Assembly (NCBI RefSeq): GCF_003287405.1
Contig: NZ_PRLD01000005.1
Location: forward strand, 124,001 to 188,000
Reading direction: 5' to 3'
DNA from: Faecalibacterium prausnitzii
GTDB lineage: Bacteria; Bacillota; Clostridia; Oscillospirales; Ruminococcaceae
DNA: 64,000 nt
The position numbers were made by a program, and so were the translations under genes. This document shows, one piece after another, positions 1 to 64,000 of this stretch. The notes beneath the pieces are model-generated. The model was not told the origin of the DNA. It was given only the letters and a program-made list of their open reading frames with translations, and made no database searches. The number at the start of each line of letters is the position of its first letter. Position 1 is the first letter of the stretch.

Positions 1-1
1 T

Positions 2-1414
2 TATCTCAACGAGCTGGTGCACGCAGAGCCGGAGCTTTACGGCGTCTATAAAAAGGACGCCGACGGCAACTACATCACCGATGAACAGGGCAACAAAATT
101 CTGGACGAGGAAGCGGACTATTCCGGCTACTACCGGGATATCCTGTGGAAAAACAAGGCCATCACCGAACTGTACTACCCCGGCTCTGTGTTCAAGGTCA
201 TCACCTCCGCCATGGGCATCGACTCCGGCGTGGCGACCATGAACACTACCTTTACCTGCTCCGGCGCGTACGGTGTTGCCAAGGAGACCTACCACTGCGC
301 AGGGCGCAAGGCGCACGGCCTGCTCAATATGGCCGAGGCGCTGCGCAAGAGCTGCAACATCTACTACATCCAGCTGGGGCAGCGCGTCGGCTCGCAGCAG
401 TTCTATAACTACTTCGATGCCTTCGGTTTTACCGCCCGCACCGGGGTGGACCTGCCCAGCGAGACCAACTTTATGCAGTACTACCGCGCCGACCAGCTGG
501 GCGAGGTGCAGCTGGCTTCCTCCTCCTTCGGTCAGGCCATGGCCATCACCCCGCTGCAGATGTGCACCGCCATTGCGGCCACCGTCAACGGCGGGTATCT
601 GGTCACCCCCCATGTGGTGGATAAGATCACCGATGCCAACGGCAACGTCATTCAGGAGATCGGCGCAAACGTGCGCCGTCAGGTCATCAGTCAGAGCGCC
701 AGCGAGGTCATCCGGGAGATGATGGAGTATGAGGTAGGCAACGGCACCGGCGGCGGCAAAAACGCCTATGTGTCCGGCTACCGCATCGGCGGCAAGTCCG
801 GTACTTCCGAGCAGCTGAATATGCACCGCCGCGCCGACGGCGACTATAAAAAGGTGGCTTCCTTCGTGGCAGTGCTGCCCGCCAACGACCCGGAAATTTT
901 GGTCTACGTCATGCTGGACGACCCCAACAACGCAAAGACGGACTATTCCTCCATCCTTGCAGCCCCTGTGGCGGGCAATATCATCAGCGAGGTAGCCCCC
1001 TATCTGGGCATCGCCACCGACGGCGAGGACCGCAGCGGTACCATCGTTACGGTGCCGAACCTTGTGGGCACCGAGTGGAGCAACGCACAGGTGAGCCTGA
1101 ACATTCAGGGCTTAAAGCATCAATTGCAGGAGAGCCAGAGCAGCCAGTCCGCTGCCCCGGTCACCTATCAGTACCCCCACGCGGGCGCAAAGGTGCCCTA
1201 CGGCACCACCATCTACCTGTATACCGATACCTATGAGGGCAGCCGCACCGAGGTGCCGGATGTGACAGGCAAGAGCCCGGACTTTGCCCGCCAGATGCTG
1301 AGCGCCGCCGGGCTGAACTGCGTGGTGGAGGGCAGCGGCACGGTGCAGGCGCAAAGCGCCGAGCCCGGCTCCAGCGTGCAGCGCGGCACCATCATCACCC
1401 TGACCTGTGGGTAA
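2..1414 (+). CDS. Penicillin-binding protein 2 / SpoVD-like transpeptidase with PASTA domains (5' truncated)
   Basis: Class B PBP that cross-links peptidoglycan peptides outside the membrane. The frame is open back to the window edge, so the N-terminal membrane anchor and dimerisation domain are missing; about 470 residues are visible. Counting from the GTG at 17, the catalytic SxxK is S57-V-F-K60, the SxN motif is S112-C-N114 and the KSGT motif is 260-263. Two PASTA repeats follow (about 344-405 and from about 411), each opening with VPxxxG. PASTA domains after a transpeptidase are typical of SpoVD and of FtsI-type PBPs in Firmicutes. The position just before murF fits the division and cell wall cluster. 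SpoVD versus vegetative PBP2 cannot be decided from this fragment. Confidence 0.93.
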   Translation, partial: YLNELVHAEPELYGVYKKDADGNYITDEQGNKILDEEADYSGYYRDILWKNKAITELYYPGSVFKVITSAMGIDSGVATMNTTFTCSGAYGVAKETYHCAGRKAHGLLNMAEALRKSCNIYYIQLGQRVGSQQFYNYFDAFGFTARTGVDLPSETNFMQYYRADQLGEVQLASSSFGQAMAITPLQMCTAIAATVNGGYLVTPHVVDKITDANGNVIQEIGANVRRQVISQSASEVIREMMEYEVGNGTGGGKNAYVSGYRIGGKSGTSEQLNMHRRADGDYKKVASFVAVLPANDPEILVYVMLDDPNNAKTDYSSILAAPVAGNIISEVAPYLGIATDGEDRSGTIVTVPNLVGTEWSNAQVSLNIQGLKHQLQESQSSQSAAPVTYQYPHAGAKVPYGTTIYLYTDTYEGSRTEVPDVTGKSPDFARQMLSAAGLNCVVEGSGTVQAQSAEPGSSVQRGTIITLTCG

Positions 1415-1454
1415 AAGTGACACGTTGCAAAGGCTTGTTGCGCAGGGCAACGGC

Positions 1455-1585
1455 CTCGCCCTCTCAGGCGCTTACGCGCCAGCTCCCCCAAAGTGGGAGC
1501 CCTTGGCAGTCCACGCAAACTTCATCTTTTTGCCAAGGCCTCTCCCTTTGGGAGAGGTGTCACCGTAGGTGACGGAGAGGGCGAG
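1455..1585. repeat. Dispersed palindromic element, copy 1 (131 bp)
   Basis: Non-coding block between the PBP gene and murF. It starts with CTCGCCCTCTC and ends with GAGAGGGCGAG, so its ends are inverted repeats. Inside are smaller hairpins around AGCTCCCCCAAAGTGGGAGC and CCTCTCCCTTTGGGAGAGG. A second copy in the opposite orientation lies at 59717-59863 and shares the ends and the central part. It looks like a MITE-like or REP-like element with no coding capacity of its own. Confidence 0.8.
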
Positions 1586-1668
1586 CCCGCTTAAAAATAG
1601 CAAGAAATTCAGTTGATAACAATCGTATGGATTGAGAACTTTTATCAATATAGAGAGGGGATAGAACA

Positions 1669-3051
1669 ATGGAAAAGATTCATGCAAGCAAGCTTCTGGC
1701 AGGGCTGGTGCCTGCCGGAAAACTGACCAGTGACCCGGAGGTGGCACTGGTCACCACCGACAGCCGCGAGGTAAAACCCGGCTGCATTTTTGTGGCCTTC
1801 CCCGGCGAGCGGTTCGACGGACATGATTTCGCCGCCCGTGCGCTGGAGCAGGGCGCGGAGTATGTGGTGGTCAACCATCCCGTGCCCGGTGTGCCGGAAG
1901 AAAAGGCCATCCTTTGCCCGGACAGCTACCACGCCATGATGGTGATGGGCGCAAACTACCGCAGCCAGTACCACCCCAAAATGGTGGGTGTGACCGGCAG
2001 TGTGGGCAAGACCACCACCAAGCAGATGACCTACGCCGCTCTGTGCGGCTTTGGCGAGACCATCAAGACCGAGGGCAACCAGAACAATGAGCTGGGAATG
2101 CCCCGCACCCTGATGCGGCTGGAAAGCAGCACCGAGTACGCGGTCATCGAGATGGGCATGAGCCACGCCGGCGAGATCGACCGTCTGGCGCGGGCGGCAC
2201 GCCCGGATGTGGGCATCATTACCTGCATCGGCGTGTCCCATATCGGCAATCTGGGCAGTCAGGAGAACATCTGCAAGGCAAAGCTGGAGATCTGCAACGG
2301 TCTGCCGGAGGGTGCGCCGCTGGTGTTGAACTACGACGACCCCTTCCTGCGCAAGGCAGCGCTGCCCGCTCATGTGTGCCCGGTGTGGTTCAGTCTGAGC
2401 GATGAAAACGCCGATGTCTGCGCCCTGTCCATCCGGCAGGAGACTGACGGCATGAGCTTTGTGCTGGAGGATCAGGAGCACGGCACCTTTGTGGTGAATA
2501 TCCCCGCCATGGGACGCCATAATGTGGCAAACGCCTTGGCTGCCTACTGCGCCGCTACCCGTCTGGGGTGTGACGCCAAGAGGGTCATCCGGGGCCTTTC
2601 CAACTTTGAGCAGACCGGACGCCGCCAGAAGGTGGTGGACAGCGAGGGCGTGACCGTCATCGAGGACTGCTACAACGCAAACCCGGACAGCATGAAGGCT
2701 GCGCTGGCGATGTTTAAAGATTTCCCCTGCAAGCGCCGCTTTGCCCTGCTGGGCGATATGCTGGAGCTGGGCGATCTGAGCCGCGAAGCACACGAGGAGC
2801 TGGGACGCCTTGCCGCCGAGAGCGGGCTGTATTGCCTGATCACCTACGGCGAGCAGGCCAAGCGCACCGCCGTAGTGGCTGCGGCCAAGGGGGTAGAGAC
2901 CCTGCACGCGGACAGCTACCGCGAGGCTGCCGATGCCCTGCTGAGCCGGGTGCAGCCCGGCGATGCCGTTCTGGTAAAGGCCAGCCACGGCATGGCACTG
3001 GAAAAAGTGTTGGACATCTTCTACGCAGAGCATAAAGAAGTGGAAGTATAA
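1669..3051 (+). CDS. murF: UDP-N-acetylmuramoyl-tripeptide--D-alanyl-D-alanine ligase
   Basis: Cytoplasmic ATP-dependent ligase that adds D-Ala-D-Ala to the UDP-MurNAc-tripeptide, completing the peptidoglycan stem peptide. The Mur ligase P-loop GVTGSVGKTTTK is at residues 107-118, followed by the central-domain motif EGNQNNELGMP and a C-terminal domain containing DCYNANPDSM and LLGDMLELG, all typical of MurF. The length of 460 residues is normal. The ATG is preceded by a GAGAGGGG ribosome site. It follows the dispersed element and precedes a MraY-like gene and ftsW. Confidence 0.96.
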   Translation: MEKIHASKLLAGLVPAGKLTSDPEVALVTTDSREVKPGCIFVAFPGERFDGHDFAARALEQGAEYVVVNHPVPGVPEEKAILCPDSYHAMMVMGANYRSQYHPKMVGVTGSVGKTTTKQMTYAALCGFGETIKTEGNQNNELGMPRTLMRLESSTEYAVIEMGMSHAGEIDRLARAARPDVGIITCIGVSHIGNLGSQENICKAKLEICNGLPEGAPLVLNYDDPFLRKAALPAHVCPVWFSLSDENADVCALSIRQETDGMSFVLEDQEHGTFVVNIPAMGRHNVANALAAYCAATRLGCDAKRVIRGLSNFEQTGRRQKVVDSEGVTVIEDCYNANPDSMKAALAMFKDFPCKRRFALLGDMLELGDLSREAHEELGRLAAESGLYCLITYGEQAKRTAVVAAAKGVETLHADSYREAADALLSRVQPGDAVLVKASHGMALEKVLDIFYAEHKEVEV

Positions 3052-3079
3052 CTATTTGGCGAAATGGAGTGTCTGATCT

Positions 3080-4075
3080 ATGGAGCGTTTCGCCTTGGCA
3101 GCGGCGGTGGTGCTGGGCTTTGCCCTTACGGCAGCTTTGTGCAGCCTGTTTGTGCCGCTGCGGCGGGTGCTGGAACGCCGCGAACAACAGCAGCAGCCGG
3201 TACAGTCTGAGCAGCCCCGGCCTGCACCCCTGCGCGCCCCGCTGTGGGGCGGGCTGTGTGCTGCGGCGGGCACGGTGGCTGCGGTGGGCGTGGGCTGGCT
3301 TGCTGCCTGCGTAGGCCAGCCGGAGCTGCTGGGCAGCGAGGGCCGGTTGATGACACGGCTGCTCACGGCACTGGCCGGAAGCCTTGCCTTTGGGGCAGTG
3401 GGTCTTGCAGAAGATGTTGCCCGGATGCGCAGCCCGGCGGCGCTGGGCCTGCGGCGGGACCTGCGGCTTTTGCTGGAAGCACTGGCTGCGGCCTTTGTCC
3501 TTTTGCTGCTGCGGGCAGCGGGCTGTCTGCCCCGGGGGCTGGGCGTGCCCGGGGCGGGGTATGTGCTGCTGGGCAGCGCCGTGCCCTTTTTGTGGGCGGT
3601 GCTGATGGTAACACTGGCCGAGTGTGCCCGCGTAGCCGAGCGGGACGAGGGCGCGGTGTGCGGTGCAGCCTTTGTGGCCATGCTGGCGTTGATGATGGTA
3701 GAAGCCGGTCTGGGCGTTTCCGGGCTGGCGGTGCTGCCCGGGGCGCTGGCAGGGGCACTGGTAGCACTGGGGCTGTGGGCGTTCCCTCCGGCAAGGCTGG
3801 GGGTGGGCTGCTGCGGCAGTCTGCTGGCAGCGGGTGCCATCGGCTGCATCCCGCTCAGTCTGGACATGACCAGCCTGACTGTGCCGCTGGCGCTGCCCTT
3901 CTGGGCGGCGGGCGGTCTTTTGGCAGCGCAGCTGCTGTGTGCAAAGCGCACCGGCAAGCCCTTGCGCTGCTGGGTAAAAAAGCATAAAATGAGCCCGGAG
4001 ACGGTGTTTCTGTGCAGCTTTGCGCTGAGCGCTGTCGGCTATGTGCTGGCGCTGGCGCTGCTGCGCTGGTGCTGA
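3080..4075 (+). CDS. Degenerate MraY-like polytopic membrane protein
   Basis: A 331-residue hydrophobic protein in the place where mraY usually sits, between murF and ftsW, with the usual MraY length. The MraY landmarks are recognisable in order but changed: the GTPTMGG segment reads RAPLWGG (53-59), the Asp-Asp pair reads E111-D112 followed by a recognisable ALGLRRDLRLLLEA stretch, the NxxNLTDGLDG motif is replaced by an ECARVAERDEGAV segment (181-193), the MGDTGS motif reads GVGCCGS (241-247), and the SPxHHHFE motif keeps only MSPE (304-307). The catalytic aspartates and histidines of MraY therefore appear lost. It may be a non-catalytic paralogue; a functional mraY would then lie elsewhere. 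The assignment rests on position and motif alignment by eye. Confidence 0.6.
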   Translation: MERFALAAAVVLGFALTAALCSLFVPLRRVLERREQQQQPVQSEQPRPAPLRAPLWGGLCAAAGTVAAVGVGWLAACVGQPELLGSEGRLMTRLLTALAGSLAFGAVGLAEDVARMRSPAALGLRRDLRLLLEALAAAFVLLLLRAAGCLPRGLGVPGAGYVLLGSAVPFLWAVLMVTLAECARVAERDEGAVCGAAFVAMLALMMVEAGLGVSGLAVLPGALAGALVALGLWAFPPARLGVGCCGSLLAAGAIGCIPLSLDMTSLTVPLALPFWAAGGLLAAQLLCAKRTGKPLRCWVKKHKMSPETVFLCSFALSAVGYVLALALLRWC

Positions 4076-4103
4076 CCGGGCACAGAGAGGGAAGGGAGCG
4101 CAG

Positions 4104-5417
4104 ATGGCGACTATCCGCAAAAAACACAGAGCGCCGGTGTCGGTGTTCCAGCGAGACCCGGGCCCGTGGTCCCGGTTGCTGATCGACTGGCTGGCTACGC
4201 TGGCTGTTATTATGATCTTTGGGCTGGTGATGCTGTTCAGCGCCAGCTATACCACTGGTTACCTGCGCATGGGCGACAGCTTCCACTACATCAAACAGCA
4301 GGCGCTGTGTATGATGCTCGGGCTGGGCTGTATATTCCTTATGAGCTATGTGGACCACCGTTTTCTGCGCAAGATGGTGGTGCCGGGGTACATCATCGTG
4401 CTGGCCATGCTGGCCGTCACCCTGACCATGGCTCCTCTGAACGGCTGCCGCCGCTGGATCCGCTTCGGCGGGCTTACACTGCAATCCTCGGAGGTAGCAA
4501 AGTTTGAGATGATCCTGTTCAGTTCCCATCTTGCGGCCAAAGCGCCGCAGGTGGAGCGGCTGGACCCGGAGCGCCGCATCCTGCTTACCCCCCGGGAGTG
4601 GCTGCGGGTGCGGGTGTGGAAGCAGCTGGTGGTGCCGGTGCTGCCCCTTGTGCCGGTGGTCATCCTGCTGGCGCTGGAGCCGCATATGTCCGGCATCGTG
4701 CTGACGGTGGCGGTGGTGGGCACCATCCTGCTGCTGTCCGGCAGCGGCGGTGTGCTGACATGGGCGGGTGCCGTTACGGCGGGTGCCCTGCTGGAAACGC
4801 TGCTCTCTCATGTGGACTCCATCCCTTACCTGCAAAAGCGTCTGGACGGCTGGACGCAGGATCTGAGCAAGATGACCGACCAGACCGTGCAGAGCCTTTA
4901 CGCCATCGGCTCCGGCGGGTTGAAGGGACTGGGGCTGGGCAACAGTGTGGAAAAGCAGCTCTGGCTACCGGAAAGCACCAACGACTTCATCTTCAGCGTG
5001 GTGTGTGAGGAGCTGGGCTTCATCGGCGCAGTGCTCATCATCGTGCTGTTCGTGCTGTTCATCGTGCAGGGGCTGCTCATCGCCTATAAGGCGGAGAACC
5101 TGTACTGCACCATGGTGGGCATCGGCATCATGGCACAGATCGCGTGGCAGGTGTTCTGCAACATCGCCGTGGTCACCAACACCCTGCCCAATACCGGCAT
5201 CAGCCTGCCCTTCTTCTCCTCCGGCGGCACCAGCCTGATTTTGCTGCTGGCAGAGATGGGCGTGATGGTGAACATAGGCCGCAACGGCGAGCGGGTGGCG
5301 CAGCAGCGGGAGCAGATGCGTGCCCAGCGGGAAGCCGCCCGCGCTGAGCGGGAAGCGGAACTTGCCCGCAAGACCATTGATCTGGCTTCTGCCCGCGCAG
5401 CCCGCACAGAACAGTAA
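4104..5417 (+). CDS. ftsW: FtsW/RodA/SpoVE-family peptidoglycan glycosyltransferase (SEDS)
   Basis: Polytopic SEDS protein that polymerises lipid II at the septum together with a class B PBP. The start at ATG 4104 is chosen over an upstream in-frame ATG that overlaps the previous gene, because a GAGGGAAGGG ribosome site precedes it. It has 437 residues with about ten hydrophobic segments. Family signatures are visible: NGCRRWIRFGG, LPESTNDFIFSVVCEELG, which carries the SEDS aspartate, and NTGISLPFFSSGGTSL near the end. The C-terminal tail is charged and Ala/Arg/Glu-rich. FtsW is the likeliest member given murG and ftsQ downstream. Confidence 0.92.
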   Translation: MATIRKKHRAPVSVFQRDPGPWSRLLIDWLATLAVIMIFGLVMLFSASYTTGYLRMGDSFHYIKQQALCMMLGLGCIFLMSYVDHRFLRKMVVPGYIIVLAMLAVTLTMAPLNGCRRWIRFGGLTLQSSEVAKFEMILFSSHLAAKAPQVERLDPERRILLTPREWLRVRVWKQLVVPVLPLVPVVILLALEPHMSGIVLTVAVVGTILLLSGSGGVLTWAGAVTAGALLETLLSHVDSIPYLQKRLDGWTQDLSKMTDQTVQSLYAIGSGGLKGLGLGNSVEKQLWLPESTNDFIFSVVCEELGFIGAVLIIVLFVLFIVQGLLIAYKAENLYCTMVGIGIMAQIAWQVFCNIAVVTNTLPNTGISLPFFSSGGTSLILLLAEMGVMVNIGRNGERVAQQREQMRAQREAARAEREAELARKTIDLASARAARTEQ

Positions 5418-5432
5418 AACAAACCGCAAGCC

Positions 5433-5453
5433 CGCCCGGCCGCAGGCCGGGCG
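5433..5453 (+). terminator. GC-rich hairpin between ftsW and murG
   Basis: CGCCCGGCC-gca-GGCCGGGCG is a perfect 9-bp stem followed by TTTATAA and then the murG ribosome site. The T tract is short, so it is more likely an attenuator, a processing site or an RNA stabiliser than a full terminator. Confidence 0.5.
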
Positions 5454-5472
5454 TTTATAAGGAGGAATCACC

Positions 5473-6600
5473 ATGCGTGTTCTCATTGCAGCCGGCGGCA
5501 CTGCCGGACATATCAACCCCGCACTGGCCATTGCCGGTGCTCTGAAAAAGGCTGACCCTACCGCCGAGATCCACTTTGCAGGCCGTAAGGAGGGCATGGA
5601 GTACCGTCTGGTCACACAGGCGGGCTACCCCTTCCACCACATTGAGATCACCGGCTTCCAGCGCAAGCTCAGCCTGCACAACATCAAGCGCAACATCATC
5701 ACCCTGTGGAATCTGGCCCTCTCCGGCCCTAAGGCCAAGGCCATGATGAAAGAGGTAAAGCCGGATCTCGTCATCGGCTGCGGCGGCTATGTGTCCGGGC
5801 CGGTGGTGCGCTGCGCCGCCAAAATGGGCATCCACACCGCCCTGCACGAGCAGAACGCCTTTCCCGGTGTGACCAACAAGCTGCTGGCTCCGGATGTGGA
5901 TATCGTGTTTGCCGCCGTGCCTGCCGCTGTGGAAAAGCTGGGCGCACCGGACAAGACCCTTGTGGTGGGCAACCCCGTGCGGCCGGAAGTGTTTGCACAG
6001 GCCGCGAACCGCGAAGCCATCCGCGCACAGCTGGGCGCGGGCGACCGCACCGTCATCCTGTCCTTTGGCGGCAGCTTGGGCGCACGCCGGGTCAACGAGG
6101 TGGTGGCAGACCTGTGCGCATGGGAGCAGCACGAGCACAAGCCGGTGCTGCATCTGCACGCCACCGGGCAGTACGGGGTGCAGCTGTTTGAGCAGCTGCA
6201 AAAGCAGAAGGGCTTTGCCCCCGGCGACAGCCTTGTGGTAAAGGAATACATCAACAATATGCCGGAACTGCTGGCTGCGGCAGATCTCGTCATCAGCCGC
6301 GCCGGTGCGCTGACGCTGGCAGAGCTGGAAGCCGTGGGACGCGCCGCTGTGCTGATCCCCAGCCCCAATGTGGCCGAAAACCACCAGTACTACAACGCCA
6401 TGGAGCTGCAAAAGGCAGGGGCGGCCATGGTCATTGAGGAAAAAGACCTGACCGGCGAAAAGCTGGTGCAGACGGTGGCCGAAATGCTGGCACAGCCCGG
6501 CAAGCTGGCTGAAATGGGCAAAAACGCCCGCAGCCTGTCGGTGGATGACAGTCTGGACCGCATCACTGCGGCGCTGCTCAAGCTGGTAAAGACCCCGTGA
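5473..6600 (+). CDS. murG: UDP-N-acetylglucosamine--N-acetylmuramyl-(pentapeptide) pyrophosphoryl-undecaprenol N-acetylglucosamine transferase
   Basis: Peripheral membrane GT-B glycosyltransferase (family GT28) converting lipid I to lipid II. The N-terminal glycine loop AAGGTAGHINPALA (6-19), a second glycine loop SFGGSLGARRVNE, and the UDP-GlcNAc-binding region around SRAGALTLAELEAVGRAAVLIPSP are present. The length of 375 residues is normal. A strong AAGGAGG site precedes the ATG. It lies in the wall cluster between ftsW and ftsQ. Confidence 0.96.
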   Translation: MRVLIAAGGTAGHINPALAIAGALKKADPTAEIHFAGRKEGMEYRLVTQAGYPFHHIEITGFQRKLSLHNIKRNIITLWNLALSGPKAKAMMKEVKPDLVIGCGGYVSGPVVRCAAKMGIHTALHEQNAFPGVTNKLLAPDVDIVFAAVPAAVEKLGAPDKTLVVGNPVRPEVFAQAANREAIRAQLGAGDRTVILSFGGSLGARRVNEVVADLCAWEQHEHKPVLHLHATGQYGVQLFEQLQKQKGFAPGDSLVVKEYINNMPELLAAADLVISRAGALTLAELEAVGRAAVLIPSPNVAENHQYYNAMELQKAGAAMVIEEKDLTGEKLVQTVAEMLAQPGKLAEMGKNARSLSVDDSLDRITAALLKLVKTP

Positions 6601-6634
6601 TGCAGACCCGGAATAAACAAGAAGGAAGGTGCGA

Positions 6635-8215
6635 ATGATGCAGCAGAACCGTGACCGCAACGGCAGACCCCGGAACACCAGACCCTATGACCTGAACCGG
6701 GATGTGGCGCGCACCTCTGCGCCTTCGCAGGATCATAATGCGCCCCGGAGCACCGGCAGCAGCCGCTACGGCTACAACGGCGAGCCGCTCAGCCGCCCGC
6801 CCTCCCGCAGTGCCAACGGCAGTGTGCGCTCCTCCCGGGCGGATAACAGCATTCAGTTCCCAACCCAGCCCCAGTCCCAGACCCGCCGTCCGGCGCAAGG
6901 GCAGGGGAGCAATACCACCCAGTACCCCGCCGGCAGCCGCCCGGCGGGCAGCAGACCAAAAAACGCGAAGTCCGGCGGCAAACAGCGCCGCCCGGCAAAC
7001 AATGCCCGCAGCGGGCAGAGCAGCCGGAAAAACCAGAACGCGCAAAACCGCCCGAACCGGCAGCACCCGGCGGGCAACGGTCAGCGCCTGCGCCCGGCGC
7101 AGACTGCCCCGCAGCAAAGCCCTGCCCGTCGGGAAAAGCGCAAAACGCGCAAGGTGACCCGCGCCACCCTGCGCCGCCGCCGGATACTGCGCCGCCTGAC
7201 CGCCTTTGCCATGCTGCTGTGCGTCATTGGCGCGGGCATCTACCTGACCATGACCATGCTGTTCCGCATCAATTCCATTCAGGTGCAGACCCCGGACGGC
7301 AAGCAGGTGACCGAGATCGCGGGCTATTCCGCAGACAGCATTTTGCAGCGGATGGGCGTGCAGCTGGAAGAGAACATTTTCAGCTTTGAGCCCGGCGAAA
7401 AGGCCGCTGTGCTGGAGCAGAATTTCCCGCTGCTGGGCTCCATCAAGGTGATCCGGGATTACCCCAACACCGTGGTGGTGCAGGTGACCGAAGCCGTGCC
7501 CGCCTACGCGGTGCAAAACGGCAGCAAGTGGCTTGTGATCTCGGACAAATGGAAGATCCTGTCCGAGGAAAGCACCCAGCCCGAGGGGCTTTGCACCCTG
7601 TACGGCGGTAAGCTGCAGGATACCGCCCCGGGACAGGCGTTCTGCCTTGTGGAGGATGCGGACGCAGCAAGCGTCTCCGGGTCGGAAGCAGCCGGGAGCG
7701 AAAGCACGGCAGACACAGGGGATGCCCGCATGGAAGCTCTGAGCACCTTGGTGAGCAAGCTGGAAGAATACGGCCTGTCGCAGGATGTGACACGGCTGGA
7801 AGTGGCAGACACCGAACAGATCGCATTTTTGTATCAGGACCGCATCAGCGTGCTGTTGGGTACGCTGAACGATCTGGATTATAAGCTGGACCGCGCCCGC
7901 TATGTGCTGACCAACGCCGATGGCAAGGGCTGCGGCCCCACCGACACCGGGCGGCTGGATTTCAGCCATACCAGCGCCAGCAGCACCCGCAAGATCTATT
8001 TTGCACAGGGCGAGCCTACGCTGCCCTCCGGCTATGTGGTGCCGCCCAAGGTTGAGGAACCCGCCCCGGCAGAGGACGCCGCCGACAGCACGGACAGCAC
8101 CGAGGGTGTAGAGCCCACGGATACCGCCGAACCGGCGGCTGAAGCGGACACCGAGCAGCTGCCTCTGACCCACCCTGACCGCATGACGGCCAACGAAGAA
8201 GAAAACCCCATGTAA
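6635..8215 (+). CDS. ftsQ: Cell division protein FtsQ/DivIB
   Basis: Bitopic division protein that bridges the late divisome. The N-terminal 170 or so residues are a low-complexity cytoplasmic tail rich in Arg, Gln, Asn, Pro and Ser. A single membrane segment lies at about 185-210 (LTAFAMLLCVIGAGIYLTMTML). It is followed by a POTRA-type domain (RINSIQVQTPDGKQVTEIAGYS) and the FtsQ/DivIB extracytoplasmic domain. The last 60 residues are acidic and Pro/Ala/Asp-rich. The ATG at 6635 fits the GGAAGG site better than the GTG at 6629. At 526 residues it is much longer than most FtsQ proteins because of both tails. Confidence 0.85.
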   Translation: MMQQNRDRNGRPRNTRPYDLNRDVARTSAPSQDHNAPRSTGSSRYGYNGEPLSRPPSRSANGSVRSSRADNSIQFPTQPQSQTRRPAQGQGSNTTQYPAGSRPAGSRPKNAKSGGKQRRPANNARSGQSSRKNQNAQNRPNRQHPAGNGQRLRPAQTAPQQSPARREKRKTRKVTRATLRRRRILRRLTAFAMLLCVIGAGIYLTMTMLFRINSIQVQTPDGKQVTEIAGYSADSILQRMGVQLEENIFSFEPGEKAAVLEQNFPLLGSIKVIRDYPNTVVVQVTEAVPAYAVQNGSKWLVISDKWKILSEESTQPEGLCTLYGGKLQDTAPGQAFCLVEDADAASVSGSEAAGSESTADTGDARMEALSTLVSKLEEYGLSQDVTRLEVADTEQIAFLYQDRISVLLGTLNDLDYKLDRARYVLTNADGKGCGPTDTGRLDFSHTSASSTRKIYFAQGEPTLPSGYVVPPKVEEPAPAEDAADSTDSTEGVEPTDTAEPAAEADTEQLPLTHPDRMTANEEENPM

Positions 8216-8238
8216 AGAAGCTTTTTGGAGGAGACTGT

Positions 8239-9717
8239 ATGAAGCTGGAACAACTGATGGAAGGCGTGCCCTTTACCCTTGTGCAGGGCAGTCTGGATAC
8301 TGAGATCGCAGATATCATCTACGACAGCCGCAAGGCTGCCCCGGGGCGTTTGTTCGTGTGCATCGTGGGCACCCAGCGGGACAGCCACGCGTTTGCTGCC
8401 GACTGCACCGCCAAGGGGGTCAGCGCGCTGGTCATCCAGCACGACATCGACCTTTCTGCCATGCCCGGGGTGACCGTGGTCAAGGTGGAGAATAGCCGCT
8501 ATGCCATGGCACTGATGAGCGCCAACCTCTTTGGAAACCCTGCCCGTCAGATGACCATGATCGGCGTCACCGGCACCAAGGGTAAGACCACCACCACCCA
8601 CATGATCAAAAGCGTGCTGGAGGCCGCAGGCCGCAAGGTAGGCATGATCGGCACCAACGGCATCTACTATATGGGACGCCACAAGGACACCGCCAACACC
8701 ACCCCGGAAAGCTACGAGCTGCAAAAGACCTTCCGGGAGTTTCTGGATGCCGGCTGCGACACCGCACTGATGGAAGTGTCCAGTCAGGGTCTGATGATGG
8801 ACCGTGTGGCGGGCGTGCACTACGATGTGGGCGTGTTCACCAACCTTTCGCCGGATCATATCGGCCCCGGCGAGCACAAGACCTTTGAGGAGTACCGCAG
8901 CTGGAAGGGACAGCTGTTCAAGCGCTGCGATGTGGGCGTGGTGAATATCGATGACGAGAACACCGCCGCCCTGCTGGAGGGTCATACCTGCAAATTGGTC
9001 ACCTATGGCCGCGATGAAAAGGCCGACTACCGCGAGACCGGATACGAGCTGCTGCGCACCCACGATTTTCTGGGCGTTGCCTTCCACGTTACCGGCAAGG
9101 ACGAGATGGACGTCAAGGTGAATATGCCCGGCGAGTTCAGCGTGTACAACGCGCTGGCTGCGCTGGCCGTGGGCAAGGTGCTGGGTCTGCCGGATGCCGC
9201 CATCCACGATGGTCTGGGCAAGTGCGTGGTGAAGGGACGTGTGGAGCTGGTGCCCATCAGCAAAAAGTTCACCATCCTGCTGGATTACGCCCACAACGAG
9301 GTATCCACCGAGAGCCTGCTTACCACCCTGCGCGCCTACAAGCCCCACCGTCTGGTGGTGGTGTTCGGCTGCGGCGGCAACCGCTCCAAGCTGCGCCGCT
9401 ACGGCATGGGCGAGATCTGCGCCAAGATGGCCGATTTCTCCATCCTCACCGAGGACAACAACCGCTTTGAAAAGGTGGAGGACATCATCGCGGATATCCG
9501 CGAGGGCATGAACAAGGGCAACCCGGACGCAAAGTTCGTGGAGATTCCCGACCGTCTGGACGCGCTGCACTACGCAGTGGATCACGCACAGGAGGGCGAT
9601 CTGATCGCCGTCATCGGCAAGGGTCACGAGACCTACCGCGACCGCGAGGGCGTCAAGACCCCCTTCCTTGAGCGGGAGCTGCTGGAGGAATACGCCCAGC
9701 AGATCGGGCTGGAATAA
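8239..9717 (+). CDS. murE: UDP-N-acetylmuramoyl-L-alanyl-D-glutamate ligase (third amino acid)
   Basis: Mur ligase adding the third residue of the stem peptide, usually meso-diaminopimelate in this group. The P-loop GVTGTKGKTTTT is at about 109-120, with NTTPESYELQKTF and the C-terminal GCGGNRSKLRRYGMG. The motif that reads DNPR in diaminopimelate-adding MurE is D406-N-N-R409 here, so the proline is replaced. The length of 492 residues is normal. It is the last wall gene before a strong terminator. The identity of the third amino acid is therefore inferred, not shown. Confidence 0.93.
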   Translation: MKLEQLMEGVPFTLVQGSLDTEIADIIYDSRKAAPGRLFVCIVGTQRDSHAFAADCTAKGVSALVIQHDIDLSAMPGVTVVKVENSRYAMALMSANLFGNPARQMTMIGVTGTKGKTTTTHMIKSVLEAAGRKVGMIGTNGIYYMGRHKDTANTTPESYELQKTFREFLDAGCDTALMEVSSQGLMMDRVAGVHYDVGVFTNLSPDHIGPGEHKTFEEYRSWKGQLFKRCDVGVVNIDDENTAALLEGHTCKLVTYGRDEKADYRETGYELLRTHDFLGVAFHVTGKDEMDVKVNMPGEFSVYNALAALAVGKVLGLPDAAIHDGLGKCVVKGRVELVPISKKFTILLDYAHNEVSTESLLTTLRAYKPHRLVVVFGCGGNRSKLRRYGMGEICAKMADFSILTEDNNRFEKVEDIIADIREGMNKGNPDAKFVEIPDRLDALHYAVDHAQEGDLIAVIGKGHETYRDREGVKTPFLERELLEEYAQQIGLE

Positions 9718-9740
9718 GAAAATAATAATATTATTGCGGG

Positions 9741-9778
9741 AAAAGCCGCTGCACAAAGCACTGTGCAGCGGCTTTTTT
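9741..9778 (+). terminator. Intrinsic terminator after murE
   Basis: AAAAGCCGCTGCACA and TGTGCAGCGGCTTTT form a 15-bp perfect stem followed by a T run. It separates the wall cluster from the fatty acid operon. Confidence 0.93.
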
Positions 9779-9858
9779 GCGCCCTGTGCAGGGGGCTATA
9801 TAAAAAGGAAGCAAACTGTGACAAAAGTGTAAAAGATAAAAATATTTAACTAAATCCA

Positions 9859-9886
9859 TTGACTTATCCGACGAATTAGCTATAAT
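9859..9886 (+). promoter_or_regulatory. Sigma-A promoter of the fatty acid synthesis operon
   Basis: TTGACT (9859-9864), a 16-bp spacer and TATAAT (9881-9886), about 75 bp before acpP. No clear FapR or FabT site was recognised near it. Because the following genes overlap or nearly touch, this promoter probably serves acpP through fabZ. Confidence 0.8.
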
Positions 9887-9959
9887 GGTCGTGTTCGATA
9901 CCTCACAAATTTTAGGTAAATAATCAATACAATCATACAACATAAAGGAGAATACTACC

Positions 9960-10187
9960 ATGACTTTCGAGGAAATGAAGAAGATCGTTGTCGATACCCT
10001 GAGCTGCGATGAGGACAAGGTGACCATGGAGGCCAGCCTGACCGAGGATCTGGAGGCCGACAGCCTGGACGCTGTGGAGCTGAACATGGCACTGGAAGAG
10101 GCCTGCGGCGTGTCCATCCCCGATGAGGAGCTGGCAAACCTCAAGACCGTGGGCGATATCTTCAACTACATCAATGCCCATGTCTGA
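9960..10187 (+). CDS. acpP: Acyl carrier protein
   Basis: Small acidic cytoplasmic carrier of growing acyl chains. The phosphopantetheine site is the DSL motif with S35, in LEADSLDAVELNMALEE. The length of 75 residues and the acidic composition fit ACP. An AAGGAG site precedes the ATG. It opens the fatty acid operon, 21 bases before accD. Confidence 0.97.
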   Translation: MTFEEMKKIVVDTLSCDEDKVTMEASLTEDLEADSLDAVELNMALEEACGVSIPDEELANLKTVGDIFNYINAHV

Positions 10188-10208
10188 GGCTGACCGAGGC
10201 GAAACGCG

Positions 10209-11066
10209 ATGAACAGTATCAAAGACCTGCTGCCGGGCAGTATGCGGGAGCGCACCTTCCAGCTGAAAGCCCGGCGGGATGCGGGTGCCGTGTGGAACGA
10301 CCCGCAGTTCGTGGAATGCAAAAAGTGCGGACGCCGCGCCACCCGCCAGATCTGGAACAAGGCGCAGTACGTTTGCCCCAACTGCGGGGTGCACCTGCCC
10401 ATCGGCGGGTACTACCGCCTGAACCTGATTTTGGACAAGGGCAGCTTCCGGGAATTGGATGCCGACCTTGCCCCGCAGGATGTGCTGCAGTTTCCCGGCT
10501 ACCCGGAAAAGCTGGAAGCACAGACAGGCAAGACCGGCTTGAAGGAAGCTGTCATCACCGCCACGGGGCGCATCGAGGGCACCCCGGTGGTGGCTGCGGT
10601 GCTGGACAGCCGGTTCTTTATGGGCAGCATGAGCACCACTGTGGGCGAAAAGATCACCCGCGCCGTGGAGCACGCCACCGCAAAGCACCTGCCGCTGATC
10701 ATCTTTTCGGCCAGCGGCGGCGCCCGGATGCAGGAGGGCATTTTCAGCCTGATGCAGATGGCAAAGACCTCTGCCGCCATCGAGCGGTTCTCCGCCCGGG
10801 GCGGGCTGTACATCAGCGTGCTGACCCACCCCACCACCGGCGGTGTGACTGCCAGCTTTGCCAGCCTTGGCGACATCATGCTGGCCGAGCCCGGGGCGCT
10901 GATCGGCTTTGCGGGCCCCCGGGTCATTGAACAGACCATCGGCGAAAAGCTGCCCGCAGGCTTCCAGCGCAGCGAGTTCCAGTACGAGCACGGCTTTGTG
11001 GACAAGGTAGTGCCCCGTACCGAAATGCGCGAAACACTGGCGCAGCTGCTGCGTCTGCACGCCTGA
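10209..11066 (+). CDS. accD: Acetyl-CoA carboxylase carboxyltransferase subunit beta
   Basis: Beta half of the carboxyltransferase that makes malonyl-CoA. The N-terminal zinc ribbon is complete: C37, C40, C56 and C59. The crotonase-like carboxyltransferase core includes FSASGGARMQEG and GFAGPRVIEQTIGEKLP. The length of 285 residues is normal. accA follows directly, so the two transferase subunits are co-transcribed. Genes for biotin carboxyl carrier (accB) and biotin carboxylase (accC) are not in the window. Confidence 0.96.
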   Translation: MNSIKDLLPGSMRERTFQLKARRDAGAVWNDPQFVECKKCGRRATRQIWNKAQYVCPNCGVHLPIGGYYRLNLILDKGSFRELDADLAPQDVLQFPGYPEKLEAQTGKTGLKEAVITATGRIEGTPVVAAVLDSRFFMGSMSTTVGEKITRAVEHATAKHLPLIIFSASGGARMQEGIFSLMQMAKTSAAIERFSARGGLYISVLTHPTTGGVTASFASLGDIMLAEPGALIGFAGPRVIEQTIGEKLPAGFQRSEFQYEHGFVDKVVPRTEMRETLAQLLRLHA

Positions 11067-11080
11067 GGAGGGAGCGCCTT

Positions 11081-12040
11081 ATGATCAAGGACATCTTACA
11101 ACAGCTCGCACCGCTGGATGAAAAGATCGCCGCCTTGCGCGGCGACCCGGCGGACGAGAATATGACCGATATCACCAACCACGCTGCCGAGCTGGCAGAG
11201 CTTTCCGCACAGGAGGACGCTTTGCTGTCCGGCTGCGGGGCGCTGACTGCAGAGGACAGGGTCTTTTTGGCACGCCACCCGGAGCGCCCCCACATCGACG
11301 AGATCGTGGATGCACTGTTCACCGACTTCTTTGAGCAGTGCGGCGACCGCCAGTGCAAGGAAGATGCCGCCATTCTGGGCGGTGTGGCACTGTTCCATGG
11401 CCAGCCGGTCACGGTCATCGGCCACCGCAAGGGCAGCACGCTGGAAGAAAACCTGCGCTGCAACTTTGGTATGCCCGGGCCGGAGGGCTACCGCAAGGCC
11501 CTGCGCCTGATGAAGCAGGCCGAAAAATTTGACCGTCCCATCATCACCTTTATCGACACCCCGGGTGCGTACCCCGGCAAGGATGCCGAGGAGCGCGGAC
11601 AGGGCGAAGCCATTGCCCGCAACCTGATGGAGATGAGCGGCCTGACCGTGCCGGTGATCGCAGTGGTCACCGGCGAGGGCTCCTCCGGCGGCGCACTGGC
11701 GCTGGGTGTGGCAAACCGCATCCTGATGCTGGAAAACGCCGTTTACTCGGTGCTGAGCCCCGAGGGCTTTGCCAGCATCCTGTGGAAGGATTCCTCCCGC
11801 AGCGGCGAAGCCTGCGAGATCATGAAGCTGACCGCGCAGGATCTGTACAAGGACGGCATCGTGGAAGAGATCATCCCGGAGCCGGTGGGCGGCGCACAGC
11901 GTGCCCACGGGGTACTGTTCGGCAATCTGGACGAGGCACTGCGGCGTCAGCTGCGCAGCCTTGACCGCATGAACGGCCGTCAGCTGGCCGAGCAGCGCTA
12001 CCAGAAATTCCGTCAGATCGGAGAAATGAGGAAAGCATGA
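11081..12040 (+). CDS. accA: Acetyl-CoA carboxylase carboxyltransferase subunit alpha
   Basis: Alpha half of the carboxyltransferase. Visible motifs are GHRKGSTLEENLRCNFGMPGPEGYRKALRLM in segments, the DTPGAYPGKDAEERGQGEAI region and GEGSSGGALALGVANRILMLE, all typical of AccA. The length of 319 residues is normal. Its TGA overlaps the fabH start by four bases (ATGA), showing translational coupling. Confidence 0.96.
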   Translation: MIKDILQQLAPLDEKIAALRGDPADENMTDITNHAAELAELSAQEDALLSGCGALTAEDRVFLARHPERPHIDEIVDALFTDFFEQCGDRQCKEDAAILGGVALFHGQPVTVIGHRKGSTLEENLRCNFGMPGPEGYRKALRLMKQAEKFDRPIITFIDTPGAYPGKDAEERGQGEAIARNLMEMSGLTVPVIAVVTGEGSSGGALALGVANRILMLENAVYSVLSPEGFASILWKDSSRSGEACEIMKLTAQDLYKDGIVEEIIPEPVGGAQRAHGVLFGNLDEALRRQLRSLDRMNGRQLAEQRYQKFRQIGEMRKA

Positions 12041-12987
12041 AGGGTTTGCGTCTGATCGCCACCGGCGGGGCTTTGCCCGGCCGCACGGTCACCAACGAAG
12101 AGCTGAGCCGCACCGTGGATACCAGCGACGAGTGGATCACCACCCGCACCGGCATCCGCACCCGGCACTACTGCACCGAGGGCGAAAATGCCGCCACACT
12201 GGCCATTGCCGCCGCAAAGCAGGCGCTGCAGCGCAGCGGTCTTGCCCCGGCAGACATTGCCTGCTGCGTCTGCGCCACCCTTTCCGCGCCGGATGCCACC
12301 CCAAGCGTGGCCTGTCAGGTGCAGGCGGCGCTGGCACTGCCGGAAAACCGCCCCGCACTGGATGTGAACGCCGCCTGCTCCGGCTTTTTGTACGGCACGG
12401 CGGTGGCGCGCGGTCTGCTGGCTACGCTGGGCGGGCAGTACGCGCTGGTCATCGGCACAGAGGCGCTCTCCCGCCTGATGGACCCCGCCGACCGTTCCAC
12501 CTGCGTGCTGTTCGGCGATGGTGCCGGTGCGGCGGTGTTTGAACTGACCGACACCGCCGCGCCCTTTGCCATCACGCTGGGGGCTCGGGGCGATGCCGCC
12601 ATCCATGCCGGCGGCCCCAGCCGTGCAGGCTCGGCACCCATCAGCATGGACGGCAGGGCGGTGTTCCGCTTTGCGGTGGATGCCCTGCCCAAGTGCCTGC
12701 ACACCGTGCTGGACGAGACCGGTCTTACGCTGGACGGGCTGGACTGGGTGGTCTGCCATCAGGCCAACAGCCGCATCATCGACCACTGCGTCAAGGCGCT
12801 GCACGCCGACGGTGCAAAGTTCTACAAAAACATGGATCGCCACGGCAATACCAGTGCTGCCAGCATCCCGGTGGCGCTGAACGAGCTGGCTGAAAGCGGC
12901 CAGCTGCACCCCGGCCAGACCCTTGCCTGCATTGGCTTCGGCGGCGGCCTGACCTGGGGCGGCATGATCGTGGAATATAAAGGATAA
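12037..12987 (+). CDS. fabH: 3-oxoacyl-ACP synthase III
   Basis: Starts fatty acid elongation by condensing an acyl-CoA primer with malonyl-ACP. The catalytic triad is visible: C114 in NAACSGFLYG, H241 in CHQANSR and N271 in HGNTSAASIP. The length of 316 residues is normal. It overlaps accA by four bases and fabK follows after five bases. Confidence 0.96.
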   Translation: MKGLRLIATGGALPGRTVTNEELSRTVDTSDEWITTRTGIRTRHYCTEGENAATLAIAAAKQALQRSGLAPADIACCVCATLSAPDATPSVACQVQAALALPENRPALDVNAACSGFLYGTAVARGLLATLGGQYALVIGTEALSRLMDPADRSTCVLFGDGAGAAVFELTDTAAPFAITLGARGDAAIHAGGPSRAGSAPISMDGRAVFRFAVDALPKCLHTVLDETGLTLDGLDWVVCHQANSRIIDHCVKALHADGAKFYKNMDRHGNTSAASIPVALNELAESGQLHPGQTLACIGFGGGLTWGGMIVEYKG

Positions 12988-12992
12988 AGACC

Positions 12993-13928
12993 ATGAAACT
13001 TTTAAACGAGATCTTGGGGACGAAATACCCCATCATTCAGGGCGGCATGGCAAACATTGCCACCGGCGAGTTTGCCGCCGCCTGTTCCAACGCCGGTGCA
13101 CTGGGCATCATCGGTGCGGGCGGCATGAATGCCGATACCCTGCGCCAGAACATCCGCCGCTGCCGGGAGCTGACCGACAAGCCCTTTGGCGTAAACATCA
13201 TGCTCATGCACCCGCAGGCAGATGAGTTTGCCCAAATCGTGGTGGAGGAAAAGGTCGCCGTGGTCACTACCGGCGCAGGCAACCCGGGAAAATACGTTCC
13301 CATGTGGAAAGCTGCCGGCATCAAGGTGATCCCGGTGGTGGCTGCTGCCGTGCTGGCACGGCATCTGGAGCCGCTGGGCATCGATGCTATCATTGCCGAG
13401 GGCACCGAGAGCGGCGGCCATGTGGGCGAGATGACCACCATGGCACTGGTGCCGCAGGTGGTGGACGCAGTCAGCGTGCCGGTCATTGCCGCAGGCGGCA
13501 TTGCCGATGGCCGTCAGCTGGCGGCTGCGCTGGCGCTGGGCGCTTGCGGGGTGCAGGTGGGCACCTGCCTGCTGGCAAGCGAGGAGTGCCCCATCCACCC
13601 CAACTACAAGGCCGCGCTGCTCAAAGCCGGGGACAGTGACACCATCGTCACCGGGCGCACTGTGGGTGCACCGGTGCGGGTGCTGAAAAACCGCATGAGC
13701 CGGGAGTATGTCCGTCAGGAAAAGGCGGGCGCGGACAAGATGGAGCTGGAAAAATACACGCTGGGCAGCCTGCGCCGCGCCGTCTTTGAGGGCGACACGG
13801 TAAGCGGCAGCCTGATGGCCGGTCAGGTGGCCGGAATGCTGCACGAGGTGCGCCCCGTGGCGGACATCCTTGCCGACCTGTGGCAGGGCGGGAGGCAGCG
13901 CATCGCCGCGCTGAACACCGAATGCTGA
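12993..13928 (+). CDS. fabK: Enoyl-ACP reductase II (FMN-dependent)
   Basis: FMN-dependent reductase completing each elongation cycle; the FabK type replaces FabI in many Firmicutes. The TIM-barrel protein opens with TKYPIIQGGMANIA and carries AEGTESGGHVGEM and AAGGIADGRQLAAALALGACGVQVGT, the FMN phosphate-binding region. The length of 311 residues is normal. It overlaps the next, related gene by seven bases. Confidence 0.92.
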   Translation: MKLLNEILGTKYPIIQGGMANIATGEFAAACSNAGALGIIGAGGMNADTLRQNIRRCRELTDKPFGVNIMLMHPQADEFAQIVVEEKVAVVTTGAGNPGKYVPMWKAAGIKVIPVVAAAVLARHLEPLGIDAIIAEGTESGGHVGEMTTMALVPQVVDAVSVPVIAAGGIADGRQLAAALALGACGVQVGTCLLASEECPIHPNYKAALLKAGDSDTIVTGRTVGAPVRVLKNRMSREYVRQEKAGADKMELEKYTLGSLRRAVFEGDTVSGSLMAGQVAGMLHEVRPVADILADLWQGGRQRIAALNTEC

Positions 13929-14989
13929 CCCTTGGCGGCAAGCCCCTGCAAGTACCCATTTTGCAGGGCGGCATGGGCGTGGGCGTCTCGCTGGGTGGGC
14001 TGGCCGGTGCGGTAGCGGCCTGCGGCGGCATGGGGTGCATCTCCACCGCCGATGCAGGCTACCGCGAGCCGGATTTTGCCCGTGACCCGGCGGCTGCCAA
14101 CCACCGCGCCCTGACCGCAGAGATCCAAAAAGCAAAGGCCATCGCCGGGGGCATGGGTCTGGTGGCCATCAACGCCATGGTAGCCACCCGGGACTATGCC
14201 GACGCCATCCGCACCGCTGTGGCGGCGGGGGTGGATGCCGTGGTCTCCGGTGCGGGTCTGCCGCTGGAGCTGCCGGGCATCGTGGGCACCAAAGAGGTGG
14301 CCATTGCGCCCATCGTATCCAGCGCCCGGGCGGCAAAGCTCATCCTGCGCCGCTGGGCAAAGGGCTTTGACCGCACCGCCGATTTTGTGGTCATCGAGGG
14401 CTGCAAGGCGGGCGGGCATCTCGGCTTTGCCGAGGAGGACCTGCTGGCTGACCGCTGCCAGACCTTGGACGAAATTCTGCCCGGGGTGCTGGCCGAGGTA
14501 AAGCCTTACGAGGAACAATACGGCCACGCCATCCCGGTATTCGTAGCGGGCGGCGTGTACACCGGTGCCGACATGGCACACTTTACAAAGCTTGGCGCTG
14601 CGGGCGTACAGCTTGCCACTCGCTTTATCCCTACCTACGAGTGCGACGCCTCCCAGACCTACAAGGACGTGTTGCTGGCGGCAAAGCCGGAGGATGTGCG
14701 CATCATCCACAGCCCGGTGGGAATGCCCGGCCGCGCCCTGAACACCCCGCTGGTGCAGGCGCTGGCCGAGGGCAAACGCTTTCCGCCCAAGCACTGCGCC
14801 CGGTGTCTCAAGACCTGCGACCCCGTCGCCGTGCCCTACTGCATCACCCACGCCCTCATCGAGGCGGTGAAGGGCAACGTGGAGGAAGGGCTCTTCTTCT
14901 GCGGCGAAAACGTGGGCAGGCTGGACCGGATGCGCACCGTGCGCGAGCTGATGGACGAACTTGTGACCGAATGGAGGCAGAACTTATGA
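13922..14989 (+). CDS. FabK / nitronate monooxygenase-family FMN protein
   Basis: A second TIM-barrel flavoprotein of the nitronate monooxygenase family, directly after fabK. The start ATG 13922 lies in GAATGCTGA, overlapping the fabK stop. Family features are PILQGGMGVGVSLGGLAGA near the start, EGCKAGGHLGF and VAGGVYTGADMAHFTKLGAAGVQLAT. A cysteine cluster CARCLKTC occurs near residue 285, which FabK lacks. At 355 residues it is longer than fabK. It may be a second enoyl reductase or an oxidoreductase with another substrate; position in the operon argues for a lipid role. Confidence 0.8.
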   Translation: MLTLGGKPLQVPILQGGMGVGVSLGGLAGAVAACGGMGCISTADAGYREPDFARDPAAANHRALTAEIQKAKAIAGGMGLVAINAMVATRDYADAIRTAVAAGVDAVVSGAGLPLELPGIVGTKEVAIAPIVSSARAAKLILRRWAKGFDRTADFVVIEGCKAGGHLGFAEEDLLADRCQTLDEILPGVLAEVKPYEEQYGHAIPVFVAGGVYTGADMAHFTKLGAAGVQLATRFIPTYECDASQTYKDVLLAAKPEDVRIIHSPVGMPGRALNTPLVQALAEGKRFPPKHCARCLKTCDPVAVPYCITHALIEAVKGNVEEGLFFCGENVGRLDRMRTVRELMDELVTEWRQNL

Positions 14990-15918
14990 AGCTTGCCGTA
15001 CTTTACGCCGGTCAGGGTGCGCAGCACCCCGGCATGGGCAAGGAATTTTACGAAGCATCTCCCGCCTTCCGGGCGGCCTTTGACAGCGCAGCGCTGGATT
15101 TTGACCTGCACCGCGTCTGTTTTGAGGACCCGGACGGCGTTTTGAACCAGACCGAATACACCCAGCCCTGCATGGTGGCCTTTGCCTGCGGTGTGACCGC
15201 CGTGCTGGCGGAAAAGGGTGTAAAGCCCGCCTATCTGGCGGGGCTTTCGCTGGGCGAATACTCCGCGCTGCAGGCAGCCGGGGTGTTCACCGCAAAGCAG
15301 GCCATCGAGCTGACCGCCTTCCGGGGCAAGGCCATGGCCGAAGCTGCAAAGGGCCTTGCCTGCGGCATGACCGCCGTGCTGGGGCTGGACAGAGAAAAAC
15401 TGTCTGCCTGCTGCGAACAGGCTGCAGAGACGGGCTGTGTGCAGATCTGCAACTACAACTGCCCGGGGCAGCTGGTCATCGGCGGTGAGAAAGCCGCTGT
15501 GGAGCAGGCCGCTGCGCTGGCAAAGGAAGCCGGTGCCCGCCGCTGCATCCCGCTGAAGGTCAGCGGCCCCTTCCACACAAAGCTGATGGCTCCCGCAGGG
15601 GATGCGCTGGCACAGCGCTTTGCGGGCGAGAACTTCGGCACCATGGAGACGCCGGTGCTGTTCAACTGTCTGGGGCATGAAAAGGCCGAGACCGACAGCA
15701 TCCCGCAGCTGCTGGTAAAGCAGGTGCAGAGCAGCGTCTACATGGAAGATACCCTGCGCCGTCTGGGCGAGCTGGGCGTGGACCACATTCTGGAAGTCGG
15801 CCCCGGCAGCGCCCTGAGCGGTTTTGTGAAAAAGACCCTGCCCGGGGTGGTCTGCACCGCAGTAGAGACCCCGGAACAGCTGGATGCGGTGCTGACCGCA
15901 TGGAAGGAAGCAGAATGA
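14986..15918 (+). CDS. fabD: Malonyl-CoA--ACP transacylase
   Basis: Transfers malonyl from CoA to ACP. The nucleophile is S88 in GLSLGEYSAL, with the catalytic histidine in the SGPFHTKLM motif near residue 196 and the opening YAGQGAQHPGMG. The start ATG 14986 overlaps the preceding stop (ATGA); longer in-frame starts run through the previous gene and are rejected. The length of 310 residues is normal. Its stop overlaps the fabG start by four bases. Confidence 0.96.
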   Translation: MKLAVLYAGQGAQHPGMGKEFYEASPAFRAAFDSAALDFDLHRVCFEDPDGVLNQTEYTQPCMVAFACGVTAVLAEKGVKPAYLAGLSLGEYSALQAAGVFTAKQAIELTAFRGKAMAEAAKGLACGMTAVLGLDREKLSACCEQAAETGCVQICNYNCPGQLVIGGEKAAVEQAAALAKEAGARRCIPLKVSGPFHTKLMAPAGDALAQRFAGENFGTMETPVLFNCLGHEKAETDSIPQLLVKQVQSSVYMEDTLRRLGELGVDHILEVGPGSALSGFVKKTLPGVVCTAVETPEQLDAVLTAWKEAE

Positions 15919-16664
15919 GCGATGAAAAGCTGACCCGCGCCGCCATCGTTACCGGCGGCAGCCGGGGCATTGGCCGCGCAGTGTGCGTGGCACTGGCAAA
16001 GCAGGGCTGCAATGTGGTGGTGAACTACTGCCACGGCGCAGAGCCTGCGGAGCAGACGGCAGCGCTCTGCCGCGCCGAGGGCGTGCAGGCGGTGACCGTG
16101 CAGGCGGATGTATCCACCGCTGAGGGCTGCAAAGCGCTGTTCGATGCCGCCGCCGAGGCCTTTGGCCGGGTGGATGTGCTGGTGAACAACGCGGGCATCA
16201 CCCGGGACAACCTGATCTTGCGCCTGACCGAGCAGGATTTTGACGCGGTGCTGGACACCAACCTGAAAAGCGCCTTTCTCTGCTGCAAGGAAGCTGCCCG
16301 CCGCATGGTGCGCCAGCGCTATGGCCGCATCGTGAACCTTTCCAGCGTGGTGGCGCTGCGCGGCAACGCCGGGCAGACCAACTACGCCGCCAGCAAGGCG
16401 GGGCTCATCGGCCTGACCAAGAGCCTTGCCCGGGAGCTGGCCGCACGGAACGTGACCGTGAACGCGGTAGCGCCCGGCTTTATCGACACCGACATGACTG
16501 CCGTGCTGCCGGAGACTGTGCGCACCGGCATGACGCAGGGCATCCCCGCAGGCCGCGCAGGCCAGCCGGAGGATGTGGCGCAGGCAGTGGCGTTTTTTGC
16601 CGCAGAACAAAGCAGCTATCTCACCGGGCAGGTGCTCTGTGTGGACGGCGGCATGGCAATGTAA
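15915..16664 (+). CDS. fabG: 3-oxoacyl-ACP reductase
   Basis: NADPH-dependent SDR that reduces the beta-keto group. The cofactor loop TGGSRGIG is at 13-20, NNAG follows near residue 93, and the catalytic Y157-x3-K161 is in NYAASKAG. The length of 249 residues is normal. The start overlaps the fabD stop in ATGA; an ATG 15 bases upstream is less likely. Confidence 0.96.
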   Translation: MSDEKLTRAAIVTGGSRGIGRAVCVALAKQGCNVVVNYCHGAEPAEQTAALCRAEGVQAVTVQADVSTAEGCKALFDAAAEAFGRVDVLVNNAGITRDNLILRLTEQDFDAVLDTNLKSAFLCCKEAARRMVRQRYGRIVNLSSVVALRGNAGQTNYAASKAGLIGLTKSLARELAARNVTVNAVAPGFIDTDMTAVLPETVRTGMTQGIPAGRAGQPEDVAQAVAFFAAEQSSYLTGQVLCVDGGMAM

Positions 16665-16676
16665 AGGAGAACCCTT

Positions 16677-17915
<1,239 letters not shown>

Positions 17916-17918
17916 CCT

Positions 17919-18389
17919 GTGGCAGAACCCCGTACCGTGCGTGAAAATGCCAACACTCTGAGCAGTGTGCAGATCGCGGAGATCTTGCCCCACCGCTACC
18001 CCTTTGCCCTCGTGGACCGCATTCTGGACTACGAGCCGGGGCAGTGGGCCATCGGCCGCAAGTGCGTCACCCGCAACGAGGAGTTTTTCAACGGCCACTT
18101 CCCGGCACAGCCGGTCATGCCCGGCGTACTGCTGCTGGAAGCGCTGGCACAGACCGGCGCTGTGGCAGCGCTGAGCCTGCCGGAAAACAAGGGCAAGCTG
18201 GCGCTGTTCGGCGGCATCAAGAGTGCCCGCTTCCGCAGGCAGGTCGTCCCCGGGGATGTGCTCACCCTGCACTGTGAACTGGTGCAGCAGCACGGCGCTG
18301 TGGGCGTAGGCAAGGCTTCGGCATGGGTGGACGGCAAGTGCGCCGTCACCGCAGAGCTGACCTTTGTGCTGACCGAAGCAGCAGAATAA
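17919..18389 (+). CDS. fabZ: 3-hydroxyacyl-ACP dehydratase
   Basis: Hot-dog fold dehydratase, last gene of the operon. [14 protein letters not shown] and [20 protein letters not shown] carry the catalytic His and Glu. The length of 156 residues is normal. It starts with GTG just after the fabF stop, with GGGAGG as ribosome site. With FabK as the reductase, unsaturated fatty acid synthesis would need another enzyme; none is seen here. Confidence 0.95.
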
Positions 18390-18395
18390 AAACAG

Positions 18396-18440
18396 AAAAC
18401 GCTCCCGTTCATCCCCTGTGGCGATGAACGGGAGCGTTTG
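18396..18440. terminator. Bidirectional terminator between fabZ and purC
   Basis: AAACGCTCCCGTTCATC and GATGAACGGGAGCGTTT form a long perfect stem with A and T runs on both sides. It serves both convergent genes. Confidence 0.9.
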
Positions 18441-18453
18441 ATTTACAAAGCGC

Positions 18454-19323
18454 TTACAGCTTCTTGCCGGTCAGCAGCTCATAGGCTTCCAGATACTTGG
18501 CAATGGTCTTGTCAATGACATCCTGCGGCAGGTCGTAGTTGCTGTCGGGGTTGGCCTTCAGCCAGTCGCGGACAAACTGCTTGTCGAAGGAGGGCTGGCT
18601 GTGACCCGGCTCGTAGCCCTCCAGCGGCCAGAAGCGGGAGGAGTCCGGGGTCAGCATCTCGTCGCCCAGCACCACGTTGCCGTCCTCGTCCAGACCAAAC
18701 TCGAACTTGGTGTCGGCAATGATGATGCCGCGGGAAAGTGCGTACTCGGCGCACTTTTTGTACAGAGCGATGGTGTAGTCGCGCAGCTTGGTAGCGTACT
18801 CCAGACCGTGGCCGGGGAACTGCTTTTCCAGCACGTCGATGCTCTGCTCGTAGGAGATGTTCTCGTCGTGGTCACCGATCTCTGCCTTGGTGGAGGGGGT
18901 GTAGATGGGCTCGGGCAGCTTATCGGACTCCTTGAGACCCTCGGGCAGCTGGATGCCGCACACCTTGCCGGTCTTTTGGTAGCTGGCCCAGCCGCTGCCG
19001 GTGATGTAGCCGCGCACGATGCACTCGATGGGCAGCATGGTCAGCTTGCGGCACATCATGCTGTTGCCGGTGAACTGGGGCTGACGGAAGAACTCCGGCA
19101 TATCCTGCACATCCACGCTCAGCATATGGTTGGGCAGCAGATCGCGGGTATAATCGAACCAGAACTTGCTCATCTGGGTGAGCACGGTACCCTTTTTGGT
19201 GACCTTGTTTTTCAGGATGACGTCAAACGCAGAAATGCGGTCGGTGGCAACCATGATCAGGCTGTCGCCATTGTCGTAGATCTCGCGGACCTTGCCTTCT
19301 TTGATGGGTTTGAACTCAGTCAT
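18454..19323 (-). CDS. purC: Phosphoribosylaminoimidazole-succinocarboxamide synthase
   Basis: ATP-dependent ligase of purine synthesis joining CAIR and aspartate. GKVREIYD near the start, the ATDRISAFDV motif and LIVRGYITGSGW-type segment (IECIVRGYITGSGWASY) and IIADTKFEFGLDEDG identify PurC. The start at 19323 has a GGAG site nine bases upstream; an ATG at 19338 is possible but lacks one. At 289 residues it belongs to the longer PurC type. It stands alone, with no other pur gene beside it. Confidence 0.94.
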   Translation of the reverse strand: MTEFKPIKEGKVREIYDNGDSLIMVATDRISAFDVILKNKVTKKGTVLTQMSKFWFDYTRDLLPNHMLSVDVQDMPEFFRQPQFTGNSMMCRKLTMLPIECIVRGYITGSGWASYQKTGKVCGIQLPEGLKESDKLPEPIYTPSTKAEIGDHDENISYEQSIDVLEKQFPGHGLEYATKLRDYTIALYKKCAEYALSRGIIIADTKFEFGLDEDGNVVLGDEMLTPDSSRFWPLEGYEPGHSQPSFDKQFVRDWLKANPDSNYDLPQDVIDKTIAKYLEAYELLTGKKL

Positions 19324-21089
<1,766 letters not shown>

Positions 21090-21093
21090 GCCA

Positions 21094-21137
21094 ACGCCCC
21101 GGCACTGTTTGCGGAACAGCAGCGCCGGGGCATCCAT
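21094..21137 (+). terminator. GC-rich hairpin after the GH1 gene
   Basis: CGCCCCGGC and GCGCCGGGGC, with CTGTT/AACAG continuing the stem, form a strong hairpin. No T tract follows, so termination is doubtful and the next gene may be co-transcribed. Confidence 0.4.
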
Positions 21138-21169
21138 GTGTGAGGACGAACCGATAACGGAGAAAATTT

Positions 21170-22156
21170 ATGACACCACAAATCATTGCACACCGCGGTG
21201 CTTCCTACCTTGCACCGGAAAATACCCTGATCGCCTTTAAAAAAGCCATGGAGCTGGGCGCGGACGGTGTGGAGATGGACGTACAGCAGACCAGCGATGC
21301 CGGGCTTGTGATCCACCATGACTATATGATCGATCTGCACACGGATATTTCCGGTAAGATCTACGATATGACCATGGGCGATCTAAAGACGCTGGATTTT
21401 GGCAGCTGGAAGGACGTATTGTTCAAGGACGAGAAGATCGCTACCCTGCAGGAGGCCATGGAGCTGTGCAGGCAGATGCCGGGGTGCACCGTGCATCTGG
21501 AGCTGAAATCCACTATGGACAACGACCCGGACTTTGTGCCCCGGGTGCTGGAGGTACTGCAGCAGACCGAGATGGTGGAGCAGGTGATCCTTGTCTCCTT
21601 CAACCACGCGCTGCTGCGGCAGGCAAAGCAGCTGCTGCCGGAACTGCGGGTAGGCGCGCTGGTATACGGCGAGCTGGAAAGCCTGCTGCTGCCGCCGCCC
21701 ATCATCTGGAAGGATCTGGGGCTGACCAACGGCATGGACGAAATGGAAGCCATGGATACCGCCCTGTCGGAGAGCGCAGCAGATGAGGAAAACTGCAGCT
21801 GGATGACCCGTTGGATGAGCGACAAGGTAAGTATGCTGCGGGCAAGCTTTCCCGGCGAGAGCCTGAACGAGATCTACAAGAACTTGATGGCGCAGCGGGA
21901 TCTGCCCACCTATATCCGCAGTCTGGACTTTGTGCCGGAGTGGGTCAGCTGCGAGTACCACACTGCCTACAAAAATGCCGGTTTCATTGACGAACTGCAC
22001 GAGATGGGCATCAAGGTGTCTCTGTGGACGGTGGATATGGAAGATACCGTCCGCAGTCTGCTGCGTACCAGCGCCGATGCCTACATCACCAACCGTCCCG
22101 ACCGTGTGCGGGAATGGATGGAAAAGGAGCAGGCAGCAACGGCTGCCGGCAAATAA
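21170..22156 (+). CDS. Glycerophosphodiester phosphodiesterase
   Basis: GDPD-family TIM-barrel enzyme releasing glycerol-3-phosphate from phospholipid head groups. The motifs IAHRGASYLAPENTLIAF, GADGVEMDVQQTSD and IHHD give the catalytic histidines and metal ligands. The C-terminal region LWTVD and AYITNRPD is typical. The length of 328 residues is slightly longer than average, with an insertion between residues 170 and 220. No signal peptide, so it is cytoplasmic. Confidence 0.9.
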   Translation: MTPQIIAHRGASYLAPENTLIAFKKAMELGADGVEMDVQQTSDAGLVIHHDYMIDLHTDISGKIYDMTMGDLKTLDFGSWKDVLFKDEKIATLQEAMELCRQMPGCTVHLELKSTMDNDPDFVPRVLEVLQQTEMVEQVILVSFNHALLRQAKQLLPELRVGALVYGELESLLLPPPIIWKDLGLTNGMDEMEAMDTALSESAADEENCSWMTRWMSDKVSMLRASFPGESLNEIYKNLMAQRDLPTYIRSLDFVPEWVSCEYHTAYKNAGFIDELHEMGIKVSLWTVDMEDTVRSLLRTSADAYITNRPDRVREWMEKEQAATAAGK

Positions 22157-22164
22157 TGTCAAGC

Positions 22165-22204
22165 AAAAAACACCGTCGTGCCTGCGGGCACGACGGTGTT
22201 TTTT
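22165..22204. terminator. Bidirectional terminator
   Basis: CACCGTCGTGCC and GGCACGACGGTG form a perfect stem between AAAAAA and TTTTTT. It separates the phosphodiesterase from the convergent LysR gene. Confidence 0.92.
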
Positions 22205-22217
22205 GTGTAATGCGCCG

Positions 22218-23096
22218 TTATTGCTGCTGCACCAGCTCGATGAACACGTTCATCTGCGGGGTCACCCATTTATCCCGGTGGTAGAACAGCTGCCGGTGCA
22301 TCATGACGGTGCAGTCCGGCACGTTCAGCCGCGCCAGACGCCCCTCGGCCAGTGCGCTGCGCACGATATACTCCGGCAAAAAGGAAAGCCCCATGCCCTG
22401 CTCCACCATCTGGCACAGCAGCGCGGCGCTGCCCAGCTCCAGATAGGGGTGGATGGCAAGACCGTGCGCCGCCATGCACTGGTCCAGCGCGTCCCGGTAG
22501 CTCATGCCCCGCTCGGTAAGCAGGAATTCCTGCCGGGGCAGAAGGTCCAGCGGGATGGTGTTTTCCTGCGCCAGCGGATGCTGCGGCGGTGCAATGAAGC
22601 ACACCGGCTCCGGTACGTCTGCCGCCAGCACCAGCGCAGGCTGCAAAAGGGGCTGGTCCAGCGTGTAGACAAGGTCTACCTGATTGGTGCTCAGCAATTG
22701 CAGCATCTCGTCCGTGGAAGCGGTATGCAGCACCAGTTCCACCTGCGGGCAGCGGGCGTGGTAGCGCTGCAATAGTCCCGGCAAAAAGGTGCTGCATACG
22801 GAATCCGCCAGCGCAATGCGCAGGCTGCCCCGCACCTGCTGGGCGGGCTGCAAGGCGGCCTGCGCCTGCTGGGCAGTTTCCAGCAGGGTGCGGGCGTAGC
22901 GTAAAAAGGTCTGGCCGGCATCGGTCAGACGTACCGTTTTGCCCACGCGGTCAAACAGCGGGGTGCCCAGTTCGGCTTCCAGCTGTGCAATTTGGGAGGA
23001 CACCGCCGACTGCGAGTAGCCAAGCTGCCGCGCGGTGCGGGAAAAGCTGTGCAGCTCGGCGATGTGCAGAAAGGTGTTGACAGTCCGCAGTTCCAT
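22218..23096 (-). CDS. LysR-family transcriptional regulator
   Basis: A 292-residue regulator. The N-terminal winged helix-turn-helix (about 1-60) reads TVNTFLHIAELHSFSRTARQ then LGYSQSAVSSQIAQLE, followed by a periplasmic-binding-like effector domain. It is upstream of no divergent target; trmO lies just behind it on the same strand, 12 bases away, so the two are probably co-transcribed. The effector is unknown. Confidence 0.9.
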   Translation of the reverse strand: MELRTVNTFLHIAELHSFSRTARQLGYSQSAVSSQIAQLEAELGTPLFDRVGKTVRLTDAGQTFLRYARTLLETAQQAQAALQPAQQVRGSLRIALADSVCSTFLPGLLQRYHARCPQVELVLHTASTDEMLQLLSTNQVDLVYTLDQPLLQPALVLAADVPEPVCFIAPPQHPLAQENTIPLDLLPRQEFLLTERGMSYRDALDQCMAAHGLAIHPYLELGSAALLCQMVEQGMGLSFLPEYIVRSALAEGRLARLNVPDCTVMMHRQLFYHRDKWVTPQMNVFIELVQQQ

Positions 23097-23108
23097 GAAC
23101 AGCTCCTT

Positions 23109-23807
23109 TTATAACAGGGTGATGTCCCGCACGGTGAGCTGAGCACCGTCCACGGTAAAATGCACCTCCAGCCCGGCAAACTCCATGCCGTACACCCGCT
23201 GCGGGTCGTGCTGGTAGGAGGGGCGGGGGTCACTGGCAAGCACGCCCTGCAAAGCGGCGCGGTCGGCTTCCGGTACGGTCTGCCACAGCGCTTCAGGGCA
23301 GGACACTTCCAGATGGTGGGTGCGGGTCTGCCCGGTAAAGCCCTCGGCGGCGTCCGGGTGGCAGTCGGCGTAGGGAATGTAGGGCTTGATATCGTAGATG
23401 GGGGTGCCGTCCATCAGGTCGGCACCGCGCACGATGAGCACCGGCCCCACATCCGGGCGCTGCTCAATGGCTTCCAGCTTTACGCTGGAAAGTCCCAACG
23501 GGTTCGGCCGGAAGGGCGACCGGGTGGCGAATACGCCCACCCGGGTGTTGCCGCCAAGGCGCGGCGGGCGCACGGTAGGGGACCAGCTTTCCCGTACTGC
23601 GCCGGAAAACTGCCATACCAGCCAGATGTGGCTGAAATCCTCTAACCCGCGCAGGGCATCGGGGTTGCGGTATTCCGGGGTAAAGATGATCTCGCCCCGC
23701 AGCTCTTCTACCAGCCCGCTCTGGCGCGGGATGCCGAACTTGGTGGGAAAGGCGGTATGGATATGGGCAATGACCTTCAGGGTCATGGCTTCAGGTGCCT
23801 GTTGCAT
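23109..23807 (-). CDS. trmO: tRNA (N6-threonylcarbamoyladenosine(37)-N6)-methyltransferase TrmO
   Basis: SAM-dependent methyltransferase of the TsaA/TrmO (YaeB) family, modifying t6A37 in tRNA. Signatures are FPTKFGIPRQSGLVEELRGEI, DFSHIWLVWQF, PPRLGGNTRVGVFATRSPFRPNPLGLS in segments and YDIKPYIPYAD. The start ATG 23807 has AAGGAG upstream; the TTG at 23825 contains that site and is rejected. The protein has 232 residues. It lies between a small CxxC protein gene and LysR. Confidence 0.9.
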   Translation of the reverse strand: MQQAPEAMTLKVIAHIHTAFPTKFGIPRQSGLVEELRGEIIFTPEYRNPDALRGLEDFSHIWLVWQFSGAVRESWSPTVRPPRLGGNTRVGVFATRSPFRPNPLGLSSVKLEAIEQRPDVGPVLIVRGADLMDGTPIYDIKPYIPYADCHPDAAEGFTGQTRTHHLEVSCPEALWQTVPEADRAALQGVLASDPRPSYQHDPQRVYGMEFAGLEVHFTVDGAQLTVRDITLL

Positions 23808-23821
23808 GATGAACTCCTTGC

Positions 23822-24040
23822 TCAATAGATCTTTTCAATGGGACAGTCGGCGGGGATGCCGTACCGGCTGCGGAAAGCCTGCAATTCCTGCGGGCTGCGG
23901 ATCAGCTGCACCTCAGTAAAATGGCCGGTGTGCAGATCCTGAAACCCGGCCACCTGCTCCCCGGTGCAGATGCTGCATCGCAGTACCGGCTTCTGGGCGG
24001 TGGGGTCGTAGGATGAGGACATTTTCTTTTTGCCGAACAC
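23822..24040 (-). CDS. Small CxxC protein of unknown function
   Basis: A 72-residue protein starting at GTG with a well placed AAAGGAG site. It contains LRCSICTGEQVAGF, a possible metal-binding or redox pair, and ends PADCPIEKIY. No signal peptide or membrane segment. The gene sits between a LexA-like repressor gene and trmO on the same strand. I do not recognise the family. Confidence 0.65.
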   Translation of the reverse strand: MFGKKKMSSSYDPTAQKPVLRCSICTGEQVAGFQDLHTGHFTEVQLIRSPQELQAFRSRYGIPADCPIEKIY

Positions 24041-24064
24041 AGGCTGCTCCTTTCTCTCCTTATC

Positions 24065-24685
24065 TTATAAGCCGCGGCAAAGTCCCACGGCTTTGCCTTC
24101 GATGTGCAGCTCCGAAAGCTGCTCTCCGGCGTAGAACATGGGCGGGCATACGGCGGCGTTATCCGCCAGCAGCATCACGGCATCGCCCTGCCGGTGGAAG
24201 TGCTTGAGAGTGGCTTCCTCGCCCACCCGCACGGCGGCGATCTCGCCCTGCTCCACCTCGGGCTGGCAGCGGATGCAGACGATGTCCCCGTTGCATATTG
24301 TGGGTGCCATGCTGTCTCCGTGGCAGGTCAGAGCAAAATCCGCGTGCCATGCGGCAGGCACCCCGATATAGCATTCAATGTTCTGCTCGGCGGTGATGGG
24401 CGTGCCGCAGGCGATGGAGCCGATCAGCGGCACCTGCACCATAGCGGGCAGCGGCTCAAAGCCCGGGGGACAGGCGCAGGGTGCGCCCAGCCCCAGCAGG
24501 GCGGCGGGGGTGGTCTCCAGCGCCTGCGCCAGTTCCTCTACCTTGGACTGGGGCAGGTCGTTGATGCCTTTTTCCAGCTTGGTGATAGAGGAACGGGAGC
24601 GGTAGCCCATGCGCCGGGCAAGCTCCTCCTGCGAAAGACCCAGCTGCTCCCGGCGCAGACGGACACGGGTAGATAGATCGGACAT
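24065..24685 (-). CDS. LexA/CI-like repressor (XRE helix-turn-helix plus S24 peptidase)
   Basis: A 206-residue repressor. The N-terminal XRE domain (about 8-62) has LGLSQEELARRMGYRSRSSITKLE in overlapping segments. The C-terminal S24 domain has the catalytic serine in CHGDSM and the lysine in ATLKHF. The likely self-cleavage bond is Cys-Gly in SIACGTP, the same pair as in UmuD, rather than the Ala-Gly of LexA. Architecture resembles phage CI and ImmR-type repressors. It faces two small regulators across an interval with paired strong promoters, so it probably represses that interval and is inactivated on DNA damage. Confidence 0.85.
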   Translation of the reverse strand: MSDLSTRVRLRREQLGLSQEELARRMGYRSRSSITKLEKGINDLPQSKVEELAQALETTPAALLGLGAPCACPPGFEPLPAMVQVPLIGSIACGTPITAEQNIECYIGVPAAWHADFALTCHGDSMAPTICNGDIVCIRCQPEVEQGEIAAVRVGEEATLKHFHRQGDAVMLLADNAAVCPPMFYAGEQLSELHIEGKAVGLCRGL

Positions 24686-24739
24686 GGCAGTTCTCCTAAA
24701 AACAATGCGTTGTAATGTGCGATAGAATGTTCTGGGTTG

Positions 24740-24768
24740 AGTATAGCAGAAAATTTCCTGAAAATCAA
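24740..24768 (-). promoter_or_regulatory. Promoter of the LexA-like repressor gene
   Basis: Read on the minus strand: TTGATT (24768-24763), a 17-bp spacer and TATACT (24745-24740). It points toward the repressor gene starting at 24685. Confidence 0.75.
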
Positions 24769-24769
24769 C

Positions 24770-24792
24770 AATTCCCGCGCGTTTTGGGAATT
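24770..24792. promoter_or_regulatory. Candidate repressor operator
   Basis: AATTCCC-N9-GGGAATT, a perfect 7-bp inverted repeat lying exactly between the two divergent promoters. Position suggests binding by the adjacent LexA/CI-like repressor; this is inference. Confidence 0.5.
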
Positions 24793-24797
24793 TTAGG

Positions 24798-24826
24798 TTG
24801 ACAACAAATCAACAACGGAGTATAAT
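24798..24826 (+). promoter_or_regulatory. Consensus promoter of the two small regulators
   Basis: TTGACA (24798-24803), 17-bp spacer, TATAAT (24821-24826): a perfect sigma-A consensus. It drives the gene starting at 24878. Repeated CAACAA words lie inside it. Confidence 0.88.
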
Positions 24827-24855
24827 ACAACCAATGATTGTTGCAAATGCGGTGA

Positions 24856-25431
<576 letters not shown>

Positions 25432-25499
25432 GCAAACAACCGTGAAAAGTACCCCGGAAATGTCCGCAGACGTTTTTGGCGTACAAACATAAACAACTA

Positions 25500-25537
25500 G
25501 GGCTGCTGCACCGTGTTTCGTGCAGCAGCCCTGTTTT
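25500..25537. terminator. Terminator after the small regulators
   Basis: GGGCTGCTGCAC and GTGCAGCAGCCC form a perfect 12-bp stem followed by TGTTTTGG. On the other strand it can also end the cysteine-rich protein gene. Confidence 0.85.
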
Positions 25538-25539
25538 GG

Positions 25540-25704
25540 TTATTTCTTTTTAGCGTCCGGATCCTCGCAATGGCTGTGGCAGGAGGCGCAGTTGCCGCTG
25601 CAGCCCTCGCCCTTCCAGCCGCCCTGTCTGGAGATCCAGACCACAGCCAGCGCAAACAGCACAGCCAATATTACCAGCGTGATGATCCCGCGAAGTGTCA
25701 GCAT
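25540..25704 (-). CDS. Small cysteine-rich membrane protein (FeoB-associated type)
   Basis: A 54-residue protein: one membrane helix (about 5-24, GIITLVILAVLFALAVVWIS) then a cysteine cluster CSGNCASCHSHCE and a lysine tail. This shape matches the FeoB-associated Cys-rich membrane proteins, but no feoA or feoB is nearby. The start at 25704 is preferred because GAGGG lies six bases upstream; an ATG at 25710 abuts the site. Confidence 0.65.
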   Translation of the reverse strand: MLTLRGIITLVILAVLFALAVVWISRQGGWKGEGCSGNCASCHSHCEDPDAKKK

Positions 25705-25913
25705 ATTCATCCCTCGATTTCTCTTATGCAGCTTTCTGCCCCCAAGTATACACGATTTGCAGGCAAAGAGCAACAGCCTGCCGCACATTTTTTTGTGCAG
25801 GGCGCAGCAGCTGCTGCTGCCCGGCGGTAATGTTGCACGCCCGGTAGTCAGCGTGCTTTATTTGCAGCCAGAGAAAGTGTTTCGAAAAAAGTAAAATAAT
25901 TTTAAATTAGGGC

Positions 25914-25942
25914 TTGCATTTCGGCAAATGCCGTGCTATAAT
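25914..25942 (+). promoter_or_regulatory. Promoter of tRNA-Val
   Basis: TTGCAT (25914-25919), 17-bp spacer, TATAAT (25937-25942), 41 bases before the tRNA. Confidence 0.8.
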
Positions 25943-25982
25943 AATCACGTTCCAGTTCGGAACGCACAACACAAGCGAATAT

Positions 25983-26059
25983 GGAGGATTAGCTCAGCTG
26001 GTTAGAGCACCTGCATCACACGCAGGGGGTCTGGGGTTCGAGTCCCTAATTCTCCACCA
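25983..26059 (+). tRNA. tRNA-Val (anticodon CAC)
   Basis: A complete 77-nt cloverleaf. The acceptor GGAGGAT pairs with ATTCTCC (one G-U), the anticodon stem CCTGC/GCAGG holds the loop ATCACAC with CAC at 34-36, and the T arm contains GGTTCGAGTCC. The 3' CCA is encoded. Confidence 0.95.
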
Positions 26060-26070
26060 AACAGTTCGTA

Positions 26071-26103
26071 CTCGAACCCGAGAGGGTTCGGGTGCGTTTT
26101 TTG
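26071..26103 (+). terminator. Terminator of tRNA-Val
   Basis: CGAACCC-gaga-GGGTTCG stem followed by GGTGCGTTTTTTG. Confidence 0.85.
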
Positions 26104-26185
26104 TTTATCGGAGGGTTTGCCTGCGCAACAGAGCGGCAAACAGGCAAAGGCAGGGCATCGCGCACGACACATATTATAAACAAAG

Positions 26186-26230
26186 CAGGGGCTGCTGCAC
26201 AGGGAAGAAACCTTGTGCAGCAGCCCCTTA
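26186..26230 (-). terminator. Terminator of the BASS transporter gene
   Basis: GGGGCTGCTGCACAGGG and CCTTGTGCAGCAGCCCC form a long stem just after the stop of the minus-strand gene. The minus-strand tail after the stem is T-poor (TGCTTTGTTTATAATATG), so efficiency is uncertain. Confidence 0.7.
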
Positions 26231-26248
26231 TATTATATGTAGGAAGGA

Positions 26249-27193
26249 TCAGTCTTTCTTCTCTGCGGTGCGGGCAAAGAAGTTGGCAAGGACAGCGCCG
26301 GAAATGTTATGCCACACCGAGAACACAGCGCCGGGGATGGTTGCCAGCGGATACTGTGCAAAGTGGGCAGCGGCCAGAGAGGTGGCAAGACCGGAGTTCT
26401 GCATACCCACCTCGATGGAGATTGCGCGGCACTTGGTGGAATCCAGCTTCAGCAGCTTGCCCACGCCAAAACCGGTAAGGTAGCCCAGCAGGTTGTGCAG
26501 GATGACCACGGCAAGGATCAGCAGGCCGCTGGTCATGATCTTAGCGGAGTTGGCAGACACAACGGCGCAGATGATCAGCACGATGGCGGTGGTGGAGATC
26601 AGCGGCAGCACGCGGACGGCGTTCTGTGTGAAGGCATGGAAGAAGTGGTTGACCACAAAGCCCAGTGCGATGGGAACCAGCACCACCTTGACGATGGACA
26701 GGAACATATTTACAGGGTTCACATCCACGCGCTGGCCGGCATACAGCAGGGTGAGCAGCGGGGTGAGGAAGGGTGCCAGCACGGTGGAAACGGCAGTCAT
26801 GCCAACGGACAGCGCAACGTCGCCCTTGGACAGATAGGTCATCACGTTAGAGGAGGTGCCGCCGGGGCAGGTGCCCACCAGAATGACGCCGATGGCCAGC
26901 TCGGTGGGCAGGTGGAACAGCTGGGTCAGCGCCCATGCCAGGAAGGGCATCAGGGTGAACTGTGCAATGCAGCCGATGATCACGTCCTTCGGGCGGCTGA
27001 ACACCACCTTGAAGTCCTCCGGCTTCAGGGTAAGACCCATGCCGAACATGACGATGCCCAGCAGGGTGTTGACCCATGCGGTCTTTACCACGCTGAAGGG
27101 ACCGGGGAACAGCAGCGCCAGCGCCGCCACCACAATGACGATGACGGCCATGTACTTGCCCACAAAATCGCTTACTTTTTCCAATGTTTTCAT
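26249..27193 (-). CDS. Bile acid:sodium symporter (BASS) family transporter
   Basis: A 314-residue polytopic transporter with about ten hydrophobic segments. Family features are VMFGMGLTLKPEDF near residue 50, VGTCPGGTSSNVMTYLSKGD and EVGMQNSGLA toward the end. Bacterial members carry organic anions such as keto acids, pantoate or bile salts, usually with sodium. The start at 27193 has AAAAAGGAG seven bases upstream. A T-box leader on the same strand precedes it, so transport is probably tied to the charging of one tRNA, which argues for an amino-acid-related substrate. Confidence 0.88.
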   Translation of the reverse strand: MKTLEKVSDFVGKYMAVIVIVVAALALLFPGPFSVVKTAWVNTLLGIVMFGMGLTLKPEDFKVVFSRPKDVIIGCIAQFTLMPFLAWALTQLFHLPTELAIGVILVGTCPGGTSSNVMTYLSKGDVALSVGMTAVSTVLAPFLTPLLTLLYAGQRVDVNPVNMFLSIVKVVLVPIALGFVVNHFFHAFTQNAVRVLPLISTTAIVLIICAVVSANSAKIMTSGLLILAVVILHNLLGYLTGFGVGKLLKLDSTKCRAISIEVGMQNSGLATSLAAAHFAQYPLATIPGAVFSVWHNISGAVLANFFARTAEKKD

Positions 27194-27274
27194 GATGATA
27201 CTCCTTTTTCCTGAACACTTATTTTTGCGGATGTAAAGGCAATGAAACATCCGGGAAATGGCTTTCCCGCAAAC

Positions 27275-27560
27275 AAAAACGCCTTTGTCCCTTACGGTTC
27301 GTAAGAGACAAAGGCGTATAAACTCCTCTGCGGTACCACTCTTATTGCCGGTGCAAAGCCCGGCCCCTCAGTGCGCATCCAACAATGCGCGGCTCGTGAT
27401 AACGGAAGCCTGCCGTTCCCGCTTACTGGGGCGTATACACCGCCCATTCAGCAGGAAAGCTCGGAGAGGATCTTCCCACGGACGCCCTGCACTGCCTTGC
27501 ACCAGCCGGCAGCTCTCTGCAGCATTCTTTCCGGGTACTCTTTCTCGTCATAGCCGAATA
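27275..27560 (-). promoter_or_regulatory. T-box riboswitch leader of the BASS transporter
   Basis: Read on the minus strand, the T-box core AAGAGTGGTACCGCA is at 27343-27329. Upstream are stem I features: GACGAGAAAGAGTA, the AGAGAG loop in CAGAGAGCTGCCGG and GCAAGGCAG, with a closing stem TTCGGC/GCTGAA. Downstream is the terminator, an ACGCCTTTGTC stem with TTTTTG at 27275-27318. By comparison with other leaders the specifier is GAT (Asp) or, one register over, ATC (Ile); I could not settle which. Confidence 0.92.
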
Positions 27561-27574
27561 TTTCACTGCCACGG

Positions 27575-27603
27575 AGTATACTCCCCCTAAAGGCGGAAGT
27601 CAA
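27575..27603 (-). promoter_or_regulatory. Promoter of the T-box leader
   Basis: Minus strand TTGACT (27603-27598), 17-bp spacer, TATACT (27580-27575), just upstream of stem I. Confidence 0.83.
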
Positions 27604-27823
27604 GGGATGCGGCCTGTCTGCTTTTTCACCTGATTCACATCAAAGGTGAACACAGCTCATGCTGTGCTGCCTTGCCATGGGCTGCACCGCGCTGCGCGGG
27701 TCAAATTTCCAACTTTTTACAAATAAAGGGAAAACTGCCGTTTGCTATATAAAAGTAAACGTTTTCGGCCGCGTTACTAAAAAAATACAACATAGAATAT
27801 AAACAAAATCCCGGTAAAACCGG

Positions 27824-27852
27824 TTGACACCGGGGGGGGGGTATGCTATACT
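27824..27852 (+). promoter_or_regulatory. Promoter with homopolymeric G10 spacer
   Basis: TTGACA (27824-27829) and TATACT (27847-27852) are 17 bp apart. Ten of those 17 bases are an uninterrupted G run (27832-27841). The spacer is at the optimal length with ten G, so slippage by one or two bases would change promoter strength. It drives the riboswitch leader and the surface protein genes. Confidence 0.85.
27832..27841 (+). repeat. G10 homopolymer between -35 and -10
   Basis: A mononucleotide tract of ten G at a position where length variation alters transcription. Comparable tracts act as phase-variation switches in porA of Neisseria and fim genes of Bordetella. Confidence 0.85.
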
Positions 27853-27896
27853 ATTGTCGACAAAAATGATGTATCAATCTTTAAAAATATTGGGCA

Positions 27897-27992
27897 AATT
27901 TTGGGCAAACTTGTCGAAAGGCAAGGACGCAAAGCCATAGGGGCTAAGGTTCGGGGTATTTCCCGGATGATGCCAGCCGGTTGCTCCCGGTT
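27897..27992 (+). promoter_or_regulatory. Cyclic-di-GMP-I (GEMM) riboswitch aptamer
   Basis: The aptamer contains GGGCAAAC, CGAAAGGCAAGGACGCAAAGCC, given here in parts as CGAAAG and GGACGCAAAGCC, then GGGGCTAAGG and GGATGATGCCAGCCGGTTGC. These match the GEMM-I core (GGACGCAAAGCC, CTAAGG, ATG and AGCCGG). GGGCAA (27903) pairs with TTGCTC (27981) to close P1. It lies between the G10 promoter and a three-gene surface protein unit. Whether the ligand turns expression on or off is not clear from the sequence. Confidence 0.93.
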
Positions 27993-28080
27993 TTTTGCAG
28001 AAATGCTCTGCATACTGGGAACGTCCAAAACCACAGGTGTGTTCTTTTTAAGGGCACGCCGGATTTTGCTCGTATCATCA

Positions 28081-28112
28081 AAGCTGCCCGCAAGGTCGGG
28101 CGGCTTTTTTAT
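28081..28112 (+). terminator. Terminator of the riboswitch expression platform
   Basis: AGCTGCCCG-caaggt-CGGGCGGCT with a following T run, ending 30 bases before the ATG. Its position downstream of the aptamer makes it the probable regulated terminator. Confidence 0.82.
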
Positions 28113-28141
28113 TGTTCCAACGGAAAGGGAGCGTGGAGCCC

Positions 28142-28930
28142 ATGGAGAACAAAAACATAAGCAAAGCGGTCATCGGGGTGCTGGTGGTACTGGTGGTGCT
28201 GCTGGGCGGCTACATCGCAGTGTCCGGCGGCAAGTCCGCTGCCACGGCCAACGGCGCGTCCGAAGCAGCCGCGCTGCCCATGGAGACCTATCAGGCGCAG
28301 TATGTCAAGCCGGAGACCCCCATCGACCGCAGCAAAAACGTCACCCTGCCGGGCTGGGGCGGCTTTACCATCCCCGCAAAGACCAAAAAGATCACGCAGG
28401 GATTCGAGTTCCATAACCCTGCCGAGAATCTCTGGTACGAGGACTGGGTAAGCATCGACGGCACTCCGCTGGAAAAGCTGGTGGTGGACAGCGGCCAGAC
28501 CGCAGAGCTGAGCCATTACCTGCGCTTGGCGGGCATTCAGGCCGATGTGACCAAGGTGCTGGACGCCGACCCTGCGTTTTTCGACATCCAAAAAAACGAT
28601 GCCGGGGCATACACCATCGAAGCCGTCAAGGGCTATAAGGGCGAAAAGACCCTGACCGTGCAGGCCGATGACGGCAAGCAGTACACCCTTACCCTGACCG
28701 GCAAGGAGGAGTGCTACTACATCGCCTTTGGGTTGTATTTAGAGGACGGCGACGAGCTGCTGTTCCAGTCCGGCCTTGTAGCGCCCGGGTTGTATGTGCA
28801 AAAGATGGAGATGACCCGCGCCCTTGCCCCCGGCGAGTACCCGGCCTATGTGGTGTGCCAGCCCTATCTTTCGGACCGCACCACCAAGACCAACAGCGGC
28901 ATTGTAAAGCTGACACTGACCGTAGGCTGA
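28142..28930 (+). CDS. Membrane-anchored extracytoplasmic protein of unknown function
   Basis: A 262-residue protein with an N-terminal membrane segment (about 7-27, AVIGVLVVLVVLLGGYIAV) and an otherwise soluble, beta-rich outer part. The region GWGGFTIPAKTKKITQGFEF is followed near the end by GDELLFQSGLVAPGLYVQKM and LAPGEYPAYVVCQPY, a beta-sandwich-like repeat pattern. ATG 28142 follows GGGAG and GGAG sites; TTG 28112 is rejected because it lies in the terminator. First gene after the riboswitch. It could be an anchor or assembly factor for the two secreted proteins downstream; that is inference. Confidence 0.75.
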   Translation: MENKNISKAVIGVLVVLVVLLGGYIAVSGGKSAATANGASEAAALPMETYQAQYVKPETPIDRSKNVTLPGWGGFTIPAKTKKITQGFEFHNPAENLWYEDWVSIDGTPLEKLVVDSGQTAELSHYLRLAGIQADVTKVLDADPAFFDIQKNDAGAYTIEAVKGYKGEKTLTVQADDGKQYTLTLTGKEECYYIAFGLYLEDGDELLFQSGLVAPGLYVQKMEMTRALAPGEYPAYVVCQPYLSDRTTKTNSGIVKLTLTVG

Positions 28931-29070
28931 GCCCCCTTGCGGTGGGCAAAACCGGCAGTGTTGACAATAAAAAAGAACTGAATTGGGGATCAACAAACCA
29001 TATGGTGTGAAAGGAGTAGGCAGATCCAAGGCTGACCGTCAGCTGCGGGCCCCATTGCCGAATAAGGATT

Positions 29071-29733
29071 ATGAAATTGACGAAGAAAGCGGCCACCCTG
29101 CTCCTTGCAGCTTCTCTGGCGGTTTCTGTGTGCGCAATGCCGGTGTTTGCGGCTGATACTGCTCATGCTGGAGAAAATGTGTCAGGTACTACGCCTACGA
29201 ATACCACAACAACGGTAAAGTACGAGGTTACCGAAGGATATAAGTGGGCGATTCCTGCAACGATCGACTTTGGTAAAGATGCGGGTTTAAATGCAACGCG
29301 CACGGTTGACGCCAATCAGGTAAAAGATACCGGCTCCTATAAGGTTGCGGATACAAATGTTCGCGGTGAGTCTGGCAACGTTTACGTTTCTGATTGCAGA
29401 CTTAAGCCGGGCACGAAGCTGACCATTTCGATTTCTAGCACTACTACGATGTATAATGCCACTGATGGTTTTTATGTGAAAACGACCAATAAGGGTGCCA
29501 TCACCAGTAACACCGCCAAAGTGCCTTACGCAATTTATAAGGGCACAGAGGCTGACCCCGCAACGCCGACTCCGGAAAATAAACTTGATAACAGCAGCGA
29601 GATTCTGAAACTCAACGCGGGCACGGATTACGGTAAGCAGGATCTGACGTTTATCCTTTCCACTGGCGATGCTGAAATTGCCGGTGAGTATACCGGCACG
29701 GTTGCCTTTGCGGCAAAGGTTGACAACGCCTGA
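29071..29733 (+). CDS. Secreted subunit-like surface protein
   Basis: A 220-residue protein with a signal peptide ending near VFA-AD (28/29). The mature part is Thr/Ser/Asn-rich and beta-strand-like, with EGYKWAIPATIDFG near its start and AGEYTGTVAFAAKV at its end. The same opening and closing patterns occur in the N-terminal domain of the next gene's product. No LPXTG and no C-terminal membrane anchor. A terminator hairpin follows the gene, so this product is probably made in excess over the next one, as expected for a major structural subunit. Confidence 0.75.
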   Translation: MKLTKKAATLLLAASLAVSVCAMPVFAADTAHAGENVSGTTPTNTTTTVKYEVTEGYKWAIPATIDFGKDAGLNATRTVDANQVKDTGSYKVADTNVRGESGNVYVSDCRLKPGTKLTISISSTTTMYNATDGFYVKTTNKGAITSNTAKVPYAIYKGTEADPATPTPENKLDNSSEILKLNAGTDYGKQDLTFILSTGDAEIAGEYTGTVAFAAKVDNA

Positions 29734-29770
29734 CCTAACCCACCCCACCCAACCTAATAACACCTGAACC

Positions 29771-29810
29771 CAAAGGGGAGACGGGAGCTGTTCCCTCTCC
29801 CCTTTTTTGG
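29771..29810 (+). terminator. Partial terminator between the two surface protein genes
   Basis: AAAGGGGAGA and TCTCCCCTTT form a 10-bp stem with a T6 run. It stands between two genes that otherwise look like one unit and would lower expression of the second. Confidence 0.8.
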
Positions 29811-29854
29811 GCTTTGCGGCAAAAAGCAGCCACCCCACACAAGGAGGATACACC

Positions 29855-32800
29855 ATGAAACATTGTGCAAAAAAACTGCTGGGCCTTGCGTTTGCGCTGG
29901 CTCTGTGCCTTGCAGTGGGTGGAACGGCGCTTGCCCAAACGCCGGAATTTGCCGATGTGCCCGCCGCCCTGCCGGAGCAGGAAATGCTGGACTACGAGCC
30001 GAATGTTACCGCCGAACCGGGCATGAACACCGCCGGCAGCATTGAGACTGACGGCTATACCGTGACCATCCCCACCACTGTGACGGTGGATAGCGAGGAT
30101 AATACGACGAGTACGCTGATGGTTACGGCAGACGTGCGGCAGATGCGCACCCTGACAATCACCCTTGACTCTAAGAACAACTGGCAGTTACGGCACGAGA
30201 GCGGGCAGGTGCAGGCAGGGTATAGCCTGACGGCAGACCCGGCCATCGGTTCTTCGTACAGCGGGAAAAATATGTGGATGTATAACGAAGTTGGAACTGA
30301 CCGTAAAACAAAAAAGCCGGAGCTTCATTTGATTGTAGCACAGAAGGCTAAGGACGATTTTGACATAAATTGGAAGGACAGCTTTAACGTCCCTCTGACT
30401 GTTCAGGTGACAAACCCCAGCCAAGCTACCATGAGCGGCACTTACTCCGATACAGTAAGCTTTGAGTTTGCCATTACTCATAAATCATGCATTACTTATT
30501 TCATCAACGTCTACGAACAGGAGCTGCAGCTTACAGCCGATGGGAAGAGCGTTGAAGCCGTGGATATGGTGAATGCGGACGGAACAGTGAAACCCGGTGC
30601 TAAACCGGTGCACACCGAGATTTTGGAATATCCCACTGGAAATGACAAAGAATATCCGTGGAGCTATAGCGGTGACGAAGCAGATGCTGCTCTTCGCTGG
30701 GAAAAAGCGACAGCGACCATGAACACACACCAAGATGCCAGCGGTATGACGGATAACAAGGTGGATGCAAACAATAACGTTACCATCAACCTGAACCGGA
30801 AGTACAAGTGGTACTGGCTGGATGTGAACGGCGCTACAGATTACAATGGTGAATACGCCAGCGGCAACCAAGGCGGGAGAATCAGCGGCCATGTGAATAT
30901 GCAGGTATCCGTAGATGGACAGGATTGGACGGACTGGTTCTGGCAGGGTGACGGCGATGACTATTGGGGGCGGTTTCCCTATGGCATCCACTTTAAGCTG
31001 GGTTTGCACCATGTCAAAAACGGCTATTTCTATGATGAAGAGACCCCCGGCAAAAATGTTAGAATTTGTGCAAACAAAACTCTGACAGTCACCCAAACTA
31101 AGGAAGAAAGCAACGATAACCTGACGACCTACCGTGTGTATACGGGTGAACTGACCGGTACGCCAACGGACACGGATGGTTACGGCAATGTCCGCTACTG
31201 CTACATTCCCTGCTATAAAAAGGGCATTACCTATATGGTCAACGACGGTATAGGCGGCAAGGAAGATGTAAATGAGGATAACCCGGCGCGCACGAACGTG
31301 CTGTATGAGGAAACCGGCACGCTGGAAAAACCGGAGGACTTGGGAATTACCGCCCCCGCCGGCAAGTCGTTTGCCGGGTGGAGCACAAAATCCACCTATA
31401 CCAAGGGAGACAAGCTTTATCAACCGGGCGCTAAGGTTAGCGATGTCGTATGGGACACCTACACCGCCGCCGAAATGGCTGCAAGGCCGCAGAGCGATGA
31501 GCAAAAACGTGTGCTTTACGCCATTTGGGGCTATAACATCACCGTGCAGTTTGAGGACGAAACGGGCTACACGGCAGATGGTACGAAAGACCCTGTTCTT
31601 GGCAGCTCGATGACTGGATATTCCTTCACGCTCAAAGGTCAAGCGGTGGAAGAGGGCAAGGAATGGACGCTGGATTTGACAAATCCTGAGGTGATGACGG
31701 CAATTACCGCTGCAACCAACGCCGCAAGAGACGCCACGCTGATTGAGAATGCAACGGATAATGAAACCGCAATAGGGGAAGAACTTGAAAGAAAGATTTG
31801 GAAGATAGGCAACTACATAGAAGAGGGTCATAATTTTAACTACACGAAGGAATGCACGATCAGCGCAGAGGACTTGAAAAAGCCCAACCCCACGTTGATG
31901 ATCCAGCGCAGACGGTATTTGCTGTCGGTGATCAGCGCGGAAGCTACTACGAGTTATGTCTACGGAATTGCAAAAAATCCTAATGACCAGAAATATGGCA
32001 CGTTTACTGTTACAGTAAATAATGATGAAAAAGCATCCAACACATCGTTTTATCAATGCGGTCTGAACTATGGTGCAGGGTATGAGATAAAAGATGTTAA
32101 AGCTGAACCGGACTACGAAGATCAGGGATATTTGATTTTCAAACTTTCGCTAACAGAAGGAACGGCGCCGACTACGGGGGTTGTTTTTAAGTATATGACG
32201 CAGTCCTATTCTGGATTTATGACGGCAAAGGATGACAAACTCCACTATTACACGCCAAGCGATCAGAATCCAGAGCCTGTTTACAACGGTGACTCCGTCC
32301 GAGTGGCGTTTTCTAAAAAAAGTAGCTCCACCCCCGGCTCCACCACCCCTATGCCCGGCCCGAGCTTAGCCCCGGGGCTGAGCAGCCCCGCACCGTCCGT
32401 CGGCCTTGCCCTGCACTATCACGCGAACTTTGAGCCGGACGATGCCCTTGAGGAAACGGTAAAGACTGTGTACTGCCGCAGCGCTGCGGACGTAACGGTG
32501 CACCCTTGTATGTTCAAGCGGGCGGGCTATGCTTTTGCGGGCTGGAACACGGAAGAGGACGGCACAGGTACATGGTACTGGGTAAACGGCGTGCCCGTGA
32601 CCGACTGGCGGGATGGCGACACGGTAGACCTTTACGCCCAGTGGAAAAAGACCGCCGCCCAACGCCCTGTGGCAGACCCTGACCCCGTTGAGCCTATAGA
32701 CCCGGTCGAGCCTGCAGAACCCTTTGACCCCGATGTCCCGCCGGCAGAGCTGGACGAGTTGTTTGGCGTAGACCCGGACGCCGCCTTTGATGCAGACCCC

Positions 32801-32878
32801 GACCCGCTGCCGGAGGAACTGGACGATGTCTTTAGCGTAGACCCCGGCGGGGACGCGGACATCCTGCTGACGCGCTGA
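29855..32878 (+). CDS. Large secreted adhesin-like protein with InlB-type repeats
   Basis: A 1007-residue protein with a signal peptide (cleavage near ALA-QT, residue 29). Residues about 50-220 form a domain similar in outline to the preceding 220-residue protein, from DGYTVTIPTTVTV to MSGTYSDTVSFEFAI. Two InlB B-repeat-like (Listeria-Bacteroides) modules are visible: FAGWSTKSTYTKGDKLY with LYAIWG, and FAGWNTEEDGTGTWYW with DLYAQWKK. The tail is Pro/Asp/Glu-rich with two similar units, ELDELFGVDPDA and ELDDVFSVDPGG. No LPXTG or C-terminal membrane helix. ATG 29855 follows AAGGAGG. The middle of the gene is AT-richer than its surroundings, suggesting transfer. Likely the tip or binding component of a surface structure. 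Confidence 0.82.
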   Translation: MKHCAKKLLGLAFALALCLAVGGTALAQTPEFADVPAALPEQEMLDYEPNVTAEPGMNTAGSIETDGYTVTIPTTVTVDSEDNTTSTLMVTADVRQMRTLTITLDSKNNWQLRHESGQVQAGYSLTADPAIGSSYSGKNMWMYNEVGTDRKTKKPELHLIVAQKAKDDFDINWKDSFNVPLTVQVTNPSQATMSGTYSDTVSFEFAITHKSCITYFINVYEQELQLTADGKSVEAVDMVNADGTVKPGAKPVHTEILEYPTGNDKEYPWSYSGDEADAALRWEKATATMNTHQDASGMTDNKVDANNNVTINLNRKYKWYWLDVNGATDYNGEYASGNQGGRISGHVNMQVSVDGQDWTDWFWQGDGDDYWGRFPYGIHFKLGLHHVKNGYFYDEETPGKNVRICANKTLTVTQTKEESNDNLTTYRVYTGELTGTPTDTDGYGNVRYCYIPCYKKGITYMVNDGIGGKEDVNEDNPARTNVLYEETGTLEKPEDLGITAPAGKSFAGWSTKSTYTKGDKLYQPGAKVSDVVWDTYTAAEMAARPQSDEQKRVLYAIWGYNITVQFEDETGYTADGTKDPVLGSSMTGYSFTLKGQAVEEGKEWTLDLTNPEVMTAITAATNAARDATLIENATDNETAIGEELERKIWKIGNYIEEGHNFNYTKECTISAEDLKKPNPTLMIQRRRYLLSVISAEATTSYVYGIAKNPNDQKYGTFTVTVNNDEKASNTSFYQCGLNYGAGYEIKDVKAEPDYEDQGYLIFKLSLTEGTAPTTGVVFKYMTQSYSGFMTAKDDKLHYYTPSDQNPEPVYNGDSVRVAFSKKSSSTPGSTTPMPGPSLAPGLSSPAPSVGLALHYHANFEPDDALEETVKTVYCRSAADVTVHPCMFKRAGYAFAGWNTEEDGTGTWYWVNGVPVTDWRDGDTVDLYAQWKKTAAQRPVADPDPVEPIDPVEPAEPFDPDVPPAELDELFGVDPDAAFDADPDPLPEELDDVFSVDPGGDADILLTR

Positions 32879-32885
32879 CAAAACA

Positions 32886-32932
32886 AAAAGGTGAAGTGAT
32901 CTTTTGGTCACTTCACCTTTTTTGTTTGCACG
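32886..32932. terminator. Bidirectional terminator
   Basis: AAAAAGGTGAAGTGA and TCACTTCACCTTTTTT form a 15-bp perfect stem between the adhesin gene and the convergent RpiR gene. Confidence 0.93.
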
Positions 32933-32951
32933 TTTTGCCGGAGACAACCGC

Positions 32952-33797
32952 TCAGAGCAGCTTTACAGCCAGCGCTTCGGTGGTGCGCTCCTGCGCTTCG
33001 GTGCTGCCGGGTTTGTCGTCCAGAATGTACCGCAGTACCAGCACCTCGGCCACATACAGCACCGCTACCTTGATGGGAATGCTGCCGGAGTCCAGCGGGC
33101 TTTCCTGTGCGCCGCACAGCAGCACAAGGTCTGCCAGCTTTGCGCCGGGGGAGTCCTCGTAGTGGGTGATCAGGATGACCTTTGCCCCGTTGGCCTTGGC
33201 GGTGCGCAGGGTCTCTATCAGGTCGCGGGTAGCGCCGGAGTAGGAGACGAACAGCACCACGTCCTGCTCGGTCATCAGGCTGGCAGCCATTACCTGCATA
33301 TGGCTGTCGGCAACGGCGCGGAACTTGTTGGTGATGCAGGCAAACCGGGCGCAGATCTCGTTGGCGGCTGCCATGCTGCCGCCCTGTCCCATGCAGAACA
33401 CCTGCCGGGCGCTATGCAGCAGCGCCACGGCCTGCTCCACCGCCTGCGGCGAAAGAGCGTTCTGGGTGCCGTTGATGGCGGTCATGAACAGCGCCGAAGC
33501 GTGCTCGCACAAAGTGGCGGTGTCGGCGTCCGGGGCGGGCTCCTGCTGGTTCACCAGCACGCCGGTGGCGTTGGCCTGTGCCAGCGCAATGCGCATTTCA
33601 TGGTAGCCCTCAAAGCCCAGCGCCCGGCAGAACCGGAACACCGTGGCCTCGGCCACCTGACACTCTCTGGCCAGCGACGATATGGACAGATACTGTGCCT
33701 CCGCAGCGTGCTGCACCAGATAGTCCGCCACCGTGCGGCCGGATCTTGTCAGGTCGCCCTGATGCTGCTGCAGCAGCTCCCAAAAATTAGTAGACAT
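32952..33797 (-). CDS. RpiR/MurR-family regulator, probable sialic acid regulator
   Basis: A 281-residue repressor with an N-terminal RpiR helix-turn-helix (about 1-77; ISSLARECQVAEATVFRFCR) and a C-terminal SIS sugar-phosphate-binding domain (VFCMGQGGSMAAANEI, VLFVSYSGATRDLIE). It faces the nan cluster across a region with three TGAAA-N5-TTTCA palindromes. RpiR proteins with SIS domains often sense phosphorylated amino sugars; here ManNAc-6-P or GlcNAc-6-P is likely. No other regulator is present in the cluster. Confidence 0.9.
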   Translation of the reverse strand: MSTNFWELLQQHQGDLTRSGRTVADYLVQHAAEAQYLSISSLARECQVAEATVFRFCRALGFEGYHEMRIALAQANATGVLVNQQEPAPDADTATLCEHASALFMTAINGTQNALSPQAVEQAVALLHSARQVFCMGQGGSMAAANEICARFACITNKFRAVADSHMQVMAASLMTEQDVVLFVSYSGATRDLIETLRTAKANGAKVILITHYEDSPGAKLADLVLLCGAQESPLDSGSIPIKVAVLYVAEVLVLRYILDDKPGSTEAQERTTEALAVKLL

Positions 33798-33866
33798 TCT
33801 TCCTTCTCCTCACTCGGCTGCCGGCAGTGCACCGGTGCCGTTTTGGTGATTACCTTCTTATATAAA

Positions 33867-33895
33867 AGTATAAGAGAAACCGCGCCGCTGTGCAA
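33867..33895 (-). promoter_or_regulatory. Promoter of the RpiR-family gene
   Basis: Minus strand TTGCAC (33895-33890), 17-bp spacer, TATACT (33872-33867). Confidence 0.65.
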
Positions 33896-33971
33896 GAGGC
33901 GTAATGACCACATTTTGCCCGCCGGTTCTGTGCAGAGGGCACAGTTTTGGCAGAAAAAACGCTTCAAATTG

Positions 33972-33986
33972 TGAAAATGATTTTCA
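33972..33986. promoter_or_regulatory. RpiR operator candidate 1
   Basis: TGAAAATGATTTTCA, a 15-bp palindrome of the form TGAAA-N5-TTTCA. Confidence 0.65.
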
Positions 33987-34003
33987 TTTTTACAATTTGG
34001 GCT

Positions 34004-34020
34004 CTGAAAGTTGTTTTCAG
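34004..34020. promoter_or_regulatory. RpiR operator candidate 2
   Basis: CTGAAAGTTGTTTTCAG, again TGAAA-N5-TTTCA, centred 33 bp (about three helical turns) from candidate 1. Confidence 0.6.
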
Positions 34021-34155
34021 TATAACAGCGGGAAGTGTACCGTTTTGTAACTATTTTGACAAGTGAAGTGTGCAAAATTATTGTGTTTTTTCTGATATCC
34101 CACAATTTTGTGCAGGCTGCTGGGTTTAAAAATGAAAATTTATGAAAAGAATGAA

Positions 34156-34184
34156 TGGACAAAATGAAAATAATTTTCTATAAT
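34156..34184 (+). promoter_or_regulatory. Promoter of the nan cluster with embedded operator
   Basis: TGGACA (34156-34161), 17-bp spacer, TATAAT (34179-34184). The spacer contains the third palindrome TGAAAATAATTTTCT (34165-34179), so a bound repressor would cover the promoter. Confidence 0.78.
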
Positions 34185-34282
34185 TAGGCTACAAACAACG
34201 GCTGCGGACACGAGCAGCCGCTACGAGCAAAACGGAGTACGATCCCTGATGGGTCGAAGAAGATGAACAAGGAGAATCTACC

Positions 34283-35638
34283 ATGAAAAACTGCATTTCC
34301 CGCCGTTCGTTCCTGAAGGCTGCCGGTATTCTGGGCGCTGCCGGTGCACTGGCCGCCTGCGGCGGTTCCGCCTCCAGCAGCACTGCTGCTTCCTCCACCG
34401 CTTCCTCTGCTGCTGCAAGTGCAGCCAGCACCGGCGCAAGCATCAAGCTGTGGACATACCCCATCGGCGGCTGGGGCAATGACGATACCGTCCAGAACCT
34501 GATCTCCAGCTTCAACGCAAAGTACCCCGACATCAAGGTGACCGTGGAGTACCTGGACTACACCAACGGCGACGATCAGGTGAACACCGCCATCGAGGGC
34601 GGCAGCGCACCCGATCTGGTCATGGAAGGCCCCGAGCGTCTGGTGGCCAACTGGGGTGCCAAGGGCGTTATGGCTCCGCTGAACGATCTGTGGACCGATG
34701 ACGCCAAGAAGGACATCTACGCTTCTGTGGAGTCTGCCTGCCACAACGAAAAGGGCGACTACTACGAGTACCCCCTGTGCATGACCGCACACTGCATGGC
34801 CGTGAACATGACCAAGGTCAAGGAAGTGGGCGCTGACCAGTACATCGACACCGACAAGCACACCTGGAGCACCGACGGCTTCCTCAAGACTGTGGACGCA
34901 CTGTACAAGGGCGGCTACGAGAACGTGGCAGCCATCTACTGCAGCGGTCAGGGCGGCGATCAGGGCACCCGCGCCATCATCAATAATATGTACGGCGGCA
35001 CCTTTACCGATGCAGCCCACACCAAGTACACCGCCGACTCTGCCGAGAACATCAAGGCCATTCAGGCTCTGTACGATGCAAAGGGCGTCAACTTTGATCC
35101 CTCTATCAACGGCGGCGAGGAGATCACCCTGTTCCGCAACGGCACCCTGCAGATGGCTTTCTGCTGGAACATTGCACAGCAGCTGAACGCTGACACCGCT
35201 GCCGCAGGCCAGACCATCAGCGGCGACGAGATCTTCCCCATGGCATTCCCCACCGAAAGTGGCGACCCGAAGCTGTGCGGCGGCATCTGGGGCTTCGGCA
35301 TCTTTGATAACGGCGATGAGGCCAAGATCAAGGCTGCAAAGACCTTTATCGAGTTCATTGCTGCCGACCCCGCTCAGGTCAAGGACAGCGTGCTGGCTTC
35401 CACCTACTTCCCCGTCCGCACCAGCGTGGGCGACATCTACGCCGGCAACGAGGTCATGAGCGAGTACAGCAAGTTCATGGGCTATCTGGGCGACTACTAC
35501 CAGATCACCCCGGGCTGGACCACTGCCCGCACCGAGTGGTGGAATATGCTGCAGCGCGTGGGCTCCGGCGAAGCCGTCGAGACTGCCGTCAAGACCTTTG
35601 TGGACAACGCAAACGCAGCCGCTGCTGCCGAGGCATAA
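34283..35638 (+). CDS. ABC transporter solute-binding lipoprotein, probable sialic acid uptake
   Basis: A 451-residue family 1 (CUT1-type) binding protein. The N-terminus has a twin-arginine-like RRSFLK and a lipobox LAAC, so the mature protein is a lipoprotein anchored at Cys26; a Ser/Ala-rich linker follows. The body contains IKLWTYPIGGWGNDDTVQNL and PDIKVTVEYLDY, typical of sugar-binding proteins. AAGGAG precedes the ATG. Substrate is inferred from the nan genes downstream, with a common promoter. Confidence 0.87.
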   Translation: MKNCISRRSFLKAAGILGAAGALAACGGSASSSTAASSTASSAAASAASTGASIKLWTYPIGGWGNDDTVQNLISSFNAKYPDIKVTVEYLDYTNGDDQVNTAIEGGSAPDLVMEGPERLVANWGAKGVMAPLNDLWTDDAKKDIYASVESACHNEKGDYYEYPLCMTAHCMAVNMTKVKEVGADQYIDTDKHTWSTDGFLKTVDALYKGGYENVAAIYCSGQGGDQGTRAIINNMYGGTFTDAAHTKYTADSAENIKAIQALYDAKGVNFDPSINGGEEITLFRNGTLQMAFCWNIAQQLNADTAAAGQTISGDEIFPMAFPTESGDPKLCGGIWGFGIFDNGDEAKIKAAKTFIEFIAADPAQVKDSVLASTYFPVRTSVGDIYAGNEVMSEYSKFMGYLGDYYQITPGWTTARTEWWNMLQRVGSGEAVETAVKTFVDNANAAAAAEA

Positions 35639-35742
35639 GCGCTACTTTTTCTGAACTGCATCACAGCTGAACCGCAAGGCCCCTTCCTCCGGGTGAGGGA
35701 GGGGTCTTTTTACGGAAAAAACACTCTCAAACGAAAGGTCTG

Positions 35743-36666
35743 GTGATCCTCTTGGCTGCAAAGACGGCAATGAAAGAGCCCAAACGCAGCAGTGCGCTGG
35801 TACGGCGCGAAACCTTCGCCTCCTACTGCTTCCTGCTGCCCAGCCTGATCTTCTTTCTGGGCTTCGTCATCTACCCCATGATCCTCTGCGTGGTGACTAG
35901 TTTCTTTGACTCCACCATGAACCGCGCGGATATCTTTGTGGGTCTGGCAAACTACAAGACCCTGTTTGCCGATCCCATCTTCCTTGGCGCATTAAAGAAC
36001 ACCTTTGTCATCGTCATCGTGTCGGTGCCCATCACCTGCATCTTCTCGTTGTGGGTGTCCTCCGCCATCGTGGACCTGCCGGAGTGGGCGACAAGCCTTT
36101 TCCGCTGCGTGTTCTACCTGCCCGTGGTCACCGGCTCGGTCGCTGTTACCGTGGTGTGGAAGTGGATGTACAACAACTACTACGGCATCTTCAACTATCT
36201 GGGCAAGAGCCTTGGCATTCTGGATAAGAACATCAACTGGCTGGGTGACGAGCGGTTTGCACTGGGCTGTATCATCCTGATCTTGCTCACCACCTCCGTA
36301 GGTCAGCCCATCGTGCTGTATGTTTCGGCACTGGGCAACGTGGATCAGTCCATTGTGGAAGCTGCCGAGGTGGACGGCGCTACCGACCTCCAGTGCTTCT
36401 GGAAGATCAAGTGGCCGGCCATTATGCCCACCACTCTGTACATTCTGGTCATCACCACCATCAACTCCTTCCAGTGCTTTGCACTGATCCAGCTGCTGAC
36501 CTCCGGCGGCCCCAACCACAAGACCGATACCATTATGTACTACATCTACTACACCGCCTTCAAGCAGTACAAGTACGGCTACGGCAACGCCATGGGCGTG
36601 GTGCTGGCGGTGATCATCGCCATTCTGTCTGCTGTCCAGTTCAAGCTGGGCAACAAGGATAATTAA
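35743..36666 (+). CDS. Carbohydrate ABC transporter permease 1
   Basis: A 307-residue MalF/UgpA-type permease with six membrane segments. The EAA loop that contacts the ATPase reads EAAEVDGATDLQCFWKIKWP. The start is uncertain: GTG 35743 lies close after AAAGG, while ATG 35770 would shorten it by nine residues. It follows the binding protein after a 104-base gap with a hairpin-like stretch (CCCCTTCCTCC/GGAGGGG) that may lower downstream expression. Confidence 0.88.
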   Translation: MILLAAKTAMKEPKRSSALVRRETFASYCFLLPSLIFFLGFVIYPMILCVVTSFFDSTMNRADIFVGLANYKTLFADPIFLGALKNTFVIVIVSVPITCIFSLWVSSAIVDLPEWATSLFRCVFYLPVVTGSVAVTVVWKWMYNNYYGIFNYLGKSLGILDKNINWLGDERFALGCIILILLTTSVGQPIVLYVSALGNVDQSIVEAAEVDGATDLQCFWKIKWPAIMPTTLYILVITTINSFQCFALIQLLTSGGPNHKTDTIMYYIYYTAFKQYKYGYGNAMGVVLAVIIAILSAVQFKLGNKDN

Positions 36667-36680
36667 GGAGGTGCGGAACA

Positions 36681-37652
36681 ATGCGTGCAACTGCTGCAAA
36701 AAAGCAAAAACCGTTGAAGCGCCATCCCAGTAAACTGAAAAAGATGAGCGCCTACGCCATTCTGGCGATCATCCTCATCAGCATCATGGCGGTGCTGTTC
36801 GCCTTCCCGCTGTACTGGATCATCACCGGCTCCTTCAAGACCGGCGCCGCCATCAACGCCACCACCCCCGAGTGGTGGCCCAGCCAGTGGGTGCTGACCA
36901 ACTACCAGAAACTGTTTGCCGGGAAGCGTGCCCCGCTATGGCAGCTGGCTGTGCCCTTCGGCTCCAAGTTCAGCGCCAACGGCGAGCCTGTCTACTTCTC
37001 GGTGGGTCCCATGGCTCCCGCCGCCATCCGCTGGATGATCAACACCGTGTTCATGGCCGTTATGTCCATGATCCTTACCTGCCTGACCGCCGCCATGGCC
37101 GGTTATGCGCTGGCAAAAAAGCGCTTTGTGGGCCGCAAGCTGCTGTTCACCCTCATTGTCTGTGCCATGGCCCTGCCCAAGCAGGTCATCCTGATCCCCC
37201 TGCTGCGCGAGATGAGCGCACTGAACCTGTACAACACCATCTGGGCGGTCATTTTCCCCATCGTGGGCTGGCCGTTCGGCGTGTTCCTGATGAAGCAGTT
37301 CAGTGAGGGCATCCCCACCGAAATGCTGGAAGCTGCCCGCATCGACGGTGCCAGCGAGGCACGCACCTTTGTCAAGATCGTGCTGCCCATGGTCAAGCCC
37401 GGTATCGGCGCACTGGCCATCTTTACCTTCATCAACAGCTGGAACGATTACTTCATGCAGTTGATCATGCTGTCCAGCACCAGCAACCTGACCATCTCGC
37501 TGGGCATTGCAAAGCTGCAGGCAGAGAACAGCACCGACTTTGGCCTGATCATGGCAGGTGCTGCACTGGCTGCTGTGCCGATCATCATCATCTTCCTCAT
37601 CTTCCAGAAGTACTTCACCAAGGGCATCGCAATGGGTGCGGTTAAAGGCTAA
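36681..37652 (+). CDS. Carbohydrate ABC transporter permease 2
   Basis: A 323-residue MalG/UgpE-type permease with six membrane segments. The EAA motif reads EAARIDGASEARTFVKIVLP. AAGGAGG precedes the ATG. It completes the membrane part of the transporter. No ATP-binding subunit gene is in the cluster, so a shared ATPase of the MsmK/UgpC kind encoded elsewhere is probably used. Confidence 0.9.
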   Translation: MRATAAKKQKPLKRHPSKLKKMSAYAILAIILISIMAVLFAFPLYWIITGSFKTGAAINATTPEWWPSQWVLTNYQKLFAGKRAPLWQLAVPFGSKFSANGEPVYFSVGPMAPAAIRWMINTVFMAVMSMILTCLTAAMAGYALAKKRFVGRKLLFTLIVCAMALPKQVILIPLLREMSALNLYNTIWAVIFPIVGWPFGVFLMKQFSEGIPTEMLEAARIDGASEARTFVKIVLPMVKPGIGALAIFTFINSWNDYFMQLIMLSSTSNLTISLGIAKLQAENSTDFGLIMAGAALAAVPIIIIFLIFQKYFTKGIAMGAVKG

Positions 37653-37679
37653 AATTGCGACCGCGGCCTGCGGCCGAAA

Positions 37680-38060
37680 CAGGGAGCAATTTTTGGCGCA
37701 GCGGTCTGCAAGACGCGAGACCCGCCCAAGGGTCGAAGCGGATGCAGGGCACCGCAAGAGGGCGCTGATGCCGTTACCCGAACTGAAAAGCGTACGAGCT
37801 TGATGTACAGGGAGAAATTTTTGGCGCAGCGGTCTGCAAGACGCGAGACCCGCCCAAGGGTCGAAGCGGATGCAGGGCACCGCAAGAGGGCGCTGATGCC
37901 GTTACCCGAACTGAAAAGCGTACGAGCTTGATGTACAGGGAGAAATTTTTGGCGCAGCGGTCTGCAAGACGCGAGACCCGCCCAAGGGTCGAAGCGGATG
38001 CAGGGCACCGCAAGAGGGCGCTGATGCCGTTGCCCGAACTGAAAAGCGTACGAGCTTGAT
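37680..38060 (+). repeat. Three tandem 128-bp direct repeats
   Basis: Three consecutive copies with a period of exactly 128 bp (GGCGCAGCGG at 37695, 37823 and 37951). Copies 1 to 3 start at 37680, 37808 and 37936; the third ends a few bases short. They are nearly identical: copy 1 has C for A near its start, and copy 3 has one T-to-C-type change (TTGCCC for TTACCC). Each unit ends GTACGAGCTTGATGTAC, a near palindrome. The block fills the gap between the permease gene and nanA and has no ribosome site or plausible gene. Confidence 0.92.
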
Positions 38061-38096
38061 ACAACTTACAATTATAATTAAAGAAGGGCTTGAAAC

Positions 38097-39026
38097 ATGA
38101 AAGATATCAAAAAATATCAGGGTGTCATCCCTGCCTTTTACGCCTGCTATGACGCAGAGGGCAACATCTCGGTGGAGGGGGTCAAGGCGCTGACCCGCCA
38201 CCTGATCGCCAAGGGCGTCAAGGGCGTGTATGTGGGCGGCTCCTCCGGCGAGTGCATCTACCAGCACGTCGATGAGCGCAAGACGGTGCTGGAAGCCGTG
38301 ATGAGCGAAGCCAAGGGCAAGCTGACCGTCATTGCCCATGTCGGCTGCAACAACACCGCCGACAGCATGGAGCTGGCACGCCACGCCGAGAGCGTGGGCG
38401 TGGACGCCATTGCCTCCATCCCGCCCATCTACTTCCATCTGCCGGAATACGCCATTGCCAAGTACTGGAACGATATGTCCGCAGCCGCCCCGAACACTGA
38501 GTTCGTCATCTACAATATCCCGCAGCTGGCAGGCACGGCGCTGACTATGAGCCTGCTGAACGAGATGCTGAAGAACCCCAACGTGGTGGCTGTGAAGAAC
38601 AGCTCCATGCCCACGCAGGACATCCAGATGTTCAAGGATGCCGGCATCGCTGCCCGCGGCGAGGGGAACTTTGTGGTGTTCAACGGCCCGGACGAGCAGT
38701 TCGTTTCCGGCCGCGTCATCGGCGCAGACGGCGGCATCGGCGGCACCTACGCCGTGATGCCGGAGCTGTATCTGGCTATGAATGCCCATCTGGAAAAGGG
38801 CGAGATCGCAAAGGCCCGCGCCATCCAGTACGAAGCCAACCGCATCATCTACAAGATGTGCTCTGCCCACGGCAACCTGTATGCGGTGCAAAAGGAGATC
38901 CTGCGCCGGATGTACGGCTTGGAACTGGGCAGCGTGCGCGCCCCGATGCCCGGCCTGATCCCCGAGGATGAGCCCATCGTTGCCGAAGCACAGTCCATGA
39001 TCGAAGCCGCAATCGCAAAGCTGTAA
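38097..39026 (+). CDS. nanA: N-acetylneuraminate lyase
   Basis: DHDPS-family class I aldolase cleaving Neu5Ac to ManNAc and pyruvate. The carboxylate-binding motif is GGSSGE (47-52), the catalytic tyrosine Y139 in IYNIP and the Schiff-base lysine K167 in VAVKNSS. The length of 309 residues is normal. GAAGGG precedes the ATG. The nanE and nanK neighbours make sialic acid the likely substrate. Confidence 0.93.
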   Translation: MKDIKKYQGVIPAFYACYDAEGNISVEGVKALTRHLIAKGVKGVYVGGSSGECIYQHVDERKTVLEAVMSEAKGKLTVIAHVGCNNTADSMELARHAESVGVDAIASIPPIYFHLPEYAIAKYWNDMSAAAPNTEFVIYNIPQLAGTALTMSLLNEMLKNPNVVAVKNSSMPTQDIQMFKDAGIAARGEGNFVVFNGPDEQFVSGRVIGADGGIGGTYAVMPELYLAMNAHLEKGEIAKARAIQYEANRIIYKMCSAHGNLYAVQKEILRRMYGLELGSVRAPMPGLIPEDEPIVAEAQSMIEAAIAKL

Positions 39027-39028
39027 CA

Positions 39029-39086
39029 AAATAAAAGCGCCCCTCTCCGTCTCTTTTTCAGAGGGGAGGCGGGCGCTTCTTTTATT
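39029..39086 (+). terminator. Hairpin with T run between nanA and nanQ
   Basis: AATAAAAGCGCCC pairs with GGGCGCTTcTTTTATT around an inner CCCCTCTC/GAGGGG stem. It looks like an internal attenuator, because the downstream genes continue the same pathway. Confidence 0.75.
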
Positions 39087-39099
39087 GGAGGAAACGCAA

Positions 39100-39549
39100 A
39101 TGATCTGCGATACCCTGCAGCATCTGGTACGGTACAGGGGACTGCACCCCAACTTGGATACCGCCATTGACTATCTGCTGACCCACGACCTTGCCGCCCT
39201 GCCGCTGGGGCGCACCGAGGTGGACGGGGACAAGGTGTTCATCAACCTGATGGACGCCACCTTGCACCCGGACGCGGGCTACCACCCGGAGTACCACAAG
39301 CTTTATGCTGATTTACAGGTAGACCTTACCGGCAGCGAGGGCTGGGGCTACACCAATCTGCCCGGCGCGGAGATCGGGGAGTTTACCGGGGACTGCGGCT
39401 TTCAGGACAGTGCCAGCGTAGTAACCGGTGCACTGGGCGAGGGTCGATTTGTACTGTTCTTCCCGGAGGAACTGCATAAACCCGGCCTTGTACAGCACGG
39501 ATGCGTCAGCGTGCGCAAGGCAGTTGTCAAGATCAGAATGGAGGAGTAA
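39100..39549 (+). CDS. nanQ: YhcH/YjgK/YiaL family protein, probable N-acetylneuraminate anomerase
   Basis: A 149-residue cupin-like protein. In E. coli the homologue YhcH (NanQ) interconverts sialic acid anomers. Typical segments are LPLGRTEVDGDKVFINLMDA, HPEYHKLYADLQVDLTG and RFVLFFPEELHKPGL, which carry the metal-binding histidines and acids. ATG 39100 has GGAGG nine bases upstream. Its place between nanA and nanE supports the role. Confidence 0.85.
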   Translation: MICDTLQHLVRYRGLHPNLDTAIDYLLTHDLAALPLGRTEVDGDKVFINLMDATLHPDAGYHPEYHKLYADLQVDLTGSEGWGYTNLPGAEIGEFTGDCGFQDSASVVTGALGEGRFVLFFPEELHKPGLVQHGCVSVRKAVVKIRMEE

Positions 39550-39553
39550 GACC

Positions 39554-40258
39554 ATGGATAAGGAAAAGCTGTTTGCACAGATCAAGGGTGGGCTTATCGT
39601 GTCCTGTCAGGCACTGGAGCACGAGCCGCTGTATACCAAGGAGGGCGGCGTGATGCCCCTGATGGCGAAAGCTGCCGCCATGAGCGGCGCTGTGGGCATC
39701 CGCGCCAACACCGTGCGGGATATTACCCAGATCAAGCAGGTGGTGGACCTGCCGGTCATCGGCATCATCAAAAAGGACTACCCCGGCACGCCCATGTACA
39801 TCACCGTCACCATGAAGGAAGTGGACGAGCTGGTGGCCTGCGGGGTAGATATCCTTGCCGTGCAGGGCACCGGTGCGCTGCGCCCGGACGGTTCCACCTC
39901 GGCGCAGTTCATCCGCGCCATCAAGGCAAAGTACCCCGAACAGCTGGTGATGGCGGACTGCGATAACTTTGAAAACGCCATGCTCTGCGCCGAAGCCGGT
40001 GCCGACTTTGTGGGCACCACCATGCGCGGCTACACCCCCGAGACCACCGGCATTGACGATATCGACTTTGACTTCATCCGCAAGCTGTCCGCAGAGTGCC
40101 CGGCAAAGATCATTGCCGAGGGTCACATCCACTACCCGGAGCAGGCGGTCAAGGCGCTGGAAGCCGGTGCCTTTGCGCTGGTGGTGGGCGGTGCCATTAC
40201 CCGCCCGGCAGAGATCACCGCACGCTTTACCGGTGCCATCAACGCCGCAAAAAAATAA
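39554..40258 (+). CDS. nanE: N-acetylmannosamine-6-phosphate 2-epimerase
   Basis: TIM-barrel epimerase making GlcNAc-6-P. GGLIVSCQALEHEPLY at the start, IGIIKKDYPGT, and GFVGTTMRGYT-like DFVGTTMRGYTPET plus IIAEGHIHYPEQA identify NanE. The start ATG 39554 follows GGAGTAAG; it has 234 residues. It lies five bases after nanQ. Confidence 0.94.
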   Translation: MDKEKLFAQIKGGLIVSCQALEHEPLYTKEGGVMPLMAKAAAMSGAVGIRANTVRDITQIKQVVDLPVIGIIKKDYPGTPMYITVTMKEVDELVACGVDILAVQGTGALRPDGSTSAQFIRAIKAKYPEQLVMADCDNFENAMLCAEAGADFVGTTMRGYTPETTGIDDIDFDFIRKLSAECPAKIIAEGHIHYPEQAVKALEAGAFALVVGGAITRPAEITARFTGAINAAKK

Positions 40259-40276
40259 CACAGGGGAGTGCCTGCT

Positions 40277-41206
40277 ATGAAACACTATCTTGGTATCGAC
40301 ATCGGCGGCACAGCCGTCAAGCTGGGCATCGTGGACGAAGCCGGCATGGTGCTGGCGAAAGCTGAGGAGAGCGTAAGCTTTGACGGCTACCGCACCCCCA
40401 TCCTGACCACGGTGCTGAAAGCTGCACAAGCCTTCCTTGCCGCGCAGAGCGTCCCGGCGGAAAGCCTTGCGGGCATCGGCGTTTCTGCCACCGGGCAGAT
40501 CGACAGCCGCAAGGGCATCGTGGCGGGTACCTGCGGCAACCTGCCCAACTACATCGGCGCACCTATTAAAGCCGAGCTGGAAAAGACCTTTGGCCTGCCG
40601 GTCACGGTAGCCAACGACGCCAACTGCATGACGCTGGGCGAGGTGTGGGTCGGCGGTGCACAGGGCTATACGGACGTCATCGGCGTGACGCTGGGCACCG
40701 GCGTGGGCGGCGGCATCCTGACCGGCGGCCGCCTGCTGGAAGGCGCGCGGGGTCTGGGCGGCGAGCTGGGACACTACCGCACCCACGCGCTGGACGGCGT
40801 GGACTGCACCTGCGGCGCAAAGGGCTGCTGGGAGCGCTACGCCGCCACCACCGCACTGGTGCGCGCCGCGCAGGAGGAAAACCCGGCATGGAGGGATGGT
40901 CGTACCATCTTTGCCGCCGCTGAGACGGGCGACAAGACCGTGCTGGCGCTGCTGGACGCATGGACGGACGAGATCGCGCAGGGACTGGCGGGCATGGTGC
41001 ATATCTTTAACCCACAGCTGATTTTGATCGGCGGCGGCGTGTCTGCCCAGCAGAAGCTGCTCATCGACCCCATTGCCGCCAAGGTAAAGGCTGCAGTCAT
41101 GCCCGCCTTTGCCGAAGGGCTGGAAATTCGCGCCGCGCAGCTGCACAATAACGCCGGGATAGTGGGTGCTGTGTACTACTTCCGGCAGACGATGGAAAAG
41201 GAGTAA
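40277..41206 (+). CDS. nanK: ROK-family kinase, probable N-acetylmannosamine kinase
   Basis: A 309-residue ROK protein. GIDIGGTAVKLGIVDE is the ATP loop, TGVGGGILTGGRLLEGARGLGGELGH, here in parts, holds the sugar site, and the ROK zinc motif reads CTCGAKGCWE. ATG 40277 follows GGGGAG. Together with nanE it gives the phosphorylated intermediate from ManNAc. A glucokinase role is possible for a ROK protein but the context favours ManNAc. Confidence 0.88.
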   Translation: MKHYLGIDIGGTAVKLGIVDEAGMVLAKAEESVSFDGYRTPILTTVLKAAQAFLAAQSVPAESLAGIGVSATGQIDSRKGIVAGTCGNLPNYIGAPIKAELEKTFGLPVTVANDANCMTLGEVWVGGAQGYTDVIGVTLGTGVGGGILTGGRLLEGARGLGGELGHYRTHALDGVDCTCGAKGCWERYAATTALVRAAQEENPAWRDGRTIFAAAETGDKTVLALLDAWTDEIAQGLAGMVHIFNPQLILIGGGVSAQQKLLIDPIAAKVKAAVMPAFAEGLEIRAAQLHNNAGIVGAVYYFRQTMEKE

Positions 41207-41213
41207 TTTGGTT

Positions 41214-41852
41214 ATGAAAAAGCATATTCTCTGTCTGGGTGATTCCAACACCCACGGCTATTGCGCCGACCCCAACGACTGCGCCGACCACGGCATCCGC
41301 TTCAACGAGGACGAGCGCTGGACCTGCCGCCTGCAAAAGGCGCTGGGCGAAGAGTATCTGGTCACCGAGGAGGGACTTTCCGGCCGCACTACCGTGTTCG
41401 TGGACCCGCTGCATGAGTCCATGGATGCGCTGAGCGTGGCCTACGCCCTGCTCAAGAGCCATGAAGTCATCGACTTGCTGGTCATCATGCTGGGCACGAA
41501 TGACGTCAAGGAGCGCTTTGGTGCAAACGCTGCCTGCATCGGTGCGGGCATGGAGCGGCTGCTGCTCAAGGTCAAGAGCGTGGACTGCTGGGGCGGCAAG
41601 GCGCCTAACATTCTGGTGGTGGCACCGCCCTGCATCAAGGACGGCTTCCACGATGCCGTCATGGGCGCAGGCTGCGTGGAGAAATCCCGCGGGGTCGCCG
41701 AGCAGCTGCGCATCGTGGCCGAGCGGCAGGGCGTGCACTTTATGGACGCCGCCGAGTGCGAGTTCAACGAGGTGGACTTTATGCACCTGACCCGCAAGGG
41801 TCACGCCCGGCTGGCAGAGCTGCTGGGCGCAGAGGTGCCGAAGCTGGTCTGA
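41214..41852 (+). CDS. SGNH/GDSL hydrolase, probable sialic acid O-acetylesterase
   Basis: A 212-residue esterase. The nucleophile is S11 in CLGDSNTHG, the oxyanion asparagine is in MLGTNDVK, and the Asp/His pair is in DFMHLTRKGH near residue 195. No signal peptide, so it acts inside the cell. As the last gene of the nan cluster it may remove O-acetyl groups from imported sialic acids, like NanS; other esters cannot be excluded. AAAGGAG precedes the ATG. Confidence 0.82.
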   Translation: MKKHILCLGDSNTHGYCADPNDCADHGIRFNEDERWTCRLQKALGEEYLVTEEGLSGRTTVFVDPLHESMDALSVAYALLKSHEVIDLLVIMLGTNDVKERFGANAACIGAGMERLLLKVKSVDCWGGKAPNILVVAPPCIKDGFHDAVMGAGCVEKSRGVAEQLRIVAERQGVHFMDAAECEFNEVDFMHLTRKGHARLAELLGAEVPKLV

Positions 41853-41868
41853 GCAAAAAGATGTCAGA

Positions 41869-41910
41869 GCGATCCCGGAAGGTCTGCGGACTTTCCGGGA
41901 TCGCATTTTC
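41869..41910 (+). terminator. Terminator of the nan cluster
   Basis: GCGATCCCGGAA and TTCCGGGATCGC form a 12-bp stem followed by ATTTTC. Confidence 0.85.
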
Positions 41911-42002
41911 ATGTAAGCAGGGGAGAGAGCACGATTTCCGGGACAGCATGGAAAAGCCACGCGGCAAGCGCCGCTTTTTCCTCCATACTGCCGCCTTTTT
42001 TG

Positions 42003-42031
42003 TTGACAAGGCACCGGCTTGCTATTATAAT
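42003..42031 (+). promoter_or_regulatory. Promoter of greA-lysS
   Basis: TTGACA (42003-42008), 17-bp spacer, TATAAT (42026-42031): perfect consensus. Confidence 0.88.
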
Positions 42032-42111
42032 AGTGTAGTCAAAATGGCATTCCTGTGCGGCTTTGTGGCTGCGCGAAAGAAATACAGCTAATAACAAGGA
42101 GAGATTCTCAA

Positions 42112-42597
42112 ATGGCACAAGAGATCAAGATGTCCGCTGCCGGTCTGAAGGCAATGCAGGAGGAGCTGGAATACCTCAAAACTGTCCGCCGCAAGGAACT
42201 GGCTGAAGAAATCAAGGAAGCCCGCAGCCACGGCGACCTGTCTGAGAACAGCGAGTACGACGAGGCCAAAAATACGCAGGGTCTGGTGGAAAACCGCATC
42301 ACCGAGCTGGAGCAGACCATCAAGAACGCAGTTATAATCGACGAGAGCGAGCTGAGCGTGGATAACGTTTCCGTGGGTACTCACGTCACCATCCGCGAGA
42401 CCGGCGAGGACGAAGCCGAGGAATACGATATCGTGGGTCGCACCGAAGCTGACGCCTTCAACGGCAAGATCAGCGATGAGAGCCCCGTGGGCCACGCCCT
42501 GATGGGCAAGGCTGTGGGCGAAAAGGTCGAAGTGCTGCTGCCCACCGGCCAGACCGTGGAATACACCGTGCTGGCCATCACCCATTCTGCAAACTAA
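42112..42597 (+). CDS. greA: Transcription elongation factor GreA
   Basis: Rescues backtracked RNA polymerase by stimulating transcript cleavage. The N-terminal coiled coil holds the acidic tip SHGDLSENSEYDEAK, and the C-terminal domain includes ISDESPVGHALMGKAVGE. The length of 161 residues is normal. AAGGAGA precedes the ATG 42112. Twelve bases separate it from lysS, a pairing common in Firmicutes. Confidence 0.96.
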   Translation: MAQEIKMSAAGLKAMQEELEYLKTVRRKELAEEIKEARSHGDLSENSEYDEAKNTQGLVENRITELEQTIKNAVIIDESELSVDNVSVGTHVTIRETGEDEAEEYDIVGRTEADAFNGKISDESPVGHALMGKAVGEKVEVLLPTGQTVEYTVLAITHSAN

Positions 42598-42609
42598 GTA
42601 GGAGTAACC

Positions 42610-44121
42610 ATGGAAGAGCAAAAGAGAAACCCCGCTGCGGGTCTGTCCGAGAGCGAGCAGGTACAGGTGCGCCGCCAGAAGCTGGCCGACCTGCAGGCCG
42701 CCGGCAACGACCCCTTTACCCTGACCAAGTTCCCGCAGGACGCGTATTCTGCCGACCTGAAGGAAGAATTTAAGGAGCTGCCCAACGAGACCGACAGCGG
42801 CAAGCTGGTGGCACTGGCAGGCCGTATGATGTCCAAGCGCGTCATGGGCAAGGCAAGCTTTGCCCACCTGCGCGACGACAAGGGCGATATCCAGCTTTAT
42901 GTCCGCCGCGACGAGCTGGGTGACGAGGCCTACGCCGCCTTTAAAAAGCTGGACGTGGGCGATATCATCGGCGTGAAGGGCGAGGTGTTCCGCACCAAGA
43001 CCGGCGAGCTGAGCGTGCGCGCCACTGAGCTGACCCTGCTGGCAAAGAGCCTGCGCCCCCTGCCCGAGAAGTTCCACGGCCTGACCGATACCGAGATGCG
43101 TTACCGTCAGCGCTATGTGGACCTGATCGCAAACCCGGAGGTGAAGGACACCTTCATCAAACGCAGCCGCATCCTGAAGGAGATCCGCGCTTATCTGGAC
43201 GAGAAGGGCTTCTTGGAGGTGGATACCCCCATCCTGACCCCGTTCGAGATCGGTGCTTCCGCACGCCCCTTCTACACCCACCACAACACCCTGAACATGG
43301 ACATGGTGCTGCGCATCGAGACCGAGCTGTACCTCAAGCGCCTGATCGTGGGCGGCATGGATCGCGTGTACGAGGTGGGCCGTATCTTCCGCAACGAGGG
43401 CATGGACCCCAAGCACAACCCGGAGTTCACCACCATTGAGCTGTATCAGGCTTTTACCGATTTCCACGGCATGATGGATCTGGTGGAGGAGCTGTACAAG
43501 CGCCTTGCCCTCAAGATCTGCGGCAGTCTGGTCATCCCGTATCAGGGCAAGCAGATCGACATGAGCCACTGGGAGCGCCTGACCATGGTGGAAGCCGTGA
43601 AGAAGTATTCCGGCGTGGACTTCAACGACTGGCAGACCGATGCAGATGCCATCGCCGCCGCCAAGGCTCACAACGTGGAACTGCCCGAGGTGCCCACCAA
43701 GGGTGCCATTCTGGCCGAGTTCTTCGACGCCTTTGTGGAGGACAAGCTGATCCAGCCCACCTTCATCTACGATTACCCCGTGGAGATCAGCCCGCTGGCC
43801 AAGCGCAAGCCGGATGATCCCGCCTTCACCGAGCGCTTCGAGTATTTCATCGACTGCACCGAGTACGGCAACGCCTTCAGCGAGCTGAACGATCCTATCG
43901 ACCAGAAGGGCCGCTTCGAGCGTCAGGTGGCCGAGCGCAAGGCGCTGGAGCCCGAGTGCAAGGCACAGGTGGACTACGACTACGTCAACGCACTGGAGTA
44001 CGGCCTGCCCCCCACGGGCGGTCTGGGCTTCGGCGTGGATCGTCTGGTGATGCTGCTCACTGATAGCGCCTCCATCCGCGATGTGCTGCTGTTCCCCACG
44101 ATGAAGCCGATTGAGCAGTAA
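42610..44121 (+). CDS. lysS: Lysine--tRNA ligase (class II)
   Basis: Class II synthetase. An N-terminal OB-fold anticodon domain (about 55-150) precedes the catalytic core. Motif 1 lies around LEVDTPILTPFEIGASARPF, motif 2 around VYEVGRIFRNEGMDPKHNPE, and motif 3 around GLGFGVDRLVMLLTDS. The length of 503 residues is normal. The gene follows greA in the same unit. Confidence 0.97.
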   Translation: MEEQKRNPAAGLSESEQVQVRRQKLADLQAAGNDPFTLTKFPQDAYSADLKEEFKELPNETDSGKLVALAGRMMSKRVMGKASFAHLRDDKGDIQLYVRRDELGDEAYAAFKKLDVGDIIGVKGEVFRTKTGELSVRATELTLLAKSLRPLPEKFHGLTDTEMRYRQRYVDLIANPEVKDTFIKRSRILKEIRAYLDEKGFLEVDTPILTPFEIGASARPFYTHHNTLNMDMVLRIETELYLKRLIVGGMDRVYEVGRIFRNEGMDPKHNPEFTTIELYQAFTDFHGMMDLVEELYKRLALKICGSLVIPYQGKQIDMSHWERLTMVEAVKKYSGVDFNDWQTDADAIAAAKAHNVELPEVPTKGAILAEFFDAFVEDKLIQPTFIYDYPVEISPLAKRKPDDPAFTERFEYFIDCTEYGNAFSELNDPIDQKGRFERQVAERKALEPECKAQVDYDYVNALEYGLPPTGGLGFGVDRLVMLLTDSASIRDVLLFPTMKPIEQ

Positions 44122-44305
44122 AATGCAAAATTAAGGCGCAGATACGATGAAATTTTGAACGGATTTCAAGCAACATCTGCGGTACTACACCACAACTACA
44201 CCAATTTGGGGACGTTTTCCCGAAAAGGAGCCTTACAAAGCGGTGTGGTGTAAGAATCGAATAGGTGGATTGGTGTAGTAGGGACACCGAACCCGTAAAG
44301 ACGAA

Positions 44306-44346
44306 AAAGGCAGGTACACTGTGGAAACATGGTGTGCCTGCCTTTG
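44306..44346 (+). terminator. Terminator after lysS
   Basis: AAAGGCAGGTACAC and GTGTGCCTGCCTTT form the stem; TGTGCTT follows. Confidence 0.78.
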
Positions 44347-44394
44347 TGCTTATTATTGAAAGATAATACGAGAAAGTTGTGGAAAGAATGTTAC

Positions 44395-44422
44395 AAAAAA
44401 GTTCATCCGATGAACTTTTTTC
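44395..44422. terminator. Bidirectional terminator
   Basis: AAAAAAGTTCAT-ccg-ATGAACTTTTTT: a perfect short stem with A and T runs. It ends the minus-strand ABC exporter unit. Confidence 0.85.
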
Positions 44423-44436
44423 AGTAGCGTTTCCTT

Positions 44437-45690
44437 TTAAGCCACCTTGGTCTTTCGCAGATACCCCCATGCTGCCAATCCAACGAGCAGAACGATCTTG
44501 ATCGGTGCCGATGCCAGCAGTACATCTGCCTGAAAGAAGGCATACCCGCCTGCATAGAGAAAATCAAAGCTGATCATTTTATACAGCAATGCATTGGAAA
44601 GCCCAATGCCCCCTGCCGGAATCAGGGTGGACAGCCATTCTCCAAAGGAGCCCGGCACGACCATATAAACAATCAGCGGTGCCACCACACTGATCAGCGC
44701 CACAGACAAAGCGGTCAGGTTGTTCTTGGCCCATACGGATGCCATCAGCACAAAGGCCACCTCCGCAAAGAAGATCAGGAAGTTTGCCACCAGCATGACC
44801 CACTCCATCTGGCCAACGGTATACGGCGGCAGGCTGGTCACAGAAAACAGCCATTGCACGGAAGTTTGGGTACTTTCCCAGCCAAATAGAGCATTCGTGA
44901 CCAGGATCCACACCACGCCGCAGAGCAGATACGCCGCCCCTGTGATACTAAACGCCGCCGCTAGCTTTGCCGCTGCTAGCCGCAGACCGCCGTTTTTTGT
45001 GCACAGTTGGATGTCCTGAGCCCCGGTCTGTGCATCCGATGCAAACACCGGGGCTGCAATCACCGCGCACAGCAGGGTGAGCAGCAAGCTCAACAGGGTC
45101 TGGTAATCCATTGCGTCTGAACTGACCCCAAATGAATAGGTGAACGGTTTTTGTACAGCATCGAACTTTTTCTGTGCAATGGCCTGCGCCTGCTCATAGC
45201 CGGGCTTTCCGTCTTGTTCCAGCCAGATCACCGATTCCAGCCGTTTGGGGAGCTGGCTGTAAAAGTTCTGCATATCCTCTGCGGTCAGCCCCATCACGCC
45301 CGGTGCCATGCCGGTTTTCGGGTCGGCAAAGGCTTCCTTTGCGTTGTTCACAAGAGGCTGATACCGGGCAAGTTCTTTATAAAATACCTCGACCGGGATA
45401 TCGTTGATGGAGCTTGCATCATACTGCCGGTACACCCGCTGATAGGCTTCCAGTGCTTCCTGCATGACATCCGGCGTGATGGTACCGGATACCTGCTGCT
45501 CCTGCCGTTTCCGGATTGCTTTCAGACCCGTGTAACTTACTTTGTTTCCGCTGGCATCCAGTTCCGTCCAGCCGATAAAGGTCACCGGCAGATATGCCAT
45601 GACCACAGCCAGCACCAGCGCAATGGCCAGCAGAATAGCTGTCATACGAGTTTTGCACACACGTTTCAATTCCAAACGATACAGGTTCAT
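44437..45690 (-). CDS. ABC-2 type exporter membrane subunit
   Basis: A 417-residue membrane protein. The first helix is at about 17-35; a long extracytoplasmic segment (about 40-190) follows, then five or six helices in the C-terminal half, the layout of ABC-2 permeases with a large outer loop. The start ATG 45690 overlaps the ATPase stop (ATGA), so the longer upstream frame is rejected. Last gene of the ECF sigma unit. The substrate is unknown; peptides or lipids are typical for this kind of exporter. Confidence 0.82.
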   Translation of the reverse strand: MNLYRLELKRVCKTRMTAILLAIALVLAVVMAYLPVTFIGWTELDASGNKVSYTGLKAIRKRQEQQVSGTITPDVMQEALEAYQRVYRQYDASSINDIPVEVFYKELARYQPLVNNAKEAFADPKTGMAPGVMGLTAEDMQNFYSQLPKRLESVIWLEQDGKPGYEQAQAIAQKKFDAVQKPFTYSFGVSSDAMDYQTLLSLLLTLLCAVIAAPVFASDAQTGAQDIQLCTKNGGLRLAAAKLAAAFSITGAAYLLCGVVWILVTNALFGWESTQTSVQWLFSVTSLPPYTVGQMEWVMLVANFLIFFAEVAFVLMASVWAKNNLTALSVALISVVAPLIVYMVVPGSFGEWLSTLIPAGGIGLSNALLYKMISFDFLYAGGYAFFQADVLLASAPIKIVLLVGLAAWGYLRKTKVA

Positions 45691-46568
45691 TTTGCTTCCT
45701 CCATTTCCTCTGGGAAAAGCCACAGATACAAATCTTCCAGCCGGGGCTGTGCCGGGACGCTGTCCGGCAGCTGCGGTGCATCCGCCAGATACCGCAATGT
45801 TACCGTTCCGTCCGGCTCGTTGCGCAGGTTCACCACCCGCAGCCGGTATTCCCACCGGGCAAGCTGTTCCATCGGGATATTTCCCTGCCAGACCTTGGCT
45901 TCGATCTGCTTTACCAGCCCTTCGGTGGTGTCCTGTGCAATGATTTTGCCAGCCTTCATCACGGCATTTTCGGCCGCAATGTATTCCACATCCGAAACGA
46001 TATGCGTTGAAATGAGAACGATCCGCTCCTGCGCAAACTCCGACAGCAGATTACGGAAGCGCACCCGTTCTCCGGGGTCCAGCCCTGCCGTGGGCTCATC
46101 TAGAATTAAAATTTCCGGGTCGTTGAGCAGTGCCTGTGCGATGCCAACCCGGCGCTTCATACCGCCGGAAAGCTTTATGATCTTTTTGCGGCGCACCTCA
46201 GTCAGGCTTACCCGCTCCAGCAGTGCGTCGATCTGCCGGGCAGCCTCTGTGCGCGGCAGACCCTTGAGCGCCGCCATATATTCCAGATAGTCCTGCACCG
46301 TGAATTCCGGGTAAAACCCGAATTCCTGCGGCAGATACCCCAGCTTTTCCCGGTAGGCCGCACCAAGCGTCCCAATCTCCACCCCATCGCACAAAATCCG
46401 GCCACTGCTGGGCCGCAGAATGCCCGCCAGCATCCGCATTAAGGTTGTTTTGCCTGCACCATTCGCCCCCAGCAGCCCCCACACACCCGGCGTGAGCGTG
46501 ATGGACACATCATCCACCGCCGTTTTATCCCGGTATCGCTTTGTAATATTCTGAATTTTCAGTTCCAT
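45687..46568 (-). CDS. ABC transporter ATP-binding protein
   Basis: A 293-residue ATPase. Walker A is GANGAGKTT (34-42), the signature is KLSGGMKRRVGIAQAL, Walker B is EILILDEPTAGLDPGE, and the switch histidine is in STHIVSDVE. The last 70 residues form an extra domain as in exporters of the BcrA/CcmA kind. It couples to the ABC-2 subunit downstream. Confidence 0.93.
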   Translation of the reverse strand: MELKIQNITKRYRDKTAVDDVSITLTPGVWGLLGANGAGKTTLMRMLAGILRPSSGRILCDGVEIGTLGAAYREKLGYLPQEFGFYPEFTVQDYLEYMAALKGLPRTEAARQIDALLERVSLTEVRRKKIIKLSGGMKRRVGIAQALLNDPEILILDEPTAGLDPGERVRFRNLLSEFAQERIVLISTHIVSDVEYIAAENAVMKAGKIIAQDTTEGLVKQIEAKVWQGNIPMEQLARWEYRLRVVNLRNEPDGTVTLRYLADAPQLPDSVPAQPRLEDLYLWLFPEEMEEAK

Positions 46569-46580
46569 GGCTTGCTCCTT

Positions 46581-47312
46581 TCAGCCTTCTGCAATATATT
46601 CTGACCGGGCGGCAAGCCGGATGCACTGCAACACCATGCAGAGTACCAGCACGCCCGCCGCCAGCGGCAGACCTTTCGGCAGTTCCGATAATTGCACGAA
46701 CCGCAGCAAACACATCTGCCCTGCAAACAGTGGTACAGCCCCGGTCATCATCCATTCCGGGCGCACCCAGCGCAGCAGCAGAAGCAGCTCATTGTTTGCG
46801 GCCAGAAATGGCACGGTCAACACCGCCAGCAGTTGCCCGATGCTCCATGGCACGGCTGCCCGCACATTGAGTACCAGCACTCCCAGCAGGATTGTTTCCC
46901 CCGCCAGCAGCAGCAAAAACCGCATCACCAGTGGACGACCGATTCCTGCATATGTGGCTTGTTCCAGTTCAAGCATCTTATATTGACTTGCCCGGTATAA
47001 AAACGGCAGACCGAGCAGGGCTGTCAGCATGGCAAGTGTGCTCAGACCAAACAGTGCATTGCGTAATGTCCATGCCTTCTCCCACAGGGCAAGTTCCCGA
47101 CCCACACTGTACAACGCCAGTGCCGCCATTGCTTCCAGCGCCCAGACCTTCCAGCCCAGCAATTTGAACTGGCAGTGCAGCAAATCACGCCAATCACTCC
47201 GTTGTTTTACGACATGTTCCGCCCGGCAGCGGCGCAGCAGCGTTTTCGGTGCGGCTGTGTCAAGCTCTGTCGCCAGTGCTCTGGACAGTTCTTTTTCAAA
47301 GGCTCGATTCAT
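46581..47312 (-). CDS. Polytopic membrane protein, possible anti-sigma factor
   Basis: A 243-residue protein with a cytoplasmic N-terminal part of about 50 residues (ELDTAAPKTLLRRCRAEHVVKQ) and six hydrophobic segments. It overlaps the sigma factor stop by four bases (ATGA). Genes in this place next to an ECF sigma factor often encode the membrane anti-sigma factor, and the short cytoplasmic head would fit. No zinc anti-sigma motif (HxxxCxxC) is visible. Confidence 0.65.
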   Translation of the reverse strand: MNRAFEKELSRALATELDTAAPKTLLRRCRAEHVVKQRSDWRDLLHCQFKLLGWKVWALEAMAALALYSVGRELALWEKAWTLRNALFGLSTLAMLTALLGLPFLYRASQYKMLELEQATYAGIGRPLVMRFLLLLAGETILLGVLVLNVRAAVPWSIGQLLAVLTVPFLAANNELLLLLRWVRPEWMMTGAVPLFAGQMCLLRFVQLSELPKGLPLAAGVLVLCMVLQCIRLAARSEYIAEG

Positions 47313-47887
47313 CTCCAGTCCTCCTTTTCCAATTGCATTTTCAAGGTTTTCAATGCGGCACGCAGGCGGGACTGCACTGTGCGCAGGGGCAGACCTGTGA
47401 TCTGCGCGATCTCCCGCAATTTAAGCTGTTGTGCGAACCGCAGCAATACCAGTTCCCGCTGTTCCGGCTCCAGCTGGGCCGTCAGCGCTCGCAGGTTTGC
47501 TTTCTCCTCTGCCGCAGCAAAGCCGCTTTCCTGATAGGCGGGTTCGCCCGGCAAGCTTTCCAGCGATATCTCCGACCGCTCCATCGTACGGTTCAGATCG
47601 ATGCAAATGTTTTTTGCGATTTTGTACAGAAAGGGACGGAATGCCCCCTGAAATCCACCACAGGAATCCAGCCAGCGCACCGCTTTCAAAAAGGTTTCCT
47701 GTGCTGCATCCTGCGCCTGCTGCTCGTCCGCTGTATGCCAACGGCAATAGTTCAGAATTTGTGGATAGTACGCTGTAATCAGAGTGTCCAGCGCACCCGT
47801 ATCTCCGCTCTGCACTTTCCGCAGCAATAATTCTGTCTGGATACGGTTCACCCCCTTCCTGTCTATTAAAACGTCCCATATCATCAA
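47309..47887 (-). CDS. ECF-type RNA polymerase sigma factor
   Basis: A 192-residue sigma-70 family protein with region 2 (ALDTLITAYYPQILNYCRWH, DAAQETFLKAVRWL) and region 4 (PEQRELVLLRFAQQLKLREI then AQITGLPLRTVQSRLRAALK). First gene of a four-gene unit: sigma, membrane protein, ABC ATPase and ABC-2 permease, joined by overlaps. The start is uncertain; GTG 47851 is preceded directly by GGAAGGGG, while ATG 47887 lacks a clear site. It probably controls its own unit in response to envelope stress. Confidence 0.87.
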   Translation of the reverse strand: MMIWDVLIDRKGVNRIQTELLLRKVQSGDTGALDTLITAYYPQILNYCRWHTADEQQAQDAAQETFLKAVRWLDSCGGFQGAFRPFLYKIAKNICIDLNRTMERSEISLESLPGEPAYQESGFAAAEEKANLRALTAQLEPEQRELVLLRFAQQLKLREIAQITGLPLRTVQSRLRAALKTLKMQLEKEDWR

Positions 47888-47981
47888 AATGATTTCTGTT
47901 TTTTCAAAAATTTCAAATAATTGCCTTTATTATGTTCTTATAGCTTTATTATAATAAAGAGCCTTGTGTTTTTCCTTGTCA

Positions 47982-48016
47982 AGAGGGCTGGCACCGTCCA
48001 GCCCTCTCTCTTTTTG
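47982..48016 (+). terminator. Intrinsic terminator
   Basis: AGAGGGCTGGC-acc-GTCCAGCCCTCT stem followed by CTCTTTTTG. No obvious gene precedes it on the plus strand, so it may mark a lost gene or a small RNA. Confidence 0.75.
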
Positions 48017-48054
48017 CCAAAGTTTTCATTGCTTTTTCTTGCACACTGCCGAAA

Positions 48055-48240
48055 GTGGCGTGTTCTCAAAAGTTCGCGTGCATTGCCATTAAGGACGAGT
48101 ACGGCAACACCCCGGCACAGCGGGCAGAACTGGACTGGCTGCTATACAACAAGCCCTTGGAGTATGCACAGATGGTACTGAGAGGGGAGACGGAGCATTA
48201 TCTTTCCCTCGGCTGTGACCATGGCTGGCTGGAAGATTGA
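48055..48240 (+). CDS. Short hypothetical protein or gene remnant
   Basis: A possible 61-residue product starting at GTG, with AELDWLLYNKPLEYAQMVLR in its middle. No good ribosome site is seen, and the frame stands alone between two terminators. It may be the C-terminal remnant of a larger gene. Family not recognised. Confidence 0.3.
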   Translation: MACSQKFACIAIKDEYGNTPAQRAELDWLLYNKPLEYAQMVLRGETEHYLSLGCDHGWLED

Positions 48241-48258
48241 GCTATCTGATGATTTGAC

Positions 48259-48322
48259 GCAAACAGTGCCTGCCTACCGATGGAGCCAAATCTCCACGGT
48301 GAGCGGGCACTGTTTGCATTTT
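48259..48322 (+). terminator. Long-stem terminator
   Basis: GCAAACAGTGCC and GGGCACTGTTTGC pair around a 34-base loop; ATTTTCG follows. It lies just after the short open frame at 48055-48240. Confidence 0.65.
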
Positions 48323-48429
48323 CGTTCGATCTGTTCCAGTAAAAACTGCTTTGCGTATCAATCAAGTCTTGTCAAGAGTGGTAAGCCCCCCTTTAACAGC
48401 TGTCTATGCCCAAAACAAGGCAAAAATAT

Positions 48430-48516
48430 GGTGCATTCTGGAAGAATGCACCAAAGAAAGCAACAAATAAAGCCACGACAAAACCGCATTTATAAACGGT
48501 TCATCGTGGCTTTTCT
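48430..48516 (-). terminator. Terminator hairpins behind tRNA-Pro
   Basis: Two stems on the minus strand: AGCCACGA/TCGTGGCT (48471-48511, with TTTATT after it) and GGTGCATTC/GAATGCACC (48430-48452, followed by ATATTTTTG). Confidence 0.75.
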
Positions 48517-48518
48517 TG

Positions 48519-48594
48519 TGGTCGGAGTGGCGAGACTCGAACTCGCGGCCTCCTGCTCCCAAAGCAGGCGCGCTACCAACTGCGCAACACCCCG
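48519..48594 (-). tRNA. tRNA-Pro (anticodon TGG)
   Basis: A 76-nt cloverleaf on the minus strand. CGGGGTG pairs with CACTCCG (one G-U), the anticodon stem CCTGC/GCAGG holds loop TTTGGGA with TGG at 34-36, and the T arm has GAGTTCGAGTCTC. The 3' CCA is encoded. Confidence 0.95.
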
Positions 48595-48666
48595 GCATCC
48601 GGCGGCACAACTGCACCGCCAAAGTATAGTATATCGTTTTTTGTGCAGTTCGTCAATACAAAATCC

Positions 48667-49551
48667 TCAGTTGAAGGAGCGGAAGCCCTTACCGATGATC
48701 TCGCTGGAGTTGACGATGGTGATAAAGCTGTGGGGGTCGTTCTCCCGCAGGAAGTTGCGCAGCTGCAAAGCCTGACGGCGGGTGAGTACGGTCACCAGCA
48801 CGCTGAGCTCGTGGTGGGTGTAGGCGCCGTAGGCCTTTTCCACCGTGGCAGAGCGGTTCATGTCGTGGATGATGAAGTCCAGAATGGGCTGCGGGTTCGC
48901 GGTCATGATGGTGCACACCTTGCGCAGACGGATGTTTTCAATGGCACCGTCCACCACGAAGGATTTGCCGATCAGGCCAAGGATACAGTATAGACCCGTG
49001 CCCATGCCGAACCGCACGGCGGCAGCCAGTACGATGAGGATATCGCTGACCATCAGCGCCTTGCCGATCTCCATGGAGGTGTACTTGGCAAGGATCAGTG
49101 CTACGATGTCGGTGCCGCCGGTAGAAGCGCCAATATCAAACACGATGGCCGCGCCCAATGCGGGCAGGAACACCGCAAACACCAGATCCAGCATGGCATC
49201 GCCGCTCAGGGACACGCCGGAAGGGTACAGCCACTCGCAGCAGGACACGAAAAAGGAGAGCGCAAAGGAGGAGTAGATCGTCCAGCCCATGCACTTGATG
49301 CCCAGAAACACAAAGCCCAGCACCACCAGCACCACGTTGATGATCCACATAAAGCCGCCCACATTGATCCGGGGGAACAGGTCTGCCAGCAGGATGGACA
49401 GACCAGAGGTGCCGCCGAAGGCGAAATGGTTGGGATTTTTAAAATATACGATGCCTACTGCCGTAAGCACAAGGCCGAGGTTCAGCAGGGCAAAGAAATT
49501 TAGATTCTTCAGCAGATTTTCGCGGCTGAAGGCTTCTTTTAAACCGTTCAT
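48667..49551 (-). CDS. YitT family membrane protein
   Basis: A 294-residue protein with an N-terminal YitT (DUF161) domain of five to six helices (NPNHFAFGGTSGLSILLADL, IGASTGGTDIVALIL) and a C-terminal DUF2179 domain (about 215-290; MNRSATVEKAYGAYTHHELS, HSFITIVNSSEIIGKGF). Function is not well known; relatives are proposed transporters. Its promoter contains a perfect palindrome, so it appears regulated. Confidence 0.9.
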   Translation of the reverse strand: MNGLKEAFSRENLLKNLNFFALLNLGLVLTAVGIVYFKNPNHFAFGGTSGLSILLADLFPRINVGGFMWIINVVLVVLGFVFLGIKCMGWTIYSSFALSFFVSCCEWLYPSGVSLSGDAMLDLVFAVFLPALGAAIVFDIGASTGGTDIVALILAKYTSMEIGKALMVSDILIVLAAAVRFGMGTGLYCILGLIGKSFVVDGAIENIRLRKVCTIMTANPQPILDFIIHDMNRSATVEKAYGAYTHHELSVLVTVLTRRQALQLRNFLRENDPHSFITIVNSSEIIGKGFRSFN

Positions 49552-49601
49552 GGGGTTCCTCCATCAAAAAATACAGCGATTTGGCCTGAATGCCATGCAA
49601 A

Positions 49602-49630
49602 AATATACTCTCCTTGTACAAGGAAGTCAA
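49602..49630 (-). promoter_or_regulatory. Promoter of yitT-family gene with palindromic spacer
   Basis: Minus strand TTGACT (49630-49625), 17-bp spacer, TATATT (49607-49602). The spacer contains TCCTTGTACAAGGA, a perfect 14-bp palindrome (49611-49624) and probable operator. Confidence 0.75.
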
Positions 49631-49730
49631 GGGATAAAGGAGAAGTTGTAGAAAAAGACGGAAAATAGCCGCTGAAAGGTCAAAAAACCGACACATCCGG
49701 TGCACTTTGGGCGCAAAAGGGCAAAATAAA

Positions 49731-49766
49731 GCGCCGCCCGCAGACAGTTTTGTCTGCGGGCGGCGC
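49731..49766 (-). terminator. Terminator of uxaC
   Basis: GCGCCGCCCGCAGACA and TGTCTGCGGGCGGCGC form a 16-bp perfect stem; on the minus strand TTTATTTTG follows. Confidence 0.9.
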
Positions 49767-49799
49767 GGAAGGATCTAATTCAGGAAAAGGGGAAAGCGC

Positions 49800-51233
49800 T
49801 TACAGATTGAAGTAACGCTTTGCGTTGTCGAAGCAGATGCCCTTGACGATCTTCTCCAGAGCCTTCTCGTCGTTGGGATACTCGCCGTCCTCGACCCACT
49901 GGCCGATGATGTTGCACAGGATGCGGCGGAAGTAATCGTGACGGGTGTAGCTCAGGAAGCTGCGGCTGTCGGTCAGCATACCCACAAAGTTGCCCAGCAG
50001 GCCAAGGCTTGCCAGACGGGTCATCTGCTCTTCCATGCCGATCTTGTGGTCGTTGAACCACCATGCGGAGCCGTGCTGGATCTTGCCCGGCACCTCGCTG
50101 TTCTGGAAGCAGCCCAGAATGGTGCCGATCTGTGCGTCGTCGGCGGGGTTCAGGCTGTAGATGATGGTCTTGGGGCACTCGTCGGTGTCGTTCAGGGCGC
50201 TGAGCAGCTGTGCGATCTCGCCGCCGCAGGTGGCGGTGTTGATCATGTCAAAGCCGGTGTCGGGACCCAGCAGGCTGTTCATCTTGCGGTTCACGCCGCG
50301 CAGGCAGTTGTAATGGATCTGCATGGCAATGCCCAGACGGTGGTACTGCTTGCCCAGATGGATCAGGATGTAGGTCTGGTACTTTTCAGCCTCTTCCACG
50401 GTGCAGCTCTCGCCCTTCATCACCTTCTGGTAGATGGCGTTCACTTCGTCCTTGTCGGCAGCACGGAAGGGGATGTAGTCCAGACCGTGGTCAGAAGCGC
50501 GGCAGCCCATCTCGGCAAAGAACTCGATGCGCTTGGTCAGGGCATCGGTCACGCAGTCGATGCAGGCCAGCTTTTCCTTGCCCACAACGGCAGCCAGCTT
50601 GCCCATGTACTCAGCAAAGCCGGGCTTATTGATGTTGATGGCCTTATCAGGACGGAAGGAAGGAGCCACGGTGAACTTGATGGTGGAATCCTCCTTGATC
50701 TTCTGGTGCCAGTACAGATCATCGATGGGGTCATCGGTGGTGCCGATGAAGGCCACGTTGCTCTGCTCGATCAGGCCGCGGACGGTCAGCTTGGGATCGT
50801 GCTGCAGCTTGTCGTTGCACAGGTTCCACACTTCCTCAGCGGTGTCGCCGTTCAGCACGCCGTCGTAGCCGAAGAAAACGTGCAGCTCCAGATTGGTCCA
50901 GTGGTACATCGGGTTGCCAATGGCCATGGGCAGAGCCTCGGCAAACTTCTGGAAGCGCTCGCGGTCGGGCTTATCGCCGGTGATGTACTCCTCGGGCACG
51001 CCGTTGGAGCGCATCACACGCCACTTATAATGGTCGCCGAAGTAGCTGCCGTCCGGGTTGCGGCCGCCCAGCCACACCTGAGCGATGTTCTCGAAGCGGC
51101 GGTTCTCGTAGATCTCGCGGGGAGGAATGTGGCAGTGATAGTCGCAGATGGGCATAGCAGCTGCATAGTCGTGATACAGATGCTGTGCGGTAGCAGACTG
51201 GAGCATGAAGTCCTTATCCATAAATGCTTTCAT
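49800..51233 (-). CDS. uxaC: Glucuronate isomerase
   Basis: Isomerises glucuronate to fructuronate and galacturonate to tagaturonate. The amidohydrolase-like opening has H33-x-H35 in DYHCHIPPREI; also FFGYDGVLNGDTAEEVW, GCRASDHGLDYIPF and LTDSRSFLSYTRHDYFRRIL, typical of UxaC. The length of 477 residues is normal. It is divergent from uxaB, and both promoters carry the same operator-like palindrome. Confidence 0.96.
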   Translation of the reverse strand: MKAFMDKDFMLQSATAQHLYHDYAAAMPICDYHCHIPPREIYENRRFENIAQVWLGGRNPDGSYFGDHYKWRVMRSNGVPEEYITGDKPDRERFQKFAEALPMAIGNPMYHWTNLELHVFFGYDGVLNGDTAEEVWNLCNDKLQHDPKLTVRGLIEQSNVAFIGTTDDPIDDLYWHQKIKEDSTIKFTVAPSFRPDKAININKPGFAEYMGKLAAVVGKEKLACIDCVTDALTKRIEFFAEMGCRASDHGLDYIPFRAADKDEVNAIYQKVMKGESCTVEEAEKYQTYILIHLGKQYHRLGIAMQIHYNCLRGVNRKMNSLLGPDTGFDMINTATCGGEIAQLLSALNDTDECPKTIIYSLNPADDAQIGTILGCFQNSEVPGKIQHGSAWWFNDHKIGMEEQMTRLASLGLLGNFVGMLTDSRSFLSYTRHDYFRRILCNIIGQWVEDGEYPNDEKALEKIVKGICFDNAKRYFNL

Positions 51234-51332
51234 GGGATTTTAACTCCTTTTCTCTGATAAATTTTGTTAAAATTTAGACAAAAACGGGCATGGAATTGCA
51301 CCTGCTTTAAACAGGCAGGCTGCCTTATCCTT

Positions 51333-51361
51333 AGTATACCGGAAAATGCCGATGTATACAA
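51333..51361 (-). promoter_or_regulatory. uxaC promoter with operator
   Basis: Minus strand TTGTAT (51361-51356), 17-bp spacer, TATACT (51338-51333). The palindrome-like ATGTATACAA (51352-51361) covers the -35 box. Confidence 0.7.
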
Positions 51362-51456
51362 CTGAAAAACTGCCAAAATTTCACCCTTGGAATTGTATAA
51401 ACCGCTGGAAATGCGCTAAATAGCCATTTTTGGACTAAAAACATTGCACAAAACAC

Positions 51457-51486
51457 TTGACTTCTTTGTATACAACAGCATAAAAT
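51457..51486 (+). promoter_or_regulatory. uxaB promoter with operator
   Basis: TTGACT (51457-51462), 18-bp spacer, TAAAAT (51481-51486). The perfect palindrome TTGTATACAA (51466-51475) fills the spacer. It resembles GntR-family uronate operators (UxuR core TTGGTATACCAA). Confidence 0.75.
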
Positions 51487-51555
51487 AGGAGCAGAAGATG
51501 GCAGGGGAAACGAGAGCCTGCCATGCAAAGCAAGTTTATAAAGGAGATCAATAAG

Positions 51556-53070
51556 ATGGAAACTTTGAACTACAAGGTTCTGGAAGGCACTGGCTACAAC
51601 GGCTACATCCTGAAGGATGCTCCCGTTAAGGTGATGCAGTTCGGCGAGGGCAACTTCCTGCGCGCTTTCGTGGACTACTTCTACGATGTTGCAAACGAGA
51701 AGGCCGGCTACAACGGCAAGGTCAAGCTGGTGCAGCCCATCGGCAACTTCCCCCAGATGGCAGACTGGATCAACGAGCAGGAGGGTCTGTACACCCTGTA
51801 CCTGCGCGGCAGTGAAAAGGGCCAGAAGGTGGACGCAAAGCGGGTGATCTCCTGCGTGTCCGACTGCGTGTGCCCCTACATCGATAACAAGTGGGACGAG
51901 GTTCTGGCACTGGCTCGCTCTGAGGATCTGGAGACTGTTGTATCCAACACCACCGAGGCCGGCATTGCCTACACCAAGGGCGACAGCCAGTTCGATCAGG
52001 TTCCCCCCAACAGCTTCCCTGCAAAGCTGACCCGCGTGCTGTTCGAGCGCTACAAGGCCTTCAACGGCGCTGCCGATAAGGGTCTGGTCATCCTGAGCTG
52101 CGAGCTGATCGACAACAACGGCAAGGAGCTGCAGAAGTGCTGCAACAACTACGCTAAGGATTGGGATCTGGAGCCCGCCTTCATCGACTGGATGAACACT
52201 GCCAACACCTTCTGCTCCACGCTGGTGGACCGCATCGTTCCGGGCCGCATCCGTGACCCGCAGGAGCTGGCTGCTCTGGAAGAAGCCAACGGCTACCACG
52301 ATACCGTGCTGGACGTGGGCGAAGTGTTCGGCGTCTGGGTCATCGAGGGCCCCGCAGGTCTGGAGGACAAGCTGCCGTTCAAGAAGGCCGGCGTCAACGT
52401 TATGGTCGTGCCTGACGTTACCCCCTACAAGAAGCGCAAGGTCCGCATCCTGAACGGCGCACACACCGGCTTTGTGCTGGGCGCTTATCTGGCAGGCTTT
52501 GATATCGTCCGCGACTGTATGCACAACGATACCGTGCGCGGCTTTATGAACAAGATGCTGCACGAGGAGATCATCCCCACCCTGCCGCTGGACAAGAAGG
52601 ATCTGGAGGACTTTGCCTCTGCTGTTGAGGACCGCTTCAACAACCCCTTCGTCAACCACGAGCTGATGAGCATCTCCCTGAACTCCACCTCCAAGTGGAA
52701 GGCCCGCAATATGCCCTCCTTCCTGGCTTATATCGAGGAGCAGAAGCAGCTGCCCAAGTGCCTGACCATGTCTCTGGCTGCTTACATCGCCTTCTACTCC
52801 AACGACATTCAGGAGCGCACCGCTGATGGTCTGATCTGCAAGCGCCCCGCAGGCAACACCTACAAGATCCAGGACGATGCATGGGCTCTGGACTTCTACT
52901 ATGCACACAAGGACGACACCGCTGCCCAGCTGGTGCACGCTGTGCTGACCAACACCCAGATGTGGGATCAGGATCTGACCAAGATCGAGGGTCTGGAGGC
53001 CGCTGTGCTGGCAGATCTGGAAATGATCCGCACTCAGGGTGCCGAGGCTGCTTACAAGAGCTGCCTGTAA
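51556..53070 (+). CDS. uxaB: Tagaturonate reductase
   Basis: NAD-dependent reductase of the mannitol dehydrogenase family, tagaturonate to altronate. VMQFGEGNFLRAFVDYF is the nucleotide-binding opening, and LNGAHTGFVLGAYLAGFDIV plus NPFVNHELMSISLNSTSKW give the catalytic region. ATG 51556 follows AAGGAG; ATG 51523 is less likely. It has 504 residues. With uxaC and uxaA it forms the galacturonate route. Confidence 0.93.
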   Translation: METLNYKVLEGTGYNGYILKDAPVKVMQFGEGNFLRAFVDYFYDVANEKAGYNGKVKLVQPIGNFPQMADWINEQEGLYTLYLRGSEKGQKVDAKRVISCVSDCVCPYIDNKWDEVLALARSEDLETVVSNTTEAGIAYTKGDSQFDQVPPNSFPAKLTRVLFERYKAFNGAADKGLVILSCELIDNNGKELQKCCNNYAKDWDLEPAFIDWMNTANTFCSTLVDRIVPGRIRDPQELAALEEANGYHDTVLDVGEVFGVWVIEGPAGLEDKLPFKKAGVNVMVVPDVTPYKKRKVRILNGAHTGFVLGAYLAGFDIVRDCMHNDTVRGFMNKMLHEEIIPTLPLDKKDLEDFASAVEDRFNNPFVNHELMSISLNSTSKWKARNMPSFLAYIEEQKQLPKCLTMSLAAYIAFYSNDIQERTADGLICKRPAGNTYKIQDDAWALDFYYAHKDDTAAQLVHAVLTNTQMWDQDLTKIEGLEAAVLADLEMIRTQGAEAAYKSCL

Positions 53071-53100
53071 GCTGAAAAATCGACCTACCCGCACAACAAA

Positions 53101-53129
53101 GGGCTGCTGCTTTGGGCAGCAGCCCTTTT
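53101..53129 (+). terminator. Hairpin terminator between uxaB and uxaA
   Basis: GGGCTGCTGC-tttg-GGCAGCAGCCC followed by TTTTG. Placed inside a functional unit, it probably lets part of the transcripts through. Confidence 0.8.
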
Positions 53130-53154
53130 GTGCGATACGATAAGGAGAACAACT

Positions 53155-54645
53155 ATGCCGCAGGCAATTCATATCAGCCCCATCGACAATGTGGTCGTTG
53201 CCCTGCACCCCATTGCCAAGGGCACGCTGGTGGAGGTGGACGGCCTTGCCGTCACCGCACTGGAGGATATCCCGCAGGGTCACAAGATGGCAGTCAAGCC
53301 CATTAAGAACGGCGAGAACGTCATCAAATACGGTTTCCCCATCGGTCACGCCACCGCAGACGCCGCCCCCGGCACCTGGATGCACACCCACAACGTGCAC
53401 ACCAACCTGTCCGGCGAGGTGGAGTACAGCTATAACCCCGCCCCGGATCTGGCTCCGCTGCCCAAGGCGGAGCCGGAGACCTTTATGGGCTTCCGCCGCA
53501 AGGACGGCCGCGCCGCCATCCGCAACGAGATCTGGATCATCCCCACTGTGGGCTGCGTGAACGATATCGCTAAGAAGATGGTAGCCGACAATCAGGATCT
53601 GGTCACCGGTTCCATCGAGGGTCTGTACACCTTCACCCATCCCTTCGGCTGCAGCCAGACCGGCCACGACCACGCACAGACCCGCAAGCTGCTGGCTGCG
53701 CTGGTGCGCCACCCCAATGCCGCTGCCGTTCTGGTGCTGCATCTGGGCTGCGAGAACCTGCAGCACGATCAGTTCGTGGAAGAGCTGGGCGAGTACGACC
53801 ACGACCGCGTCAAGTTCCTGACCTGTCAGGACGTGGAGGACGAGTTTGCCGCCGCCCGCGATATCCTGAAGGAACTGGCTGCCTATGCCGGGCAGTTTGA
53901 GCGCCAGCCCATCCCCGTGTCTGAGCTGGTGGTGGGCATGAAGTGCGGCGGCTCGGACGGTCTGTCCGGCATTACCGCCAACCCCACCATCGGCCGCTTC
54001 TCCGACATGATGGGTCAGCGCGGCGGCTCTACCGTGCTGACCGAGGTGCCCGAGATGTTCGGTGCAGAGGGCTTCCTGATGGATCGCTGCATCAACAAGG
54101 AGGTATTCGTCAAGGCCGAGCACATGATCAACGGCTTCAAGGATTACTTCATCAGCCACAACGAGGTGGTGTACGATAACCCCTCTCCGGGCAACAAGGC
54201 CGGCGGCATCACTACGCTGGAGGATAAGAGCTGCGGCTGCGTGCAGAAGGGCGGCACTGCCCCCATCATGGACGTCATCGGCTACGGCGACCCCGTGGTG
54301 ACCAAGGGCTTGAATATGCTCTACGGCCCCGGCAACGATCTGGTTTCTGCCACCGCCATGACGGCAGCAGGCGCACACCTGATCCTGTTCTCCACCGGCC
54401 GCGGCACCCCGTTCTCCGCTCCGGCTCCCACCCTGAAGATCTCCACCAACACCCCGCTGGCAGAGAAGAAGGGCGGCTGGATCGATTTCAACACCGGTGT
54501 CATCGCAGACGGTGAAAAGACCATCGACGAGGCTGCAAAGGATCTGCTGGATCTGGTCATCCGCGTGGCCAGCGGCGAGCAGACCAAGGCGGAAAAGCAC
54601 GGCTTCCGCGAGATCTCCATCTTCAAGGACGGCGTGGTTCTGTAA
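53155..54645 (+). CDS. uxaA: Altronate dehydratase
   Basis: Dehydrates altronate to 2-keto-3-deoxygluconate. An N-terminal SAF domain (about 1-95; HPIAKGTLVEVDGLAVTALE, WMHTHNVHTN) joins a catalytic domain with GFRRKDGRAAIRNEIWIIP, FGCSQTGHDH, MKCGGSDGLSGITANP and EDKSCGCVQKGG; the cysteines probably bind iron. ATG 53155 follows AAGGAG. It has 496 residues. The later enzymes KdgK and KdgA are not in the window. Confidence 0.94.
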   Translation: MPQAIHISPIDNVVVALHPIAKGTLVEVDGLAVTALEDIPQGHKMAVKPIKNGENVIKYGFPIGHATADAAPGTWMHTHNVHTNLSGEVEYSYNPAPDLAPLPKAEPETFMGFRRKDGRAAIRNEIWIIPTVGCVNDIAKKMVADNQDLVTGSIEGLYTFTHPFGCSQTGHDHAQTRKLLAALVRHPNAAAVLVLHLGCENLQHDQFVEELGEYDHDRVKFLTCQDVEDEFAAARDILKELAAYAGQFERQPIPVSELVVGMKCGGSDGLSGITANPTIGRFSDMMGQRGGSTVLTEVPEMFGAEGFLMDRCINKEVFVKAEHMINGFKDYFISHNEVVYDNPSPGNKAGGITTLEDKSCGCVQKGGTAPIMDVIGYGDPVVTKGLNMLYGPGNDLVSATAMTAAGAHLILFSTGRGTPFSAPAPTLKISTNTPLAEKKGGWIDFNTGVIADGEKTIDEAAKDLLDLVIRVASGEQTKAEKHGFREISIFKDGVVL

Positions 54646-54653
54646 CTGAAAAA

Positions 54654-54696
54654 AGGGCTGCTGTACGGCAAAAAGCGGTACGGCGGCCTTTTTGTG
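54654..54696 (+). terminator. Terminator after uxaA
   Basis: GGCTGCTGTAC and GTACGGCGGCC pair fully (with G-U pairs); TTTTTG follows. Confidence 0.8.
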
Positions 54697-54721
54697 CATA
54701 AAAAGAAAGGAAGTGTATGAA

Positions 54722-54874
54722 ATGTTGGGCGCAAATGGAGTGCTGCTGTTGACACTGCTGCTTTATGCGGCTATCATTTATGGTGTAGTACGATTGATCA
54801 AATATTTTATCCGCTACGGTATCGATTACTACTTCAAAAAGCTGGATGCACGGCAGACCGAGCAAGAAAAATGA
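54722..54874 (+). CDS. Small single-pass membrane protein
   Basis: A 50-residue product, MLGANGVLLLTLLLYAAIIY at its start, with one membrane helix (about 6-25), then a basic, tyrosine-rich stretch and a charged tail ending QTEQEK. GAAAGGAAG lies upstream of the ATG. It lies between uxaA and the mutarotase gene. Family not recognised; it may be a small regulator or partner of a membrane protein. Confidence 0.6.
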   Translation: MLGANGVLLLTLLLYAAIIYGVVRLIKYFIRYGIDYYFKKLDARQTEQEK

Positions 54875-54917
54875 CCCGCCGGGGCGACCCGGCGGCAATA
54901 ATAGGAGGCTTTTATTT

Positions 54918-55799
54918 ATGAATCAGATCACCACCCGGTACATCACCGAGAACGGCGCCTGCTACGAGCAGTACGTCATCACCGACCCCGAGGCAAAGAC
55001 CGCCCTCACCATCACCCCGGAGCGCGGCGGTATGATCACCAGCTTTACGCTGGACGGCGAGGAGTTCGTCTGGACCCGCCGCCCCAATTTCTCGGAGTGC
55101 AACCGTCCCCGCTTTGGCGTGCCGGTGCTGTTCCCCAGCTGCGGCAACCCGGATAACGGCGTGCACATCTTTGACGGCAAGGCTTATCCCATGGAGACCC
55201 ACGGCTTTGCCGACCTGTGCGCGTGGGAAGTGGAAAGCGTTGGCCCGGACGGCGTGACGCTGGCACTGGAGTCCACCCCGCTGACCAAGTTCCTCTACCC
55301 GTTCGATTTCACCCTGCTGCTCAACTATAATCTGGAGGGCAACAAGGCTCTGGTCAGCCTGACCGTCATCAACGAGGGCAACACCGATATGCCCTTCAGC
55401 TTTGGCTACCACCCCTACTTTACCGCCTCCAAGCTGGAGAACGTGGAGTTTGACATCAAGTGCGCCACCTGCTCCGAGAACGCCAAGGGCGAGCAGCCTG
55501 CCGCCCCGGAAAAGATCACCCTCACCCGCAAGGAGGGTGCAGACAACACCATCCGTCTGCTGACCGGTGTGCAGTTCCCCATGACCTTTACCGACAAGGG
55601 CAACGGCCACAAGGTGACCGTGGACGCGGACGAGACCTTTGAAAACGGCGTGCTGTGGCAGCAGGATGCCGAGAGCTTTGTCTGCATGGAGCCTTGGAAC
55701 GGCTGGGCAAACAGCGTGAACGAGGAAGGCAAGCACGAGGTGCTGGAGCCGGACGAGGCCATGACCAGCGAGTGGAGCATCACCATCGAGAAGGCATAA
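54918..55799 (+). CDS. Aldose 1-epimerase family protein
   Basis: A 293-residue galactose mutarotase-like protein. FGVPVLFPSCGNPDN, METHGFADLCAWEV and FSFGYHPYF carry the family's catalytic-site pattern, with WNGWANS near the end. Relatives act on hexoses or hexose phosphates. TAGGAGG precedes the ATG 54918. Next to the uronate genes it may speed anomer exchange of an incoming sugar. Confidence 0.87.
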   Translation: MNQITTRYITENGACYEQYVITDPEAKTALTITPERGGMITSFTLDGEEFVWTRRPNFSECNRPRFGVPVLFPSCGNPDNGVHIFDGKAYPMETHGFADLCAWEVESVGPDGVTLALESTPLTKFLYPFDFTLLLNYNLEGNKALVSLTVINEGNTDMPFSFGYHPYFTASKLENVEFDIKCATCSENAKGEQPAAPEKITLTRKEGADNTIRLLTGVQFPMTFTDKGNGHKVTVDADETFENGVLWQQDAESFVCMEPWNGWANSVNEEGKHEVLEPDEAMTSEWSITIEKA

Positions 55800-55812
55800 G
55801 GTATAAAACATA

Positions 55813-55853
55813 AAACGGGCTGCCGTGCAATGTCTGCACGGCAGCCCGTTTTT
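55813..55853. terminator. Bidirectional terminator
   Basis: AAACGGGCTGCCGTGCA and TGCACGGCAGCCCGTTT form a long perfect stem, with TTG after it. It lies between the mutarotase and the convergent pyrB. Confidence 0.92.
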
Positions 55854-55866
55854 GTATACTGCTCCT

Positions 55867-56820
55867 TTATGCTTCCAGCACCTTTTTGCCGGTGATGGGG
55901 TCGGCAATGCCCAGCAGCGCCAGTATGATCGCCATGCGAATATACACGCCGTTGTGCACCTGATCAAAATAGGCGGCGCGGGGGTCGCTGTCGATCTCCG
56001 GCTTGATCTCATCGATGCGGGGCAGGGGATGGAGCACCGGGGTGTCGGGCTTTGCCAGTGCCAGCGTTTTTGCGTCCAGCTGGTAGCAGCCCTTCAGCCG
56101 CAGATAGTCCTCCTCATTGAAAAAGCGCTCCTGCTGGATGCGGGTCATGTACAGCACATCCAGCCCGGGCAGCTCGGCTTCCAGATCGGCGGTCTCCTTG
56201 TAGGTCTGGTGCAGCGGGGTCAGAGTCTCGTCCTTGAGGTACTGCGGGATGCGCAGCTCCTCCGGCGAGATGAACACGAACCGGTTGCCTTCGAACTGGC
56301 TCAGCGCGGCGGTGAGGGAGTGCACCGTCCGGCCGAATTTCAGGTCGCCGCAGAAGCCGATGGTCAGATGATCCAGCCGCCCCTTGCGCTGGCGGATGGT
56401 CATCAGGTCGATCATGGTCTGGGAGGGATGTGCGTGGCCGCCGTCACCGGCATTGATCACCGGCACGCGGGCACACTGGGAGGCGCGCAGCGGCGCACCC
56501 TCCTTGGGGTGGCGCATGGCAATGATGTCGGCATAGTTGCTTACCACGCGGGCGGTGTCGGCCACCGTCTCGCCCTTGCTTGCGCTGGAAAGCTGCGCCC
56601 CTGCAAAGCCCAGCGTCTTACCGCCCAGCCGCAGCATGGCAGACTCGAAGGAAAGGCGGGTGCGGGTGCTGGGCTCGTAGAACAGGGTAGCCAGAATGCG
56701 GCCATCGCACAGGTGGGCGTAAGGCGCGGGGTCAGCTTCCATCCGGTCGGCAAGGTCGAGCAGTGCCAGCTGCTCAGCCAGAGAAAAGCTGTTGGGTTCA
56801 ATAAAGTGTCTCACAGCCAT
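55867..56820 (-). CDS. pyrB: Aspartate carbamoyltransferase catalytic subunit
   Basis: First committed enzyme of pyrimidine synthesis. The carbamoyl phosphate motif FYEPSTRTRLSFE is at about 48-60, with GDGGHAHPSQTMIDLMTI, GDLKFGRTVHSL and VLHPLPRIDEI. The length of 317 residues is normal. No pyrI or other pyr gene is adjacent. It overlaps purA by ten bases. Confidence 0.95.
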   Translation of the reverse strand: MAVRHFIEPNSFSLAEQLALLDLADRMEADPAPYAHLCDGRILATLFYEPSTRTRLSFESAMLRLGGKTLGFAGAQLSSASKGETVADTARVVSNYADIIAMRHPKEGAPLRASQCARVPVINAGDGGHAHPSQTMIDLMTIRQRKGRLDHLTIGFCGDLKFGRTVHSLTAALSQFEGNRFVFISPEELRIPQYLKDETLTPLHQTYKETADLEAELPGLDVLYMTRIQQERFFNEEDYLRLKGCYQLDAKTLALAKPDTPVLHPLPRIDEIKPEIDSDPRAAYFDQVHNGVYIRMAIILALLGIADPITGKKVLEA

Positions 56821-58112
56821 TCTCCTTTCAGCACGAACTTCTCGCGCTCGGCACCGGTGGAAACGAACTGGATCTCGTGCCCCAGCTGCTTTTCCAGAAA
56901 CTCCACATACTGCTTTGCGGCCTTGGGCAGCGCGTCCCAGCTTTTGCAGCCGGAGATATCCTTGTTCCAGCCCGGCAGCAGGGTGACCACCGGCTGCACC
57001 CGGTCAAGGTCGGACAGCGGGTCGAAGCGGGGGACTTCAACGCCGTCCAGCTTGTAACCGGTGATGACCGGGATCTCCTTCATGCTGCTCAGCACGTCCA
57101 GCTTGGTCAGGGCGATCTTGTCCGCACCCTGACAGGACAGACCGTACCGGCTTGCCACGCAGTCAAAGGGACCTACCCGGCGGGGACGTCCGGTGGCAGC
57201 GCCGTACTCGCCGCCGGCCTTGCGCAGCTGCTCGTTCCAAGCTTCGCCCATGGCATTTTCTGCCGCAAAGGGGCCTGCACCCACACAGGTGGAATAGGCT
57301 TTCAGCACGCCCACCACATGGTCAAGCCTGCAGTTGGGGATGCCTGCACCCAGCGGCGCGTATGCTGCCAGCGTGTTGGAACTGGAAGTGAACGGGAAGA
57401 TGCCGTAGTCGATATCCCGCATTGCGCCCAGCTGTGCTTCCAGCACGATGCGCTTGCCGCTGTCGTGCGCCTGCTGCAAAAAGGCACCCGCGTCACAGAT
57501 GAAGGGTGCAAACTGTCCGGCCTGCATCCGGCACCACTCCAGCAGAGCATCGTAGCTCATGGGCTCCTGATGGTAGCAGCCTGCAAGCTCCAGATTTTTG
57601 GATTCCAAAATCACGTGCAGGCGGTTCTGGACGCGCTCTTCGTCCAGATGCAAAAGGTCGCCCAGACGCAGGGTCTTTTTGCGGTACTTGTCGCTGTAGG
57701 CGTAGGCAATGCCCCGGCGGGTAGAACCGAACGCACGGCCCTTCTGGGCAAGACGATCTTCTTCCAGCCCGTCCTGCACCTTGTGCCACGGCATAGAGAT
57801 GGTGGCTTTATCGGAAAGCTTCAGGTTTTCCGGGTCGACCTTCACGCCGCGCTCCTCGATGGCATCGATCTCTCGGGACAGGTGATCCAGATCAATGACC
57901 ATGCCTGCGCCCAGCACACAGGTCACTTCCGGGTGCAGGATGCCGGAGGGCAGCAGATTCAGGATAAATTTGCCCTGCTCCGTCACCACAGTGTGTCCGG
58001 CGTTGTCGCCGCCCTGATAGCGCGCCACGACATCGGCATTTTCAGCCAACAGGTCGATGACGCGGCCCTTGCCCTCATCGCCCCAGTTAATTCCAGTAAC
58101 AGCGGTAAGCAT
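56811..58112 (-). CDS. purA: Adenylosuccinate synthase
   Basis: GTP-dependent enzyme turning IMP to adenylosuccinate. The opening INWGDEGKGRVIDLLAENAD contains the P-loop, followed by GGDNAGHTVV and STRRGIAYAYSDK. The length of 433 residues is normal. It is first in a two-gene unit with pyrB and is preceded by a sigma-A promoter. Confidence 0.95.
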   Translation of the reverse strand: MLTAVTGINWGDEGKGRVIDLLAENADVVARYQGGDNAGHTVVTEQGKFILNLLPSGILHPEVTCVLGAGMVIDLDHLSREIDAIEERGVKVDPENLKLSDKATISMPWHKVQDGLEEDRLAQKGRAFGSTRRGIAYAYSDKYRKKTLRLGDLLHLDEERVQNRLHVILESKNLELAGCYHQEPMSYDALLEWCRMQAGQFAPFICDAGAFLQQAHDSGKRIVLEAQLGAMRDIDYGIFPFTSSSNTLAAYAPLGAGIPNCRLDHVVGVLKAYSTCVGAGPFAAENAMGEAWNEQLRKAGGEYGAATGRPRRVGPFDCVASRYGLSCQGADKIALTKLDVLSSMKEIPVITGYKLDGVEVPRFDPLSDLDRVQPVVTLLPGWNKDISGCKSWDALPKAAKQYVEFLEKQLGHEIQFVSTGAEREKFVLKGEWL

Positions 58113-58169
58113 AATACTTCATAACCTTCTTCTATAAATTCCCTTGTGCGGTCTCAGACCGCTTTGCCT

Positions 58170-58198
58170 ATTATACGAGGAAAAAGAGAATGTGTAAA
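58170..58198 (-). promoter_or_regulatory. Promoter of purA-pyrB
   Basis: Minus strand TTTACA (58198-58193), 17-bp spacer, TATAAT (58175-58170). A small GCGGTC-TGA-GACCGC hairpin lies in the leader (58149-58163). Confidence 0.78.
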
Positions 58199-58250
58199 AA
58201 GTATCCTGCATATAGTCACGATATGTTTTTTGTATGCTGCACATAAAAAG

Positions 58251-58282
58251 AGCACAGCCGGACCCGCAGATCCGGCTGTGCC
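58251..58282 (-). terminator. Terminator of the NifX-like gene
   Basis: AGCACAGCCGGA and TCCGGCTGTGCC pair; on the minus strand CTCTTTTTATG follows. Confidence 0.85.
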
Positions 58283-58297
58283 ATAAAAAAGTATTGC

Positions 58298-58708
58298 TCA
58301 GTGGCAGCTGCCGGTGCAGCCGCCCTTGCCGGCGTGGCAGGCGTGAGCGCCGCAGCTGTGGCTCTCTTCGTGATCGTGGTGGGTGCAGCGGGCGTTGGGG
58401 TCAAAGACCAGTGTGCCGGCAAGATAAGCCGCCGCAGCGCTGTCAGCATTACCGGTGATGCCGCCGCACAGACGGATGCCGGCCTGTGCCAGTGCCATCT
58501 GTGCCCCGCCGCCAATGCCGCCGCACAGCAGCACGTTCACGCCGCTGCGCACCAGAAAGCCCACCAGTGCACCGTGCCCCTGCCCGTCGGTAGAGACCAC
58601 CTCAGCACCGGTGATGCGGCCCTCCTCGGCGGTGTAAAGCTTGAACTGCGCGGAGTGGCCGAAGTGCTGGAACACCTGACCGTTTTCATAAGGAATTGCG
58701 ATCTTCAT
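58298..58708 (-). CDS. Dinitrogenase iron-molybdenum cofactor (NifX/NifB-like) family protein
   Basis: A 136-residue protein. The NafY/NifX-like domain (1-105) opens with MKIAIPYENGQVFQHFGHS and contains LLCGGIGGGAQMALAQAGI. The last 30 residues are rich in His and Cys (CTHHDHEESHSCGAHACH), a metal-binding tail. Such proteins occur in many anaerobes without nitrogenase and are thought to carry iron-sulfur or metal centres. No nif gene is nearby. Confidence 0.87.
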   Translation of the reverse strand: MKIAIPYENGQVFQHFGHSAQFKLYTAEEGRITGAEVVSTDGQGHGALVGFLVRSGVNVLLCGGIGGGAQMALAQAGIRLCGGITGNADSAAAAYLAGTLVFDPNARCTHHDHEESHSCGAHACHAGKGGCTGSCH

Positions 58709-58890
58709 AATAAGAGCTCCTTCCTGTATGCAATATTCTCTTTCCCTATTCTAACAGATTGCGGCGAAATAGGGAAGGGCACCCGCGCTTTTTGCGCCTT
58801 TTGGGGCGGTAAACATGGCCGGTATGTAAAAGTGATATCAGAAACTGCCGTAAAATGTATTATAATAGAGCCCGAAAAGAGGGTAAAAGT

Positions 58891-59682
58891 ATGAAAACAA
58901 AGCATCACGGGCAAATGTCCGAGTCCTTTCTTACGGCAGTGTTCCTTTCGCTGTCCGGCGGCCTGCAGGACGCCTATACCTATCTGTTCCGGGGCAAGGT
59001 GTTTGCCAATGCCCAGACCGGCAATATCGTGCTGCTGAGCGCCAACATCATGGATGGCCGGTGGGATAAGGTGCTGCACTATCTGGTGCCCCTGTGCGCT
59101 TTTGCGCTGGGGGTGCTGGTCGCAGAAAAAATGCGGGAGCAGTTTCAGGCAATGCAGCGGCTGCACTGGCGGCAGCTGGTGGTGCTGGGCGAGGTGCTGC
59201 TGCTGTTTGCGGTGGGCTTTCTGCCGCAATCGCAGAACCTGCTGGCAAACGCCATCGTTTCCTTTTCCTGCGCCATGCAGGTGCAGGCTTTCCGCAAGGT
59301 GGACGGCTATGCCTTTGCCAGCACCATGTGCATCGGAGACCTGCGCAGCGGCGTAGAAGCCTTCTGCATCTGGCGCAAGACCCACGAGCCCCACGCAAAG
59401 GACCGGATGGTGCGGTACTTCGGCATCATCCTGCTGTTCGCGCTGGGGGCTGGGCTGGGCAGTAAAAGCGCGGCGCAGCTGGGCGGCAGAGCCATCTGGA
59501 TCTCCTGTTGCTTTTTGCTGGTCAGCTTTGCGCTGATGTTCATCCGGGAGGAACTGGAGGAAAACCCGGTCATCGAAAAGGATCTGACCGCCATCCGGCA
59601 GGAGACGCGGGAGATCGACCGCACCCTGAAGCGGGAACTGCAGGAAGAACAGCGGGAGCTGAAGCAGAGCGTAAAAAAATAA
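58891..59682 (+). CDS. YoaK (DUF1275) family membrane protein
   Basis: A 263-residue protein with about six membrane helices. LSLSGGLQDAYTYLFRGKVF and ANAQTGNIVLLS near the start are typical of the family. The C-terminal 35 residues form a charged helix (ETREIDRTLKRELQEEQREL). ATG 58891 follows GAGGG. Function is unknown; the family is often called a proposed permease. Confidence 0.87.
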   Translation: MKTKHHGQMSESFLTAVFLSLSGGLQDAYTYLFRGKVFANAQTGNIVLLSANIMDGRWDKVLHYLVPLCAFALGVLVAEKMREQFQAMQRLHWRQLVVLGEVLLLFAVGFLPQSQNLLANAIVSFSCAMQVQAFRKVDGYAFASTMCIGDLRSGVEAFCIWRKTHEPHAKDRMVRYFGIILLFALGAGLGSKSAAQLGGRAIWISCCFLLVSFALMFIREELEENPVIEKDLTAIRQETREIDRTLKRELQEEQRELKQSVKK

Positions 59683-59689
59683 GAGAAAA

Positions 59690-59888
59690 GGGGCTGCTGC
59701 AAACACTTTTAGCGTGCTCGCCCTCTCCGTCTGCTCACTTTGTTCGCATCCACCTCTCCCAAAGGGAGAGGCTTTGGCAAAGAGATGAAGTCTGCGTGGA
59801 CTGCCAAGGGCTCCCACTTTGGGGGAGCTGGCAAAGCCGACAGGCTTTGACTGAGAGGGCGAGGATGCTGATCGTTTGCAGCAGCCCC
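59690..59888. terminator. Terminator stem split by the dispersed element
   Basis: GGGGCTGCTGCAAAC (59690-59704) and GTTTGCAGCAGCCCC (59874-59888) are perfect 15-bp inverted repeats. Between them lies copy 2 of the palindromic element. On the minus strand TTTTCTCTT follows, so the pair looks like a terminator of the LysR gene whose loop was enlarged by insertion. Confidence 0.75.
59717..59863. repeat. Dispersed palindromic element, copy 2 (147 bp)
   Basis: Starts CTCGCCCTCTC and ends GAGAGGGCGAG like copy 1 at 1455-1585, but in the opposite orientation. The shared core includes CTCTCCCAAAGGGAGAGGC and ACTGCCAAGGGCTCCCACTT. The two copies differ mainly in the arms next to the ends. Confidence 0.82.
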
Positions 59889-59902
59889 TTGCTGTATTGG
59901 TA

Positions 59903-60814
59903 TTATTTGTGCGCTGCACCCCGTGCACCGGCTTTGGTCAGCAGCTGCTGGAACTTGCGGGCGGCAGTGTTCAGCGGGCGGTGATGGTCGTAGACAAGGC
60001 AGATGGAGCGGGAGGGGATGATCTCCTGCAAGTGCAGCTGCACCAGCTCCCCGCTTGCCAGCAGGGGTGCTGCCATAGGCTCCGGCATAAAGGCCAGTCC
60101 CAGCTCGCTTTTGACCAGCGTGAGCATCTGGTCGGTGGTGGCGGCTTCGGTGTCCGGTTTCAGCACCGCGTCGTGCTCCAGAAAGAACTGCCGGTAAAAG
60201 CTGCGGGTCATGCTCTCTTCGTTCAGACAGATCAGGGGATAACCGGCCAGCTCTTTCAGGCTCAAAGTCTGGCTGGCCAGCGCCGTAAAGGTCCTGCCGC
60301 CCACAAGAACTTCGTAAAAGGGCATCAGCTCCACCATTTTCAGCCCGTTTTCCACCTCTGCGGGGGTGGTTATGATGGCAAAATCCACCTCGCCGTTGCG
60401 CACTGCCTGCACCGCCTGCGGGGTGGAGTGGTTGGAGATGCGCAGCCGGATGCCCAGGTACTCGGTATGGAAGGCGCGCAGCTTTTCGGACAGGTAGATG
60501 TTCAAAGCGGTCTCGGTGGCGCTGATGCTGATGGCACCGTGCTCCAGCGTGGCGCTGGCGCTCAGCTCTTCTTCTGCATCTTGGATCTGTACCGCCGCCG
60601 ATGCAATGCGGGAGTACAGCAGCTCCCCCTCCGGCGTTAAGGTGACGCCCCGGTTGGAGCGGATGAACAGCACGCAGTTCAGCTGGCTTTCCAGCCGGTT
60701 CATGGCGTGGGTGATGTTGGGCTGGTTATTGCCCAGCACCCGCGCCGCGCGGGTAAAGTTCTGGTATTTTGCCACATAGTAAAAGATCTTGTAGTATTCC
60801 CAGTCCACATACAT
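59903..60814 (-). CDS. LysR-family transcriptional regulator
   Basis: A 303-residue regulator. The helix-turn-helix part is YYVAKYQNFTRAARVLGNNQ then PNITHAMNRLESQLNC, and the effector domain includes VDFAIITTPAEVENGLKMVE. The ATG at 60814 is preferred, with AAGG upstream; TTG 60841 would add nine residues. No divergent gene lies close, and the target is unknown. Confidence 0.87.
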   Translation of the reverse strand: MYVDWEYYKIFYYVAKYQNFTRAARVLGNNQPNITHAMNRLESQLNCVLFIRSNRGVTLTPEGELLYSRIASAAVQIQDAEEELSASATLEHGAISISATETALNIYLSEKLRAFHTEYLGIRLRISNHSTPQAVQAVRNGEVDFAIITTPAEVENGLKMVELMPFYEVLVGGRTFTALASQTLSLKELAGYPLICLNEESMTRSFYRQFFLEHDAVLKPDTEAATTDQMLTLVKSELGLAFMPEPMAAPLLASGELVQLHLQEIIPSRSICLVYDHHRPLNTAARKFQQLLTKAGARGAAHK

Positions 60815-60880
60815 GGGTGCAGCGCCTTCTTTCCGTTTCAATATCGCCTGATGACTTTATACGACTTTTTCTGATTTGTA

Positions 60881-62458
60881 TCATAACACGATGTGCCGGA
60901 AATGCAAGTGTTTTTTGCGGGAGAGGGAAAGGCCGGGGAAAACAAAACCCTCAGCGTACTTGCATACGCTGAGGTTTTTTGGTGGAGCGAAGCAACCTAA
61001 ATCCGAACCATTGCCCTCTGGGGCATCTTTGGCGGCGATTTCATCGAAAGTGATGGTTTTTGTGCCGTCTTTGTAGTTGAATGTAATCAAAACTTTTTCA
61101 TCATAGAGATAAACGGCGTTCACGAACGTGTTGATAAGCGTTTCCCGGTGGCTTTTCACATTCGGGTCGAGTTTGCGGAACCGGGTCAGCCAGAACCGAA
61201 CTTGATTTTCGCTCAACCGTGGCCGAGCGATTTTTTCTTCGGCAATCCGAATCGCAAGTTCTTTCTGCTGAGCTTCCAGCTTTTCCAAACGCGATTTGGT
61301 GGAGTTGGTCAGCACACCTGCTTGGATGGCGTTCAGCATATTCTCAATGCCGTTCTCTACCTCGCGCATCTGCTTTTCCAGCAAAGGAAGCGTGGTGTTT
61401 TCCTGATCCTGCAACTCCATCACTTCCGCAACGATGGCATCAATCACGGCATCGTCCTGAATCAGCTTCATGGTTTCAGCTATGACCAAATCTTCCAGCC
61501 ACTCTTTACGGACGGTCTTTTTCTTGCAGGTCTTGAAACGCTTCGCGGTGGCGCACTTATAATAATGATGAACGACCTTGTTTCTACCCGTACCGCACTC
61601 GCCGAACATCATCGCGCCGCACATTCCGCAGAACAGCTTGGTGGTGAGCAAATAATCATCCTCGGCCTTGTGGCGGGCAGGAGCGCGGCTGTTCTTCTTG
61701 ATTTTTTGCTGCACTTCTTCAAACAAGTCCTTGTCCACGATGGCCGGGATGCTGTCCGGCATTACGATATCCTTGAAGCGGTTTTCTCCGATGTACCGTT
61801 TGTTCGTCAGCAGCGTCTGAACACTGTTGTAGGTGAACTTCTGGTTGCGGTTGGTGGTCACACCACTGTCGTTCAGCCAGTTCATCAGTTCTTTCATGGT
61901 CGCGCCATCGTTGTAACGTTGGAAGGCTTCTACCACAAAGGGGGCTTTCAGCGGGTCAATTTGAAAGAACTTCTCCTCGTCCACCTTAAAACCAATGGGA
62001 ATCGTGCCGCCGTTGTACTTTCCCTTCAGAACATTCTCGGTCATGCCGCGCACAACTTTTTCAGAAAGTTCTGCCGAGTAGTATTCAGCCATGCCGGTGA
62101 GCATACTCTTGACCATGATACCCGCAGGGCTGTCCGAAATGGGCTCCGTGGCAGATACCAGCTTGACATGATTGCGCTCCAACTGGTACTCATAATGTGC
62201 AGAATCGTAGCGGTTTCGGGCAAAGCGGTCAAGTTTCCAGACCAGCACAATGTCAAATAACCGTTTCTCGCTGTCCTTGATCATCTGCTGGAAGTCCGGG
62301 CGGTTATCGGTTTTGGCGGAAAGGGCACGGTCAATGTAGTGTTTGACCACAGTGATGCCGTTCTTTTCGGCGTAGGCCGTACATTCACGAATCTGGCCTT
62401 CGATGGATTCTTCGCGCTGATTATCGCTGGAATAGCGGGCGTAAATCACGGCAGTCAT
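60881..62458 (-). CDS. Large serine recombinase / integrase
   Basis: A 525-residue serine recombinase. The catalytic domain opens with VIYARYSSDNQREES, with S10 as nucleophile, and has KLDRFARNRYDS. Next come the recombinase domain (about 150-270), a zinc ribbon (CGMCGAMM then CATAKRFKTC) and a coiled coil (about 345-415). The C-terminal end after FAPPKN passes through a terminator-like hairpin, which is unusual. It lies 12 bases after a toxin gene on the same strand. It probably excises or integrates a small element; element ends were not identified. Confidence 0.92.
   Translation of the reverse strand: MTAVIYARYSSDNQREESIEGQIRECTAYAEKNGITVVKHYIDRALSAKTDNRPDFQQMIKDSEKRLFDIVLVWKLDRFARNRYDSAHYEYQLERNHVKLVSATEPISDSPAGIMVKSMLTGMAEYYSAELSEKVVRGMTENVLKGKYNGGTIPIGFKVDEEKFFQIDPLKAPFVVEAFQRYNDGATMKELMNWLNDSGVTTNRNQKFTYNSVQTLLTNKRYIGENRFKDIVMPDSIPAIVDKDLFEEVQQKIKKNSRAPARHKAEDDYLLTTKLFCGMCGAMMFGECGTGRNKVVHHYYKCATAKRFKTCKKKTVRKEWLEDLVIAETMKLIQDDAVIDAIVAEVMELQDQENTTLPLLEKQMREVENGIENMLNAIQAGVLTNSTKSRLEKLEAQQKELAIRIAEEKIARPRLSENQVRFWLTRFRKLDPNVKSHRETLINTFVNAVYLYDEKVLITFNYKDGTKTITFDEIAAKDAPEGNGSDLGCFAPPKNLSVCKYAEGFVFPGLSLSRKKHLHFRHIVL
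60949..60980. terminator. Terminator-like hairpin inside the recombinase 3' end
   Basis: CCTCAGCGTA-N6-TACGCTGAGG, with TTTTTT on the plus side and GGGTTTTGTTTTCC on the minus side. It falls within the last 30 codons of the recombinase frame. Confidence 0.75.
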
Positions 62459-62470
62459 GGCTGCACCTCC

Positions 62471-62791
62471 TTACTTCATTCTCCGCAGGCGGCGGACAAG
62501 GTCGGATGCACTATACAGCACACGAGCCACCGACACGGTATCCTCGCCCACAATGTAGAACACCGAGTAGTTGTCCACCAGCATCTGCCGCAGCCCTTGG
62601 GTGCGTTCCGGCTCGCTTTCCACCAGCGCACAGCGTTCCGGCAGGATGTTCAGCGACTGGATGGCTTCTGCAATGCGGTTGTACTGCCCCATAGCCGTGT
62701 CAGGCTCCAGCAGACGGTCCGCAATGTAGCTGTAAATCTGCTCCATATCACTGAGGGCTGCATGGGAAATTTTTACGTCATACTGCTTCAT
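62471..62791 (-). CDS. RelE/ParE-family toxin
   Basis: A 106-residue basic protein: KISHAALSDMEQIYSYIADR and MLVDNYSVFYIVGEDTVSVARVLYSASD are typical of RelE/ParE toxins. The RelE members cut ribosome-bound mRNA and ParE members poison gyrase; which applies is not clear. Its start overlaps the antitoxin stop (ATGA). The recombinase gene follows. Confidence 0.87.
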   Translation of the reverse strand: MKQYDVKISHAALSDMEQIYSYIADRLLEPDTAMGQYNRIAEAIQSLNILPERCALVESEPERTQGLRQMLVDNYSVFYIVGEDTVSVARVLYSASDLVRRLRRMK

Positions 62792-63093
62792 CTGTGCTGT
62801 TCCCTGAACTGTGCGAATGCGCTTGCGGCATCCACGGTATCACCGTTCTGAATCTCCTTAATACCCACCTGCAAGGCTGCATGGAGCTGGTCATCGGTCA
62901 TGGTGTCAGCGTTCAGAGCCGCAGGAGCCTTCGGCAGGGACAGCGAGAAGGGGATGCCGCCAGTCAGGGTGATCTGGCGCAGGTACATATCAATGGCTGT
63001 TGCCATCGGGATGCCGAGCTGCTTCAACACATCCTCGGCTTGCTGCTTAACGGTGGGGTTGACACGAAGATTGAGTGTCATCGTTTTTTCCAT
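62788..63093 (-). CDS. RelB/DinJ-family antitoxin
   Basis: A 101-residue protein. The N-terminal ribbon-helix-helix (TLNLRVNPTVKQQAEDVLKQ, LGIPMATAIDMYLRQI) binds DNA, and the C-terminal part would wrap the toxin. ATG 63093 follows GAGGTG. It is first in the unit and probably represses it through the palindrome at 63113-63135. Confidence 0.9.
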   Translation of the reverse strand: MEKTMTLNLRVNPTVKQQAEDVLKQLGIPMATAIDMYLRQITLTGGIPFSLSLPKAPAALNADTMTDDQLHAALQVGIKEIQNGDTVDAASAFAQFREQHR

Positions 63094-63111
63094 GGTTATC
63101 ACCTCGGCCTT

Positions 63112-63140
63112 ATTGTAACGTATTTTGCGTTGCAAATCAA
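63112..63140 (-). promoter_or_regulatory. Toxin-antitoxin promoter and operator
   Basis: Minus strand TTGATT (63140-63135), 17-bp spacer, TACAAT (63117-63112). The spacer is a near-perfect palindrome TTGTAACG-N7-CGTTGCAA (63113-63135), fitting an antitoxin-bound operator. Confidence 0.82.
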
Positions 63141-63204
63141 CAACTCCCAAACTTATAATTAAATTTCTCCATATTGCACAACATAACTTCAGGTTCTCCG
63201 ACTT

Positions 63205-63636
63205 CTAAAATTTTGCTTCATACCAATACCAATGTGCTGCAATTCGTTCAGTATATTGTGTATTATCACCTTCTGATTCTGCCCACGACCATCCATTTCC
63301 ACTTTTTACAAACTCAACCGGAACATCTTGAAAGCCATGTGGTTCATCATCTTCAGAATAGTAAAAGCCCTTATATGTAGTACTCGGAATGAGCCCGAAA
63401 GAGCCTGTACAAAATTCCACCATATCATCTGCGTAATAATATACTTTCCATCCATTCCACTCTAGCGGTCCCATTGGATGTTCTTCTATCACTTTCCGCG
63501 CATAGTTTGTCAGCTCATCCTGATTTCGCAGTACATAAGACTGGATGGATTTTTTGCTAAATGGCCGAACAATCAACGCCGTAGCTACAGCAATACACCC
63601 TAGTGCGGTCAAAAGTCCAATGCAAATTCTTTTCAT
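63205..63636 (-). CDS. Membrane-anchored hypothetical protein
   Basis: A 143-residue protein with an N-terminal hydrophobic segment (about 4-24, ICIGLLTALGCIAVATALIV) and a soluble part rich in Trp, Tyr and acidic residues (SWAESEGDNTQYTERIAAHW). It is AT-richer than the rest of the window, pointing to transfer. It resembles small phage-island proteins in its shape but the family is not recognised. Confidence 0.6.
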   Translation of the reverse strand: MKRICIGLLTALGCIAVATALIVRPFSKKSIQSYVLRNQDELTNYARKVIEEHPMGPLEWNGWKVYYYADDMVEFCTGSFGLIPSTTYKGFYYSEDDEPHGFQDVPVEFVKSGNGWSWAESEGDNTQYTERIAAHWYWYEAKF

Positions 63637-63694
63637 GTTTTTCTCCAGTCAACTGAAAACATATCACGCTGTAAGAACTATGATATCGCAGACT

Positions 63695-63943
63695 TTACTT
63701 TAGCGTGTGTACAATATGCAGTGCCATATCTGCATTTTCTTTGTCTACAAATATCTCTGTGATATACTTTGGTTTTATACCTAGAGTTCCAATTCTTGCC
63801 TGATCGAACGTATTACGCCGATTGACATCTTTAGTTTTGCAATAGAACTTGATTCCCGCAGCCGCCAACGCATCCGTGATGCGACTGCCTTGGTAGGGAT
63901 CAGAAACGGTTGCGACTTGCGATTTGAAAAACTGCTCTAGCAT
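63695..63943 (-). CDS. DUF2007-like small protein
   Basis: An 82-residue protein: VATVSDPYQGSRITDALAAA at about 10-29 and YITEIFVDKENADMALHIVH at the end, matching the pattern of DUF2007-type putative signal-transducing proteins. TAGGAG lies eight bases before ATG 63943; GTG 63964 is less likely. AT-rich like its neighbour. Confidence 0.65.
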   Translation of the reverse strand: MLEQFFKSQVATVSDPYQGSRITDALAAAGIKFYCKTKDVNRRNTFDQARIGTLGIKPKYITEIFVDKENADMALHIVHTLK

Positions 63944-64000
63944 AAAAGGATCTCCTATATACACTCTAAAAGAAATCTCTTGCGTTTCTTACTGGAATAA

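Follow-up and report, generated by a model that had tools for sequence, protein, structure and literature searches.

The window, by which we mean the whole 64,000-nucleotide stretch of Faecalibacterium prausnitzii DNA that was analyzed, contains a c-di-GMP-I (GEMM-I) aptamer that sits in a 5′ leader, with a promoter upstream of it, an intrinsic terminator downstream and then the ATG at 28142 of the first of three genes (Table 1). Divergent from this riboswitch unit, a T-box leader (RF00230, 27301–27560, minus strand, 112.8 bits) lies before a gene of the sodium/bile-acid-symporter family (26249–27214, minus strand).

Table 1. Features of the riboswitch locus; positions are counted from the first letter of the window.
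Feature	Position	Strand	Details
–35 hexamer	27824–27829	+	TTGACA
G10 homopolymer in the –35/–10 spacer	27832–27841	+	spacer of 17 nt = CC + G10 + TATGC
Extended –10	27844–27852	+	TGC + TATACT; TATACT at 27847–27852
Strand 5′ of the aptamer core	27883–27904	+	candidate antiterminator partner of 28078–28090; can pair with three downstream strands
c-di-GMP-I (GEMM-I) aptamer, RF01051	27894–27988	+	64.8 bits; presumed G20 = 27904
Hairpin A	27985–28020	+	−15.9 kcal/mol; 5′ arm common to the predicted P1 3′ strand
Hairpin B	28036–28060	+	11 pairs, then a poor U tract
Intrinsic terminator	28080–28110	+	stem 28080–28107, 11 pairs; T run 28105–28110; −17.8 kcal/mol
Gene 1	28142–28930	+	262 aa; membrane-like segment at the N terminus (by eye); relatives across the family; no Pfam family over cut-off
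Gene 2	29071–29733	+	220 aa; signal-peptide-like start (by eye); YxVxIPA-type motif; no Pfam family
Gene 3	29855–32878	+	1008 aa; signal-peptide-like start (by eye); List_Bact (Flg_new) repeat at 878–909

The original prediction of an intact GEMM-I core held up in a covariance search of the whole 64-kb window (cmscan), where RF01051 scored 64.8 bits, well above its gathering score of 35, at an E-value of 2e-10, the alignment running over model positions 1–87 of 87 with one non-standard pair marked. The core letters that had been quoted are all present (GGACGCAAAGCC at 27925–27936, CTAAGG and AGCCGG), and the ligand-selecting position 20, which we take to be 27904, within the GGGCAAA core, is a G. 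A G20A aptamer variant is mentioned in PMC6274999. Four Rfam matches exceeded their gathering scores in the window (the T-box, two tRNAs and the c-di-GMP-I aptamer), and the aptamer is the sole c-di-GMP-I match found in its own genome. Judged by its sequence, the feature is a genuine c-di-GMP-I riboswitch, ordinary as riboswitches go, for which ligand binding is predicted. The expected ligand is c-di-GMP, because position 20 is a G and because the genome holds 11 GGDEF and 2 EAL domain matches over cut-off, with a GGDEF or SGDEF motif visible in seven of the eight GGDEF loci inspected; the absence of any c-di-GMP synthase, which would have counted against the original prediction, is therefore not what the genome shows. 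A search for c-di-GMP-II matched 0 of 31 genus genomes, in a search where no positive control matched either.

The promoter, just upstream of the segment 27897–28112, is of sigma-70 type and agrees with the consensus at 11 of 12 letters. Across the window, TTGACA-N15-19-TATAMT occurs three times, the G10 promoter included, compared with 0.01 expected in a shuffled window, and the tract is the only run of seven or more G on either strand. Genome-wide, 15 overlapping matches merge by eye into eight distinct tracts of at least nine G, and 0.0002 would be expected by chance to lie within 150 nt upstream of the sole aptamer. All eight read as G, never C, on the plus strand of their contigs (C29, C38, C50, C62 and C70), and some lie, by eye, in or beside glycosyltransferase- or acyltransferase-like genes. 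Contingency loci with a homopolymer in the promoter spacer are of Neisseria, Campylobacter and Mycoplasma types; the defining homopolymer between the –35 and –10 hexamers is present here, as G10 in the 17-nt spacer, and its length would likewise set promoter strength, but unlike those loci the tract in the window is linked to a riboswitch and is part of a lipoprotein promoter class.

Functionally, the original prediction had this leader controlling a surface protein unit, and this is supported in part: all three products have membrane or signal-peptide-like N-termini (by eye), from which, together with domains, a surface function would follow, but Pfam adds just one match over cut-off, the List_Bact repeat in gene 3. 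Relatives of gene 1 were found in 30 of the 247 family genomes searched, its own included, mostly over the last 70–100 residues, and none among GTDB r220 contigs, where a single-protein query reaches close relatives only and may leave out the own or near genomes. Compared with 16 family relatives, the gene 1 product has about 90 extra residues inserted between its NPAEN and YYIAFGLYL segments. Downstream of gene 1 relatives, a YxVxIP-type sequence lies within 2.5 kb in 13 of 18 scored loci (20 fetched), and phmmer identified a gene 2 relative at a fourteenth (L275). No Pfam family over cut-off is common to more than two members of the gene 1 and gene 2 families, which look like an undescribed, family-wide pair of a membrane protein and a secreted protein. 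None of the 20 family loci of gene 1 relatives has a c-di-GMP riboswitch, several of these loci being cut by contig ends, and as far as these loci reach the riboswitch is a local addition to the pair, not a conserved partner. Within the genus, gene 2 was matched in 1 of 31 genomes, the window's own, and the gene-2-type proteins of three relatives (L257, L259 and L268) match gene 3. Folded from its sequence alone, the gene 2 product reached a pLDDT of 33, too low to be of use, and PDB profile searches gave weak matches only, the best being a biofilm-associated surface protein (E = 0.01). Genes 2 and 3 probably use the G10 promoter, since a plus-strand scan of 27600–29900 found no other promoter-like site, although a weak terminator-like site of five pairs ahead of gene 3 (29783–29799) makes cotranscription of that gene uncertain.

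Between the aptamer and the first ATG lies the terminator, where the original prediction had placed one. Its stem begins 92 nt past the aptamer match and shares no strand with the aptamer; terminator-like sites in 27600–29900 number five, this one included, against a shuffle mean of 3.4. We scored three duplexes of the strand 5′ of the aptamer core against 2000 shuffles: that with the terminator 5′ arm (28076–28091) came to −11.9 kcal/mol, reached by 0.3% of the shuffles, that with 28060–28075 to −11.6 kcal/mol (shuffle fraction 0.011), and that with the P1 3′ strand to −8.1 kcal/mol (shuffle fraction 0.13), no better than shuffles. P1 itself was weak and displaced from the aptamer core. Full-length folds kept the terminator whether free or aptamer-constrained, and the pairing computed for the terminator 5′ arm at the point where the 3′ arm is about to emerge did not discriminate between the two states (0.70 free versus 0.77 bound). 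Since the terminator wins in both states at full length, switching would need kinetics beyond the computed folds. That ensembles with and without the constrained aptamer both terminate would also suit a decayed, non-switching element, an aptamer remnant followed by a terminator acting as constitutive attenuation, and no ortholog of the window leader was found for comparison; such decay is nonetheless very improbable given the whole-model match with its one non-standard pair and the rarity among shuffles of the candidate antiterminator pairing. That the terminator does not depend on the ligand we consider improbable.

As for the direction of switching, the folding models tip us slightly towards genes that are OFF under c-di-GMP: terminator and aptamer have no strand in common, good pairing is predicted between the terminator 5′ arm and the strand preceding the aptamer, and the Cd1 OFF switch has the topology in which both folds coexist. 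Counting against an OFF direction, c-di-GMP often raises adhesin expression. As outlined in PMC9262584, terminator and aptamer folds coexist in the OFF switch Cd1 and are mutually exclusive in the pilM ON switch. At our locus the two folds are predicted to coexist with a competing antiterminator, as in Cd1; yet the Cd1 antiterminator uses the aptamer-stabilizing strand A, on the 3′ side, whereas the predicted partner here is the strand 5′ of the aptamer.

An ON direction under c-di-GMP seems rather unlikely on these models, and unlikely, too, is the specific arrangement in which the same two switches are kept but the aptamer, once bound, breaks up hairpin A or releases a terminator-blocking strand, so that c-di-GMP would induce the genes. 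P1 and hairpin A do have a strand in common, and in 8 of the 29 genus leaders examined the terminator 5′ arm begins before the estimated aptamer end, a pilM-like ON topology (PMC9262584), in a count that is rough because the aptamer 3′ ends, located with a regular expression, fall in the wrong place in some leaders (L011, L018, L031, L034 and L037, for example). From these leaders, ON switches probably do occur in the genus. At the window locus itself, the distance and lack of overlap between terminator stem and aptamer speak against this arrangement, and in the computed folds no strand freed from P1 was seen taking up the terminator arm.

Beyond this locus, the G10 promoter belongs to a genus-wide class. 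The pattern TTGA-N2-14-G7-N0-6-TANNNT matched 146 times in the 31 genus genomes (some promoters matched twice) against two matches for the reversed pattern, and its one match in the window's own genome is the G10 promoter. Narrowing to TTGACAC(C)-Gn gave 71 promoters in eight genomes, window included (duplicate rows merged by eye, hand tally), with tracts of CC+G8 in 46, CC+G9 in 15, CC+G7 in 4, CC+G10 in 4, among them the window promoter, and a single C in 2; three of the 71 (G004:C61, G007:C13 and G010:C105) diverge after the G tract. If TATGNTATAAT is taken as the –10 element, the spacer grows from 14 nt at CC+G7 to 17 nt at CC+G10, and G8 (15-nt spacing), the commonest in the class, could be the working state in the genus. 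G number also varies among similar promoters inside six single genomes (G001, G004, G005, G007, G010 and G016), with homopolymer misassembly as a caveat on such length differences. Slippage would leave behind just such differences in G count between like promoters of a single genome, and is therefore likely at the G10 tract.

The class has recognizable targets. Of 16 class sequences read, the window's among them, the 15 others have a common A-rich upstream stretch and leader, one of these leaders (L221) being partly diverged and cut, and the leaders, where long enough, reach ATG AAA/AAG CTC AAG AAG/AAA. Class promoters whose genes were read drive lipoproteins with similar leaders; five complete proteins have 211–234 residues and a lipobox (by eye), and none of the five has a Pfam family over cut-off. 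Seven genus genomes besides the window's own carry multi-copy lipoprotein promoters of TTGACAC(C)-Gn type, in most cases with TATGNTAT next and with similar leaders; the G number is 7–10, and the highest count is 23, in G001 (loci L039, L042, L043, L045, L049, L064, L068, L207, L210–L212, L219, L221, L230 and L234). On sequence grounds these multi-copy promoters look like a large phase-variable lipoprotein system. Several class copies sit no more than about 100 bases from where a contig begins, as is expected of repeats. Separately, a locus in a genus relative (L084, G002:C1:25948) carries a run of 23 G.

Homopolymers are also found ahead of other c-di-GMP-I aptamers in the genus. There are 30 c-di-GMP-I matches in 13 of the 31 genomes, and among the 29 leaders whose core the regular expression found (it missed L025), four are preceded, at no more than 90 nt, by a G7+ or A9+ run: the window (G10), L031 and L037 (G11 each) and L030 (about 20 A). 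The two G11 loci, also numbered L080 and L073, respectively, have orthologous leaders with 97% mean column identity over 312 columns, in which the G tracts are equal and one extra base beside the tract makes the spacer one base different; one further indel lies near the ribosome-binding site. Their genes encode signal-peptide-bearing beta-helix-repeat proteins, 50% identical over the reported 321-column match. At L030 (G003:C1 near 2628040), whose leader precedes a BspA-type LRR protein, TTGAC and a TATGAT-like –10 flank the roughly 20 A.

These observations bear on whether G10 is a mere spacer of a fixed promoter, with a real riboswitch but no phase variation, a reading that the commonness of CC+G8 in the class (46 of 71) would suit. 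It is distinctly unlikely in our judgment, given that G count differs within the six genomes listed above, that the spacer changes by one base in the otherwise 97% identical L073 and L080 leaders, and that G-tracts are reported to slip in Bifidobacterium breve (PMC9187656). The heritable random switch that the original prediction saw at this promoter is supported by comparison, in the G number that varies among class promoters within genomes and in the one-base spacer difference of the orthologous riboswitch promoter; for the G10 tract itself, slippage is a prediction.

We posit, with a probability of about 0.6, that the locus is a two-switch architecture in which the G10 promoter and then the riboswitch act on one transcription unit, 28142–32878. 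Slipped-strand mispairing would change the number of G and with it the –35/–10 spacing, giving heritable high and low initiation states, of which the sequenced assembly, with its 17-nt spacer, would represent the high one. Each transcript would then open with the aptamer and a terminator that share no strand. In ligand-free RNA, 27891–27904 would be free to pair with the terminator 5′ arm at 28078–28090, and the polymerase would read through; with c-di-GMP bound, 27891–27904 would be held in P1, the terminator would form and the genes would be OFF. Against this architecture, the G10 tract may be stable, or its assembled length may be wrong. Extending the idea, we tentatively suggest, at somewhat less than even odds, that surface-protein promoters in the genus and some relatives form a contingency system based on G-tract slippage between –35 and –10, including the multi-copy lipoprotein families and partly joined to c-di-GMP riboswitches, such that only cells in the right promoter state would respond to the second messenger, each such RNA being gated twice in succession, once at random and once by sensing.

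In genomes from other genera, a homopolymer promoter combined with a c-di-GMP-I aptamer was rare within the samples taken. A scan of the whole collection for G8 plus an aptamer core returned at least 114 stretches, 80 of which were taken as loci; among the matches listed, four of these (L091, L125, L152 and L157) have a GGCAAA-like core and 76 do not, and of the four only L157 has an accepted promoter. That locus, in a Eubacterium MAG, has TTGACA-N10-G8-TATAAT ahead of a c-di-GMP-I aptamer, the one among the four checked against Rfam, and the gene after it encodes a protein whose start is signal-peptide-like. L152 had been flagged by the promoter expression and was rejected, as no –35/–10 pair could be seen by eye. 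A family sample of 396 genomes, which held seven genus genomes and lacked G003 and G008, yielded two matches (the window, and one site without an aptamer core by eye, taken as chance) and one control match. In a class sample of 391 genomes, likewise lacking G003 and G008, a tighter pattern, one that the window itself does not satisfy (gap of 62 nt versus a limit of 54), was matched by none.

Phase variation together with a c-di-GMP riboswitch is already known in Clostridioides difficile, by DNA inversion. One close likeness is flgB, where the class I riboswitch Cd1 is combined with an invertible flagellar switch (PMC5386303): as proposed here, one transcript for a surface structure is subject both to a phase-variable element and to a terminator-bearing c-di-GMP riboswitch of class I, and terminator and aptamer folds can coexist (PMC9262584). 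The random switch of flgB, though, is a DNA inversion that lies downstream of the riboswitch and acts after initiation, whereas in the window it is a proposed G tract upstream, inside the promoter. The cmrRST operon also joins phase variation to a c-di-GMP riboswitch (PMC8844915), but with a class II ON switch, separate promoters, inversion of the promoter-bearing cmr switch and a signalling system as its target. In B. breve, G-tract slippage controls pili, surface structures as well, but from an intragenic tract and not a promoter, and the abstract mentions no riboswitch (PMC9187656). A literature search by title and abstract start, with subscription journals mostly outside it, found no report joining homopolymer slippage to a c-di-GMP riboswitch and none of the G-tract lipoprotein promoter class, although reports under the genus name could escape such a search. 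What would be new here is G-tract promoter slippage, itself predicted, coupled to a c-di-GMP riboswitch as part of a genus-wide promoter class. If true, this would be a second arrangement, outside C. difficile and mechanistically different, in which a single transcript is subject in series to bet-hedging and to second-messenger sensing, and its logic is directly testable because the two inputs, tract length and ligand, are separable. The promoter class, for its part, makes a large number of lipoproteins in one genus candidates for phase variation.

A further variation concerns the genus aptamers themselves. Position 20 is an A, a change linked to cGAMP binding, in 4 of the 28 genus c-di-GMP-I aptamers in which that position is readable (L011, L017, L020 and L023, the last near position 1511). 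In one genome (G015), the A20 aptamer L023 stands in tandem with a G20 aptamer (L013), before a CAP-domain protein.
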